DNA from: Aphrocallistes beatrix
Taxonomy: Eukaryota > Porifera > Hexactinellida > Sceptrulophora > Aphrocallistidae
DNA: 64,000 nucleotides
Assembly: GCA_963281255.1 (NCBI GenBank)
Contig: OY725488.1
Coordinates: 7,165,524 to 7,229,523 of the forward strand
Direction of reading: 5' to 3'
This document shows positions 1 through 64,000 of this stretch, one piece after another. The position numbers and the translations under genes were made by a program. The notes under the pieces are model-generated. The model worked only from the letters and a program-made list of their open reading frames with translations. It did no database searches and was not told where the DNA came from. Positions within the stretch are counted from its first letter, which is position 1. Each line of letters opens with the position of its first letter.

Positions 1-298
1 AGACTCCTTCTGTCAGGAAAGGATCTGTCCCCATCATCTTCCCCCTAGCCCAACTATTACCACTACCACCTTTCCCGGTGATAATAATACTTTTCTCATC
101 TAGTAACGCATCAGTAATTGTCTTCAATCTCATAGATTCTCGTTTGATTACTTTACTCTCCGAATCGACTAAAATAATAGAAGACGAAATATGTTCCTTT
201 TTTCTAGGAATTCTACTTAGTTCTGTCTCCATATATTCTGTTCCTAGTTGTATTCCGCACTGGCCTACACACAGGAGGAGTGCTGGACTTTCATCCAT
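1..298 (-). CDS. Divergent tubulin, delta/epsilon-like (5' part, runs off the window)
   Basis: Reading leftward from an ATG at 298 the frame is open for 99 codons to the window edge. The N-terminus has the tubulin nucleotide-binding start VGQCGIQLG (residues about 11-19). It is followed by LVDSESKVIKR, matching the conserved hVDxEPxVI segment, and by GGSGNSWARG, matching the GSGNNWA motif of delta and epsilon tubulins. Alpha-tubulin has a different sequence here and beta has GAGNNWA. The usual VQ(V/L)GQCGNQ is altered (CVGQCGIQ) and the E-P of xDxEP is lost, so this is a divergent member. Delta and epsilon tubulins work in basal bodies and centrioles. That role is inferred from family resemblance only. 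The catalytic GGGTGSG loop would lie beyond the edge. I am confident of tubulin, less so of the subtype. Confidence 0.75.
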   Translation of the reverse strand, partial: MDESPALLLCVGQCGIQLGTEYMETELSRIPRKKEHISSSIILVDSESKVIKRESMRLKTITDALLDEKSIIITGKGGSGNSWARGKMMGTDPFLTEGV

Positions 299-413
299 CT
301 AATCTTGTAATGGTAACAGACAGTATAGCGTTTCACTTTACTTACGTAGTAGTTAATTTATTCGGTTCGGTATACCTCTCAGAATCAAACGCACATGTTA
401 TGAATGAATATGA

Positions 414-932
414 ATGAGTATTCTCATGCTACTAGTCTACTCAACTATCTTGCTCATCGTTTATATAGTATTCTGGAATTCAATCACACGAATGAACTTA
501 TTATCTATCTCTAGGTCTTACACTAAATATCAACTTATAACATTCTCTCCTCAGATAATCCAGCCCGGAAGCGATGGACTCACGTTGGTTTTGAAAGACA
601 GATCTGAATGCACTGTTAAGGCCAATATCAAAGACTTAACAGGCATACGACAGTTTTTCGATCATTTTCGAAGTGATTTGGACCAAAAATCACTCCAAGT
701 ACATATCGGCGCTCTTTTTGAATATATATTAAGAAAATTCCCACTGTTTGAAGATTACGTTATTCACGAAGAACAAATTCCCGATAATACTTTCCTCTTA
801 GATTTGTGCATAACTTCAACTGGAGAAGATCAGTCATATGAAATATTAAATTCAAAATTAAACCCTCACTTCATGATAGATTTTTGTTGGCATCTTATGA
901 ATTCGAACGAGGATATCCTTAAAGAAATATAA
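414..932 (+). CDS. Hypothetical protein, unrecognised
   Basis: This is an open frame of 172 codons on the plus strand, divergent from the tubulin with about 115 bp between starts. The N-terminus reads as a hydrophobic segment (MSILMLLVYSTILLIVYIVF). The rest is soluble-looking with no family I recognise. There are possible 3' splice sites inside it (CTCTAG at about 515 and CTCCTCAG at about 559), and a second ATG at 407 opens another frame up to the first of them. The true 5' end may therefore be a different small exon, and the membrane segment could be intronic. The part from about 560 (beginning IIQPGSDGLTLVLKD) is the most protein-like. No function is assigned. Confidence 0.4.
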   Translation: MSILMLLVYSTILLIVYIVFWNSITRMNLLSISRSYTKYQLITFSPQIIQPGSDGLTLVLKDRSECTVKANIKDLTGIRQFFDHFRSDLDQKSLQVHIGALFEYILRKFPLFEDYVIHEEQIPDNTFLLDLCITSTGEDQSYEILNSKLNPHFMIDFCWHLMNSNEDILKEI

Positions 933-3900
933 ATTTATTATTTTAGCCAATTGCTATACTATACGTCACTTACAGTAGTTTGATTCTCTAACAATTCACC
1001 TGTACTAATTACTGATTAATTATCATTTTAGTGAACATTATACTAAGTACGTAACACGAGAATATTTTATTAATTCTAGTGTTAAGCTATGTCAAACGTA
1101 TTGGGCACTTTAAATTCAGTGGGGTGATATACGTGTTGTAATACAACTAGCCTATTTTACAGACGCCATTTCGATTCTGAATTGACGTGGTACCTCCCAT
1201 GTAAAATTAGTCAAAATACACAGATGGATCTACGTTAGCCCATAATATTATACCAGACTTCATACGTCTAGCTCAACGTGTTGCTAATTAAGTAACTCGA
1301 CCCAGTGAGATGTAGAGTTTTGCCAGATAAATCCACACCCATATTTCATATCCTATTCCCCTTTTCTGGATTGAATATTGTTCTGGAGTATCTTTTTCAG
1401 AAATGTACTTATAATATAATAAGGAGAAGTGTATTATTTCAAATAATTTGCATAACATATTGATATCGAGTAACTATAGATAGCAGAACTAACCAGACAG
1501 ACACCGCCCTTTCATAAATTTAATTTGTTTATGGATGATCTACTATTTCTCTAAAAAGTTTAAATAATCCAACTAAACAAGAAAAGTACAAACCTAAGGT
1601 CAACAAGTGCATTAAATCATATTTTAAAACATGCTTCAGGGGACAGGGAACTCTGCTACCAAAGGTTCAGCTAGTAAACAATCATGTGTAGGATTAGTGA
1701 ACTCTTAACATGCACTTTTGGTGCTAAATAAGACTAGTGTTCAACGTCAGTTCATTATAATAAATTATCAGAAATATGATATGACCTAACTGCCCGAAGT
1801 ACTGATTATTTATTCTAGATAAACACCAGAAAGGACGTGTATTTTGCCTGAGTAATATCGACCTAGCAAATAACAGAGGAAACTTTAACCCCTTCCTCTT
1901 TATCATAATGATACAATATTTTAAATTGTTTTGTCAGCTAATTGTAAAGCAAGTAGGGCTGTTGAGTTCATCTGCAGTCATCCTAACCTGAAAACAACCT
2001 TCATAGTAAATACAGCTATCATATTCTCGTGACTAGTTTCTATCTATAGCAAGATAACCCACCTCCGTGCTTGTGTATCGCATATTCCAATAAATAATGA
2101 TTAGGAGCTATTTTAGTATTTATTAATACAGTGTCAACTTCTGAAATACGGTATCCGTATTTCGGTTCAGTGCACCTCTAATAGCTGTGCCACCTACGGA
2201 CACTTTGTGTCCGCTTAAATCACCATTTGGGTGATTCACTCATATCAAATAATCTTGCTCGTTCAAAAATTAACATCGGTCAATTTCTCAACCCGAACCC
2301 GATTCCAACTCTGTTTTGAACATACAAGTAATAACAATATTCTTCAAAATTTGATATTCAGAATCTATCACGGATGATAAAACCTTTGAGAGCTAGTATC
2401 TAACATATTTTTGAATTTTTTACTTGATTATTAATCTATTGTAAACAGAACAAAAATTTTACAATCTACATGCCGATTTTCATATTCCTACGACTTGCCA
2501 GTTCATCAATCAACTCGAGCAAACAAACAAAAAATCCTAGCGTTTTAATATATAAGATATATTCCTATCTCGCACCCTATCACTAAAAGGTATTAAAAGT
2601 ATTTTAGCGGATTTATTATCATAATTAAGGATTCCAATTCCGGGATATTTTTCGGTGGAAGGTATTTGATAAATTTATTACTCAATCTAATATAAGTCTC
2701 TTACCAAAGCGTGAAAGGACAATTCTAATCAATTTGGTAAATTACACAATGGAATTCCCTTCATTGGAGTGTGGTTAACAAATAGTATACTGTACATATA
2801 ACTTTTAATTTATTAGTGAATTATTTGCAGAATAATAATGTTATTATACATCTGTATTCCTGTCAGGTAATTTTGACCGTTGTTTGGAGTTTACTGAGAT
2901 CCTATTTCCTATTATTATATTTTAAATATTTACTGGTATGATTATAAACTGATTAAATTTCCTAAACTGTCCAGTTGGGGAATTATTGTTTAAATACCAT
3001 TAGTGACCATCAAGCCACAGCCAAATAGATCTAGAACTTAGGTTGTTTAAAAACTCCTTAAATTAACAACAAATACTCTGAGAGGGTTTTACAAGCCAAG
3101 TAGTGCAGCTCCTGTAAGTGACTTGACACGTGAGATATGAATAATCGTAATACATTGGGAACTACTCACTTTATGAAAACTCATAATATATTCACACTCT
3201 TATACAAATTTTCATAAAAGGTGTGAAAATATGAATATATATACATATGTTTTGAAAATTTGTTTTGTTGTTTTTGCTGAGGTGTGAAAATTTCGCCTAT
3301 TAGATATTTTAACTTGTCTGTAGACTCACCGTACCATTGGATGTGGTGTGGCTGGTAGGGCCATAGCCTCACCACTTTTTATGAGCTTCCGATGGCCCTG
3401 CCTACATGATACCAATTTTCATATTCCTACAACCAGGTTCTTCAATCGATTCTAACAAACAAGACAAAAACCTACCATTATAATATATAAGATTTCTTAA
3501 TTACTTCTTTTCTAAACATCGGAATTATATTCTGTTCCACTGTATCTATTTTCACTGGTGTAACCAGGATTTTCTGTAGTGGAGAGACTACAAATCTTGT
3601 CCAAGATGATTGCACGAATATAACACATACTAATTATGAAATGTAACATATTCTATACGTATATTTCAAATCAATTAATAAGTTCAAATATTTGAATATA
3701 TTGAATATTAAATGTTATCTGTAATTACCACGTAGGCAACGCTGCCTACTTACAAGATAACAGTCTCATTCATACCATTTCAAAGTTGACTAGGAAACGC
3801 AACTAAAACAAATACATAGAATGACCTACACATACAGTAAAGCAATGTATGATATTAAGATGATTTAGGGATTTTCACAATAGTTTCTAGTCTAGTAAAA

Positions 3901-4590
3901 TGCTTGATCTGCACTCGCTGAGCAAAATATTCGTTCGTAACAATTTTTTCAGTGCGAATACGTTGTATTATTTAGAAACATCACGTCAATAAACGAGTTC
4001 GTGGGTGCCTACTCCATTAATCCCTATAGTCCTGGAAGAGGCAGTGATATCGTGTCACCTAGGATAGCCCCAGGAGCACCAGCCCTCCCCAATTAAGTGT
4101 AAAAGAAGTCAGATAACTACGTAGATCCAATTACAATTCCTCAACCAAGTGCAGTGCTCCTCAAACTCTAATTGAGGATATCCCGATGTATTAAGAAATT
4201 ACATTTCGCAGCTACTTCGGCCACTCTAGCCACTTACTGGTGGTGAACTTCAGATCTGTCGACCGGCATTTTTACTAGTGTTTAATAAGGCTTTATATCT
4301 CAACGGATGATATAGGGTAGTCACTATGTGTGTTGTAAATCTGATTTTCAGAGGTTTTATGTGAAAATCTCATGAGGTGCTAACACACTGTACGTATGCA
4401 TACATAAACATATTTTAACACTTTTTGGTTAATATTGCCATAAGTTGAATCCAATTTTGGCCCAGAGGATGGTTATAAAGTGAAGAGTGAATTTTTTTAA
4501 TTTTTGTCGATTAGAACAAACAATAAGAAAATTTAGAACATACAAATAATTGCATTTAAGTGTATTTAAGATATAAATCAAGAAATAAGG
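933..4590. other. AT-rich spacer with repeat-element remnants
   Basis: No gene is recognisable on either strand; all frames are short. At 2197-2213 there is a perfect palindrome CGGACACTTTGTGTCCG, followed at 2218-2237 by a small hairpin (AATCACC...GGTGATT). At 2465-2560 and 3400-3495 there are two diverged copies of a repeat end found again at 8655-8800, 58405-58600 and 61860-61985. Its signature words are CGACTTGCCA and CCTAGCGTTTTAATATATAA. The stretch at about 3340-3410 has short inverted repeats around GGGCCAT and ATGGCCC. The remainder shows no visible structure. Confidence 0.6.
2170..2565. mobile_element. Short non-autonomous repeat element (palindrome plus CGACTTGCCA end)
   Basis: The left part holds the palindrome CGGACACTTTGTGTCCG. 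The right part holds the words ATGCCGATTTTCATATTCC, CGACTTGCCAGTTCATCAAT and AAAATCCTAGCGTTTTAATA. The same words occur in the 57-62.7 kb fold-back region, so this looks like a dispersed family member with no coding capacity. The borders are approximate and the target-site duplication was not identified. Confidence 0.45.
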
Positions 4591-7500
4591 TTATCTCGAC
4601 ATTCCAAGTTGGGTGGGAGACGATTTTCTAACTCGTTTAGAAGTGCCATTAAGCAGTTGCTGTTTTCAATGATATGAATGTTCTTTCGAAGTGTCTAGAT
4701 AAGAGATAACGAACAAAGAATTTGTAAAATGAAAAATTCTGAATCGTAGCCAGGGAGCTGTACTCACCATCTTTGCTCGATCGATCGTTTCGCGGAGTTG
4801 TTGTATGTGGTTAGTCCTTTCAGCAGCTTGTGATCTGATGTCGTCCACCTACGAAATAGCAAAGACATGATGAAGTGTTAATTGAATTACTAGTAAATAG
4901 ACAATAATATTATATATTTTAATAATACCTTTTTTTTTAATTTGGAATTTTCGTGGCATAGTTGTTGTACGCAAGACTGTGGGTCGAGATAGCTCCTCAC
5001 TTCTTCTGCACCATTTCTTGCACTATCACACTCGGCTCTCAATATGTGTATCTCTTTCTGCAACATTTTGATCTGATCCTGATAGTCGTTGTTCTCGGCT
5101 GTGAGTTCTATCTTCCTGTTGTGAAGAATGTGGATTTGTTGTTGCCGAGCTAACTCTTTACTGGCATAGCTATTTACGTTCTTATCCAATTCTTGTTTTC
5201 TCATCTCATTAAAACGAGCATTAATTTTTAAAGTTTGTGTCGTCGCAAATAAATCTTCCAGTTGTTCTCGAAGTTGTTCACTAGAGAATACAATTTTAAT
5301 ACATAATTAACTTTCAATCTAGTTACCAGGGTGTTATAAGCTGCGAACAGACAAAGTAAGCAGGCTCGAAACACATTATCTATGTGCCTCTATTCACGAA
5401 TTTATCTCCAACATACTATCAACTAGCCACGAAACCTCGTGTGAGAACCATTATCAGAAATTAATTAGCCTAATGTATGTCTCCCACACATGTGAAATTG
5501 TAAGATCAAAAGGACTCGCAACGAGTCTATGTAGGAATAGTTAAGGTCTGTGATGTAAGCATCGTTAAATGACAAATAAATAATAAAGCATGAACTTTTA
5601 GACATATGGTATCGGGTTGTCTGTCAGCTGACTCGGTTTATGGTGCGGTATTATATTATACAGCGAGAGGAGTTAATAGACTGAATGACCTAATGGCCGA
5701 ATTGCTATAATTGTATAAAATCAATATGCTTACTTGTCTCTGTTGAGTGCATCCATAGCCTCGCGCGTAATATTTCTTGTCAACACATTCGCTGTCAATT
5801 CATCCAACTGAGTAATGCTCTCCTTCATAGCTTCGAGTTGCTCGGGGATATTAATGCACACGGGATCGGAGGGTATTATCAACTAAAGAAAGCATTCAAT
5901 ATAAATTATTGTATAACATGGGGTCTTAATGCTCTACTAGTCAATTACTAAATATAGAATTCTAATTAACTATGATATCTCAAAGTGAAATGTTATCTGG
6001 CTATGTAAATAGTGAATGGGTGTGGACAGCTTGATGTCTGTATTTTAATTCCACTATGATCAGAATCGAAAGCATTTACTAAAAGTTACATGGGCGTTTT
6101 CCAAGTCTCGTGGGGCCAGATGTGAAAATAGATTATCAATTAACTTACTATCTTGCTATCATAATATTAACGTAGGTGAAGTTTTCTTATCTTTTAAGAT
6201 AATCGTGCATTTAAATCAAACGCCTGCTTCCTTATAACTCGATTAATTAGTTATGCAATGTCGTATATTTCGCGCTTATGTCTCCACTATATAGATTGGC
6301 TACGAATAAAGTATCACTTATTCTAGAGAGATAAATGTAAAACGACTACTAGTACCTGCATCGTACGATCAACTCATCGACGATAATTTTATTATTTGAG
6401 TCTATCGGAGCTAATTTACGCATGTATATATCAAAATACTTATTTGCGTGTGAATCATAACAGTCTGAGACCTGATTACACAAATTAACTTTTTATCTCT
6501 TTATTGTAGGATACGAGAAAGCGTAACGAGACTCTTCACCATGGTAATAAATTATATTAGTTCCCAATTCAACTCATATATACTTGCGAAATCTCCTGGA
6601 TCTTGCAATAGACCTGAGCACATTGTGTTATGTCTGCTATTAACATTTACTAGCAAACCTACTTGAACTCCAATTTTTACAAATTATCATTTTCATCTAA
6701 CATCATCATGTACGTTCATAGCTATTAGCGCTTATAATGTCATTCTTGCTTAAATCAAATTGCACATAGACAAATAGAGTCTGCAGAGGCGAAATGGCTG
6801 CCTACGTTGATAATGTATTAGCTAGGCTAGATGTTACTTACTGGATTATATCTTAGGATTATGCTGTTAATTTCTGAGTGGAGGTCACCAACTTTGTCCA
6901 TATACTGATCAAACTCTTCTGTTTTTGTTCTAATTACATTAATGGCTCCAATTCGATGATCATCCAGTTCTTTGCTACAAGCATAAGAAGTATGTAAAAT
7001 ATTTTGGAGAGGTGAATCTACATAATAGCGAATTAAGCTATTCATTCCACAATGAAGTGGGAACTCACGTTTTTTTCATTCTATCTTGTTCAGTTGATTC
7101 CAGATTGCTGCTAACATCACGGAGTTCACCCTTTGTCCAAGCGAGCTCCCGTTCCAGTTGTTCCAATTTATTTGATGCATCGCGTCGTTGCTCTATCAAT
7201 TCCTGATAATCTCTTTTTTCATTGTTTAATTGCTCCATTAAACTCTATGGAAATAATATATTGTAAATTTTATATCAACAGCACAGATGCAGCTAACCAG
7301 GTTGTGGCGGTTATTATATCTACGAGAAGATCATCGCGTAGGATACATAGTACGGTTCATCAGATAAAAACATGTTTTATCCTGTACTTAGGTCCATATA
7401 TATTTGCATATCTATTCTAGTCAAAGACGGATAGATTTATGATATTCAATTTTGCATACGTATCTATGCGTATCTATGCATGTCATGACTTAAGCATCTA

Positions 7501-8023
7501 GTAATGTAGCTACCATAACAAGTGAAATGATTGACCTTAGGAGAGAGGTCATGAAAGGGAGGATGATATCTCTACTTGTTTCAAATTAGACCCATGACAC
7601 AACACAAAACTAATACAATAATTACTCCATTATACTATATCTTATAGCAGCATCTATCAACAACATAATATTATAATTGTTGGATCGGAATTGAATTATA
7701 TCATGATTAGAACATAATTGTCCTACAGGCTAAGAAGTTGCGTTCTAACTAGACAGAAACATCCGCAGAACATAGGTGCCTTGTATATTTTCGTATTATC
7801 TAATACCTTGTAGTTGCTCAATTTCTCAACAGTTTACTGTATACTTTATTAATTAAAGTCTGTGATCCAATCTTATCAACAAGCTCGAATGTCTTACTGA
7901 CTCGTAGCTATTTATTTCATCAAAGTTGCAACGGAATCGCAATGAAGCACTTTTTAACTGAACTGCGTTTTGTCAATGAATCAATCCGATACTTACAATC
8001 GATGTATTCTTATCTGTAGCCAT
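4591..8023 (-). CDS. Coiled-coil protein, unidentified (7 exons, 328 aa)
   Basis: The exons I read, in coding order, are 8023-7997, 7244-7069, 6974-6842, 5882-5734, 5280-4929, 4848-4768 and 4659-4591. Every junction has GT and AG, phases match, and the stop is TAA at 4591. The start is MATDKNTSI. The next exon is heptad-rich (MEQLNNEKRDYQELIEQ..., LEQLERELAWTKGEL). A middle segment has few heptads (IPSDPVCINIPEQLEAMKES), followed by a long coiled coil of about 115 residues with many Lys, Glu and Gln. The basic tail ends SKRVRKSSPTQLGMSR. The layout resembles centrosomal, kinetochore or ciliary scaffold proteins, but I cannot place it in a family. The upstream neighbour (8863-10025) is also coiled-coil and is phase-compatible with exon 2, so alternative first exons of one gene are possible. 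Confidence 0.7.
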
Positions 8024-8649
8024 GCGGACTCTACTTCAATATAATTGGACGAACCTTCATCAATATTTATACGTGTACACAGCTCAGGACTGTTGTTCTA
8101 TCAGAATATGTACTGGAGTACGTAATAACATACCATGCGTCGGAACTTGTTTGTTGCCTTATCAAAAGTAACTATGGTTCAAGTTGCAACAAGTTGCAAC
8201 ATCGATCTTTGAATATGCGTCAACTGGAAATTTTATTAAATATTGGAAAACACTAAAGTGGCTTTCATTGTGATGAATAATGGAAATCATGAACTACGTG
8301 GAGTTACTTTCAAGATTTTGAGTATCCTTATTGTCAGTTGACCTGCTGCTGCTCTGCTAGTCAATAGAATTCGTTGGTCACAATCTTTCAAGGTTAACTA
8401 GTCGAGCAGATTATGGTTAAAGAACAATAGCTAGACACAAGTACAGCTGTGTACACGTGTAACCCATTTATCAGTGTGAAGTAACCTTCATTACTTAATT
8501 CAGGATTTATACCCCCAATCAATTCCGATCTATATAAAGAATTCTAATCGCGAATAAGAAGCGATGCTCTCCGAAGAGGTCGCTAGATAATAATATGATC
8601 GGTATTTCTATTTTTAGAAATGTTCTCCCTTTAAGTATTAGCTAATATC

Positions 8650-8803
8650 CTATACATTAAAACGCTAGGATTTTTAAAATTTTTTGTTCGAATTAATTGA
8701 AGAGCTGACAAGTCGTAGAGATATGAAAATTGGCATGTGGGTGTAAATGATGAGTCTACGATGAAGTTCGAATATCTAATAAGAAATTTTCACACCGAAA
8801 AGT
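8650..8803. mobile_element. Repeat-element fragment (CTAGGATTTTT / CGTAGAGAT family)
   Basis: It begins ACATTAAAACGCTAGGATTT and continues with AGCTGACAAGTCGTAGAGAT and GAAAATTGGCATGTGGGTGT. This is the same word order, in inverted orientation, as 2465-2560, and is nearly the same as 58405-58600. It lies between the two coiled-coil genes, or inside an intron if they are one gene. It has no coding content. Confidence 0.55.
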
Positions 8804-8862
8804 TTTTACCCAAAGTACATTTCGAATAGTTCCTTTATTAATTTAAAAAAATTCAAACTCAC

Positions 8863-10025
8863 TTTTTTTTCCGAGATGCTAAGTTGAATACTATTATCTC
8901 TCTCTTTAATTTTCTCCAAAAGATCTTTTATTTCATTTTGTAAAATTTCCCTCTCTTTTTTCCAACGCACATTTCGTTCTCTCCCCTCGGCTCTAAATCG
9001 TTTCACTTCTTCATAACGTGAGAGGACAACGCGCATAAAACTTTCAGATTTTTTAATCACGTTGTCACACTTTTTTTGATTCTCGTCGTATAAATGTGCT
9101 AGATTTCTATACTCTTCCATTTCCGCAGTTAACGCATCTCTCTCTGCTCGAATCGCGAAATAGTTTTCTTTATAATCATCGTCCTTATTTTGAATTGGTT
9201 GCATTTGTTTATGCTAGACAAAGTATAAATAAATTGATTAATTAAATGATATAAGAATGTAATACAGACCTGATAATTACATTTGGCAGATCGTATATTT
9301 AATCCAGACACGAACCAACCTACATAGAAGTACCAGGATGGTTTAACCACAACGAATGAATTTAACTGTTGTTAAATTATTGTCAGAAAGATCGGTGTTG
9401 AAATACCTAACTAGTCAACTGGTGTATTACACTTTTATAAACGCTTCTTTATGGACATTTAATTTGTTGCTATTCTGGTGCTAGACACAGCTCACTCCCA
9501 AGTAGAAACTTAAAAGGGAGTGGTATTGTGTTAACTTGTAAGGACATGATTGAAGAAACTAGTCTATGGAGGTCATCTGATAAGAATGCTATACTACTGA
9601 TGCTTTAAAAGGCTAAGCTAGCAAAAAGGTATATGATTACAGGGTTGTGCCATGTCAAAAGTATTTGGGCTCCACCTTTTTAGTTCAGCTTTGTATTAGT
9701 CCTAAATCTACCAAGATTGCACAGTAGTAGTCTAGTATGGCATATTATACGAATCTATGCGTGCACATAGGTAGGTATGTGTAAGTGTATAAACAAGCAT
9801 GCCTAAGTATGTACATATACTACATACATACATACTTGTGCTTATTTAACCAACATATGCGTTGTACAGACGGACATCGCTCGCATTATAACAATTAATA
9901 TGAAAGCAAATACAATTACCAAACTTCTATGAATAAAATCATGATTAACTTACAATTTTTTTATTTAGCTCTGAGTCTGGTTTACTGGGCATCATGTTTT
10001 TAATAGCACTCATCACGCAAATCAT
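8863..10025 (-). CDS. Coiled-coil protein, unidentified (2 exons seen, about 141 aa)
   Basis: Exons are 10025-9954 (MICVMSAIKNMMPSKPDSEL...) and 9213-8863, joined in phase 0 across GT..AG. The second exon is strongly heptad-like: YFAIRAERDALTAEMEEYRN, then SRYEEVKRFRAEGRERNVRW, then KKEREILQNEIKDLLEKIKE. It has a faint look of TACC-type coiled coils, which I do not consider proven. After residue 141 a GTGAGT donor is present. If unspliced, the frame runs 18 more codons to a stop at 8806, over an AATAAA on the coding strand (about 8835). If spliced, phase 0 would also fit exon 2 of the downstream gene at 7244. The first ATG may be internal because AG precedes it (TTTTAG). Confidence 0.5.
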
Positions 10026-12315
10026 TCTAAAATTAACTGTAGCCAATTGAGGCTTTTGATCTTATCACTCGAGTTTGATTTAATCTCGAACCGTAGACAA
10101 TTCTGGAGATCAGGAATATCTGATATTCTTTAGCAATTTCAAATAGTGCAAAGATCGATATCATTAAAATCAGTAACAACTTTCTTAATTTATATATACT
10201 GAGAGTCGGGCACATTGGGATATAGACACTACACTGTAATGAAGCTCCACATAGATCACACAGAGCATACTACTACTCATCAATGATTATCTACTCACAA
10301 GTGTAGAATGTCTATGAATCAGTTAGAAGTAGGATACCAGTAGTATATACGTCGATTTTTGCTTGTTTAATCCAAAAACACATTCGATTGCACAAAGGGG
10401 TTGTCGTAGCTTTTGTTAGTCATTTCAGTTTTCGCACGTTGAATCCAATTTAGGTCAAATTTTATTTTGCCTTAAATCCATCATTATAAATGTGGGGACT
10501 ATAGATATTAGATACTTGAGTTTTGTGGTGACAGCCAAAGTAAACATAAACCAGGGATAACAGAGCAAGCACAATTAACAAGTTGGAGAAGATACTTGAC
10601 TAATCAACTATTGAATATTGTTAAATGCATTTATATTGGAGATTATTTTAAATGATTCGTAGTATTTTTTATAAATAAATATGTGTCCTAGTGGGTGATA
10701 TCAATGATCAGACTTCATATATTAGTGCAAATGTTAATTTGCTTACTTTACAACAACAACAAATCCAATCAGATGAATCAGCCACCCAGCTAATTACGAA
10801 ATCAACTCCTGAGAATCAGATTGTGCTGACGATCAGTGTTACATTTCCGTATCGCGTAGACATATAATGAATTCCAGTACCATTACGCAATAAACCAAGA
10901 AATTTACGCCGACGCTCAGACCAGTGTCGCTAGTTCTATAATTTAAAATTGAATCCCTAGCGACACTGTCTAAACTTTACTGTATTTTATTCAAATATTT
11001 TGGAAAAAATGATTAAAGTATTTTGTTGTGTCAAATAAGCATAGTGAACTTATGTTTACTTAGAAGCTGATAATAGAGTGCTTCAAGTAAATGCTGAGTT
11101 GAATCAGGTTCGGGTTCAATCAAAGCCTTTTGTAGAAAATAATATAATTAAAAACTAGTATAAAGGTTCAGTTTAGTAGTTGACCACTAAACATGCTACC
11201 AACTATACCTTGAACTGATGTCTGACAAATGCAGTGCCCCTAACATGAAGTCTATTTTCACTGCTTTATATATTTATTTTCAAAACTTTATTCACACATT
11301 TTTGAAGAAATTTCAGGCTGAATATTGGGAGGTTATTTGTCAGATTATGTAGCTCCAGAGATACGCTCCTAATATCAATCTCATTAATTTTGATGCGCCT
11401 GAATCGATAAATATCATTAGGGGATAGGAAAATATTACAAACTTTCGTCTCCTAAACACGATCGGACCAAAATCATTTTTAAAGAAGAGTCTCGCGCTCC
11501 TAGATAATTCTTTGAATTCAGTGTGCACTTGTCAGACAGGATTGTACAAATTTATAAATTATTTCTAAAAATTGACCGGCAATGGGAAAATTTAATTGTT
11601 TTTAATGAAATAAAAATGAAATGCAGTCGACTCCGCTCAATAGGGTCACTTTTGGCAGGACCGGAATAGCTCTCACACATAGAAGCTAATACAAAATATT
11701 TTCGGTTCAAGGGTTCTCCGCTTAACTGGGACAAAATGTCCTCTGAGTTTCTGACCGATGTTAGTATGTTACCCTACTAAGTGGAGTCGGCTGTAAGTAA
11801 AGTAAGTAAAAAAAGGAGTAAAACACAACTATAATTATGCGTTGCCATCTGTTTGACTATTATTTGTTGACTGCCACAATTTAGATCGCAACGTCTCCTA
11901 GGAGGAGGAATGGTTACTGCAGATATTGTAATAATACAAATATCTTTGTCTGCATGCACTTCATCATGTAATAGATAGGGTGAAAGAAGTAACAATTTAT
12001 TAAACTTTTTGAGACAATGGATTAAAAATTGTCGAATCCGATTCTTAGTGTGAGAATGAAGCCATAAAAATAGAAAGATGTGAGTGCAATTTTTGTTTAG
12101 ATATTATAATTTGCTCCTAGACAAGCCAATGTCTCGACATTACAAGATTGATGTGACAAAGTCAAATACATTTCGTCCCCAAAAGTTGTAAAAGAGAACC
12201 ATTAAAATTCATGTTTAAGTTTATTGTTAATAAGCAGATTCACAATAAATTATGGAATGACATTATCTTAATATACAGATTACTAGTAATATATTTGTTA
12301 AAAATGACAACTAAA
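10026..12315. other. AT-rich spacer with small inverted-repeat elements
   Basis: No protein family is recognisable on either strand. A 12-bp inverted repeat CAGTGTCGCTAG...CTAGCGACACTG at 10921-10970 forms a compact hairpin of about 50 bp. A pogo-like MITE sits at 11624-11793 (separate entry). Short frames at 11340-11995 overlap that element and look incidental. An AATAAA on the minus strand at 12225-12220 lies about 90 bp past the cytohesin stop and is a plausible poly(A) signal. Confidence 0.5.
11624..11793. mobile_element. Pogo-like MITE (CAGTCGACTCCGCT termini)
   Basis: The left end CAGTCGACTCCGCTCAATAG and the right end, read inverted, CAGCCGACTCCACTTAGTAG form terminal inverted repeats of about 20 bp. 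The right flank has TA and the left has TG, so the TA target duplication may be mutated. The interior of about 170 bp includes CCGCTTAACTGGGACAAAAT and has no ORF. A relative lies at 44364-44546. The CAG start, TA context and CGCTTAA...GGGACA words are typical of pogo/Tc1-superfamily miniature elements; that assignment is by resemblance. Confidence 0.6.
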
Positions 12316-13575
12316 CTATTTATTCGCAAGGTTGTGAGCTTCATTTAGGAATAACAAACTCTTTCTGCTCTCTAGAAGTTTGTGTATGGGGGATGATATG
12401 ATGCAAGCCTTAATGGCAGCCATCCATTCTTTGCATTCCTTCTCTGTCTGTGCGATGAACTTGTACACTTCGTGATTCCCCGTGACCATCCTGTGGTTTG
12501 AATCGGTTTTAGCTCCTTTGACAAACGTTGTATTAGAATAGAGCTCAAAACTGGTTGGATTCTCAGCTTTTCGTAGAGAAACGTCTTCCAGAGGTATGAT
12601 GCCCTTGGGTTCTTTGTCTCCTTGATGAACGAAGTAGTAGATGCAGTTGTTATTGAGGATGAACCACCGGTCTTTGATGGATTTGTGTTTGCCTCCTACT
12701 TTCCTAAGCCAACCATCTCTCTGTGGATTGTAGTAAGTGTCAAGTATATCTCGTGTCTCGTCATTAGGCGGCCTGAATGGGGTGGTATAGATTTCTCTGT
12801 ACATTTCTGCAAGCATTTCTTCACTCAGGTTCTTTCCCTCATTGATACCTCTATTCATCGAGATGAATCCTGGAAGTGATATTCTGTCTTTAATCGCAGG
12901 GTTGTGAAGATTGGTGTTGAGCATGATGAGCGAGAAGGAAAGAACATAGCACACATCTGAGTTCTGGAATAAATGCGGGTTCTGGAATGTAAATCCTTTG
13001 GCAAAAGCCTCCATTATCCTGTCGATCTTCTGAGCCTCCCCAGGGAGGTAGAAAGATTGTAAGAAATTTCGGAGCGCGTTTACCAAAAGCTTTTCTCTGA
13101 AGCTATGAAGACGAACAAAGGAAAAGAGCGTCTCGATATTAAATGGGTCATTGTCTCCTACAAAATCACCAATCGCCTTCTTTGCCAGACCTTTCTCATT
13201 GAAAAGGTAGCCTGCGACATCTTCAGGTGTATTATTAATGAATTGGTGCTTTACCATAAACTGAATTCCCTTCTTCGGCGATTCATTGAAGAGGCTTCTT
13301 CCACTGCTCATAAGCTGTCCTCTTCTGCGCTCTCCTTCGCCCATCTGGGGCGGGACGCCGTTACATTTCCTATAGAGCTGAGATTCTATCTGGGTAATCT
13401 CACTCTCAAGCTTGATTTTTGTATTCTTAACCCTTCTCAAGAGCTGAGATTCTTCATTAGTCAGTTGAGTCACGACATCACTATCAACGATATTTAGGTT
13501 CTCTAAAATGTTATCAGGTATTTTTAGCAGCGGATATGAAAGAAAGGAACGAAATTCTGTCTGGCTCCGATTCAT
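12316..13575 (-). CDS. CYTH: Cytohesin (Arf guanine-nucleotide exchange factor, Sec7 + PH)
   Basis: The protein is 419 aa from a single uninterrupted exon, close to the family length of about 400. Order: N-terminal coiled coil (about 36-70), Sec7 domain (about 85-270), PH domain (about 284-393), basic tail. The Sec7 glutamic finger is E180 in SFYLPGEAQKIDRIMEAFA, and the second conserved motif LIMLNTNLHNP is at 216-226. Cytohesins catalyse GDP/GTP exchange on Arf GTPases at phosphoinositide-rich membranes. The PH start reads RKVGGKHKSIKDRWFIL, i.e. two glycines in the loop where vertebrate isoforms vary between two and three. In vertebrates the two-glycine form prefers PIP3. The start ATG is followed by the expected coiled coil and no upstream exon is needed. 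Lack of introns is unusual for this family. Confidence 0.95.
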   Translation of the reverse strand: MNRSQTEFRSFLSYPLLKIPDNILENLNIVDSDVVTQLTNEESQLLRRVKNTKIKLESEITQIESQLYRKCNGVPPQMGEGERRRGQLMSSGRSLFNESPKKGIQFMVKHQFINNTPEDVAGYLFNEKGLAKKAIGDFVGDNDPFNIETLFSFVRLHSFREKLLVNALRNFLQSFYLPGEAQKIDRIMEAFAKGFTFQNPHLFQNSDVCYVLSFSLIMLNTNLHNPAIKDRISLPGFISMNRGINEGKNLSEEMLAEMYREIYTTPFRPPNDETRDILDTYYNPQRDGWLRKVGGKHKSIKDRWFILNNNCIYYFVHQGDKEPKGIIPLEDVSLRKAENPTSFELYSNTTFVKGAKTDSNHRMVTGNHEVYKFIAQTEKECKEWMAAIKACIISSPIHKLLESRKSLLFLNEAHNLANK

Positions 13576-14383
13576 TTGAATTGTATTTCCTGAGTGTTAT
13601 TTGATCCACCTAACAATATATTATATATCTCCAAGTACTGCAGAATTCTATTTATACTTTCTATAAGAATTAGCAATTGTGAAAACGTAGATATGTAGAA
13701 ACTAGACTTTCACGAATCTATTATTACCATAGAAAATGACTTTCATGAATTAGAGGATTTCACTAATTATTACTGAAATATTACTCATTGTAGACTCACA
13801 TGGAAGGGTTCCAGCTATGTGACTGCATTCCAGAAGTGCAAACAGGTGTACACACCTTGTTATTTAGGATCAGGCATTTATTATTAATTAGGTCAACGTG
13901 AAACACAGTACTTCACACACGTCATGTTATGGCTTTTATCAAATGTTCAATTTTTCCAAAAAAATACACCGATATCATATAAGGTTGGATTCGTATGCTT
14001 TCTTCACGAATAAATTGTACACAAACAATTAATGCATAAAATTGCACAATTGCAAATCTGAAACGCAGATGATAAACTAAATGCCGGAATTTCTGTAAAC
14101 TATTATTATAATTGTAACGATATCATCCGATGTACGTGTATTTGCAAAAAAGGATGTTTGCACGTAAGATAAATTATTTTTTAAAAATCTCTTAATAATC
14201 GTATACAACATTGTGTTCATGTATATTTTCTCTTAGTTTATCGAAATAGAAGAAACAGCGGGAGTCTCTTGCTTTTCAAAACAAGGCAGGTTGTCTAGAA
14301 TGAACATAAACAAAAGGAAAATGATGATATAAAAAAACACAACAAAGCTATTCTTCTAAACGTTTAACAATTCAAAAATAAAT
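13576..14383. other. Intergenic, nothing recognised
   Basis: About 800 bp of AT-rich sequence between the cytohesin start and the end of the pseudokinase-like gene. No ORF, RNA gene or clear repeat is seen. The cytohesin promoter should lie in its lower-coordinate part (about 13576-13900), but no specific element stands out. Confidence 0.5.
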
Positions 14384-16039
14384 TTAAACATCCATATCAT
14401 CATATTCATCAGAGCTATTTCTAATAGCATTTTCTTCGGAATTTTTAGCATAAAAACTCCTGTCCCATTCAGAATAAAATTCTTCATACTCTTTAGTCTG
14501 TTGTCTCAGAGCGCACTGAAAGTTTTCTTCAGTTTCAGTGCATTCATGATAGGGATCGATATGATTCAGAACTAGCACACAATCGAATATCGTATCAGGA
14601 GGATATTGCAATAGGTAATGGAATAATGGTGGAATGTCCCTCAAGTCTTTTTCTTTTAGTAAAAATATAATGACATCTCTAAATGATGATATCGCCTCAG
14701 AATTGGATTCTGGTGGTATGCAATGAAATGTACGCGCGCGCTTTTGCGATTTACACATACGTATATCCTCCGGTCGAGGTTGAATAAGGACATTGGACCG
14801 GACATGAGGTTGAATAGGAAAATTGGACTGGGCATGAGGTTGAGTAGGAACATTGGACCGGGCATGAGGTTGAGTACGAACATTGGACCGGGCATGAGGT
14901 TGAGTAGTGAGATAAGGTTGAATAGGGACATTGGACTGGACATGGGGTTGAATAGGGAGATTGGACTGGACATGGGGTTGAATAGGGAGATTGGACAGGA
15001 CATGGGGTTGAATAGGGAGATTGGGCTGGACATGGGGTTGAATAGGGAGATTGGACAGGACATGGGGTTGAATAGGGAGATTGGGCTGGACATGAGGTTG
15101 AATAGGGAGATTGGACAGGACATGGGGTTGAATAGGGAGATTGGACAGGACATGGGGTTGAATAGGGAGATTGGACAGGACATGGGGTTGAATAGGGAGA
15201 TTGGACAGGACATGGGGTTGAATAGGGAGATTGGGCTGGACATGAGGTTGAATGAAACTATTACGGAGGCGCATTGGGAAAAAGGGATTTTGATGTTGGA
15301 TTTGAGGTATTGTCGGATAAGATAATTGAGTTGGATTTATAAATGGAACAAATCCAAATGGGGAATCCAGATTACTGAGAGTCAAATATTTAGCTTCCCT
15401 AATTTCTTCCTCAGCACATAATGTTTTCTTGTGTACCTCGCATGAACCTCGCGATATATTTTCGCCAAATTTCGTTCTACATCCGAGAATAGATAACTTG
15501 GCTGTTATTGTGGGCTCTCTAAATATGAGAATATCATCATTTGTGAACCGATGTATTGAAAGTCCATTTGATTGTAAGTAGAGAAGAGCCATAGTGATGT
15601 CAATGAGTATATAGCGAATGGTAGGGTAGTCAAAACCGAGCTCTTGTGGACCCATGTCCAACCTTCCAGAATCACTCGGATGTTCTATCACTAGAGTTAG
15701 GGGCTCTAACAACACACCATACATCTGCTGTATATTCTCGTGCTTAATCTGGGATAGAACGTATACAGCGTCTATATTTATTCTGATATCTGCATGTAGT
15801 TCTCGTTCTCGAGATTTTCGATTTTTCTTTTTTGCCTCTGGAAAGGCAGCAGCGAATTGTGGCAATGTAATTTCATCCTGCTCAACGAATAGTTTTAACC
15901 AATGGCCTGGGATTCGTCCGAATTTCTTGAGGATAACCCTTCGATCGAAATAAGATAAGCGGCAGTTTTCATCTCCCAACTCTTCACCAGTCTCAATACC
16001 CTCGATATCTTTTTTTTGGATGATAGGAATCGTTTGCAT
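14384..16039 (-). CDS. Pseudokinase-like protein with decapeptide repeats
   Basis: Single open frame of 551 aa. Residues about 85-190 resemble a tyrosine-kinase-type fold: an alphaC-like stretch, then IKHENIQQMYGV (98-109), a hinge-like LTLVIEH, a helix ITMALLYLQSNGL, and the catalytic-loop position SIHRFTNDDILI (161-172). The HRD aspartate is replaced (HRF) and the DFG position reads LGC (185-187), so catalysis is not expected. Residues about 263-430 are some 16 copies of a Pro-rich decapeptide (consensus PIQPHVLSNL), encoded by a 30-bp minisatellite. The C-terminal 110 residues are non-repetitive and acidic at the end (SDEYDDMDV). Whether the repeat was inserted inside the activation segment or follows a truncated domain is not clear. 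The function is unknown; a scaffold or allosteric pseudokinase is only an inference. Confidence 0.75.
   Translation of the reverse strand: MQTIPIIQKKDIEGIETGEELGDENCRLSYFDRRVILKKFGRIPGHWLKLFVEQDEITLPQFAAAFPEAKKKNRKSRERELHADIRINIDAVYVLSQIKHENIQQMYGVLLEPLTLVIEHPSDSGRLDMGPQELGFDYPTIRYILIDITMALLYLQSNGLSIHRFTNDDILIFREPTITAKLSILGCRTKFGENISRGSCEVHKKTLCAEEEIREAKYLTLSNLDSPFGFVPFINPTQLSYPTIPQIQHQNPFFPMRLRNSFIQPHVQPNLPIQPHVLSNLPIQPHVLSNLPIQPHVLSNLPIQPHVLSNLPIQPHVQPNLPIQPHVLSNLPIQPHVQPNLPIQPHVLSNLPIQPHVQSNLPIQPHVQSNVPIQPYLTTQPHARSNVRTQPHARSNVPTQPHAQSNFPIQPHVRSNVLIQPRPEDIRMCKSQKRARTFHCIPPESNSEAISSFRDVIIFLLKEKDLRDIPPLFHYLLQYPPDTIFDCVLVLNHIDPYHECTETEENFQCALRQQTKEYEEFYSEWDRSFYAKNSEENAIRNSSDEYDDMDV
14790..15250. 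repeat. 30-bp coding minisatellite
   Basis: About 15 head-to-tail 30-bp units, consensus on the plus strand GGTTGAATAGGGAGATTGGA followed by CAGGACATGG. Units at 14930-15250 are almost identical, and those at 14790-14920 have diverged. Because 30 is a multiple of three and the unit lacks stops in several frames, long frames appear on both strands. The minus-strand frame that continues into unique sequence on both sides is the real one. Confidence 0.9.
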
Positions 16040-17460
16040 CGGAAATGAAACTATGTTATTATACAGAATTCATGTCAGCAAAACAAGTACCACTACAAGT
16101 GTAAAAATCGTGTAAATCATTCTTGAATAATATTATATAATAATTCAGTGGTATTGCATAACAACTACATGTCATCATATTCATTTTGGATTACACAGTA
16201 GTCCGACGATTAAAATAATCATGAAATCACAAAATTATATAGTATTTCTACTCTAATGTTGTTGCATCTGCTGTGGTTTCCCTACCTTTATCAGTACACA
16301 TTAATTAACAACTTTGGGTCAAAAGTTAATTTGAAATGCCGGCTCATCAGATGAATAGAAACCACTAATTAATTAAATTAATATTTGTAATTCGTTATTT
16401 ATCCCAAGAAAGGAATCGTTATTGAAATCTGAGGTTTTGAGTAGAAACATACTAACAGCTTAGGACTGTTACTGCACTGTATCCGTTAGTAGAAGGATGA
16501 AAGTACCTGGAACAACCTACCTACAACTTAATCATATTTTCGATACCTCCGTGATTATTGACTCAGTATCCAGAAATTACTAAATATTTTTATTCGTATT
16601 AAGGCTAGCGGAGGATACTGGATAATACATTTGTTGATAAGCAACACGTTTCATTTTTAAGATGATTTGATATTTCGTAAAGAATTAATTGACACCTGCT
16701 TGTGCTGGTACTAATCAGATCCGTTTTTGACCAAATTATGATTTACAAAATTTTGACAAAATATAATGATTTACCAGGACAGCCTAATTAATGATCAGCA
16801 GTTACAGTCCTGGATGTTACCGCCTTCAAAAAATCATAAATAAAAATAGTTTATTGTGTGGTCTTTTGCACGAGTACAGCTAACCAATAACATCTAGTTC
16901 AAGGGTCTGCGGAGTCTCCACATATCTATACGCATTAAATTACTGAGAAGGTCCCAATATGCAGCTTTAAGTGGTGGTCACCACTGATGAAATATTAATA
17001 ATACAAAACACGCGAAAAATGTTATTATTTCGAATTTGTTTGTCTGAATGTTAAATAATAGAGAGTTCATATTGAATAAGAATCAAAGTAATAGTGAACT
17101 GCATCATAATAGTGAAAAACTTGACGATTCCAATCTAGAAGCGAACCTAAGCACAGAAGTATACAGACTGAAGCCATCTACATTCTTGCCACACTGCACT
17201 CTGATACACACACCGGTCAAGACAGGCGGCCGGGTGAACATGCACTGGTTAGATAGAAATATGCGATATACACAGCTAATCTAGAGTAGGGAGAACTTCT
17301 ACAATCCTGTGAATAAGAATATTTGGTGATCTTCTAATAATACTAAGCCTAGATAATATTCACACACACACATACACAGCGATTGTGTAATGAAACCAGA
17401 TGGAGCAAACACTAAAGTGGTTAGGAAGAACATGCCAGAGAATTCGGGGTTAAGCTCAGC
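16040..17460. other. AT-rich intergenic, nothing recognised
   Basis: About 1.4 kb between the pseudokinase-like start and the makorin-like stop. A 78-codon plus-strand frame at 17048-17284 has no recognisable content and no supporting signal. No RNA gene or repeat array is seen. Confidence 0.5.
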
Positions 17461-18762
17461 CTAAGTAAACGCGCGGTTGTCTCGTTCTTGAATGAATTGG
17501 TTCAAGCGCACAGGTTTGACAATTGTAATCTCTCCTTCTGCGTTTCCATACTTCCTGAGCTTCTCTCGGTATAGTTTTCCATTGGGGAGTGCATGCATGT
17601 AGAAGCAGTTGTTCCCAAACGGACATGTACCATTTCCCTCGTCGAAGTACCGGCAAGCAATGTGGCTGAGTTTCTTCTGATACTGATCAATCAGTTTAGC
17701 TTTGTCCTCCGTTTCATCCACCCAGTAGGCGCTGGGGATGATGTAATCGGAGTGTGTCCGACAGAGCGGACAGCTGCGCACCGCATTCTTATCCCCGCCA
17801 CTATTCGTTCTCCACTTCCGGATACAGCTGAGACAGAACACGTGCAGACACCCGAGTAAGATCCCGAAACGTCGTTCTGAGTAAGTCTGCTTATTGATAA
17901 CCTCCTCGTAACAGATGCCACACATCTTTCCCTCGCTCCTCTGATAGGCAAACGCCTCCTCCATTTCCAGCTCAATCCTAGCCGTACACTCCTGTCTATG
18001 TTCCCGCTGCTGCGCTAAGTCCGTCGGGTTCAGACACACCTCCATGCACATGTCGCACTGCTCGTATTGCGTGCTCAACGCTTGGGAGCAATTCCACACA
18101 TCCCACATGTCATCTGACTTCACAGCTTCGGCGTAGGATTGGGGGGCTTGCTTCGGATAGGTAGGATGGACAGGGGGCTGTACCTGTTTTATTACCAGTT
18201 TTCCTTCTGAATCTCTACTCAAACTCACCATCCCCTCATCATCACTCAGCTCACTGTATTCCTGGTCCTCACTCTTCTCTTCCAGCGCTCCACTCTGATT
18301 CGGAAAGAACTCTGGACTCTGCGCCCAATCCCAGGGTCTGGAGCTGATGTCAGCAGGTGTGGCGTCCCGGTGGTCATGCGCTGTTTTCGGAGCTTCCATC
18401 GAGTCTGAAGAAGCTGCAGTGTTTTTCATCTCCTCCTGTTCTGAGGACGGCGTAAGAGAGCGGTCGGATGAGACTGGAGAGGAAGACACCTGGTTACTAC
18501 AGTACACAGACGGGCCCTCGTCATAGTAGGATGAGTTGTACGTACGGCTGCCATTGTACATAAAGAGAGATGTCGGTACGAAAACGAAAGGGAAGATAGC
18601 AGGATGTGGATAGGTGCGATCCTGGGTTGACAGATCCAATTCCCTACTTGAAGATTGGCTATGTGTATCCTCTGAATCGGATTGGGAGTGAGATCTATTG
18701 GAGGTGTTGTCTTGGATAGGAAAGTTGTCCATCTCTTTTGCGTATAAAGTAGGCCTACACAA
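17461..18762 (-). CDS. MKRN: Makorin-like RING E3 ubiquitin ligase
   Basis: Single-exon frame of 433 aa. Residues 1-225 are low-complexity, rich in Ser, Gln and Glu. A makorin-type Cys-His segment lies at 236-259 (CDMCMEVCLNP...QQREHRQEC). The RING finger is at 281-334: CGICYEEV, then CLHVFCLSCIRKW, then CPLCR. A C3H zinc finger is at 370-390 (CRYFDEGNGTC...CFYMH), followed by the conserved tail LYREKLRKYG. This order is diagnostic of makorins, which ubiquitinate proteins and bind RNA. The one or two C3H fingers usually found before the Cys-His segment are missing; the N-terminal half has none. The first ATG (MCRPTLYAKEMDNF) and a second at residue 11 are both possible starts. Confidence 0.9.
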   Translation of the reverse strand: MCRPTLYAKEMDNFPIQDNTSNRSHSQSDSEDTHSQSSSRELDLSTQDRTYPHPAIFPFVFVPTSLFMYNGSRTYNSSYYDEGPSVYCSNQVSSSPVSSDRSLTPSSEQEEMKNTAASSDSMEAPKTAHDHRDATPADISSRPWDWAQSPEFFPNQSGALEEKSEDQEYSELSDDEGMVSLSRDSEGKLVIKQVQPPVHPTYPKQAPQSYAEAVKSDDMWDVWNCSQALSTQYEQCDMCMEVCLNPTDLAQQREHRQECTARIELEMEEAFAYQRSEGKMCGICYEEVINKQTYSERRFGILLGCLHVFCLSCIRKWRTNSGGDKNAVRSCPLCRTHSDYIIPSAYWVDETEDKAKLIDQYQKKLSHIACRYFDEGNGTCPFGNNCFYMHALPNGKLYREKLRKYGNAEGEITIVKPVRLNQFIQERDNRAFT

Positions 18763-20472
18763 GCTACGTATTTGGATAATATAATCTTATTTATGTTAGC
18801 TAGGACTCACACTCAAAACAGAATATGGGCTCCATTATAATTATGAATTCAAATTCATGGGATTCGGAATTAGAATGTAAATAGGAGAACTTCATCAAGA
18901 CCACGCAATGATAATTGAGGAGAATTATCAATTCAAATTTAACATTATGCTACAATCATAATATTAGTTAAGGTAGAATCAGGCATGAGTTATGATTCTT
19001 AGTAAAGTAGACACGCGCTAAATATCCCCTCACACATCATTACATATGATTCTATCATAATTACACCAAAACTATACAGTCGGATAAGGTCAGGAAGAGT
19101 ATATTGATTTTCCCCCGCACAGACATACTTAATTAAACAAAACAAAATCAAACAAATTACGTTTGAGGATAAACTAAGTTGCTTAAATCAGAAAATTTCG
19201 ATTAGCAAATATCATTTTTTCTAGAAAATTAAAATATTTGAGACCTACAACCCATAATCGATTTACATTGCAAGTTCCCTGAATCATACATACTCATTCA
19301 CAAATTGGCAAAGTGAGAATAATCAGAAAAATTAATTATATGTTTTAATAAGAAAAACTACGCGAAAGCAAAATGCATGCAAGATTCAACTGCCACATGA
19401 TAATTTTACTTGAAATCAACCCAGATTTTCTAAGAAGGAAGTGCTCAGGTTCAATATAAAATAGATTATGCATGATGTATTCTTAATTAAAATAATCTCC
19501 AGAATTTCGACAGGGAACAATTGAATAAAGTTTCCCTCCTGCAACGGATTAGGAACTGAAAATAGATTGTAATTCACAAGTATTTACAAGTGTTCAATGT
19601 GAAACTGAAATATTATTATACGTATTTATAATTAGTCTTTGCAATTGCAAAGGGCTGCTTAACTATAAAATTTTGTTGGTTATGTTGCCAGACACGACCA
19701 TAAAAAGTTACTCAAATTTAAATATAGGTGATTAGGTGTACTTTTCATTGCTCGTGGTTACTGAACTACGTATGTATCTAACACTTATTTTATATTGTCA
19801 TCCCTATAACTGGATAGATTCACAATGCAAACTCTCGAGTTCATTGTCCTTCATTAAATGAATTATTTAAGTCTTACATGATGACTCAGCTGTCTCTAGA
19901 GTATATCACGATATTACATCATCAGTGATTTAATTTGAATGCCATTCTAATAATAGCATCATGTTACTAAAAATAACCTTAGCAACGGCGTCACTCGCAC
20001 TGAGCGACATACAGATCCGTAATATTCTAATTAATTATTGTATCATCTATTTCAAGATGAGGGCAAATGTCTCTATCATATTTACCAATCATCACTTTCA
20101 TTCAGGATTCGAACTTAATTTAAATTTTGTTTTCATTCCTGTAAATGATTTCAGTATTGATCTAGTGACATTGTAAATTGGACTAGATTTTTAATTAATA
20201 CGTGATAGACATTTTATTTTCAAAATGCCATTTGGGGGTTTTAATAATTATTGTAAAAAAAAATGTCAGGTAAATTATATTATTTTTTGCAAAAAGAACG
20301 ATGCGAACAATCCACTCAAAGTACAGTTGTAATCAACACCTCAGCACTGCCACTGAGTTAATTACCATATTGTAATGAATTAATAAATCAGATAATCAAA
20401 CAAATTTAGGTGTTACATGTATTGATCTATTAAACGTGTACATTTCTTAGATAATTGAAAAATAGTGGTTGG
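18763..20472. other. AT-rich intergenic, nothing recognised
   Basis: About 1.7 kb without a recognisable gene. A 71-codon plus-strand frame at 19961-20176 resembles nothing known and has spacer-like base composition. No repeats of note were seen. Confidence 0.5.
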
Positions 20473-21162
20473 TTATATTCTCTCTCCAGGTCGAGGGATA
20501 TAACAGCTCTTATACAGCTCCATGAAACTCCAAGCATGAACGCCGTCTCTAGCTTTTCCCCGCATAGCAGCGGCGATATCTTGGAAACGCTCTCTATCTT
20601 CTTTAGGCAGTTGATGCCACTCACTGCCTATCATCTTGACCAACTCCTGCTGCTTAGAATCCGGGAACTTCTGACGCAGTGAGGAGTAAATCTCGTGGTT
20701 GAAAATAGAATATGGACCAATATTCTTATACGCATCACGGGGGTCTCTATCTTCCAATTTCTTCTTTCTAACTGCTCGTTTTTCTTTTTTTTCCTTTTTA
20801 AGCGATTTCTCTTCTTCATATGCTATTATTTCTTCTGCTGTTGCGTTCTCATAATTTCTGTTCCACTCCTCTTGCTCCTCTCTGAATGCCCTCAAATATT
20901 TACTTTTTTCTTCGTCCGACATTTCTCTCCACTTTCCTGCAATCAGTGTCATTATTTGAGTATTTTTCGCATTCATTTCAAGCTGTGCAGTTTGGTGATA
21001 CACACTTTTGACGTAGCGCATGTATGCGGAAGCAGGTTTCTTTTGAATGGGAGCTCTCTGGACGGAAATACAGTGTATGTGGGCGTGGTGCGTACTGCAC
21101 AGCAAAGAGATGCGCATGGATGTGGTAAACGGTTTGGTGGGATTTACCCGAGTTAGGAACAT
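20473..21162 (-). CDS. TFAM: TFAM-like mitochondrial HMG-box protein
   Basis: Single exon, 229 aa. The N-terminus (MFLTRVNPTKPFTTSMRISL) is rich in Arg, Thr and Ser without acids until later, which fits a mitochondrial presequence. HMG box A spans about 38-104 (PIQKKPASAYMRYVKS..., AGKWREMSDEEKSKY). A highly charged Lys/Glu linker (about 105-145) connects to HMG box B at about 147-205 (NIGPYSIFNHEIYSSL..., IGSEWHQLPKEDRERF), followed by a short tail. Two HMG boxes, a charged linker and a targeting peptide are the TFAM arrangement: packaging of mitochondrial DNA and promoter activation. Identification is by architecture, and another two-box HMG protein is not fully excluded. The next gene upstream ends only 361 bp away in the same orientation. 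Confidence 0.8.
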   Translation of the reverse strand: MFLTRVNPTKPFTTSMRISLLCSTHHAHIHCISVQRAPIQKKPASAYMRYVKSVYHQTAQLEMNAKNTQIMTLIAGKWREMSDEEKSKYLRAFREEQEEWNRNYENATAEEIIAYEEEKSLKKEKKEKRAVRKKKLEDRDPRDAYKNIGPYSIFNHEIYSSLRQKFPDSKQQELVKMIGSEWHQLPKEDRERFQDIAAAMRGKARDGVHAWSFMELYKSCYIPRPGERI

Positions 21163-21523
21163 TTGCCTAGAATATCAAATACATGCCATGTGACTCATAT
21201 GCATAAAACACCGTCATGTGTAAAAAGTATGCAGAATAGTTTAGATCATAAAATTTAAAGATAGTATATTGTATATAAATTATTACGAATGAAACAAATA
21301 TATTTGGGAAATCGGCCGAAACAAAAATATACATAAAACAAAACGAATAAGCATTAAATGTTTGATATGATAAAAGGGAACGTTAACAGTGCGAACAGTA
21401 TTTAGTAAGGAAATGAGCTTGTGAATTAAAAGAGGGAGACTAAATTCTCCACTCAACACATTTACGTATATACATAGCAATCTTGAAAATCGAAATATAC
21501 AAATCTTCTGAAATTACACCGCT
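21163..21523. other. Short intergenic spacer
   Basis: AT-rich, 361 bp between the TFAM-like start and the stop of the upstream coiled-coil gene. It must hold the TFAM-like promoter unless the two are co-transcribed. No specific motif is seen. Confidence 0.4.
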
Positions 21524-22670
21524 TCACACCAGATATATATAGCGACTCTTCGAGGGTAACATAGCATCTTCAATAGTAGCCCTCCTAACATTATCCAAAC
21601 GAGGGATATTGTGCTTGGGTGTTAGCTTTGCATCATCCAGGGTAGCCATTCTAAATTTCGTGTTGGATCTCTCTCTTTCCGCGGCTCTCGCGATCTCCCA
21701 TGGGTGAGGCTGGAATGGATTCGGGTCGGGATTCTTCTTCGCGTCTTCAATGGTTGCCATTCTCAGCCCGTTTAAAGGATCGATTCTGTACCTCTGAGTG
21801 CTGACGCCTTGCGTGAGTGCCAGGTCGTCTCTACACTGATGTAGCACCTCAGTGTTAGTAAAGCGGATCTGTGCACCCCCACTGCGTGTCGGATTCACAT
21901 TCCCTTTGTAGAGAGTGGTAACTAAGTGAGAACCATCGAGAGACGCTTCTTGGTGACTCAGGACATATTTGCCTCCTGCATATTTCTTCCCGATGAGATC
22001 CTCCTTGCGTGGAAGAGTCACCTGCTTCCCCTTCGTCCTCTGCGGTTGGAAGAGACCATCGTATGAGGTGTGACTCGGGACGTGCGTGATCCAGTGCCCG
22101 CCAAGCTCCGACTTCTTCTGGTAAGTGAGAGGCTTGGAAAGTTCCATTTCTGCTGCACGAGTTGGATGCGAAGAAGTGGGCGGATCTGGTGTTGTATTCA
22201 GTTAAAATGCGGGCTGATATAAGAGTATACTATTACAGCTACTCACCTCTCTTAGTGCGGTCTCCTCTGCCAGGAGGTCGATGCTGTACCTCGTACTTAT
22301 CCAGGTAAGAGAAAGGGTCTGTGAAGAAGTACTCCTCTCTGTCTGTGTGTAACTTTCTCTCGTTAACTCTCTCTGTGTCCCTGCTCTCCAACTTCTCAAG
22401 CGCCTCTTGAAGGTCGCAATCTAGCTCGTAGCTGTTCAGGCGTCTCATGTCGAGAGCTCTCTCGAGCCGCTCGTTCTCCTCTCGCACTCCCCCCAGCTTC
22501 TGCCTCAGCTGTGAGATCTCGTCCCGTCTGTCGGTCAGCTCGCGCCTGTACATGGACAGGAGGGGGTTGGGGTTGGGGTTGGGGTTGGGGTTGGAGGCAG
22601 GTGGCAAACTTCTAGAATAGGAGCTGTCTTCTTCTGAGGTGTCACTGATGGAACTTGAGATCAAAGACAT
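21524..22670 (-). CDS. Unidentified coiled-coil protein (2 exons, about 350 aa)
   Basis: Exon 1 is 22670-22248 and ends ACTAAGAGAG before GTGAGT. Exon 2 begins after GTGCAGCAG at about 22147 and runs to 21524. The join restores frame (...RTKR-E-MELSKPLTYQ...). The N-terminus is Ser-rich and includes an Asn-Pro run (about residues 26-36) encoded by a CCCCAA repeat. Residues about 42-100 form a coiled coil (ELTDRRDEISQLRQKLGGVR). The C-terminal 200 residues have a recurring motif RMATIEDAK / RMATLDDAK / RRATIEDAM at three places, an internal repeat that may bind a partner three times. Similar short repeats occur in axonemal proteins, but I do not recognise the family. Only 128 bp separate its start from the stop of the upstream kelch gene. 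Confidence 0.7.
22561..22594. repeat. (GGGGTT)n telomere-like run inside a coding exon
   Basis: The plus strand reads AGGGGGTTGGGGTTGGGGTT and continues for four to five GGGGTT units. On the coding strand it is CCCCAA and encodes alternating Asn-Pro. Four or more G4 tracts can form a G-quadruplex on the template strand. Confidence 0.85.
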
Positions 22671-22798
22671 TCTAATCCGTTGAAGAGTGAAATATATCTT
22701 ACTTCAGTGAGTTGTGAAAAAATATTAAAAGTATCAAAAGATAAAAAAATATAAAAATGCTGAGAAAGCAATGGAATGAAATTGATATTATAAGTGAG

Positions 22799-25351
22799 TT
22801 ATGATTTCATCTTCTCAAACTGCTCCATGAGTCCACTCAGTTTCCGGTCCTTCTCCAGACACTCCTTCTCTCTCTTCTCCAGCTCTTCCCTCTCCAGTTG
22901 CAGAGCCCGTCTCTGCCGGTTCAACTCCTTGCGTGTGCTGTCGTTCTCGTGACACCTCTTCCGGATCCATTCCTCATTGCTCTTCTGATGGGACTGGATC
23001 ATGTTGTCAATCTCGCTCGTCTTTTCAGCCACCTCACTCAACAGCTGCCGTCGGTCCCCCTGCACGAGCTCCCGCTCCCCTCGGATACGCGAACGCTCCT
23101 CCTCTATCCAGCCCACCTGCTGCTTCAACCCGTCGAACAGCTCATTCACTCGCTGCAGAATGGCCGTCTGCAGCTCCTCCACCTCTCTGGGGAGCGTCAC
23201 CTTCTCCACTCGGATGGCAGGAGGGTGCTGGCTGGCTCCTGGTAGGAGTGCGGGGATGCGCGGGTAATGGACCGGAGGGGGGAGGGTGGGGTAGAACCCG
23301 ATCAGCTGTTCCGGGGGAGTATTGACCCTGTAAGAGTTGAGGTCGGTTAGGTATGTTGGAAACAGAATTAGTCGGTGAATACAAAGCTACACCTGAATGC
23401 CCATAAGTCATTGAGGTCCGAAGTGTGCCCCATCCCCCCGAACACCAGCAGGAAGTTGAGCACGGCGATCGCAGAGTGGCTGTACCTCGGCGCAGGCATG
23501 GACTCCGCGCCAGGTGTAGAGGGGAAGGGGTGCCAGTGAGGGGATGGGTCGGATAGGTCCATCAGGTACAGGTCATTAGAACTTGTCTGCTCCTGACTGC
23601 CGCGGTTAGAAGAAGAATAGCCCCCGAACAGAAGCAGGTGTCTGTCCCCCATCGCTGTCAGGGAGCAGTACTCTCTGGGGTCCGGAGTGGAACTGGACAC
23701 GGGTACAGGATTCCATTCCAGCGTTTCCGTATCCAGGACGCAGAGGTCATTGAGCAGAAGGCTGCTGCTAGCACTTCCACCGAACACGTACATCTTCTGT
23801 CCTATCATTGCGGCGGAGTGGTCGCATCTGTGTTGTGTAAAATAAAAGCAAAATATACCGGGGATTCCAGTAATTATGGACCATGGACACTAGCACTGGA
23901 TATGCATGAACAGGATGAGGCGCATGCATTAGTTCGAATTCTGCATGTAGTCGTTAGTTCGACTCGAATTTGAGCATGTACTCATTAGTTCGAATCGAAT
24001 TTGAGCATGTACTCATTAGTTTGAATCGAATTTGAGCATGTACTCATTAGTTCTACTCGAATTTGAGCATGTACTCATTAGTTCGAATCGAATTTGAGCA
24101 TGTACTCATTAGTTCGAATTGATTTTCAAAACAATGTCAATAGTTTGAATAGATTTTCAAAGTACGTACATTAGTTCGAATATATGACAAACGTATTTTT
24201 TGTTGCTAAAACCGAGTTAACAACGTACTTTTGAGGTACGAATTTCATCTAATGCAATTGTGACAAGTTTCTCCAATTTCTCATATTCTCAGCAGATAAT
24301 GCTGCTTTTCCCTCAGTTCTTATAAATATCTCTTCCAAATGTCACTCAATGACAGTACTACATTGAAAATCCATTCAAACTAATATTATCCTTCAATTTA
24401 CGTTAATTCCGAATTCGATTCGAACCAACGACTACTTTGAAATTCGAACTAATGCGTGTCCCCAACAGGATAACGCACAGATACACACCTGGAAGTTGGG
24501 AGAAATCCGGTGCAGGTGGGAGAAGACCAGGTCATCGTGTTCAGGTCCAAGATGAACAGCTTGCACTGTGTAACTCCTTCGTGCACACCTCCGAAAGTGA
24601 ATATCTGTCCCTCTACCGTCACACATGACATGTTCTGGAATTCTGGTGCTACTCCCTGAGATTCTTTGACAGACCACTTCTTAGTGACAGGGGAAAATGA
24701 GTAGATGTGTTTGCCGCTAACATTTCCATCCGTAGTCCCAATTCCTCCGAATACGTACAACTCTCCTGAACAAGGGATAGGATGTTCAATTCGGGATACG
24801 GACAGTTCGTCGGTACGGGACAATTAGGTACATAGACTCTGATTTGTCGATGTAATCAAAATGTGGCTAGACGTGACAGAGGGGAGAGGTTTATTGCCGC
24901 GTACGTAACATATTATATCAATTGAAAATGAATCCACAGTTCTTTACAAGTCTTAGTATATTTACTTTACCTCAATTGTCCGTACCCTACCGTACTGTCC
25001 CGTGTATTATTCCAATACTAGTCATATTAGAGGATTATGATTCGTACCTTTGACGGCACATGCACAATGGCTCTCTCTGGGGGCAGGGATCTGTCCCGTG
25101 GATGGTACCATCTCCCAGATGTAGTCAAGTTCTGACTCGATGGTCAGTCTCAGAGCTAGTCGGTACAGGTCGTTGTAGAAGTGCATTCCACCGGAAGCAT
25201 CTTCCTGACAACCGCCGAATAGCAACACTTCATCTCCACACGCGGTTAGACTAGCCCCAAACCTGGGAGGCGGTGCCATGCTCTGCTGTTCCAGCTGCAC
25301 CCATGTACCTCCCTTTTCTGAAGCTCCAGTCGAGGGATCGCTACTCGCCAT
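22799..25351 (-). CDS. Kelch-repeat plus coiled-coil protein (4 exons, 514 aa)
   Basis: Exons are 25351-25048, 24765-24489, 23827-23393 and 23327-22799, all GT..AG with consistent phases and a TAA stop. The start is MASSDPSTGASEKGG. Residues about 25-335 are kelch repeats, with Gly-Gly blades VLLFGGCQED, LYVFGGIGTT, IFTFGGVHEG, MYVFGGSASS, LLLFGGYSSS and LLVFGGMGHT, each followed by the usual Tyr/Trp pattern. That is six blades, the number needed for a propeller. Residues about 380-514 form a coiled coil rich in Arg, Glu and Gln (RRQLLSEVAEKTSEID..., LEREELEKREKECLEK). Kelch-coiled-coil proteins often act as vesicle or cytoskeletal adaptors; the exact role here is unknown. A perfect palindrome lies about 90 bp upstream of the ATG, and intron 2 holds a 31-bp tandem repeat. 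Confidence 0.85.
23935..24120. repeat. 31-bp tandem repeat in intron 2 of the kelch gene
   Basis: About five to six copies of a unit beginning ATTAGTTCGAATCGAATTTG followed by AGCATGTACTC. Single-base differences such as GTTTGAAT and GTTCTACT distinguish the copies. The unit contains the short palindrome TTCGAA. It lies between exons 2 and 3 and does not code for protein. The intron's other end also has an ATTCGAACTAATG word (24440-24455), the reverse complement of the unit core. Confidence 0.85.
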
Positions 25352-25440
25352 TAGCTTAATTAAAAAAACTGAGATCATTGTTACATTTGTACGTATTCGT
25401 GCAGTCACCCTCGCTAATCCGAACACCAAAAATAAGAACA

Positions 25441-25481
25441 CCATGGCTTACTAAATATATACTATATTTAGTAAGCCATGG
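25441..25481. repeat. Perfect 19-bp palindrome upstream of the kelch gene
   Basis: CCATGGCTTACTAAATATA, then TAC, then the exact reverse complement TATATTTAGTAAGCCATGG. It lies about 90 bp upstream of the kelch ATG and about 280 bp beyond the NDUFV1 stop. It could be a hairpin terminator-like signal, a dimeric protein site or the remnant of an inverted-repeat element. The sequence does not decide. Confidence 0.9.
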
Positions 25482-25757
25482 ATACACGTAATATTCGCCT
25501 CTACATTTTTTATCCTCTCCCATACCAGGATATGATTGAAAGCATCGTTAAAAGCAATCATACCGAAGGGGGCGAGTGAGGTAGATATGTTAATCCTGCA
25601 CACTGAAATACATTATTTAATAAATCGGGACATCTTGTCACTTAGTAAGAAAGTGTTCGGAATAGCGATGGCCACTGTAATGACAGTACAAACTTGTATC
25701 ATTATGTATTTCTCGCATAATATAATATCGATCACAAATAAGTAGCATTAACCATCT

Positions 25758-27316
25758 CTACGAGAACATAGTAGAGGCCAGGTGCTTATTCTTCTCGCGG
25801 TATTTACGGATGCGCTCTTCCATTTCCGGCCGGAAGTGCCGGATCAGACCTTGCACCGGCCAGGCAGCAGCATCTCCGAGCGCGCAGATGGTGTGTCCCT
25901 CGATCTGCTTACTCAGCTCGTGCATCATGTCAATCTCGGATGGATCCGCCTTCCCCTCCACGAACCGGTACATCATGGAGTTGAGCCAGCCGGTCCCCTC
26001 CCGACACGGGGTGCACTGGCCGCAGGACTCGTTCTTGTAGAAGAGGATGAGCCGGGCTATGCACAGGATCATGTCCACACTCTTGTCCATCACGATAACC
26101 GCCGCTGTTCCCAGACCGGACTTCACATCCGCCAGAGCGTCAAAGTCCATCTGGACGTCGTTGCAAATGTCAGGTGGGATCACGGGTACGGATGAGCCGC
26201 CTGGGATGATCCCCTGTAGGTTGTCCCACCCCCCTTTAACACCTCCCGCGTGTCTCTCTATCAGCTCTCTCAGAGGAATCGACATCTCCTCCTCCACGGT
26301 GCATGGTCTGTTGACATGTCCTAGATCAGTCAACGCAGTGAATAGGACATATGTGCTAGGATGGTACAGTAGGGTGATATGAGTCAACCTGATATGCAGA
26401 AGAGCTTTGTTCCGTGGTTCTTTGCTCTTCCGAAAGACGCGAACCACTCACCACCTCTCCGACATATTTCTGGCGCCACTGCGAGTGTCTCCACATTCGT
26501 GACAGTGGTAGGACAGCCGAACACGCCCACGTCTGCGGGGAAGGGCGGCTTCAGGCGCGGTTTGCCTGCTTTCCCTTCCAGACTCTCGATCAGAGCGGTC
26601 TCCTCCCCACAGATGTACGCACCTGCTCCTCTGTGCATGAAGATGTCGAAGTCATAGCCGCTGTCACATGCGTTCTTCCCAATCAACCCCGCTTGATACG
26701 ACTCGTTAATAGCAATCTACAGATATTACACAATATCTACCAAATAAACAGAGTTCGCACTCCGTCCCCAGCCGCTCACCTGCATATTGGAGGCTTCATT
26801 ATAAAACTCCCCTCGGATGTAGATGTAGGCCGCCCTGGCACCCATCGCCTTCCCCGCGATCAGACAGCCCTCTACCAGCTTGTGTGGGTCGTGCCGCATT
26901 ATCTCCCGGTCCTTACAGGTCCCGGGCTCCCCCTCATCGGCATTCACTACCAGGTATTTCGGCCTCCCGTCCGAAGGTTTGTTCATGAAGCTCCATTTGA
27001 GACCTGAGGGGAACCCTGCCCCCCCTCGCCCCCTTAGTCCGGAGATCTTCACTTCGTTAATGATCCATTCAGCTCCTTTGTCTAGAATTTCTCTCGTCTT
27101 GTACCAGTCGCCGCGGGCCTTAGCTCCTCTCAAATGCCAGTCATGCCTCCCGTACAGGTTTGTGAATATTCGATCTTCGTCCTTCAGATTCCCGTAGCTC
27201 TTATTCTCGCTGTTGTAGGATGCTGAAGAACTGATGCTACGAATTGGTCTGTTGAACACTGCAGAAATATTTCGGTTGAGACGTGTGGAAGAGAAGAAAA
27301 GCCGTACGGCTAGCAT
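25758..27316 (-). CDS. NDUFV1: NADH dehydrogenase [ubiquinone] flavoprotein 1 (complex I, 51 kDa subunit)
   Basis: Three exons, 27316-26780, 26716-26389 and 26320-25758, give 475 aa, the usual length. I chose the ATG at 27316 ([18 protein letters not shown]) because it begins a good mitochondrial presequence; an in-frame ATG 13 codons upstream is the alternative. The FMN/NADH-binding glycine loop is [17 protein letters not shown]. Further landmarks are [32 protein letters not shown], and the N3 iron-sulfur cluster ligands [11 protein letters not shown] with the distal cysteine in [16 protein letters not shown]. The protein oxidises NADH and passes electrons through FMN into complex I at the inner mitochondrial membrane. 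Sequence conservation is high and no defect is visible. Only two introns are retained. Confidence 0.97.
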
Positions 27317-27407
27317 TACAGCTACAAAACTATCAATGAGAATACAATAACTCATTTCCGTATATTGCTATTAATCTTTGTTATTCCCAACCTAAAACTC
27401 CCAAAAT

Positions 27408-28020
27408 TGTCACATAGGGCAACAACTTGCAAGTGGATCTTTGTGCGAAATTTCCAACCCCCAATCCTTTGCGGTAGCATAACTCAGCGAGTTTTCATAC
27501 TATTCTGATTTTCTTGACGGGAATCGACGCAGAATTGTCTCGGCTTTGAATCATGCGCACTCAATAAAATATGTTACTGGATAGAGATCTGTATGTATGG
27601 TACTCTCTTCCATATTTCCTTGGTCCTCCAAAACTTTAGCGAACACTGAGTCCTTGTATATAGTCCTATCCTGTAAAACCCTGTCCTTGCCAGATGATCT
27701 GCTGGTGCTGTTGGAACCGTCTGTTGAGCAGATATACCTAATGTCCCGAATCAGTATAATCTCTTTATCGAGAGAGAAATCATGCACTCAATAAAGGTCT
27801 CCCCAATTTCTGAGGTGTTTGAACTTTAAAACACCATAACTCGGAAAAAGCATCTCTATATGAGCAGCTTTGATGAAAGCTGAGACATTCTATGTCGATT
27901 CCCGTCAAGAAAATCGGAATAGCATGAAACTCGCTTAGCGAGTTATGCAGCCGCAAAGGATTGGGGGTTGGAAATTTCGCTAAAGATCCATTCGCAAGTT
28001 GCTGCTCCATGTGACAATTT
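27408..28020. mobile_element. Fold-back element with ~125-bp inverted arms
   Basis: The left arm starts AAAATTGTCACATAGGGCAA and includes GAAATTTCCAACCCCCAATC and TTCTTGACGGGAATCGACG (to about 27533). The right arm (about 27893-28020) is its reverse complement with a few mismatches (ends CATGTGACAATTTT). The loop of about 360 bp contains a short direct repeat GCACTCAATAAA (27558 and 27782). The short minus-strand frames inside are probably not genes. It lies between NDUFV1 and the KMT2E-like gene. Confidence 0.8.
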
Positions 28021-28227
28021 TGTTTTTTTTTGGTTGTGAATAAGAAAGTTTAATAAGTTCCTTGTCCAAAACAAGGCTTTTTTTCAAAATCGACCCATTT
28101 GACCGAATGTTGTTACAGTAGCCTTATTTTAATTGTAATTAATTAAATCAATGAATGATTAATGTGAGCAGAGCTATATACAGACAAGATAGGTTTAACT
28201 TCAATTGAGTAGTGAAAGGTGCGAAGG

Positions 28228-31200
28228 TCAGTTATTCTGTTCTGACGTGTGACCCATCAAAACGGACAGGGTGATGATATGCGAGGGGTCAGAAGGAAGA
28301 GGGAGGGGTGTAGAGTACCTGCGGTCGTAGAAAACCCCTGTTTCTGTTTGCTGAGTGTCCTCAGGGCTGACTGGCTCTATCGCCACCGGGTGGGGGGCGG
28401 GGAGAGGCTGGCTGTACCTGACCCTAGTCTCCTCGTAAGCGTCGCTACTTGTCCTGCGTCGGTTCTCCCGGTGCTGGTGTTGATGGTACAGTCTCCTATC
28501 TTCGTACCGCTCCCTCTCCCGCTCCCTGTGTCCCCTCCCTCTGTGCTTGTCTCTGTGCCGCTCCCTGTGCCGGTGCGAGCTCTCCTTGGCGTGGTGTCGA
28601 GCGTGAGTGTCCCACGAGTGCTGGTACCGCTCCAGCCGTCTGTCCTTGTCCCGTCGGCTCTCCTCCCAGAAGGGGGGCTCTGACAACCCGGCGGAGCTGT
28701 TGCCTCGCACCCTCTCCCGCTCACAGAGGAGGGGTGGGGGTGTGCCGCTGTCGCTGGGGGACTGGACATGGGAGAGGAGCTGTGAGGAGGAGGAGGAGGC
28801 ACGTGTCTGTTCCTTCCGCTTCCGGTACTCCTCCAAGGTGACAACTCTCTTCCCACTGGCGCTGATGTTGGACCCGTCTGCCCTGGGACAGGACTCTGAC
28901 AGCGGCGTGATGGACTCCACGGGGGTGATAGGGGTGTCAGTGTCCATCGAAGGGCTCTCCAGCCGGGCGGGAAAATCGATACTGGTGTCGATCGGTCTGT
29001 GGGCGGGGCTGGAAGTGGTGAGAGGAGAGATGACCTGGAAAGGACTGGAGTCCGGTCTGTGCAGGTCTTGTAAGGCCTTGGAGGCGATGAGTCTGAGCTC
29101 CGGGGAGCTGGAGTTGCGGGAGCTGGGGTAGAATGGGTCGAACCGGGGATTGAGGTGTGAATAAGGAGCTGATCTCCTGTAAGGATCAGGGATGTGTCTC
29201 GAGCCCATATCTGAGTCCAGGGAGGAGGCCTTAGCAAATTCCGAACTTTGTCTGGGGTTGCTAGGGTGTTGAGGTTGAAGTGTTAGTTTCCTGGGAGGTA
29301 CGGGTAGGGGCGGGATGGGAGGGACGAGCTCCTCCGCAGGTGAGATGTCCTGAGTGACGAGCTGCGCAGGCGGAGAGAGCGTTTCTGTGTGAGGAGTCTG
29401 GAGACTGCCTCCGGTGACGTAGGGAGTGGAGGAGGAAGAGGAGGGAGAGACGTAATCGGGCACCAAGGACTTGTGGGTGTGCTGTGGAGAGTCCAGAGTG
29501 GAGGAGACCTGCGAGATGCAGGAGTCCATCCGTGGGACATGACCAGGGGGAGAGAGCAGCACCGTGTGGTCGGGGGTCTCTTCCTCAGGGGGCGGAGGGT
29601 CAGGAGAAGGTGTGTGCGGGATCTTAGGGGACAGGGTGGAGGAAGAGGCGGCAGAGAGAGGGGACACTGGGTCGGGACTGTGTGGAGGGGAAGGAGAGTA
29701 CTCGACTGGGACAGGAGACAAGTACTCCGTGTCTGTGTCTGTGGGGACGATAGGTTGGTCCGAGGTGGTGGAGTGCACGAGGGGAGGTGAGTCAGCAGGA
29801 ATGACGTCATCCGCCTCTGCCTCTGCGTCAGAGCTGGCAAGCTTCTCCGACTCGACGCTGATGTCTGAAGCAGCGTCCATCTGGTGAGCCCTCTGTGCCG
29901 CCCCCTCGGCTTCCTCAGAGCGCTCCTCCCCCTCCTGTGTCTCCTCCATCCGGTCCCGCTCAGCCTCCAGCCTCCTCTTCCTCTCCCTCGCCTCCTCCTC
30001 CTCCTCTCTCTCGCGCTCCCGCTCCGACCGCAGTCTCTGCTGCTCGCGCTGGTTGAACAGGTAGACCAGCTGCTTCTTGATGGGCAGCGTCTTGACCCAC
30101 TCCCCGTCCTCCTGTTCCCCCTGAGACTCCCTCTCCGCCCCCTCCCCCGCCTCCTGTGTGGCGGGGGCAGCGGGCGGGGCGGTGGGGGGAGGGAGGTTGC
30201 TGGTGCAGTGCTTCTTGGGGGCTCCTCTGAATTTGTAGAGAGAGGTGTCAGGGGTGAGGGTATACCCCCATTTGGAGAAGTGGTACTCTCCTACATCTGA
30301 GAACGGATGGGGCGGAAAATCTAACCGGTGGCTGACTTGGTCCGGAATATCTGGCAGTAGAACCTCTCTCTTCCGCTCCGCCTCCATCCCACGCACCTCT
30401 TCGCCCCATTGGTGCAGCAGCAGCTTCTTGAGAGGAGTCTTCTCGAAGACAGAGGGAGGAGAAGGGGAGGAGGACAGACCCCCTACCTTAACTTCCGGAG
30501 TCCTGTGTGAGGAAACACCCCTACCCTCTTCTTCGCTGAAAGAGCCGCTTTTCTTGTGCGAATTGTGCCGCTTGGCGCGCTTCTCGAGTCCTGAAATTCT
30601 GCGCTGCTTAAAGCTTGGGCCTATAAGTCAGACTGCACAGTTAAATGGAGAAGAATTACACAACGCATTTACTCACCGGCAGGAACTCCCGCTGAAGGGG
30701 AGAAGACAGGTGGCTCCTCCTGGCTGCTAGACTTCCTCTGAGGATAAGGATGAGAAGGCTGCTTCTCCATCTTCTCAATGAGCTTCAAAACTCCCTCCAG
30801 CTTCCTGTCCTCTCTGCTCTTCTTGGCACCCCCGGCGGATTCCTGCACGGGCGTGGTGGCGGTGGAGTGGGGGAGGTTGGGGATGGAGTCGCTCTCGATG
30901 CGGTGTCTCTTCCTAAATCGAAATACGATTTAAGGTGCGTAGCGTGAGTAGTAGCTGCACGATTAAAAACCTACCTCTTCCGTGGAGGGATGAGTAGTGG
31001 GGACATGTCGTCCTCTGTGGGTACAGAACAGACAGACTCCATCTTGATGGTGGTGTCAGGAGTCGCTCTCTCTTCTCTTTCTAGCTGCAGCTGAGCAAGT
31101 CTCTTCTTCAGACGCAGGTTGTGAGCTCTGGCTGGACATCTGGCGCTCCTGAATCCACACCCGCACTCGACTAGATAGTCGCACTGCTGGACTGGGGAGT

Positions 31201-32564
31201 CATACGGAATCGTGACCTCGTGTCCCTTCGAGATCTCTCTTTCTCCGAAAATCCCAAACTTGAGATGTGAGTCGACAATGTAATGCCTGACGATCGCATT
31301 GGGCTCACAAGATCTCCTGACGTGTCGGGCCTTGTTGTCATAGGCGCGTGAGTCGATGTACACAGAGTGTTTGCCCAGACCTTTGTGCGTCAGTATGAAT
31401 GGGGTGAGGCTGTCCTTGAGGTTGCTCGGGTGGATCCCCTCAGTTTGCGAGAGCGTCTCTCCATCAAGAACGTTCCCTTTCAGCTCCACGATGAGTTGTT
31501 CCGGCTGGGTGCTGATGATCGTGATCTAGAACGAGCAGAGATGGTTCATGGATAGAGAAGAGCAGAGATGTACATTTTGACTTACAACTCCTTTTCTCTT
31601 CCTCTCCACTAACTGTAGGTTGCACCCCACAGGTCTAGGGGCCGTAGATCCCCCCCTCCCCTCCCCACTGGTGAACACGGTCTGAGGATTTTGTTCCGGC
31701 ATAGCACACAGTCTTGATACCGCATTCTGTACACTCTCAGAGAGAACGTGCGTCTCCCTTAGTTCGTTGCTGGAGTAGTGCTTAGCAGAAGAGTGCCAAA
31801 GAGCGCTCACTTCCTCTGCCAGGGTGCTCTCTGAGTCCTGCTGCTCGCACTCCATATTGTTGCTGTTACGTCTAGGGTAGGGTCTGAAGGGTTTGGAGTG
31901 CTTGAGGAGTTTGGCAGGTGTGGAGTTAGTGTCAGTTGGTGGGGGTGTGGGGATTTGAGATGAAGAATAGTGATGCTGTGGAATTATTTTTTATTACAAT
32001 TATACAACTACGCATCAGTTTATCTGAACTATTATTATATAAGGAACTGTGGTGGTGTAGATTAGTCTACATTGAATCGAGCTAGAGTAGAAACGCGGTA
32101 TTTTAAAGGTAGACTCACCTTATGTCTCCTGGTATGTTTCTTATGGAATGTATGAAGGCTAGAACTAGATTCTACTTTACTAGGAGTAGGTGTCTCATTA
32201 CTGAAGGAGCGGTGAGTCATCCGATTAGATGGTATGCCTAAGGGATGTTATAAATTATTTTTAGTTTATCTAGCTAGTCTTGATGTGAAATCGTACCTGC
32301 GTCGTCTCCACTTCCAGAGGTGTCAGAGGTATGGTAGCGCCTCTGTATCTGCTTCGCTCGATCCGAGTTGACAGGCCTGGGTTGGCAGATCTCGCAGTAG
32401 TACACCTCAGGGAGGCTAGAGGGATCTAGCTCCATGCAGGACAGGTGCTGCCACACATTGCACCCGTCGCACCAGATCATGTATCCGTCATCGTGTGTAA
32501 AACCGCAGATACACCGCGTGATGCTCTCTTCCGTGGCGTTTTCTTGTGTTGCTGACTCACTCAT
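28228..32564 (-). CDS. KMT2E: KMT2E/SETD5-like PHD-SET chromatin protein (6 exons, about 1318 aa)
   Basis: Exons are 32564-32297, 32237-32119, 31975-31586, 31525-30975, 30912-30677 and 30620-28228; all junctions are GT..AG and in phase. The PHD finger is at residues 17-64 (C18, C20, C32, C35, H40, C43, C57, C60; YMIWCDGCNVWQH), the type that reads methylated H3K4. The SET domain is at about 290-395 (HSVYIDSRAYDNKARHVRRSCEPNAIVRHY..., ISKGHEVTIPYD, then a post-SET-like Cys cluster). The usual NHS motif is RRS (329-331), as in animal MLL5/SETD5, whose methyltransferase activity is doubtful. The last 800 residues are low-complexity, with long Glu/Arg, Pro/Ser and Arg/His runs. The large last exon is markedly GC-rich. 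The stop at 28228 could be bypassed by a splice near 28320, but none is needed. Confidence 0.88.
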
Positions 32565-33052
32565 CAAATGTTTAGCAGAGTTGTCGGCTACACAAAGCTA
32601 GCGAACAAAATACTGATTAATCCGATTCTTTAGTCAATGCATCACCTCTTAACTGAGGCGAACATTCTAGTAGACAAACTGAGCAAGATTTTCTGCAAGA
32701 TTATTGTGCGGCACTGAACTTGTTTATGTGTGTTGACGCAATTATACTAATTATACATTATGGGTTTCTACCTATATTGGATGAGTTGTTTAGGGTAGCT
32801 ACTGATAAGAAACTACGTTTCGAGACTCAAATATTTATTCTGAGGATAAGGGCAGGGACGTATCTCAAAATATAAAATTATGAAAAAGTAACAACCAATC
32901 ACAATGAAATTAACAAGGAATAGCAAAATATAGTCAAATAGTCACACCGAATAGATAGATTCGCTATATTCAGAGTTACAGAAAGTGAAAGGTGACGTTA
33001 GATAGAACTACAAAGTAAACAACAAACAAACAAACAAACAAAAGGTTCAAGA
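32565..33052. other. Intergenic; start of tandem duplication unit 1
   Basis: From about 32587 (GCTACACAAAGCTAGCGAAC) this sequence is repeated almost exactly at 34794. It should contain the KMT2E-like promoter and the TM2 gene 3' end. An AATAAA on the minus strand near 32836 is a plausible poly(A) signal for the TM2 gene. A (CAAA)n run at about 33019-33041 is shared by both copies. Confidence 0.6.
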
Positions 33053-33685
33053 TTAGGGTTGGTTTAGCATACAGCCGTTCAAATCACGCCTCTGGTTGAG
33101 AGCTATGATGATCAAGTCAGCGATCCACCAGATGGGGGCCATGAAGGTAGCGATTAAAATCACTATGACTAGGAATATTATTATTATTATAATTGTACAG
33201 CCACATAATGTTCCTACAGTGTTATCATCGCCGCCACTGGAACAAGCAGCTTTAGTAGCACAGCTGGCGCAAGACCAGCAGCATGGTAAAATTAATAAGG
33301 CTAGGAAAAGGAAAAGTTGTCCTCCTGCCAGGTCGTTTCTCCCGATATAGAAGTTGGCAGCCCCCACCCCTCCAACGAACGCTTGCAGCAGCACTGCAGT
33401 CAGCCACTCCCTTGCCGTACTCTCGCACTGGCCCAGGTTAGTGTAGGTGAAGCACCGGTCATCCAGAGTGCAAGCATCTTCAGACACAGAAGCACCAGTA
33501 TTCATCTCAAAACAGTTTCCGCTCCCCCCGCATGCGCACTGACCATTATTACATTGTACATATTGGGTCGGGTTGGTGGGGTTCAGTGAGGTGCGTGTAC
33601 AATCCTGGGCTACACTACAATTTTGAGAATAAGCCAGCACTGTGAATACACTCAGCAATGCAAGAACGAGAATGATACGACTCAT
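33053..33685 (-). CDS. Secreted/membrane TM2-domain protein, copy 1
   Basis: 210 aa from an ATG at 33685, chosen because it begins a clear signal peptide (MSRIILVLALLSVFTVLAYS). An upstream in-frame ATG would add 33 unlikely residues. A Cys-rich extracellular part follows (about 20-85, ten or more cysteines), then a TM2 domain: WLTAVLLQAFVGGVGAANFY, the hydrophobic LFLFLALLILPCC, and a second hydrophobic region ending WWIADLIIIAL. TM2D proteins usually carry a DRF motif in the loop; here the place reads AANF. The insert between the membrane segments is Cys/Gly-rich and is where the two copies differ most. The function of TM2 proteins is poorly defined (links to Notch and phagocytosis in flies), so none is assigned. 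Confidence 0.85.
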   Translation of the reverse strand: MSRIILVLALLSVFTVLAYSQNCSVAQDCTRTSLNPTNPTQYVQCNNGQCACGGSGNCFEMNTGASVSEDACTLDDRCFTYTNLGQCESTAREWLTAVLLQAFVGGVGAANFYIGRNDLAGGQLFLFLALLILPCCWSCASCATKAACSSGGDDNTVGTLCGCTIIIIIIFLVIVILIATFMAPIWWIADLIIIALNQRRDLNGCMLNQP

Positions 33686-33813
33686 TTCAGATAGTCTACA
33701 GATAATACCGATCAGATAGTACAGTAGCAGAGTAGTACAATTGTTGCAAAAATGCTTTTCGTTCTGATTGTCTCCTATATACAACTACCACATGCTGGAT
33801 ACTAAATACTACG

Positions 33814-34009
33814 TACAGTCAGGGTCGCTTATTATGAACCCGCTTAATATGAACATACGTTTATTATGAACTAACCTCCTGATCCCAATTTCAATTTTTA
33901 GATAGGATTTGTATTGAATCAAGTTCGCTTAATATGAAGTATCTCTATTATGAACAGATTTTTTGGTCCCCTGGTGGTTCACAATAAGCGACCCTGACTG
34001 GGGACTGTA
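33814..34009. mobile_element. Pogo/Tc1-like MITE (CAGTCAGGGTCGCTTATT termini)
   Basis: The termini are CAGTCAGGGTCGCTTATTAT and, inverted, CAGTCAGGGTCGCTTATTGT, the right end having a few extra bases outside. The element is flanked by TA on both sides. The interior repeats the phrase CGCTTAATATGAA. The paralogous position in duplication unit 2 (about 36022) reads ACGTACATG without the element. This is an empty site and shows insertion at a TA after the duplication. It has no coding capacity. Confidence 0.8.
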
Positions 34010-34404
34010 CATTTTGATCAAACGTCTATGTAGGATTTTAATCAATGATTTATCGATGTAGAGTCGCAGGATTAAGGCATAATTTGAAATAAGGATAAGA
34101 CCAATATGTCATAGAGTTAAGTTGTATTTGACCCCAAATATTATGAAATGTTACCGCCTAGCGCCGCTCCTGATACTAAGGCCTGTCTTATATCTAGAAA
34201 TGTAAATCAATCCAAGGAGCGAACATTCATGTTTGTTGATTTATTAAGTAAAATTCAAAATTCTATAATCAAGCACACAGCAAAATTTACATAAAGAGCC
34301 AGGGTTAAAAATTCAGTATGCAATACCCGTACAAACAAAATACACTTCTATTTACATTGTAGTATGTCAACACATGTACACATGAATGTACCAGTGTAGG
34401 GCCT

Positions 34405-34777
34405 TCATTTCATCTCGATATAGGTAGCATTTTCTGGAATTTTTGAATTAATGATTGAAGTTTTGAGGTAGAGTTTGTTGCTACCTGTCGACAAGATCTG
34501 TTTCGTTTGCTTGTAGTGTGCAATTAGGTGAGAAATACTGAGAAATTCTTAACCTCTTGTTTTAATCTAAATGGCAGTGAGTAAAGTTTGAATTAGAAAT
34601 TAGGGAATAAATCTACGCTTCAAAATAATGTAGCTTTCCATCTGCCATAAAGAGCAAATGCTGACACTTCCCTTGGTACAGCCCACTAATGACGTACTGT
34701 CCTCTTCGTGACTCACTCTCCCTCATCAGAAAATCCCCTTCCTCCTTCAAGAGGATCTCACATTTCTTCCGAGAAAT
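34405..34777 (-). pseudogene. Truncated duplicate of the Shc-like 3' end (SH2 C-terminal part)
   Basis: It corresponds to the last two exons of the intact gene (36581-36742 and 36811-37067). In the penultimate exon copy (34634-34777) the 5' splice site GT is CT, and three bases are deleted just before it. In the last exon copy (34405-34566) a TAA appears at codon 6 (34551-34549), where the intact gene has Asp-Lys. The copy breaks off at 34777 in the middle of the SH2 sequence, so it cannot give an SH2 domain. Confidence 0.9.
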
Positions 34778-35261
34778 AATTGTTTAGTTGAGTGGCTACA
34801 CAAAGCTAGCGAACAAAATACTGATTAATCCGATTCTTTAGTCAATACATCATCCCTTAGCTGAGGCGAACATTCTAGTAGACAAACTAAGCAAGATTTC
34901 CTGCAAAATTATTGTGCGGCACTGAACTTGTTTATGTGTGTTGACGCAATTACTAATTATACATTATGGGTTTCTACCTATATTGGATGAGTTGTTTAGG
35001 ATAGCTACTGATATAAGAAACTACGTTTCGAGACTCAAATATTTATTCTGAGGATAAGGGCAGGGACGTATCTCAAAATATAAAATTATGAAAAAGTAAT
35101 AACCAATCACAATGAAATTAACAAGGAATAGCAAAATATAGTCAAAATAGTCACACCGAATAGATAGATTCGCTATATTCAGAGTTACAGAAAGTGAAAG
35201 GTGACGTTAGATAGAACTACAAAGTAAACAACAAACAAACAAACAAACAAAAGGTTCAAGA

Positions 35262-35894
35262 TTAGGGTTGGTTTAGCATACAGCCGTTCAAATCACGCCT
35301 CTGGTTGAGAGCTATGATGATCAAGTCAGCGATCCACCAGATGGGGGCCATGAAGGTAGCGATTAAAATCACTATGACTAGGAATATTATTATTATTATG
35401 ACTGAACAGCCACATAATTTTCCTGCAATGCCATCGTCACCGCCACAGGAACAAGCAACAGTGACAGCACAGCTGGCGCAGCACAAGAAGAATGGTAAAA
35501 TTAATAAGGCTAGGAAAAGGAAAAGCTGTCCTCCTGCCAGGTCGTTTCTCCCGATATAGAAGTTGGCAGCACCCACCCCTCCAACGAACGCTTGCAGCAG
35601 CACTGCAGTCAGCCACTCCCTTGCCGTACTCTCGCACTGGCCCAGGTTAGTGTAGATAAAGCACCGGTCATCCAGAGTGCAAGCATCTTCAGACACAGAA
35701 GCACCAGTATTCATCTCAAAACAGTTTCCGCTCCCCCCGCATGCGCACTGACCATTATTACATTGTACATATTGGGTCGGGTTGGTGGGGTTCAGTGGGG
35801 TGCGTGTACAATCTTGGGCTTCACTACAATTTTGAGAATAAGCCAGCACTGTGAATACACTCAGCAATGCAAGAACGAGAATGAAACGACTCAT
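35262..35894 (-). CDS. Secreted/membrane TM2-domain protein, copy 2
   Basis: 210 aa, starting MSRFILVLALLSVFTVLAYS. It differs from copy 1 at few positions in the signal peptide and Cys-rich part (for example QNCSEAQDCTRTPLN versus QNCSVAQDCTRTSLN). A cluster of replacements lies in the loop between the membrane segments (PFFLCCASCAVTVACSCGGD versus PCCWSCASCATKAACSSGGD). Both copies keep an open frame and the same start and stop, so both may be functional. It lies in duplication unit 2. As in copy 1, the TM2 loop lacks DRF. Confidence 0.85.
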   Translation of the reverse strand: MSRFILVLALLSVFTVLAYSQNCSEAQDCTRTPLNPTNPTQYVQCNNGQCACGGSGNCFEMNTGASVSEDACTLDDRCFIYTNLGQCESTAREWLTAVLLQAFVGGVGAANFYIGRNDLAGGQLFLFLALLILPFFLCCASCAVTVACSCGGDDGIAGKLCGCSVIIIIIFLVIVILIATFMAPIWWIADLIIIALNQRRDLNGCMLNQP

Positions 35895-36580
35895 TTCAGA
35901 TAGTCTACAGATACTACTTAGAAAATAGGAGCAGAGTAATACAATAGTCTTGCAAAAATGCTTTCACGTTCTGATTGTCTCCTATATACAACTACCACAT
36001 GCTGGATACTAAATACTACGTACATGTCGAGCTAACAAAACGCTACCCATGAGCCTAAATATATGTTCTGACTGAACAACTGTGAACTTAGATATTCTTG
36101 GTACTATATTAATAATCGTCAATTAGTACGTATTGATATCTAAAATATGTACATTTAAATCCAATAATTATATTAAGCATAGGCGGATCTTAGGGGGGGA
36201 GACTAGGGAGGACATGTCCCCAAAGTTGTGTTTTGCCTTCCTCCCCAAAATGTTCAACATGCGTAAAGTCATGGGTGGATCTTTGAGGGACAAAGTTGTG
36301 TTTGACCCCCAAATATTATGAAATGTTACCGCCTAGCGCCGCTCCTGATATTAAGGCCTGTCTTATATCTAGAAATGTAAATCAATCCAAGAAGCGAACA
36401 TTCATGTTTGTTGATTTATTAAGTAAAATTCAAAAATTCTATAATCAAGCACACAGCAAAATTTACATAAAGAGCCAGGGTTAAAAATTCAGTATGCAAT
36501 ACCCGTACAAACAAAATACACTTCTATTTACATTGTAGTATGTCAACACATGTACAAATGAATGAACCAGTGTAGGGCCT
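35895..36580. other. Intergenic between TM2 copy 2 and the Shc-like gene
   Basis: 36023-36294 is sequence not found in duplication unit 1, and 36295-36580 is shared with 34115-34404. An AATAAA on the minus strand near 36418-36413 lies about 165 bp past the Shc-like stop and is a plausible poly(A) signal. The promoter of TM2 copy 2 should be within about 35895-36020. Confidence 0.5.
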
Positions 36581-39500
36581 TCATTTCATCTCGATATAGG
36601 TAGCATTTTCTGGAATTTTTGAATTAATGATTGGAGTTTTGAGGTAGAGTTTGTTGCTACCTGTCGACAAGATCTGTTTCGTTTGCTTGTAGTGTGCAAT
36701 TAGGTGAGAAATACTGGGAAATTCTTTATCTCTTGTTTTAATCTAAATGGCAGTGAGTAAAGTTTGAATTAGAAATGAGGGAATAAATCTACAATTTCAA
36801 AATAATGTACCTTTCCATCTTCTGCCATAAAGAGCAGATGCTGACACTTCCCTTGGTACAGCCCACTAATGACGTACTGTCCTCTTCGTGACTCACTCTC
36901 CCTCATCAGAAAATCCCCTTCCTCCTTCAAGAGGATCTCACATTTCTTCCGAGAAATAAGTCCATGGAAGAAAGGTAGAGAAGAAGCTGGGAGCATCCTA
37001 CAAGTAGCCGGAGTAGTGTCGTGGTCCATCATGAGACCCTCCCCATAGACGGCTTGATCGTCAAATCCTTGAATTAAGCAATAAACAATAAAAATAGTTG
37101 AAATCAGTACATGAAGGGATAAATATGACGAACCAGTGGAAGAAGTCAGTTTTCGCGGTTCAGCCAGCTGTCCGTTTGATTTAAAAACCATTTCCGAGGT
37201 AATGAGAGTATCTTCTGGTGCTCCGTAGACTGGATTCACTTCAAACTCATCACTATCTCCACCTAACACCTCTATTTTACTGGAGTCTATTAGCCGATTA
37301 TTGTCGTAAATTAGTTCAGTTGCGAGGTCTTGTTTCAAAGATCTAGCGTCTTGATCGGGAGCGGCGTTATCATAAAGAGCCTCTCTATCTTGATCCTGTA
37401 TGGGAACGGCAATAAAGGTGTGAAACAAACCACCTCTCTAGTAGAACCCACTTACTTGAGGAGGCGGGAGATCGTACAGATTTGATAGTTTGTCGTATGT
37501 ACAGCTTCTTTGTCTCATTTGATCATCGCTACCCGCATTTGTGGATATTTTTGCAAAGTCTTCTGCAAGGTCATAAAGGTTTTCTTTCTTCTCACGCTTC
37601 TCTCCCTCACCGGCTATGTTGTCATAGAGTCCTATAGCCAGACCGTGTGGCCATTAAAAGCAATTAAATCTAGTTGGTATTTCAATTCTATATAGGCTAA
37701 CCAGAGGAATTTACCAAAACCTGGATTTTACATTTTTCTCAAAAATGGACTTTTCTAGACATCACTTAAAAAACTGGAGAAAGACTGGAACAGCATATAC
37801 GTATATTGACTGGCATTGGAACCTAATTTTAGCTTGAAACGCACAAGAAAAAACTGGACATCAGAAAAAACCCACTGGATATCACCCAAATTTATTTTAA
37901 AAAACTGGACTGTCTAGGAAAAATGTGCCATCTGGTCACCCCAAATACTGCAACAGTTGAATAAGAGGATGGCTAAACAGTACTAGATAAGGTGATAAGT
38001 GCGTACCTGTCTCGGTTCTCCTGACACTCTCCATCCTAGCGTAGTTTCCATCGTCATCACCGTGCATGACAGCACGTCCAGACAGTTCAGATGCGTTATC
38101 ATAAGCGCTCTCTCCAAATCCAGGATTGTTTTCATCTACACAGTTTGTGTAAGGATTGTCATTTGGGATTTTATCAGATAAATTATTGTCATAAATGCAG
38201 GCAGAAAGATGTCTGTCATTCCTCTCTCCTGATTTGTTGTCGTAGACTGGATCCCCAGATTCGTACACGTTTTCTTCCGCTACCTCGTCCAACTTGCTTA
38301 CGTTGTCATAAGGATGAGACCCAAATTTATCTTGAATGAGTGGGTCGTTTTGGGTCAAACGGTTATCATAGAGCTTCTCGTCTTCAGACCGGCCTGGTAT
38401 CTCATCGCGAATGTTATTGTCATAAATATTCTGCTTCAAGCATCCCTCCATATAGTCATCTGCCAATTTCTCAGGACGATTATCATAAGTTGCTTCATCG
38501 CTTCTTCCCTGTTTGTCCCCGACATTATCATACATATCCTTTTCCGAGAACCCGCATTGTTGAGCATCTGGTCTGTTGTCATAGAGAGCCTCGTCTCCCC
38601 GAGTAGCATCCCCGCTCCTGTTGTCGTAGAGCGGATCTTTGTTGAGATTTATTCCTTCGTAGATATTGTCGTCGAACGCGGGAACAGGCGGCAGTGAAGC
38701 ATGATTCCAGCAACCAGCTCCTTCCGCATACAGGTGCTCGTCCCCCCAGCCTACATCGAGATTATTTATTCGTTAAAATAGCTAAAATTGACACCTCATA
38801 GACTCAGGTACTCAAATAGTAGTCCACCTTGGATAATCGCCCCTAAAACAGGGTGTTGTTCCGCGCGCACTGGAATAATGGTTCATAGCAAATTGTTGCC
38901 TATTTTCATTTATCAAGTCACTCGGGTGATCACATTCTCTGAAAAATCATTTTTAATAATAATCAGTTGAAAACTCTCTGGTACTTTCGAGGAGGTAAGG
39001 TATTTGAAAATATTAGTTGATGAGCCCTGGTTTAGATTTTAAACTAAGTTTTCAAAAGAATGTATGGAATTAATTTTTTTGGTCAAAATTGGTTGGTACC
39101 TGGAACAAAATCAACTTTGCTTCTATTAACGAGAATGAATGAAATATAATAAAACATTATCTATGCAAATTATTTTTCTCCTTTAGCCAGGAGAAAACAG
39201 AATTACAGATGGAATGAGATTTACCTGAGTTCAGAGAAGTAGTTGTCATCAAACTCTAAATTCAAGGAATTCACGCCATCTGGCAGTGGTACAGATAACT
39301 ATGCAGCATTTACTGATTATTTTCAGATATGCTACATAATTCATTATAAATACCAGAGACTTTTTCAAGTTCAATGTCACAGCTGATAAAATTCAAATTA
39401 TTGGATATTCACGACAAACTGGGTTTAATAATCATAAATTTGTATCGAATTATGCTATCTTATTTCATCGATTTTAATTAATTAAGACCAGCTAGACTAT

Positions 39501-40727
39501 GCTGCGCGGCAATCCATGGCAACCCCAAGGAATCTCGCAGTCAATCAGAAAGCCTACCTCCATTATTCAATCCTTGAGTGGATAATAAGGCATCCCGTCT
39601 CTCCTTGTCGAGAAGTTCTTTGAGTTTAATCTCGAACGCTTGAGTCATAGTAATGGCGATCTGTTGAGAATTCCCAAGACAGTCGAATACGTAACAAGCA
39701 CGTGGAACATTGGTACCTCGCGAAACATACCTAAAATGATAAATAGGAAAATATAGCACACGAACAGTTGACATAATGTAGAATATGGTAATAAACCAAC
39801 AAAATAACCTAATTTTACAAAATTAAAATTTTTCTTAAAAATCATAACATGACGTTTGGGCAATACAAATGAAAATTGTAGAAACCTAACCCACTCACTA
39901 ACCGTCCTAGTAATCTTACGCAACATTGAGTAATTAAGCTTGTGCAATCGCATTAGCCGTACTGACCTGATTTTCATGAATTTTACTTGTTATTGTAATT
40001 TTCTCTGAATTGCAAATAAAAATAATCAAATTAAGAGTATTATGTATTTCAAAGTACGGCAACATCATCATTATGTCAACACAATAAATGCTGACTTCTC
40101 AAAGTGCAACCCACTTACTAGTCTGAAATAGAGTCGGTAAAAAGTTCAGGATTTGATCACAGCGATAAAACTAAATCTCACCCAATATAGTCTACCGTGT
40201 TTCCAAGCCCTGTAGCGACGAATGACACATCGTTGAGACCATGGTTGAACAGCTTTGCCCCGTTTTCATAGCTCGTGAGGAATTTTTCAGAATTTATAAT
40301 TAGGTTAACTTCGCTATACTTAAGCGAAGTGTCAGCCGTCTCAGCCAGAAATTCTGATGTGGTTTTCGGCGCTTTCTTTTGCTTTTTTATTGAAGGCTTG
40401 ATGCCAGCGAAGTGAAGAACGCGGAGGATAGCTTCCCTTAAAAAAAAGGATTGTAAATAACATATTGTGAACATGTCACCAAGGTGTTCATGCTGACCTT
40501 ATCACCTGGGTCCTCTTTGCTTCATTCAAGGTTGACAAACTTTTGTTTATCCCTATTAAACCACAAAATATCACAGAATAGGCTACTCCGAATCCCCCCG
40601 TCATATCTTGGTCATGATGTGACCAGCCTATCTCAGGTTTCTTTCTAAAGCTACCGCCTTGAGTCCAGAGATTCTTCTCGAATTGAATAGCATCATTACT
40701 CACTATCGTCTTGTTCTGCTTACTCAT
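36581..40727 (-). CDS. SHC: Shc-like PTB/SH2 adaptor with ~13 YDN motifs (about 752 aa)
   Basis: Exons in coding order: 40727-40498, 40436-40182, 39730-39558, 38750-38007, 37631-37456, 37395-37134, 37067-36811, 36742-36581; all are GT..AG and in frame. The PTB domain is at about 30-205, with Shc landmarks GWSHHDQDMTGGFGVAYSV, TQVIREAILRVLHFAGIKP, YVSRGTNVPRACYVFDC and AITMTQAFEIKLKELL. The central region (about 219-640) carries about 13 YDN tripeptides (LYDNR, IYDNN, MYDNV and so on) plus YTN, the pYxN type bound by the Grb2 SH2 domain. The SH2 domain is at about 646-740 (FFHGLISRKKCEILL, GDFLMRESESRRGQYVISGL, ISHLIAHY). PTB-CH1-SH2 is the Shc architecture, linking receptor tyrosine kinases to Ras; vertebrate Shc1 has only a few such tyrosines. 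A 55-bp possible exon at 39279-39225 would break the frame and is left out. Confidence 0.9.
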
Positions 40728-43700
40728 CTATCCTTATATTCAATATAAATTCTAAAAAGGTTAGAACTACATATCATCATGCGTACCACAAACTATAATA
40801 TAATTCAGAGACGTGACGATAAATATGCACTAATTATAAGGACAAAACTTTATCAATCCTATCATAAGAGTCGTTAATATCTTCATCATTCTGTCCGGTC
40901 CCATTAGTTCTGAAATGGTGAGGTACGGATTATAATAATATTCTTTAAGTATCAGAAATCGTACATAAGCCGATGTGCATACATGTATGTATCATTCGTA
41001 ATACGAGCTTTTACATACTAATGAGATAAATAAAATATAGAGATTGTCAATATTAAATTGAACAGCGCAAAAATTTGAAAACTATCATCACTTTTCCATC
41101 GATATAATTATAATATGATGTTTCATATAATGAAATGAAACAATACATTTAGAAAGCGGTCAAGTTCATTGCATATTAATTACAATATCCTTTTGAGAAA
41201 ATAAGAGTCTTGATGAAATTCTTTCAATATAGGTACGTAACTGAGAGGCATTAAATCCTTTCAATATTGTATGTAGGTATGTACTCGAGAGAGATATCTT
41301 ACCAAGAATCAGAATTAGCTTTATCTTGGTTTGATACAAATATGCAATATTTAATTAATCAATCAACTCCAGCAATAGATAACTGGTTTGTATTGCTGGT
41401 GTAGTGATATGATCCAGGAAGTTCAAACGGATTTCAATCGATTGAACTAGGCAGGTGTAGAGCTTGATGTTGCACAGAATGGTCGATGACCTCTTTTGAG
41501 GTTGTATACGTACATACACGTATATTGCTAATTTTAAGTAATGTGTAACAACAGTGACATGCCTTCTTCCTTAAAACTTTACAAAACCCACGATGACTTT
41601 GAAAGTAATAATTTTTTCTTCTTACGTAAGGACGCACCACCACTATCCTACACAATTAATACAGTAACTAGAAACCCGAATGAGCTCAAAATTATTCTTT
41701 TAACTCGACACGAGCTTGTTCAGAAATGAGATTAGTCAGTCATACTGGTGGGGTATAGTGTGTAGACTCGACTAGCATTATGTAAAACACTTGCAAACAT
41801 TCCCTTTGATATATTTAAATGATCAAATCAAATAAAAAGACTTAGGTAGATTGAGAAAATTCTATAATAATCAGGGAGGATTACCTATCAATTAATAATC
41901 AATCAATATGTTCACGGATGGGGTGGGAGCGCAAGTTCACAGTTTGCTTTCGGGAGAAGAGTGTAAGCATTTTTGACATATCACTTTTACGCTTGGGAGT
42001 AATTTTAGCGCTGTATTCCATGAAATGAAATGATATATTTTTTGACTCAATTGATTTCCCATTAATATTATATTGCAATAACTGATGAAATTTTTTGAAA
42101 ACATTACAAATTAACAGCCCCGATTACAGAAAGTGAACCGGTGAGCATCCACGTAATTAGTATGAAATAGACTGAGTTTGAAATTATTGTAATTTAAAAA
42201 TAGTACAAATCAAACATTATTGCTAAATCAGATCGAGTACAAATGTTGCTTACTTATAGAAAATTACCCGCCAAGCAAACAGGTGCAGATCAGAAAAATA
42301 CACGTTGCACCAAAATTCATGAGTGAAGAGCACACGGATGAAATGATCACCGAATAAAGTCAGGATCCTTCCATGTATCAACGTTGCGCATAATAAGAAG
42401 CATCATTATACAACACAGAGTTCTTTAGACTCCCTGACTATAATAATATCATGTACCAATAACTATTATTTTATATTATTATTTGTACTACAAGTTATCA
42501 TTACACCACCGTTATCATTAAATTGATCACAAAAGGGGAATTAGATGGGAGCAGTATTAAGGGTTGATCACTCTATGAGTCTATGCAGACCGACACTCAT
42601 CAAGGAGTGCCGTTGATGTACACTGGTACTTTTGGTCTAGGAGGTAGTTCGTTAAAAAGACAGTTATTATTTAACACGTACATTAAATTGGTGAATTTCA
42701 TGTAAATAGTATGCTTATTAGCACATAAATTATAAAATATAACTTATCCGCTCTCAGCGAGCATATCACGAGCCATCTCTACTGAGAAAGCAGACATATT
42801 CCTTGTAATTGTAAGATTAGTTTCAATAAAATTGATTATTAATTCAAAAAGAGTTTATGTTTGGAAATCGATAAAATATTTGCTAGAAATATCTAACATT
42901 CTGATATTTAAGCAGAAAGAGTTGAGAGGTACAGAAATCTGTCTAGAGAAAAAACGTAGATTAGTATCGAGTTTGAAGTGGTCAGGAATTTCGTGAAAAT
43001 ATGTTGTAGCTACGGTAGATGATTATTCAGTACAAATTTGACGTTTAAAATAGATCTGAAATAATGTAATTTAACATATTTTAGTTAACGAATGATTTAT
43101 GTTAGAAACTAAACGTTACTAGTTTGAAGAATATGGACATATTATAAAACAAATGTTGTCAGTTTCCAGGGGTAAAGCCCTGGACCCCACTGGGGGGCTT
43201 ACAGTGCCCTCTAGACCCACAGTTGGGCAGGGTTCTATCTACTGGGGGGAAAGCTTCCCCCTCAATTTAACATCCTAGGTAGAACCCAGTCAATGGGTGT
43301 TATGTCCAGCCATCAGAAAATCCTGGCTATGTCTCTGTGGATTGCGATGACAGAAACAGATAACAACAAATCAACTTAGACTCATTTGGTTTAATGAGTT
43401 ATTACAATAACAATGTCTATAATGAAATAATTGATTTAAATTCTAACTAGTAAAATGCGTGAAATGTAATACACAATTATTAATGAATAATAATTCCAAT
43501 AATTAATTCAAGATCAAAATAGTCACTAATAATTGTTTTGGTGACAATTCTAAAGTAAATTGTCCATATCATATGTTGTGGGCGAAGTGCAAATAAATGT
43601 TGATTCAGGCATTCCTAGAAAAATGATTTTAATAGGGTCATTTTAAAAATGATTTATTAAACTCTCTACAGATTAATAATAGAAAAGATGATAACCTACG

Positions 43701-44983
43701 TTTTAACTGTTATAGTTATGACGTAGATCACGCCTCAACTTTATTAACTTGAAAACTTAGAGATACAAACGACAAAAACGTATTTGCGTGCACTTCCCAT
43801 GTTTTTGATAAATTTTCAATTTCGAAGCTCCATTTCTCCACAAAAATTATCCAGAAAATGGAACATTGATAAAATAATAGGAATTATCATTATACGATTA
43901 GCAGACATAGAATATCTACTGTATATATTAAAACGAAAATGTGAGATTTTTACGATGAGTGATAGTGTTATACGTAATCAGGATGTAAGTAATGAAAATG
44001 TAATAGGGCGGTAAAAACTATAATTTATGAATATAATCCTTCTAAAGAATTTCTACTTGACTTTCTATTCAGATATCTTCTTCTTTCAATTTGAGTAATT
44101 AGCAATTTCACTCTATATTATTTCCTTATATGGTCATTAAGGGGCAATCTGTATTGCTAAATATGAAATGAAGTGTAATCAATTATTAAAAGACATTTCC
44201 GCATTAATTATGTTGAAATGTAGGAAGTTATGCGTATACATTAGAAATTAACCACTAAATTAATGTTTAGTTGGGAAATAAAATTTCTGAAATCCGGAAG
44301 AAATTTTGATGATCAGGTAGGTCATCATTGATAGAGCATCTTAAAACCCTCTTCATTATCAAGTTATGACTCCGCTTAACCGCGACACATCCAGATATTT
44401 TGTCCCGATTAAGCGGAGTTCTCAATTACTCGATGAAATTTAGTATTAGCTTCTATGTATGAGAACCATTCCATTCCTGGAGATTTGCCCCCAAATAAGC
44501 TGTTTCCCGATTAACCGGTGTCCCAATTAATAAGCAGAGTCGGCTGTATTATGCATACAATAAATTAATGTGTGAACTCCTAAAATTTAACATAGCATCG
44601 TAAATTTAAAAATAATTTGAATCTGCTCTAGAAAGCATGAGTCAGAAATAAAATTCACGAGAACGAAGTGTATTATGAAAAATGTTGAAATTTATTTGAT
44701 ATACTAGCTCAAGTTTATAAATGTGTTTTCCTAACATATTTTTTGGGTTCTCATATATTCCATAAACTAATTGATGCAGTTTGATTCCTATCCACCCTTG
44801 GGAGTTAAGATTATCCCATGAATTTGTAGTAAGTAATATATTTCCAATTTGATAGTTATAAAGTACACCAGTTGAGATCTCACCAGGAGACTACACAGTT
44901 CAAGCAACAAAAATATTAAATATACATCCGATAATTATCTAGTTCTAGACATGACAGAGGTGATAAAGTCAGCGAATTGTGAT
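40728..44983. other. Long AT-rich spacer with one GC-rich block and one MITE
   Basis: No gene is recognised in 4.2 kb. Frames at 41434-41729 and 43784-44014 are short and unlike known proteins. A GC-rich island at about 43165-43325 (CAGGGGTAAAGCCCTGGACC, CTGGGGGGCTTACAGTGCCC) stands out and may be a repeat fragment. A pogo-like MITE lies at 44364-44546. The Shc-like promoter should lie just above 40728; no motif is clear. Confidence 0.5.
44364..44546. mobile_element. Pogo-like MITE (second copy)
   Basis: The right end read inverted is CAGCCGACTCTGCTTATTAA. The left end is degenerate (TTATGACTCCGCTTAACCGC). Internal phrases TTTTGTCCCGATTAAGCGGA and CCGATTAACCGGTGTCCCAA match the interior style of the element at 11624-11793. 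The size is about 180 bp with no coding content. Confidence 0.55.
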
Positions 44984-46824
44984 TTAGTATGCGAGAGCCT
45001 TGGTAGAGTTGGGAGTGGGGAATTCCAATGGCTGCTCATAGTATGAGATGATGTTAGTCCGACACTTGGGTTTAAATCTATTGGTAGTAGCATTTCTGTG
45101 TCGAGTACCGTTTCTTCTGTGGATTTTCTTTCCAAGGCAATGCTCCGATTCTCCTAAGTTGGCAGGGAATTTTCTAGATGGCACATCAGGCATAGGTCCT
45201 AAACAGCTATTATCTGGGATGGTAAGCGATTCAAGTGCGTTGGTAATGTTCTCATCCACACCTGTCGATGTCTTCTTTCTAGGAAGGAATCGCTTAGCTT
45301 GTGGCGGGGGAGCAGGGCCCCTGGACTGACGGGGCCACAAATTACTTACGACTTCTTTCTCGGTTGTGGCGAGCAAATCTGCTGAGTAAGATTTGGGGAT
45401 TTTGATGGCATCAATCGTAGAATACTCGGGATCGGGGTACGGTGTGGAATCAATGGTTTGATCGTGTAGAGAATACACCTTTACCAGTTGGTGCAGAGGA
45501 GATTTTGGAGATAATCTTAAGGAAGAATACTCGCCTGAATTGGAGGTGGAGTCGGATTCTGAATGATCGCTCTGGCTACTGGAAGAACGAGAGTCCCCAA
45601 ATGCAGACCTCATGTGTTGAAGAGTGTCATAATCTTCAAACGGCTCAAACGGTATCACCTCTCTAGATGAAACACTAGGCGACTGGAAATGTCTCTCAAT
45701 TTCCTCGATGTTGCTACTGACCAGCTCGTAGCCAGAATCAACTGGAGGGACCGAGGGAGGAGGAGGAGGGGGAGGGGTGTAAAATTTCCTGAGGCTCATG
45801 GCGGATTTAGTCTGTTCAATTTGGAGACGTCTCTCGGCTTTCTTAATCAGATTTACAGTGGCATACTCAGCAGACGCTACTAGAGGAGTGGTTTTTTCTT
45901 CATTGAGAATTCCCGTAGGAACATCTCGGAATTGACCGGAGCAGTTGTGGATGGCAGTCTTGATGAGATGAAACAGCTCTTTAGCTCGGTTAGTCTGGAA
46001 GTAGATGATCATTTCTCCGTGCATAGACTTGCGTCCCAGCTCGAGCTTCAACAGGTCCTGACTACTGGCATAGAACCGGACTATTTGGAGCGGCCACTCA
46101 GCTAGCAAGCACCGATCTGACATCCTGGAGAGGCACAGGCGGTCTTTGAACACATGTAAGTAGCAGACTCCGGTCAGGAAGTACTTCCTGATGTCTAGCG
46201 TTTCTAGCACCTTCACGAGGTAGACTGTTCCTAAGGAAGTGAAAAGGTTAGAATGCAGTCCGATGTTGAATACTTATGTTAGACCAGCTGCTACAAAACG
46301 CCGGATTATCCACGCATTATCAGAGGACACTTACCTTCATTAGAGAAAGGATCCATGATTCTTGTTGACATTAACCGGTAAACCCAGAGGTTCCTTGTCT
46401 CCTCATCTTTCGTTGACACTAGAAACCTAGTGTCCTTCTCTTCGATGTAGATCTCGAATAAAAACCTCTCCTGAGACACGGGGAACAGTTTGATCTCAAA
46501 TTTTCCGTCCGTTAGGTCGAACTTATATTTAGGTGTTTCTGATTTCCAGTTTTTCGAAGACTTTTTGTAGATCATGAAGTTTGCATAAACCCCCTTAACA
46601 TCCTGCAAAACGAAGAGATATTTCTTCCAATTCTCTTTCTTTATATTCACTCCCTCTTTGCCACACGAATATTCCCCTTTCAAGATCTCTAAATAATCCT
46701 AAAGAAAAGAGAAGATTATAAATAAATATTGACCACACATCAAGATTATAAAATTAATGAAAGTTGTGCTTACATTGTGGCACTCGACGATAGGTTGATA
46801 GTTATTGTTGGTACAGTTTTCCAT
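44984..46824 (-). CDS. DOK: DOK/IRS-type docking protein (PH + PTB, 3 exons, 553 aa)
   Basis: Exons are 46824-46774 (MENCTNNNYQPIVECHN), 46698-46335 and 46230-44984, GT..AG and in phase. The PH domain is at about 20-135 (KENWKKYLFVLQDVKGVYAN, ETRNLWVYRLMSTRI). The IRS-type PTB domain is at about 142-238 (FLTGVCYLHVFKDRLCL, EWPLQIVRFYASSQDLLKLE, LGRKSMHGEMIIYFQT, ELFHLIKTAI). Membrane-binding PH followed by this PTB is the DOK arrangement. The C-terminal half is unstructured, with a proline run (about residue 290) and scattered tyrosines (EYATV, GYELV, DYDTL, EYSSL, EYSTI, YYEQP) that could be phosphorylated to recruit SH2 proteins. DOKs act below receptor tyrosine kinases, often as negative regulators. 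It lies 4.2 kb upstream of the Shc-like gene in the same orientation. Confidence 0.88.
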
Positions 46825-49800
46825 TTGATTGTTGAAAGTAATTAAGTTGATATAAAAGTAAGATTAATTTTTTAGAAAGCTAAGATCTATTCTATTTATA
46901 CCTTACATTGAATGTGTCCGTGAATGAACTAGCACACTGCAGTGAACAGTTCTTTGTAAATTGGTGAAGTTCACATCAGCATTCAATGAATTATGAATAT
47001 TTTGTCTATAGGTATCTACGTGAAACGAAATTCGGAACAAATTCTCAAAAGAGAAACTAATATTTTTGTAGGTAAAAAAAATCCAGAAACTAATATTTTT
47101 GTAGGTAAAAAAATCCAGAAACTAATATTTTTGTAGGTAAAAAAAAATCCTGACGATTAGAAATCTCTTAATCAATACCAACTAGTAACCACTTAAGATT
47201 TAAAATGTTTTCCTATTTCTAAGTTAAAAACATACAACCTAAACAAGTTTATTCTTCAGGGCCGTCGGAAGTCGGAAGCATAAATAGTGGAACGGTCAAA
47301 GGACGCCACAACTCCGACGGCTACGCTCTAACGCTGGGTATATTTTCATCATAATTCTAACTAAATTTTCCTGCGAGATCGAATAGGAAAGCAATTATTA
47401 CCGGTTCAGTGTTTTTCTTGAAATATAAGAAATTGTAAACATGTGATTTGCTCACCCGATATAATATACTAAATAACTTTGCTTACGACGGCCCTGCAAT
47501 AACCTCACTACTCGAAAGGTTGTTTCTATCTAACAATCCAGGCTGTTAAGAAGTTCATTGAATCGTGTAAAGGTTCAATAGCAGAGAAGCATGCTCAGTG
47601 CTAATCTGAAATTCGAGATGAATTATAACTAATTTCAGAACAAGTGGGCCAACTTTGAAGCACTTTTGGCTTAATTAAATTTAGAAAGTGCATTCGGAGA
47701 AACAAGAGTTTTCGAGACAACGATGATTATCTAAATCGTGATTGTAGCATGGAAACTGAATAATGGAATAATATCAGTGCATGTGAACTGACATTCCAGT
47801 GGAAGGAGACTCACAAGATAAGGTTCCACCCATTGAAACGATGATATAGATCTATTGCAGAACTCTCAATTACCATTGTACAGTAGTATTAGGTTAGAGC
47901 TACCACACGCGTCAACTACACAAGTCTGATGACTATTCAGGTGTTATTGAAGACCTAATTATGAATGAAGTAGGAAGGAATTATTGGGAAAATAGGACAG
48001 AAGGACAGACTTAGATTGAACACTGGTGGTAAATATGGAGATGTGCACCGGGGAATACAGAAGTTGTTTGTGTTAATGGAACATTCGTCGCAGGAATATT
48101 TGTCGCATATGGATATTATATACACATGTTGGATTAACCTTTACTGTTCAAGATGCCAGAAGAAAAGAATCAGAAGAACCAGATATTTTAGGCAGGGATA
48201 TATAAAGTTAGATACTGAGATTTCAGTCATTTAGGACAATATTTATAAGGAATCCAACCTGCCGAGGGAGCGGAGGTAAGGATCATAAACTGACAAATGC
48301 ATTAACCAGGTCTATTAATAGTAAATGAATAAACCTTCTTTCAAAAATGTTCTAATGTTGTTAATTCATGCGGTGAACTATAAATTCACGATTTTATGAA
48401 AACTACGTATTAAATAAAAACTCATATAGCTGTAACAGAGGGTGATCATGTAATAGACAGACATTAGACATTGCAGATGACTTTACGAAATTTATGACAA
48501 ATCATCATTAAACTTCTAAACTTCTACAGTTTAATTGTCTCGAACGACAAGAAAAGAAGTGAACTTTGTTGAGAATCAATGACTCAACGTCATGAGATAG
48601 TCAGTAAAACCAGTATAGGCTGTTCATCATCCATTAAAAGTGGAAGCACTTCCATCCCATCTGAGGGATTGTAAAATACGGATGATCAAGAATGATTATA
48701 CCATCTCAGTAATACTTTAGTGAATTAAGTGGATTCTGTATAGAACTTTTGGAAAATGACAAAATGAAACTACTTATGAACTCTAACAGCGTGTAGGACA
48801 CTGTTACAAATCCGTTGAAGTTTTTTCAAAGTGTAGCATTGACGTCAGAAAAATTAATTATTAATTAGCGCCCGTCGTGAATCAGGATGTGAAACCACAA
48901 AACAAATTAGCAACCAATCAAAAGAAATCGTGTCGAGCTGTCCGTTTCGATCGAATTGCAGAAAAAGCAAATCACACATGTTGCTGATAAAAAGCAAACG
49001 GACAAAAAAACGCAGGCTAATGGTCATAATCATCTGATTACGTGGATACGGAAGTACACGGCACTTTAGCGTACAATATAGAGGTATTTTACAAGACACC
49101 TAATCAAGAAATGATCTTTGTTGTGACATATTTGTTCCGATTGTAAATTGACTCCACCCGGAACTAATTTGTAATGAAATTGCAATTGATCATTTGAAAA
49201 AATTTTATTGGCTCTATGTCATATGATATTTTCTACATCTTTCACAAAATAACAGAATGCCATCCAAACTTAGCCCAATCATAAAGCAGATAAATTAGCA
49301 AGATTGTACGTAAAGTTTAGATAGGAACTATTCAAAACGAGTTCATGCAAACAAATTTGCAGGAGAGGACAAAAACAAGAATACTTTTGTTGTAGTGTCA
49401 TATGTTTTGCTTCACTTATGCATATGTACAGTCCTCTCGGCTCACTCAGCTGCTATAGCCTAAAAAGACATGTCCATTCCATTAATTCTTTGGTAGTAGT
49501 TATTGAAGAGATTCCTAGGAGGCTAATCCTCGTATTCCAAGATTTGCATTTCCTTTTCTAGTATCGACCTACATTCTCACTTAGGAGCGAAACCGAATAA
49601 GTAAGACGATACAGTGATTATCAATAAAGACGCGAACCATTGCATTGGATTCAGATCCAAAAAAGGTATTATATTTTATTGCCTTAAGACAGTTCACTGA
49701 GTTAGTCTATGAAATATGACCTCGTAATACTGGTAACATTTTAAACGCAAGTATTCTAATTATGATTGAATATAGCTGCAATCACTTTCTAAGTACAAGT

Positions 49801-50320
49801 ACATATATCTGACGAATATATCTGACAAATATTTAGCTGAGGTGCAGAATTCAGGACCACAAAACAAACAGAGATATTAAAATATTGTAACATTATGAAA
49901 GGTATGGATATTCTCCTATCTAACTAACCTAACTAGAATTGATGTCTGTAGCCGGAAGTCAAGATAATCGAAGGAAATGTGAACCTAAATCATTTGAGAT
50001 TTGCTAAAAAATCGAGTCAAAAAGAAAATACTAGAAAAATGAAAATTTTGAATTATAGCTTAATAAATTCCCAAGGGTGCCACAATGTATGTAATCGTGA
50101 ACAGAAGGGTAAACCCCTAAGTTTATAGTATAAACCTACTAGTAACAGCAATTCAAATAACGTTTGTGAGAAGATTTTGAAAGAAATCTAATCTAATCCA
50201 AGCAATTGTTCGTGTGGAATTAAGATGCATTCTTCTATGAGCTAGACGATTCATCAGAGTACCTTGAGAAAATGGTCTGTGATTACTACTGAAATAATTC
50301 ATACTGAAACACAGAGGAAA
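46825..50320. other. AT-rich spacer with a 33-bp triplicate and a hAT-like MITE
   Basis: No gene is recognised in 3.5 kb. At 47050-47150 a unit AGAAACTAATATTTTTGTAG plus GTAAAAAAATCC occurs three times in tandem. At 47257-47496 an element is bounded by CAGGGCCGTCG and CGACGGCCCTG. A 72-codon frame at 48016-48234 and an 81-codon frame at 48854-49099 resemble nothing known. Confidence 0.5.
47257..47496. mobile_element. Small element with CAGGGCCGTCG terminal repeats (hAT-like)
   Basis: The left end is CAGGGCCGTCGGAAGTCGGA and the right end CTTACGACGGCCCTG, giving an 11-bp exact inverted terminus. CAGGG(C/G)C starts are common for hAT miniature elements. The expected 8-bp target duplication is not seen (TTATTCTT versus CAATAACC), so the assignment is tentative. 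Confidence 0.45.
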
Positions 50321-52446
50321 TCAATGAACGTACTTAGGCCTTCCTTCATTCTGGTCTCTTCTATATTTGTGATGGGTCTTGTAATCCCCTCTCTCAGAGG
50401 AGCTGGAGTGTTCTCTCCGCCTCTTCGCCTTATGCTTGTGCCGGCTGTGCCTGTGTCTATCCCCGCTATCCTGGCTAGAGGACCTGTGTCTCCGCCTCCG
50501 ATCCTGTCTGTCGGTCCTGTGAGGAGACCTGCGTCTGTGTCGACGTCGAGAACTAGAACCATCGGGAGAGGACGAGTGTCTTCTCCTTGAATTTCTCTCC
50601 TGTCTCTCAGGTGACCTCTCTCTTGATCTGTCACGACGTCGATCTCTAGGGGATCGCGACCTCCCACGGCGACTTGAATACTCCGGGGAATGCGACTTCG
50701 AACTTCTGCGATGAGTTCCCTGTCTTTCTTTGAACTCTTCATCGTCTGAGCAATGTCTACACACAGTGCATGGCTCCTCTTAGATCTTGCTCTTAGATAT
50801 GTCGCAATCAGAACAGAACAGCTGTGTAAAGTGACTCTAGCTCATTGCCGAGCTCACGGTAGGCAATGTTCAAAGAGATTATCATTAATAATATAATTTT
50901 ATTAACAATAGTCCCATTTGTTGATCATCTCAAGGGCCCACTAAATTATCTAAAACGATTACTCAGTGGAATTGAATAGAAATTCTTCTAATGTTTCGTT
51001 GTCCATTCGCTGCCCTACCAAGATAGCAATAGACCTCCTCCGCTCTAGGATGCTCGGTAGGGTATTCTGAACTCACACACTCACCAATACCTTTCAGATC
51101 TGAATTTGCTCTGTCTTCCTGCCTCTCCCCAGTCGATTTCTTCAGACTTCTCTTCTCTCAGAGACTCGCTAGAAGTGAACTCTCTCAACTTCTTCTCAAT
51201 TTCTTTCTAGAATTGAAGGGATAGGTTCATTCATAGATATCACTCCGCTAAATTATTAAACTCTCCACTCTACTACATACCTGAATAGGAATTGGAATTC
51301 TAGGAAATAAGGTACCAAACCAGTCTAATTTTGAGAGCATCATCTGACACATTTCTCCAATTGTAATTATTCGACCGCCTCCAGCCTTTAAATCAATCTC
51401 CTATCAAATTATGCATACCATAAATAGCATTACTGCATCAAGCTAATGGCAATTCCTCTTAAAGTATAGGATTAGGGACGGGGTTATATGTATCAATTAT
51501 CAGGTCAGATTAGCTGGACATTGTCCGAGTGGGGGGAACTCGGGAAGTTGCGATAGCATTACGTTTGAATGAAAGTCGAGTGTCTCTTCTACACACCTCT
51601 TCATCGTCCAGGTAACCTTCGAACCAGTCCCAGAGATCTGCAGGCTCTTGGCAGTACCTGCGAGTAGAGGAAATTAATAAGTTTAATTCGATATTGATTA
51701 AGCATTAGGAAGAGCTTCCCATCTGGAAAGCAAAGACCAAGGATAAATGCAGTATGTCGGTCGCTCATGGAGAGAGAGTACATACTACGTCTACGTGTAT
51801 GCGCTAATTAAAAAGAAATACATATTAAGTAACGGCCTTCGTAACAACCTAATGTACATGAACCCTAATCCTCGGATGTAAGGAGAGTCAGGATGGTTGA
51901 GTAGGTTGTTGAGTTGCTTCCTTGTAAGTCTCAGCGTAAATAGTTTGTAGAGGAGAGTGAAAGCTGAAGATACAATCCCACCAGCTCCAACTCCACGAAC
52001 CTAAATAACATTCCTAAGGATAGATTTAGAAATATCATTCGATGAATCCTGCATTTCATAGCCACTGTTAACATCACAGCAGTAAAAATCCACAAAATGT
52101 AAATATTGTAATTATAAATCCTACACTTATTAAGTACTAACCCCACCGCACATGCCGGTCTGCCCAGCTAACTTCCTGCTCCCTTTCTCCCACGGCTCCA
52201 GATGTGCTACCTAGATGCAGGTGAGAATGAATCGCGCAATACTAAATCCACACCAATGACCAAACCAACCTGATTGTAAATCTCATCCACTATCTCATGG
52301 AAGGTCTTGAGTTTCAGTAGGTCGTTCTTGAAGTAGTTTGAAGTGACGATATTCGTGAGAATGAGATGATTCATGTTCATCGTGCGTTCGTTGCCCCATA
52401 TGTGAAGGGTGTTGTTCTTTTTCGGGGCATCTGAGCTTGTAGCCAT
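50321..52446 (-). CDS. PRPF38B: Pre-mRNA-splicing factor 38B (7 exons, 376 aa)
   Basis: Exons are 52446-52270, 52210-52142, 52000-51849, 51657-51597, 51400-51281, 51206-51091 and 50756-50321; all have GT..AG and consistent phase. The PRP38 domain fills residues about 10-215: GNERTMNMNHLILTNIVTSN, EPWEKGSRKLAGQTGMCGGV, GLGFMYIRYCQEPADLWDWF, KAGGGRIITIGEMCQMML, WFGTLFPRIPIPIQ. The C-terminus is a long Arg/Ser tract (SRRGRSRSPRDRRRDRSRER) ending RPKYVH. The protein acts in the nucleus in spliceosome activation. The RS tail is expected for the 38B type rather than 38A. It is highly conserved, with introns splitting the domain into small exons, in contrast with the intronless neighbour. Confidence 0.96.
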
Positions 52447-52694
52447 TCATCAGCTAACAGTCAATACTTAGAGGCATCAGTTATTAAATTGTAAGTCATA
52501 ACCCATAATCAATTCAAAACCAAACAAAAGGAATAGGAATTTATGTGTAAATAGAAATAAAAAACAAACGCAATCCTACGATTCAACACTACATAGTAGA
52601 TAACCTCACTAGTCGAAACACAACTTTGTATAAGATAGAAAAAGAAAAACTGAAAAAAGTATCTATCTAGGAAATTCAAATACTAAACTAAGAT

Positions 52695-54422
52695 CTAAGT
52701 TTTGAAGAGGGAGTCTACGTAAAGACTCGCTATTTCTCCAACCAAATTTCTGTCCGGAATGTTCATTGCCATCCCGTATATCCCAGCTATGCCGGACGCC
52801 TTCCGGTCAGTTGCCTTGGCTTCTTGGATGCACTGCTTCAAATCAGCCATGAACTGCCTGGGGATATCTTTGCCGATGTGAATTGAAGTGATGCAAATAT
52901 GGAAGCCCGGGGGAAATTGGAGATTGTTCAGATGCCATCCCTTTTTCCCCATCAGGTCAGAGACCAAGTAGATATCGAGCGTTTTGCTGCCGATGGCTAG
53001 TACTGAGACCTCAGGAACTCCGAATACAAACAAATCTGGGATTTTCCTCACCTCTTCCTCCACTTCTTCTCTGATTTCCAAAATGCCCCTCGTCCTCTCG
53101 ACATACCCGCTCCTTCCGATGTGAAGCATTGCGGCCCAAGTGCCGGCGAGGATCACTCCACTCCTGCTCCCAGCTACGCAGGGCGAGGAGTAGATCCCCC
53201 CCGCCCAATTAGCGTCTACGTAGTACTGCTTGCTCCTCAGCTCAGGCGTTTTGTACATTATAACGGAGCAGCCTTTGGGTCCGTACCCGTACTTGTGTGT
53301 ATCGCAAGAAATCGAGGTCACGCCTTTCACTCTGAAATCAACTCGAGGGTGTTTCCTTCCTGTTTCCTCAATGAAGGGTACCAGCAGTCCTCCGAGACAA
53401 CAATCTACATGCACACCCACTCCATACTTGAGGCCCAATTTTGCTATCTCTTCGACAGGGTCGATGACTCCATGTGGAAACCCAGGAGCAGATGCGATTA
53501 GAGCGACGGTGTTACTGTTAATCGCATTCTTGTACGACTTTAAATCTACTTTGTAATCTTTGCCGACATTCAAACGAACAGGACGCAACCCAAAGTAAGT
53601 AGCAGCCTTCATAAAAGCAGAGTGGGACGAGTTGTTCAGCACAATCTCGGGATACTTGATCCCGCGGGAGTACCCGCACTCTCTGTACGCCTTCATCGCC
53701 ATGAGGATACTCTCAGTGCCCCCCGAGGTTGTAGCGCCGCATTCCCTGTCCTCTCCGTGAAACAGGTGCAGACACATGGAGACAATTTCTGCCTCCATCT
53801 TACGGACCCCTGGGAACACGTCAGGGTGTAGAGGATTGGATTCAGAAAAGATGGAGTAGACGTCTTCCAACACCTTCTTGTGATCCTCATCGTACACATA
53901 CACTGTTCCAGAGACACGTCCATTCTTCCATTCCCAGTTTCCCATCTTGGCATGAGCTTCGCACTCCTTGAAGATTTGCTCTCGCGAAAGTCCATCGAAA
54001 GGGAGAACCGCGTTAACTTTTGGCCTAATATTCCCTTGACTGAAAGTATCTTCTAAAACCGCTGTGACCTTTTTCATTTCTCTGTTGATGAATCCGCTTA
54101 CCATTGGTAGCTTCCTGGAGCTAGCTAAAATCCAATCCGTTGCTCTGCGAAAAAACGGAAGTCGATGATCGAATAGACATGTATATATGTGCTGGAGTAA
54201 AAGTGCGAAGATGAAGGTAATCAGGATTATTCGCCAGGATGGAATATGTAAAGAATAGGAGTCGAGAATGATAGAAAATTGAATTTTAAAGCTGTCCACA
54301 TTCTCCTTAGAAAGAAGTTGGCTCTTGACAAGATAGTTGGAGAGAGTATCGAAAATATCAACCCATACGTGTGGCCAGATCCCCAATGATATTCCGAAAA
54401 TGTAAATAAATCCAACCAGCAT
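52695..54422 (-). CDS. SGPL1: Sphingosine-1-phosphate lyase
   Basis: Single exon, 575 aa (human enzyme 568). A hydrophobic N-terminus (1-20) and a membrane helix at about 63-82 (WRIILITFIFALLLQHIY) anchor it in the ER. The PLP-dependent decarboxylase-type domain follows: GATTSGGTESILMAMKAYRE (229-248), the cofactor-contacting HVDCCLGG (338-345), and the Schiff-base lysine K377 in SCDTHKYGYGPKG. The ending SGIAGIYGMAMNIPDRNLV matches the family. It cleaves sphingosine-1-phosphate to hexadecenal and phosphoethanolamine, the exit step of sphingolipid breakdown. All key residues are present. The absence of introns in a gene that usually has many may indicate retroposition or general intron loss; no poly(A) tract is seen downstream. 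Confidence 0.97.
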   Translation of the reverse strand: MLVGFIYIFGISLGIWPHVWVDIFDTLSNYLVKSQLLSKENVDSFKIQFSIILDSYSLHIPSWRIILITFIFALLLQHIYTCLFDHRLPFFRRATDWILASSRKLPMVSGFINREMKKVTAVLEDTFSQGNIRPKVNAVLPFDGLSREQIFKECEAHAKMGNWEWKNGRVSGTVYVYDEDHKKVLEDVYSIFSESNPLHPDVFPGVRKMEAEIVSMCLHLFHGEDRECGATTSGGTESILMAMKAYRECGYSRGIKYPEIVLNNSSHSAFMKAATYFGLRPVRLNVGKDYKVDLKSYKNAINSNTVALIASAPGFPHGVIDPVEEIAKLGLKYGVGVHVDCCLGGLLVPFIEETGRKHPRVDFRVKGVTSISCDTHKYGYGPKGCSVIMYKTPELRSKQYYVDANWAGGIYSSPCVAGSRSGVILAGTWAAMLHIGRSGYVERTRGILEIREEVEEEVRKIPDLFVFGVPEVSVLAIGSKTLDIYLVSDLMGKKGWHLNNLQFPPGFHICITSIHIGKDIPRQFMADLKQCIQEAKATDRKASGIAGIYGMAMNIPDRNLVGEIASLYVDSLFKT

Positions 54423-55006
54423 GATTATTACGTCTAATTCGAATCGAAATCGCGACTGTCTAAATATAGTATTCCTAATCTAGAGCATAATGTTATAAAT
54501 TGATGAATATGTAAATTGGTGAATAAAATATGTATTCTCTTTCAAGCGATTTTCAATGGGAAGATTCCAACATTACAAAATTCTAATCTAGGAACCACAA
54601 TAATTGCAGATTTGATTGGATATTAATTTTCACATGAGGGGAAATAAGAGAGGTTCGGAGTCCTTATTCTATTAAATGACGCTATGGATTCCAACTAGGG
54701 ATGCAGTCAAAATACTATTTTGCCCTTCCAACATAATTCGGAAGTCGACGCCACTGGGAGGAAGAAAATTGAAGGTGTTATGGCGTAAATTGTAAGCGGG
54801 CAAACGGGATGTTTTGGGTCTGGATCAGAGATAGGTGAGGTAAAAAGAGCAGATGCAAACATCTATCTTAGATTCTCCAAGGTCATGTAGAAGTGTAAAG
54901 TCTATTAGAATGACTATCACATAATCACGATGTATATAAATCTCCAAATAAAAGATAAATTAAGTGCAAATAATTGCTCATTAGAGACTAAAAAAAGCTG
55001 TAGATC
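54423..55006. other. Intergenic, S1P lyase upstream region
   Basis: AT-rich, no ORF or repeat of note. It should hold the S1P lyase promoter. Confidence 0.4.
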
Positions 55007-55746
55007 AGAGTGGACCATGGGTCACTTACAGTGACCCATGACCCATCTGACCCATTGCATGTGTGACCCAGTGACCCAGTGACCCAGTGACCCAGTACGT
55101 GACCCAGTGACCCAGTATGACCCAGTGACCCAGTACGTGACCCAGTGACCCAGTGACCCAGTGACCCAGTGACCCAGTGACCCAGTATGTGACCCAGTGA
55201 CCCAGTACGTGACCCAGTGACCCAGTATGACCCAGTGACCCAGTATGACCCAGTGACCCAGTGACCCAGTACGTGACCCAGTGACCCAGTATGTGACCCA
55301 GTGACCCAGTGACCCAGTGACCCAGTACGTGACCCAATGACCCAGTATGTGACCCAGTGACCCAGTATGTGACCCAGTGACCCAGTGACCCAGCACGGTG
55401 ACCCAGTGTAATACTCAATCACATAAATTTGTTGTGGTTACCTACAAACACTTTAATTATAAAAAGTTTTTGAATCGTTTGTTTGCGACTATACAATAGT
55501 ATAGTCGCCAACTATAAAAATGAGCGGCTATATATTATATATTATATATATAGGTCACTGGGTCAAGGGGTTGTGACCCATGACCCATCGACTTATGTAG
55601 CCCATGTGACCCATGACCCTGTAATCCAGTGACCCAGTGACTGGGTCACTGGGTCAATAGGTCGTGACCCATGACCCAACTGACCCAGCGATTTCTGTGA
55701 CCCAAGTGACCCATGACCCATGACCCAGTGACCCATGGTCCACTCT
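55007..55746. mobile_element. Inverted-repeat element filled with GTGACCCA repeats
   Basis: It is bounded by AGAGTGGACCATGGGTCAC (55007-55025) and its exact reverse complement GTGACCCATGGTCCACTCT (55728-55746). The interior at 55026-55400 is a near-perfect array of GTGACCCA joined as GTGACCCAGTGACCCAGTAC or ...GTAT. A second, less regular block at 55560-55745 contains both orientations (GACCCAGTGACTGGGTC at about 55629-55645). The block between (55430-55555) is unrelated and AT-rich. Several frames read through the array because it lacks stops; none is a gene. Confidence 0.8.
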
Positions 55747-56220
55747 GAAGTGCACGATTCTTTGTATCAGTTTTTGTCCTTTTGCAATTCTATGAAGTGA
55801 CTGATGCGAATGATATGCAAACTGGAAGAGTTTGGACCAAATTCGGTCTTAATCGATCAGATTCTAGAAATGATGTGATAGAAAGCAAAATTTATCTAAA
55901 TGGATTAATTGTAGATACTCAGACGGAAATGGCTTTGTGGAACATAAACACTCGTTTTAAAATGGAAGTGGATCAAAATTCGTAAAATAGACAAAAATAA
56001 GCACTCAGTAACAAATGTAAGAAATATTAAACTAGTAAGCAAATAGAAAGTGTGATGCTAATGCGAATAAGAGTAAACATATAGCTTTTCCTTCGAAATC
56101 CAATCTTAATTAATGATGTGTTGGACATTTTGATAAAAATTCATTCCTTTCAATTCCATTGCTTATAATCATGGTTATGTATGATAGAATGTTAGATTCT
56201 AGCAAAATATACATAACAAC
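55747..56220. other. Intergenic; upstream region of the membrane-protein relic
   Basis: A 67-codon plus-strand frame at 55782-55985 is unrecognised. From about 56075 (AGCTTTTCCTTCGAAATCC, CAATCTTAATTAATGATGTG) the sequence resembles 62918-62965, upstream of the second membrane-protein gene. The duplication of that family therefore included upstream DNA. Confidence 0.5.
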
Positions 56221-56880
56221 ATGATTCCAACCGAAGAAATTTCTCGAGTAGCTTCATTTTCACTCGTATCCTATCTGGTTATGACCATATTCTATTATTA
56301 TTAAGTACTACTGAGCATATATGTTCAATTTTCGGATTGTGTTAGGAATATTTTCACGAGGTGACAGTAGAAATACAAATACGTACAAATAAATCGTGTG
56401 AAATTTTGTATAACACGAAGCTAGATGTCTTTTTTGTTGTTAGTAGTAGTTTAGTATTCCTTCTACCGATTCCAATCAACTTGTTCCCAATCGTCCTGAG
56501 GAGAGCATATCTAAGTGTTCCATACAGAAGATGGATAATCGGATACTCTGGTTACTCCCGATTCAGGTTAGTTTGTATTATTTTAACAGTTTTCTTCTTC
56601 CCTACTCAGCACTTTAAATTTCTGATGGAATTACCATTTTTATTCTTTGATTGTTGCGTTTACGTGAATGCGAGTAAGAAGTTATATCTTCTGTTGAAAG
56701 GAATGAGCGAAGAAGCCAAGTGACATTCCACGACACAAGAATATAAAAGGAAGAAAAGAGAAGCAAAGGTATTTGGCATCTTAAGATCCATCTACTTATT
56801 CACCTTGACATTCTGCTTGATAATAGTTAGATGTATTCAATCAGTAACCTGATTAATATCACAAAGACTCTTTGTAACAC
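56221..56880 (+). pseudogene. Broken copy of an unknown multi-membrane-segment protein
   Basis: Alignable by eye with 63175-63990. The ATG at 56221 starts MIPTEEISRVASFSLVSYLV and stops after about 27 codons. Homology resumes at about 56390 (INLFPIVLRRAYLSVPYR, WIIGYSGYSRFRLV) and runs to GMSEEAK, where a TGA (56721-56723) replaces the Trp codon of the other copy. Past that the sequence still resembles the other copy (CACAAGAATATAAA). With at least two stops and missing middle sequence it is a pseudogene. Confidence 0.75.
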
Positions 56881-57009
56881 AACAGTGCAGTCCACTTCCG
56901 AAAACTGGGGCACCTCGGGACCAGAGCTGGGCGCCCCGGTTTTCGAGTGATTAGATGTACTGTATCAAGTTAGCATAGCTCGTGACAAAAACAAAGCATT
57001 TTAAGAGAA
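56881..57009. other. Short GC-rich inverted repeat between relic and fold-back
   Basis: CCGAAAACTGGGGCACC and GGCGCCCCGGTTTTCGAG (56897-56951) form an imperfect hairpin. Related words CCGGTTTTCG and TCCGGTTTTCGGAAGTATAC occur at 62873-62911, on the other side of the fold-back. These may be ends of another miniature element split or flanked by it. Confidence 0.45.
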
Positions 57010-57595
57010 ACAAGCGCGCTTCGCTTGCTTGCGCTGCGCGGCTGGCGGACACTTTGTGTCCGCAGGAGGCTCCCTTCGGTCGCCTGGAGGTGACATTGGT
57101 TAATTAAACGGGATATATCATCTCTAAATATGTCCATCTTATTTTAAAATCAATATCACTCGAAAAAACACCAAATTTGTCAAATTTTAAATTATTGATG
57201 AGTAATGATGACGTCATAGCAAAGTGATGAGTCATCATTTTTTGATGATAGTTGCATCATATGTGAGACGTGTTAGGATACAGATTCGATTAAAATTTCA
57301 GCCTTCTATCTCCTATAATGGCTGAGTTATGCCCGAATAACTGTGTTGCTTAACTTTTTAAAATGTGACAATGACGTCATAATTCCATGATGAGTCGACA
57401 TTTTGGTCTGAGCTCAGAACTTACTGGAGCCATAGCCAAAAGACTCCCACATGCCAAAAATCAGCCTTCTGCGCCCGGCAGTTTCTTCAATCAATTCGTT
57501 ACAGAGATATATACATATATATACATATATATATATATAAATATACAATAATCGAGTTTTAATAGTAAGGATATATATATATATATATCATATAT

Positions 57596-58403
57596 ACAAG
57601 CGCGCTTCGCTTGCTTGCGATTCGCGGCTTGCGGACACTGTGTGTCTGCAGAGTCGCCCTGCGGGCGCCTGAAGTTACTCAATCTAACCTATTTTAGGAA
57701 TTTTTTTCCTTGATATAAATATTGTAAACAAAAGTTAACGAATAATTTCTCATATGGATCCGGAAATATAATATTCGAAATCTACAGTACTAAAAACCCC
57801 ATGTCAACCGTTGGAAGCTAGTCTCTAGCCTATTTTTGAGATTTGTTTACTTTATGTATCTAATGTAAACAAAAGTAACAATTAATTATCATATTTGTTC
57901 GATAATATGATATTCGAAATCTACACCCCTGAAAACCCCATATCAACCGTTTAAAGTTTAAACGGTTGATATGGGGTTTTCAGGGGTGTAGATTTCGAAT
58001 ATCATATTTTCAGATCTATATGATAAATTATTTGTTTACTTTTGTTTACAATAGATACATAAAGTAAACAAATTACAAAAATAGGCTAGAGAATAGCTTC
58101 CAACGGTTGACATGGGGTTTTTAGGGGTGTAGAATTTGAATATCATATTTTCAGATCGATATGATAAATTATTTGTTTACTTTTGTTTACATTAGATACA
58201 TAAAGTAAACAAATCTCAATGATATGCTAGAAACATGATAGTTCAATTTCACCTTACTTAATGTGGCCATTAATTAGTGAGAGTAATCAATATTAAATTA
58301 TTGAGTAACAAATTATAGAGTAACCCTAGGCGCCCGCAAGCCGATTCTACGGACATGCAGTGTCTGTAAACCGCGCAGCGCAAGCAAGCGAAACGCCGCT
58401 TGT
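57596..58403. mobile_element. Inner inverted unit with GC-rich ends and a long central palindrome
   Basis: The left end is ACAAGCGCGCTTCGCTTGCT and the right end, inverted, ACAAGCGGCGTTTCGCTTGC. The middle contains a near-perfect palindrome (57904-58008) centred on CCGTTTAAAGTTTAAACGG at 57956. Next to it, further copies of the same sentence occur in direct and inverted order (CCCATGTCAACCGTTGGAAG at about 57802; CTTCCAACGGTTGACATGGG at about 58098). It could be two inverted copies of one element inserted head to head. Confidence 0.65.
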
Positions 58404-58934
58404 CTTATATATTAAAATGCTAGGATTTTTGTTTTTTTGTTTTTTTGTTGTTTGTTTGTCCGAATTGATTGAAGAATTGGCAAGTCGTAGAGATACGAAA
58501 ATTGGCATGTAGGTGTCAAATGATGAATCTAGGATTAAGTTCGAAGATCTAAGCGAAATGTTCACACCTCGCCGAGATAGGTGACAAAATGTGCTGACCG
58601 ATCAAATTCGATTATTTTATAATGCTAATACATTGGTTAAAATAGTAGTGACTTATGCATACTATCAAAAGGACTATTTGTGATTGAAATTCATTGGTTT
58701 ATGTGAACCAATCAATTATCAGCCTTTTATAATGCCATTCACACGATTCTATTTCATATAAATGATTGAATACTGCTATTTTGAGTCTATAATTTGATTG
58801 TTAACAACAACAAGTTTTAACACCTTCAGAATATTAATACAAAATACATACTCCCATATACATCACAGGTCACCGTCAATAATAACGAAAATCCAATATA
58901 AGAATCGGAAATCTCAAAACTGTATAACTACACT

Positions 58935-60030
58935 CTATGTCATTATGTGGAGAATGGGCATTTTGGGTTACTATTTTCAATCCCCCCACTATGAGGGGGT
59001 GCTCAGTGGCATTATGTGGAAAATAGGTATTTTGGGTTACTCTTTTCAATCCCCCCACTATGAGGGGGTGCTCAGTGGCATTATGTGGAAAATAGGTATT
59101 TTGGGTCACTCTTTTGAATCCCCCCACTATGAGGGGGTGCTCAGAAGCATTATGTGGAGAATGGGCATTTTGGGTTACTCTTTTCAATCCCCTCACCAGG
59201 CGAGGGTGCTCAGTGGCATTATGTAGAGAATGGGCATTTTGGGTTACTCTATTCAATCCCCTCACCAGGAGAGGGTGCTCAGTGGCATTCTGTAGAGAAT
59301 GGGCATTTCGGGTTACTCTTTTCAATCCCCACTCCAGGAGAAGGTGCTCAGTGGCATTATGTGGAGAATGGGCATTTGGGTTACTCTTTTCAATCCCCCC
59401 ACTATGAGGGGGTGCTCAGTGGCATTATGTGGAGAGTGGGCATTTTGGGTTACTCTTTTCAATCCCCACTCCAGGAGAAGGTGCTCAGTGGTATTATGTG
59501 GAGAATGGGCATTTTGGCATACTCTTTTCAATCCCCCACCAGGAGAGGGTGCTCAGTGGCATTATGTGGAAAATAGGCATTTTGGGTTACTCTTTTCAAT
59601 CCCCCCTCTATGAGGGGGTGCTCAGTGGTATTATGTGGAGAATGGGCATTTTGGGTTTCTCTTTTCAATCCTCACCACCAGGAGAGGGTGCTCAGTGGCA
59701 TTATGTGGAGAATGGGCATTTTAGGTTGCTCTAGATTCAATCCCTCCACCATGATGGGGTGTTCGGTGGCATTATGTGGAAATAGGCATTTTGGGTTACT
59801 TTTCTCAATCCCTCCACCAGGAGAGGGTCCTCAGTGGCATTATGTGGAGAATGGGCATTTTGGGTTACTCTTTTCAATCCCCCCACCAGGAGAGGGTGCT
59901 CAGAGGCATTATGCGGAGATATGGCATTTTCGGTTGCTATTTTCAATCCCCACCTGGAGGGTGGTGCTCAGTGGCATTATGTGGAGAATTGGCATTTTGG
60001 CCAACTCCTTTCAATCTTCCACCAATTGAG
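58935..60030. repeat. ~68-bp satellite, about 16 units
   Basis: The unit contains GCATTATGTGGAGAATGGGC, ATTTTGGGTTACTCTTTTCA, ATCCCCCCACTATGAGGGGG and TGCTCAGTG. Spacing is 67-71 bp. Two sub-types alternate at one place, CCCCCCACTATGAGGGGG and CCCTCACCAGGAGAGGG, both able to form a short hairpin with a 6-base loop, so compensating changes keep the stem. Unit lengths vary, so long frames in several phases on both strands are incidental. Confidence 0.9.
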
Positions 60031-60359
60031 GATTCTATGTATGTTGTATTTTTTGGACGAAATACGTTTTGTTCTACCCATTTTCAATTTTTTCTCCATA
60101 ATGGGATACTTTTTTCCATTATGTTTGCAAGCTGTATTTTTATTAACCTTTATCGACAGATTCTTCCCTTTTTCATTATGTTTCGAATATTCCTTTTAGT
60201 TACCTTTTTATATTTTTAACTCTATGTTTCCCTTTATTCCTAGAGTCATCGCTGTGCATGTATTCCATTTTTGTAAAATTTTCTGTGTTTCTTTATCATT
60301 TGCATTTGTTCCCACGCTCCGCTCCTTCGATATCGAGTCAGTTTGTTACTTTGGAATAC

Positions 60360-61245
60360 TGAAAATTTGTTGACCTGCTTGGAATTCGAACCTCCGCCAC
60401 TTCGTTATCGGCTCAGTGCGCTAACCACTCGACCATGAAGTCCCACTTCTTTAGAATGTCCTAAAATTATATTTATATTTGTTAACTGAAAATTTGTTGA
60501 CTTGCTTGGGATTCGAACCCGCGTCACTTTGTTATCGACTCAGTGCGCTAACCACTCGGCCATAAAGTCCCACATCTTTAAAATGTTCTAAACTTATATT
60601 TATGTTTGTTACTTTGGAATACTGAAAAATTGTTGACTTGCTTGGGATTCGAACTTGCGTCACTTTGTTATCGACTCAGTGCGCTAACCATTCGGTCATG
60701 AACTCCTACGTCTTTAAAATGTTCTAAAATTATATTTATGTTTGTTACTATGGAATAGTGAAAATTTGTTGACTTGCTTGGGATTCGAACCCACGTCACT
60801 TTGTTATAGACTCAGTGCGCTAACCACTCGACCATGAAGTCCAACGTCATTAAAATGTTCTAAAATTATATTTATGTTTGTTAACTGAAAATTTGTTGAC
60901 TTGCTTGGGATTCGAACCCACGTCACTTTGTTATAGACTCAGTCTGCTAACCACTCGACCATGAAGTCCCACGTCTTTAAAATAATCTAAAATTATATTT
61001 ATGTTTGTTAACTGAAAATTTGTTGACTTGCTTGGGATTCGAACCCACGTCACTTTGTTATAGACTCAGTCTGCTACCACTCGACCATGAAGTCCCACGT
61101 CTTTAAAATAATCTAAAATTATATTTATGTTTGTTAACTGAAAATTTGTTGACTTGCTTGGGATTCGAACCTGCGCCACTTTGTTATTGACTCAGTGCGC
61201 TAACCACTTGGCCATGAAGTCCCATGTCTTTAAAATGTTCTAAAA
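60360..61245 (-). repeat. Seven tandem tRNA-like (SINE-type) units, 125-137 bp each
   Basis: On the minus strand each unit reads GACTTCATGGTCGAGTGGTT, AGCGCACTGAGTCGATAAC, then GGGTTCGAATCCCAAGCAAG, TC. This contains a Pol III A box (TGGTCGAGTGG) and B box (GGTTCGAATCC) at tRNA spacing, followed within about 10 nt by a TTTT terminator. B boxes lie at about 60383, 60509, 60646, 60780, 60907, 61033 and 61158. The cloverleaf is imperfect: acceptor 5 of 7 pairs, D and anticodon stems with mismatches. The anticodon position reads GAT in several units and TAT in others, with C at position 33 in the former. I therefore call them tRNA-derived repeats rather than functional tRNA genes. Confidence 0.75.
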
Positions 61246-62154
61246 TTATATTTACAAGCGCGCTTCGCTTGCTTGCGCTGCGCGGCTTGCGGACACTGTG
61301 TGTCCGCAGATTTACCCAATGGGAGCTTGGGGATATTAGAGAAACAATACGTCGCTTTCTTACTAAGTACGCTGGATTGTCATTTGTCTATGGTTACATT
61401 TAATAAATCAGAACTGTAGCAGAAATTTTGTTTCGTGATAAATATAATTTACTTCGTATTAAGCCAACTAATCCTGAATGTAAGCTCAATTTGAATACAC
61501 AAAGTTCACATTGCTAAAGATTATTATACGTACTTAAATAATCAATTCCAGTCCATGTCGTTAAAAGTTATTTTATGATCGAATTGATTGATCGTAGCAT
61601 ATAACACACTTTAATTGTTGTTAACAATCAAATTATAGACTCAAAATAGCAGTATTCAATCATTTATATGAAATAGAATCGTGTGAATGGCATTATAAAA
61701 GGCTGATAATTGATTGGTTCACATAAACCAATGAATTTCAATCACAAATAGTTATTTTGATTGTATGCATAAGTCAATACTATTTTATTCCAATGTATTT
61801 GCATTATAAAATAATTGAATTTGATTGGTCAGCACATTTTGTTACCTATCTCGGCGAGGTGTGAACATTTCGCTTAGATCTTCGAACTTAATCCTAGATT
61901 CATCATTTGACACCTACATGCCAATTTTCGTATCTCTACGACTTGCCAATTCTTCAATCAATTCGGACAAACAAAAAAAATCTGTGTAAACTAGCATCCT
62001 CAATCATTATGCTATAGTAATACCACTCCAAAAAGTGACACGGCTCTTACATACCCGCCGAACCTGTTGTTTCGCCCTTGTATATTACATTCGTATGTAC
62101 ATACTAAGCAGTCAGTCTATTTTATAAGTATCCTTACTATTAAAACTCGATTAA

Positions 62155-62161
62155 TGTATAT

Positions 62162-62200
<39 letters not shown>

Positions 62201-62212
62201 TATATATATATA
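62155..62212. repeat. (TTTA)n / (TA)n microsatellite
   Basis: About eleven TTTA units followed by a TA run, at the inner side of the right outer arm. The matching position on the left arm (57508-57540) holds a (TA)n/(CATA)n run instead. Confidence 0.95.
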
Positions 62213-62711
62213 TATCTGTAACGAATTGATTGAAGAAACTGCCGGTCATAGAAAGCTAATTTTTGGCATGTGGGAGTCTTTTGGCTATGGCTCCAGTAAG
62301 TTCTGAGCTCAGACCAAAATGTCGACTCATCATGGAATTATGACGTCATTGTCACATTTTTAAAAGTTAAGCAACACAGTTATTCGGGCATAACTCAGCC
62401 ATTATAGGAGATAGAAGGCTGAAATTTTAATAGAATCTGCATACTAACATACCTCACATATGATGCAACTATCATCAAAAAATGATGACTCATCACTTTG
62501 CTATGACGTCATCATTACTCATCAAAATTTTAAAAATTGACAAATTTGGTGTTTTTTCGAGTGATATCGATTTTAAAACTAAGATGGACATATTTAGAGA
62601 TGATATATCCCGTTTAATTAACCAATGTCACCTCCAGGCGACCGAAGGGAGCCTCAGGCGGACACGAAGTGTCCGCCAGCCGCGCAGCGCAAGCAAGCGA
62701 AGCGCGCTTGT

Positions 62712-63177
62712 TACATTGATGACAGTAAAAAATTGTACTTTGACTCTAATTCATCGTGGCACCCACACCCATAAATGCTGTGTAACAACTCTTCATACAT
62801 TAAGCATATACAAATGGAATGTTTTAAACTAAAAACATAATTTTGCAAAGAAAAATATAACCCAAACTCATCCCGGTTTTCGAACAAGTGCTCCGGTTTT
62901 CGGAAGTATACTGTAGCTGTTTCCTTCGAAATACATTGTACAATCTTAATTAATAACATGTTGTGTGTAGTGATGAAGAGACATCATGAAAAAATAATCA
63001 GTGCTTTCAATTCCATAGCTTATAATGCACATAGAAAGTAACTACTCGAAAGAAGGACGTAGTGGTGTTGTCAACATATAAAGTGTACATGCTTCCAATA
63101 CACTACTTCCCATTGTAGACGTTCATGGCAGATAAATAAGAGAAAAGAAGAAATAAAAGAAGAAATTCTACAACAAC
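62712..63177. other. Intergenic, upstream of the membrane-protein gene
   Basis: The region at 62918-63010 is related to 56075-56170 upstream of the broken copy. At 62870-62911 there is a CCGGTTTTCG inverted-repeat remnant. The promoter of the following gene would be within this stretch. Confidence 0.45.
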
Positions 63178-64000
63178 ATGGATTCAACATTTAATGATCG
63201 AATTGACAAAGTCGCTTCATTCGCACTCATTCCTTATCTGATCATTACGGGCTTCACGATACCATACTTCGTACACCAGAAAATACAGATTTCACAGAGG
63301 ATAAAGAACATACCAGCAACAACCATATTTTCAACCGATCTCAGCAAAGTGAAAAAGAATCTCAGGATTCAATCATTGATTTATAATTTCATCATAATCA
63401 TCTCCAGCTAGGCTCTTGGATGCTTATTAATCACGGTAGCTACTATATGCATCTCTTTCGATTATTGTCAAGCAAATCATCTCAAAGTGAGGGTAGTAAA
63501 CACAAATACAAATAAATCTTGCAACTTGCATAGTCAAGCGAGGAATTTTGTGTTCGCCAAGACTAGTGGCAACTTAGTAATCCTTCTACCGATTCTAGTG
63601 AACTTGTTCCCAATCGTACTGAGGAGAGCTTATCTGAGTGTTCCATACAGAATATGGATAATCGGATACTCTGGCTACTTCCTGTTCAGGCTAGTTTACC
63701 TAATTCTCTCAGCTTACTTCATCGTTACTCGATTCTTCTATTCCACATTGGAATTACCATTTCTAGTCTTCGATTTTTATGTCTCTCTAAAAGTGATTAA
63801 GAAGTTCTATCTTCTACTGAAAGGAATGTGCGAAGAAGCTAAATGGCACTCTACGCCACAAGAATATAAAGAGAAACAAAGAATATCAAAAACATTCGCA
63901 ATCCTCCAATCACTAACGTTGTTTACATTTATCTTCTGCTTGATATTGATTGCGGCAGAATCGATTCAGGAGTGGACTTATATAACTAACGGTTACTGCT
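63178..64000 (+). CDS. Unknown multi-membrane-segment protein, one in-frame TAG, runs off the window
   Basis: From ATG 63178 the frame is open to the window end (274 codons) except for a single TAG at 63409-63411. After the TAG the same frame continues with GCLLITVATICISF. At least five hydrophobic segments are visible: SFALIPYLIITGFTI, LIYNFIIIISS, LVILLPILVNLFPIVL, FRLVYLILSAYFIV and FAILQSLTLFTFIFCLILI. Charged stretches lie between them (LLLKGMCEEAKWHS, PQEYKEKQRISK). This suggests a receptor- or channel-like membrane protein, but I recognise no family. The TAG may be a recent nonsense mutation, an assembly error, or part of a short intron (none obvious). A decayed relative lies at 56221-56880. 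Confidence 0.55.

Follow-up and report, generated by a model that had tools for sequence, protein, structure and literature searches.

A nested inverted-repeat locus in Aphrocallistes beatrix as a pile-up of Helitron-like elements

In experiments with the Helitron Helraiser, the 3' hairpin is described as a bypassable terminator, new 3' ends arising further on when it is passed (PMC4778049). Canonical Helitrons are described as using an AT target, and the same source reports Helitrons of Fusarium oxysporum with non-canonical termini, confirmed by pre-insertion sites (PMC5148889). For maize Helitrons, stepwise capture is reported, with pieces accumulating in steps according to the title of that report (PMC3288121). 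The Cg_HINE Helentrons of Crassostrea gigas are described as carrying satellite-like arrays (PMC7492417).

Here we describe a locus in the genome of Aphrocallistes beatrix (100.5 Mb, 28 contigs) that looks like a nested hairpin and is a pile-up of short copy-and-paste transposons (Helitrons), not a fold-back element. It lies in a 64-kb stretch of DNA (C1:7165524-7229523), which we call the window. The locus very probably consists of a composite non-autonomous Helitron-like element, which grew when copying bypassed a 3' end twice in succession, and of a neighbouring Helitron that inserted separately. Like Helitron1 and Helraiser, its elements have a 5' TC, apparently form hairpins near the 3' end and would have undergone 3'-end bypass; unlike Helraiser as described, they end in CTTG rather than CTAG/CTRR, two bypasses would have occurred in succession with the second halting on another Helitron's 3' end, and the cargo consists of tandem arrays rather than gene parts (PMC4778049). 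The elements resemble the Cg_HINE elements in that they spread tandem arrays as non-autonomous rolling-circle elements; in the oyster, a single element may exceptionally carry two types of array. However, arrays are described as central to the Cg_HINE families, whereas the cargo here appears to have been taken once by bypass, and the site suggested there is TT, as opposed to A|T here (PMC7492417). The stepwise gain of pieces is shared with maize Helitrons, although gene fragments in a plant are concerned there (PMC3288121). Non-canonical termini and support from pre-insertion sites are shared with the Helitrons of F. oxysporum, which differ in having asymmetric terminal inverted repeats and other end sequences (PMC5148889). 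The mechanism, 3'-end bypass with stepwise capture, is already known, and known Helitron behaviour explains the locus; new here are the families, their CTTG termini and an unusually complete record of two successive bypasses. This very structure was not found described in the open-licence papers that the literature search covered.

Parts of the locus and the element families

An original prediction from the letters of the window described two nested inverted repeats enclosing a 16-unit satellite and a 7-unit tRNA-like array, and these components are present. The outer inverted repeat (57009-57579 against 62123-62712) is 92% alike over 590 columns, gaps included, and its arms A_L and A_R are 96.1% alike over 489 columns when the microsatellite part is left out; the inner inverted repeat (58448-58810 against 61615-61978) is 97% alike. 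The satellite has a 69-bp unit in 15.6 copies (58941-60016), and the second array has a unit of ~127 bp in 6.9 copies (60358-61254). As to coding capacity, which was predicted to be absent, the window has 37 stop-to-stop frames of ≥150 aa; 3 of them fall in the structure, all in or across the satellite. Words of the arms do recur elsewhere in the window, as partial solo matches at ~2381-2557, 3401-3492 and 8680-8796. The structure is real; however, the exact element borders differ from those predicted and lie at 57011-61980 and 62131-62710. That description lacked a third inverted pair (57597-58402), which is shorter and is centred on a palindrome. The full 5.7 kb, for which recurrence with the same borders had been considered, was not found again in the genome; the only other copy is at C1:6.313-6.318 Mb, ~0.9 Mb from the window on the same contig, and is referred to here as X631.

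From left to right, the host of the insertion is the interspersed repeat E, which has imperfect terminal inverted repeats of ~33 bp at about 56881-56913 and 62888-62921. Its left part (56888-57010) is interrupted at AAA|T, based on joined flanks and the empty sites L091 and L092. The composite Helitron-like unit follows (57011-61980, minus strand), a likely one-piece insertion of 4.97 kb with its CTTG 3' end at 57011. This 3' end is provided by A_L (57011-57571, minus strand), a 561-bp member of family A with the form TC...CTTG. Next come the 3' halves of two FB-family elements, the first with 140-bp repeats and a 3' end at 57597 (57597-57956, minus strand), and the second with CTTG at 58399-58402 (57957-58402, plus strand). 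The two halves meet at a palindrome, and its centre occurs at two places only, the window and C1:6.314 Mb. The left inner arm is the 5' half of a target element B (58403-58810, plus strand), which is interrupted at AACAACAA|T by the putative first-step product, a B with captured array inside the target B (58811-61980, minus strand; CTTG 3' end at 58811-58814). The cargo that appears to have been captured (58811-61254, minus strand throughout) comprises sp1 (58811-58940), the satellite of 69 bp x ~16 (58941-60016), the spacer sp2 (60017-60357) and the tRNA-like array of 127 bp x ~7 (60358-61254). The capturing B (61255-61980, minus strand), within which the right inner arm lies at 61615-61978, has its putatively bypassed 3' end at 61255-61258 and is missing ~23 bp at the 5' end. 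Repeat E resumes at 61981-62130, as seen from joined flanks and the empty site; it is interrupted by the right outer arm A_R (62131-62710, plus strand; family A, 580 bp), a separate insertion in E at AAGTA|TTACATTG, and continues, MITE-like, at 62711-62880.

The outer arms belong to the abundant family A (~560 bp, TC...CTTG), and half of an element of family B (~760 bp, TC...CTTG), nearly complete in the window at 61255-61980, makes up the inner arm. When the parts were compared by BLAST with 88 fetched loci, of which 68 were listed, element A was mostly seen as single copies running in one direction, and several copies often followed one another. First-look candidates numbered 3936 for A and 2599 for B, and 40 of each were scored. 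The families have head and tail in common: in the Helitron direction they start with TCCTTA... or TCTTATAT... and finish with ...GCGCGCTTG. An A precedes the 5' TC in 58 of 60 rows and a T follows CTTG in all 60; these rows were picked by end patterns of which TC and CTTG are themselves part, and three row pairs share one 3' end, giving 57 distinct 3' ends. At the X631 insert and at locus L043, the 5' TC is visible from the insertion site itself, with no pattern pick.

At L043 and L053, a B lies inside another B at the site ATATAAA|TGATTG, with no target duplication; a duplication of ~7 bp had been suspected from overlapping BLAST ranges at these loci, and the letters did not bear it out. No extra bases are left by these nested B copies, by the X631 insert or by A_R, and the element ends are asymmetric, lacking terminal inverted repeats. 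The A|T site is seen in four kinds of event, namely B in B, the X631 insert, the 3' side of the window unit, and A_R. A SINE or LINE origin, suggested by asymmetric ends and a simple-repeat stretch near one end, was dropped on account of the nested copies without target duplication and the A|T site.

A hairpin about 10-12 nt before the 3' end is typical of Helitron1. A_L, A_R and B each form two hairpins within the final ~55 nt (z -3.2 to -3.9), and in the minimum-energy fold the nearer hairpin ends 2-4 nt from the end and the stronger one about 33 nt from it; in the right FB half, folding at the 3' end is weak (z -1.01). The elements end in CTTG and not in the CTRR of canonical Helitron1, and the site is A|T and not the T-T of Helentron/HINE insertions. 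Helitron Rep domains have 106 matches in the genome, five of them in stop-free open frames of >700 aa, the longest of 1970 aa. Elements with long open Rep frames lie at C11:2.037 Mb, C7:0.521 Mb, and C2:3.996 and 4.506 Mb. On the strength of their ends, the A|T target without duplication, the 3' hairpins and the genomic Rep domains, the A and B arms are treated here as Helitron-like elements that are non-autonomous and terminate in CTTG; that this end does not conform to CTRR counts against the Helitron reading.

At no fewer than about 19 places, as counted by eye among the matches listed, the satellite is found together with the 127-bp array in an unchanged order and orientation. The predicted label “tRNA-like” for the array agrees with box A and box B look-alikes, of which the 7 units contain 6 each, followed by a T run; however, ARAGORN recognised no tRNA in the array, and in Rfam only a T-arm-like stretch was matched, 4 times over 13-15 nt, at 10-11 bits against a gathering score of 47. 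Neither program having found a tRNA gene, this identity was rejected for the array. An 862-base query (upstream sequence and sp1) had 11 matches, and the exact start at sp1 was found only in the window and at C1:6.3147 Mb.

Proposed capture of the array by element B

In the history that we propose, a B first lay beside a satellite/tRNA-like array, so that copying past the 3' end of B would enter the array. Adjacency of B and array is found at five loci, the window included, where the array meets the B head at TTATATTTA|CAAGCG, exactly or shifted by one base; the remaining four of the nine junction matches have 3 mismatches and different flanks and are taken as unrelated insertions. At locus X1975, the array continues at the B junction point with T, whereas at locus X348 AT-rich sequence, not array, borders B on its far side; an insertion of B into the array is therefore only half shown.

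A Rep/helicase would then have overrun the 3' hairpin of B, copied 2.1-2.4 kb of array (2.13 kb in X631, 2.44 kb in the window) and halted at a chance CTTG before T, and the product would have entered an opposite-direction B at A|T, giving the inner inverted repeat. The enzyme may have been supplied by an autonomous Helitron of the same genome. Both borders of the product and its empty site can be read at X631, where an insert of 2,891 bp (3175-6065), consisting of B, array and sp1, lies inside an opposite-direction B. On its own strand, the insert starts A|TCTTATATATT and finishes ...GGTGTTAAAACTTG|T. The target halves, of which the 3' half is kept at 6066-6426, join as AACAACAA|TTAAAGTG, which is the uninterrupted form found in L043 and L053.

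At the captured end, X348 and X1975 have through-reading sequence, ...CTTG|TAAATCAT, and the captured CTTG end has no hairpin (z 0.94). The captured parts are more similar to X348 (sp1 99.2%, sp2 98.2%) than to X1975 (96.1% and 94.1%, respectively). The first-step junction occurs at 2 places only (≤3 mismatches), from which we infer that a single first-bypass event lies behind the window and X631.

The composite unit in repeat E

The window and X631 have in common A_L, the FB pair, the 5' half of target B, and the captured piece with its B, in the same order over 4.6 kb; the left border is common to both, and the right side differs. Between the two loci, A is 98.6% alike (microsatellite left out), sp1 100% and sp2 97.7%, the sp2 of the window being slightly closer to that of X348 (98.2%). 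The window has no 3' half of target B, and its homology to X631 stops inside the 5' tip of B(-).

Empty sites exist for the 57011-61980 unit as well as for A_R. A query of the joined flanks together with the stretch between B(-) and A_R gave 139 candidates; among the 40 listed, 30 cross both joints, 8 cover the right joint only, and 2 are the window's own halves. At L091 the empty site reads GCATTTTAAGAGAAA|TAATATTGGG|TCTGTG, which places the left border at A|T exactly at the A_L 3' end and shows the window to be short of 10 host bases at the right; L092 agrees with L091. The empty-site string was found at 28 places (≤3 mismatches), compared with 0 for a backwards control. Based on these empty sites and joined-flank matches, 57011-61980 most likely entered repeat E as one piece. 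The tandem duplication of the flanks (56441-56822 with 63564-63945) leaves the insertion site uncovered and yielded no empty site.

The unit extends from the A_L 3' end on the left to the B(-) 5' tip on the right, and a copy begun at B(-) and ended at A_L from an X631-like donor would give such borders. Its 5' border is not a clean A|TC, as ~23 bp of the B 5' end and 10 bp of host (about 33 bp) are lost. The shared block in X631, in turn, has an outward 3' end on either side, a configuration that no Helitron event gives. We infer that an X631-like locus was the donor and the window the daughter; this call rests on border logic, because only one other composite copy exists. The same B would have been reused at the X631-like locus, with copying passing three CTTG ends on a path through half of target B and the inverted FB pair before halting at the 3' end of A_L, the next same-direction element after B. 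The product would have been inserted into repeat E at A|T, where its 3' border and empty site are directly visible, and the 5' border would have been lost in a ~33-bp deletion.

Alternatively, the Helitrons may have piled up in situ one by one, after which a deletion of ~0.4 kb took the B(-) 5' end, the 3' half of target B and 10 bp of E, with X631 as a derived segmental duplicate. Helitrons here do insert next to each other's ends, one deletion would account for the right border, and both loci lie on one contig, 0.9 Mb apart, each with an A-type 5' tip at the right. We nevertheless regard this alternative as unlikely: the X631 block is bounded by two outward 3' ends, so the duplication would need to stop exactly at the A_L 3' terminus, and bypass accounts for the absence of this 3' half of B with no large deletion needed. 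In X631, the A 5'-tip-like stretch of ~43 bp (86%, plus strand) lies shortly right of target B, and in the 1.7 kb beyond the X631 copy the match to the right outer arm consists of the ~43-bp tip only. The presence of such a tip to the right of both loci counts against a fully closed account of the bypass history.

A_R entered repeat E at 150 bp from the right border of the unit; facing the other way, it produced the outer inverted repeat. At its site, the joined flanks cross in 38 of the 40 places listed, and the other 2 are the window's own halves; despite the A-type tip in X631, this clean site in E favours a separate insertion. Among 47 other copies of A (45 listed), 14 resemble A_L more closely than A_R does, and 17 resemble A_R more closely than A_L does; the set was fetched by similarity to A_L or the shared head, which biases the A_L-side count. 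The inner arms rank each other 31st of 33, from the left and from the right, in a set with 28 of the rows fetched as matches to target B (the left arm), and the tree of B copies is poorly resolved (17 of 26 inner branches open). Judged from sequence, the outer arms are two separate A insertions that happen to face each other, and the similarity ranks together with the separate sites indicate that both inverted repeats are by-products of opposite-direction insertions. The same ranks, which lean on left-arm-matched copies, speak against an inverted duplication of the arms. The suggestion that the structure is a local amplification product was not borne out, as the arms are separate Helitron copies and not each other's closest relatives.

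The original prediction had also proposed a distinct class of non-autonomous fold-back element, and part of this proposal stands: the structure is non-autonomous and mobile, and most of it apparently moved as one unit. It is not a fold-back, as its inverted repeats are separate Helitron copies facing each other and not termini. Fold-back elements with inner tandem repeats are known, and the locus does have two concentric long inverted repeats; however, it is highly improbable that it is a genuine fold-back or MITE-like element, bounded by long terminal inverted repeats and carrying the arrays as cargo, given that the arms are mostly single, asymmetric elements with their own borders in the fetched loci, that they are not each other's nearest copies, that the right outer arm lies 150 bp outside the inserted unit, in the host repeat, and that the unit and A_R have separate empty sites. 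The ends of the unit (57011 and ~61980) do not coincide with the inverted repeats. An assembly artefact joining inverted repeats, which are prone to misjoins, is equally improbable, since the second locus has the same order over 4.6 kb and the borders lie at element ends or at the matching empty site, though both loci may carry an error.

Implications for Helitron capture and array movement

The likely source, an intermediate and a later product of the proposed bypasses all survive in one genome, as do the empty sites of the target element, the host repeat and the neighbouring insertion, so the two bypasses can be traced base by base. Such a record is useful for testing how these transposons pick their stop points. 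The locus also shows one way in which satellite arrays move, and it serves as a caution that inverted repeats nested around arrays can represent Helitrons stacked by chance, and not fold-backs.

More speculatively, the Helitron lineage here might halt at little more than CTTG followed by T, such that a single 5' end can snowball; we put this forward as a tentative idea. If it is true, each round of transposition can end at the CTTG or the Helitron 3' end that comes next, and satellites, tRNA-like arrays, other Helitrons, and even inverted pairs with two 3' ends would stack into growing composites. This would constitute a general route for the scatter of arrays in small animal-like genomes.

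Flanking repeats and open reading frames in the window

Two copies of a direct repeat (positions 56441-56822 and 63564-63945; 73-83% identity) flank the whole inverted structure, one on either side; they are probably host sequence and the product of an older local duplication. A GTGACCCA-type tandem repeat adjoins the structure at positions 55029-55737. Elsewhere in the window, two open frames of close similarity (33053-33784 and 35262-35963) probably encode predicted membrane proteins that are tandem paralogs.

The tRNA-like array and relatives of the satellite

Within the 127-bp tRNA-like array at positions 60358-61254, look-alikes of the pol III promoter elements were identified among the 7 units (6 for box A and 6 for box B), and a T run is also present. 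Each unit could be a small pol III transcription unit; alternatively, the array could be tRNA-derived and decayed. Among the matches listed for the 69-bp satellite, many, at about 75-77%, are spread over about 43 kb of the window's contig (G000:C1:7599791-7643270), which suggests a large local expansion of a relative of this satellite.

Paired and nested Helitron-like elements

At positions 57597-58402, two halves of FB-family Helitrons are joined tail-to-tail, both 3' ends pointing outward, and the palindromic centre of this pair occurs at two places only. To the right of X631, the second copy of the composite unit, a segment of locus L090 (about 6434-6475 of the joined stretch) resembles an A element's 5' tip; this segment lies directly right of the target B element and is followed by unrelated sequence. 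In loci L043 and L053, which sit on different contigs, one B element is inserted within another at an identical site, and a matching target site is present in locus L066. Such nested pairs may themselves have been copied.
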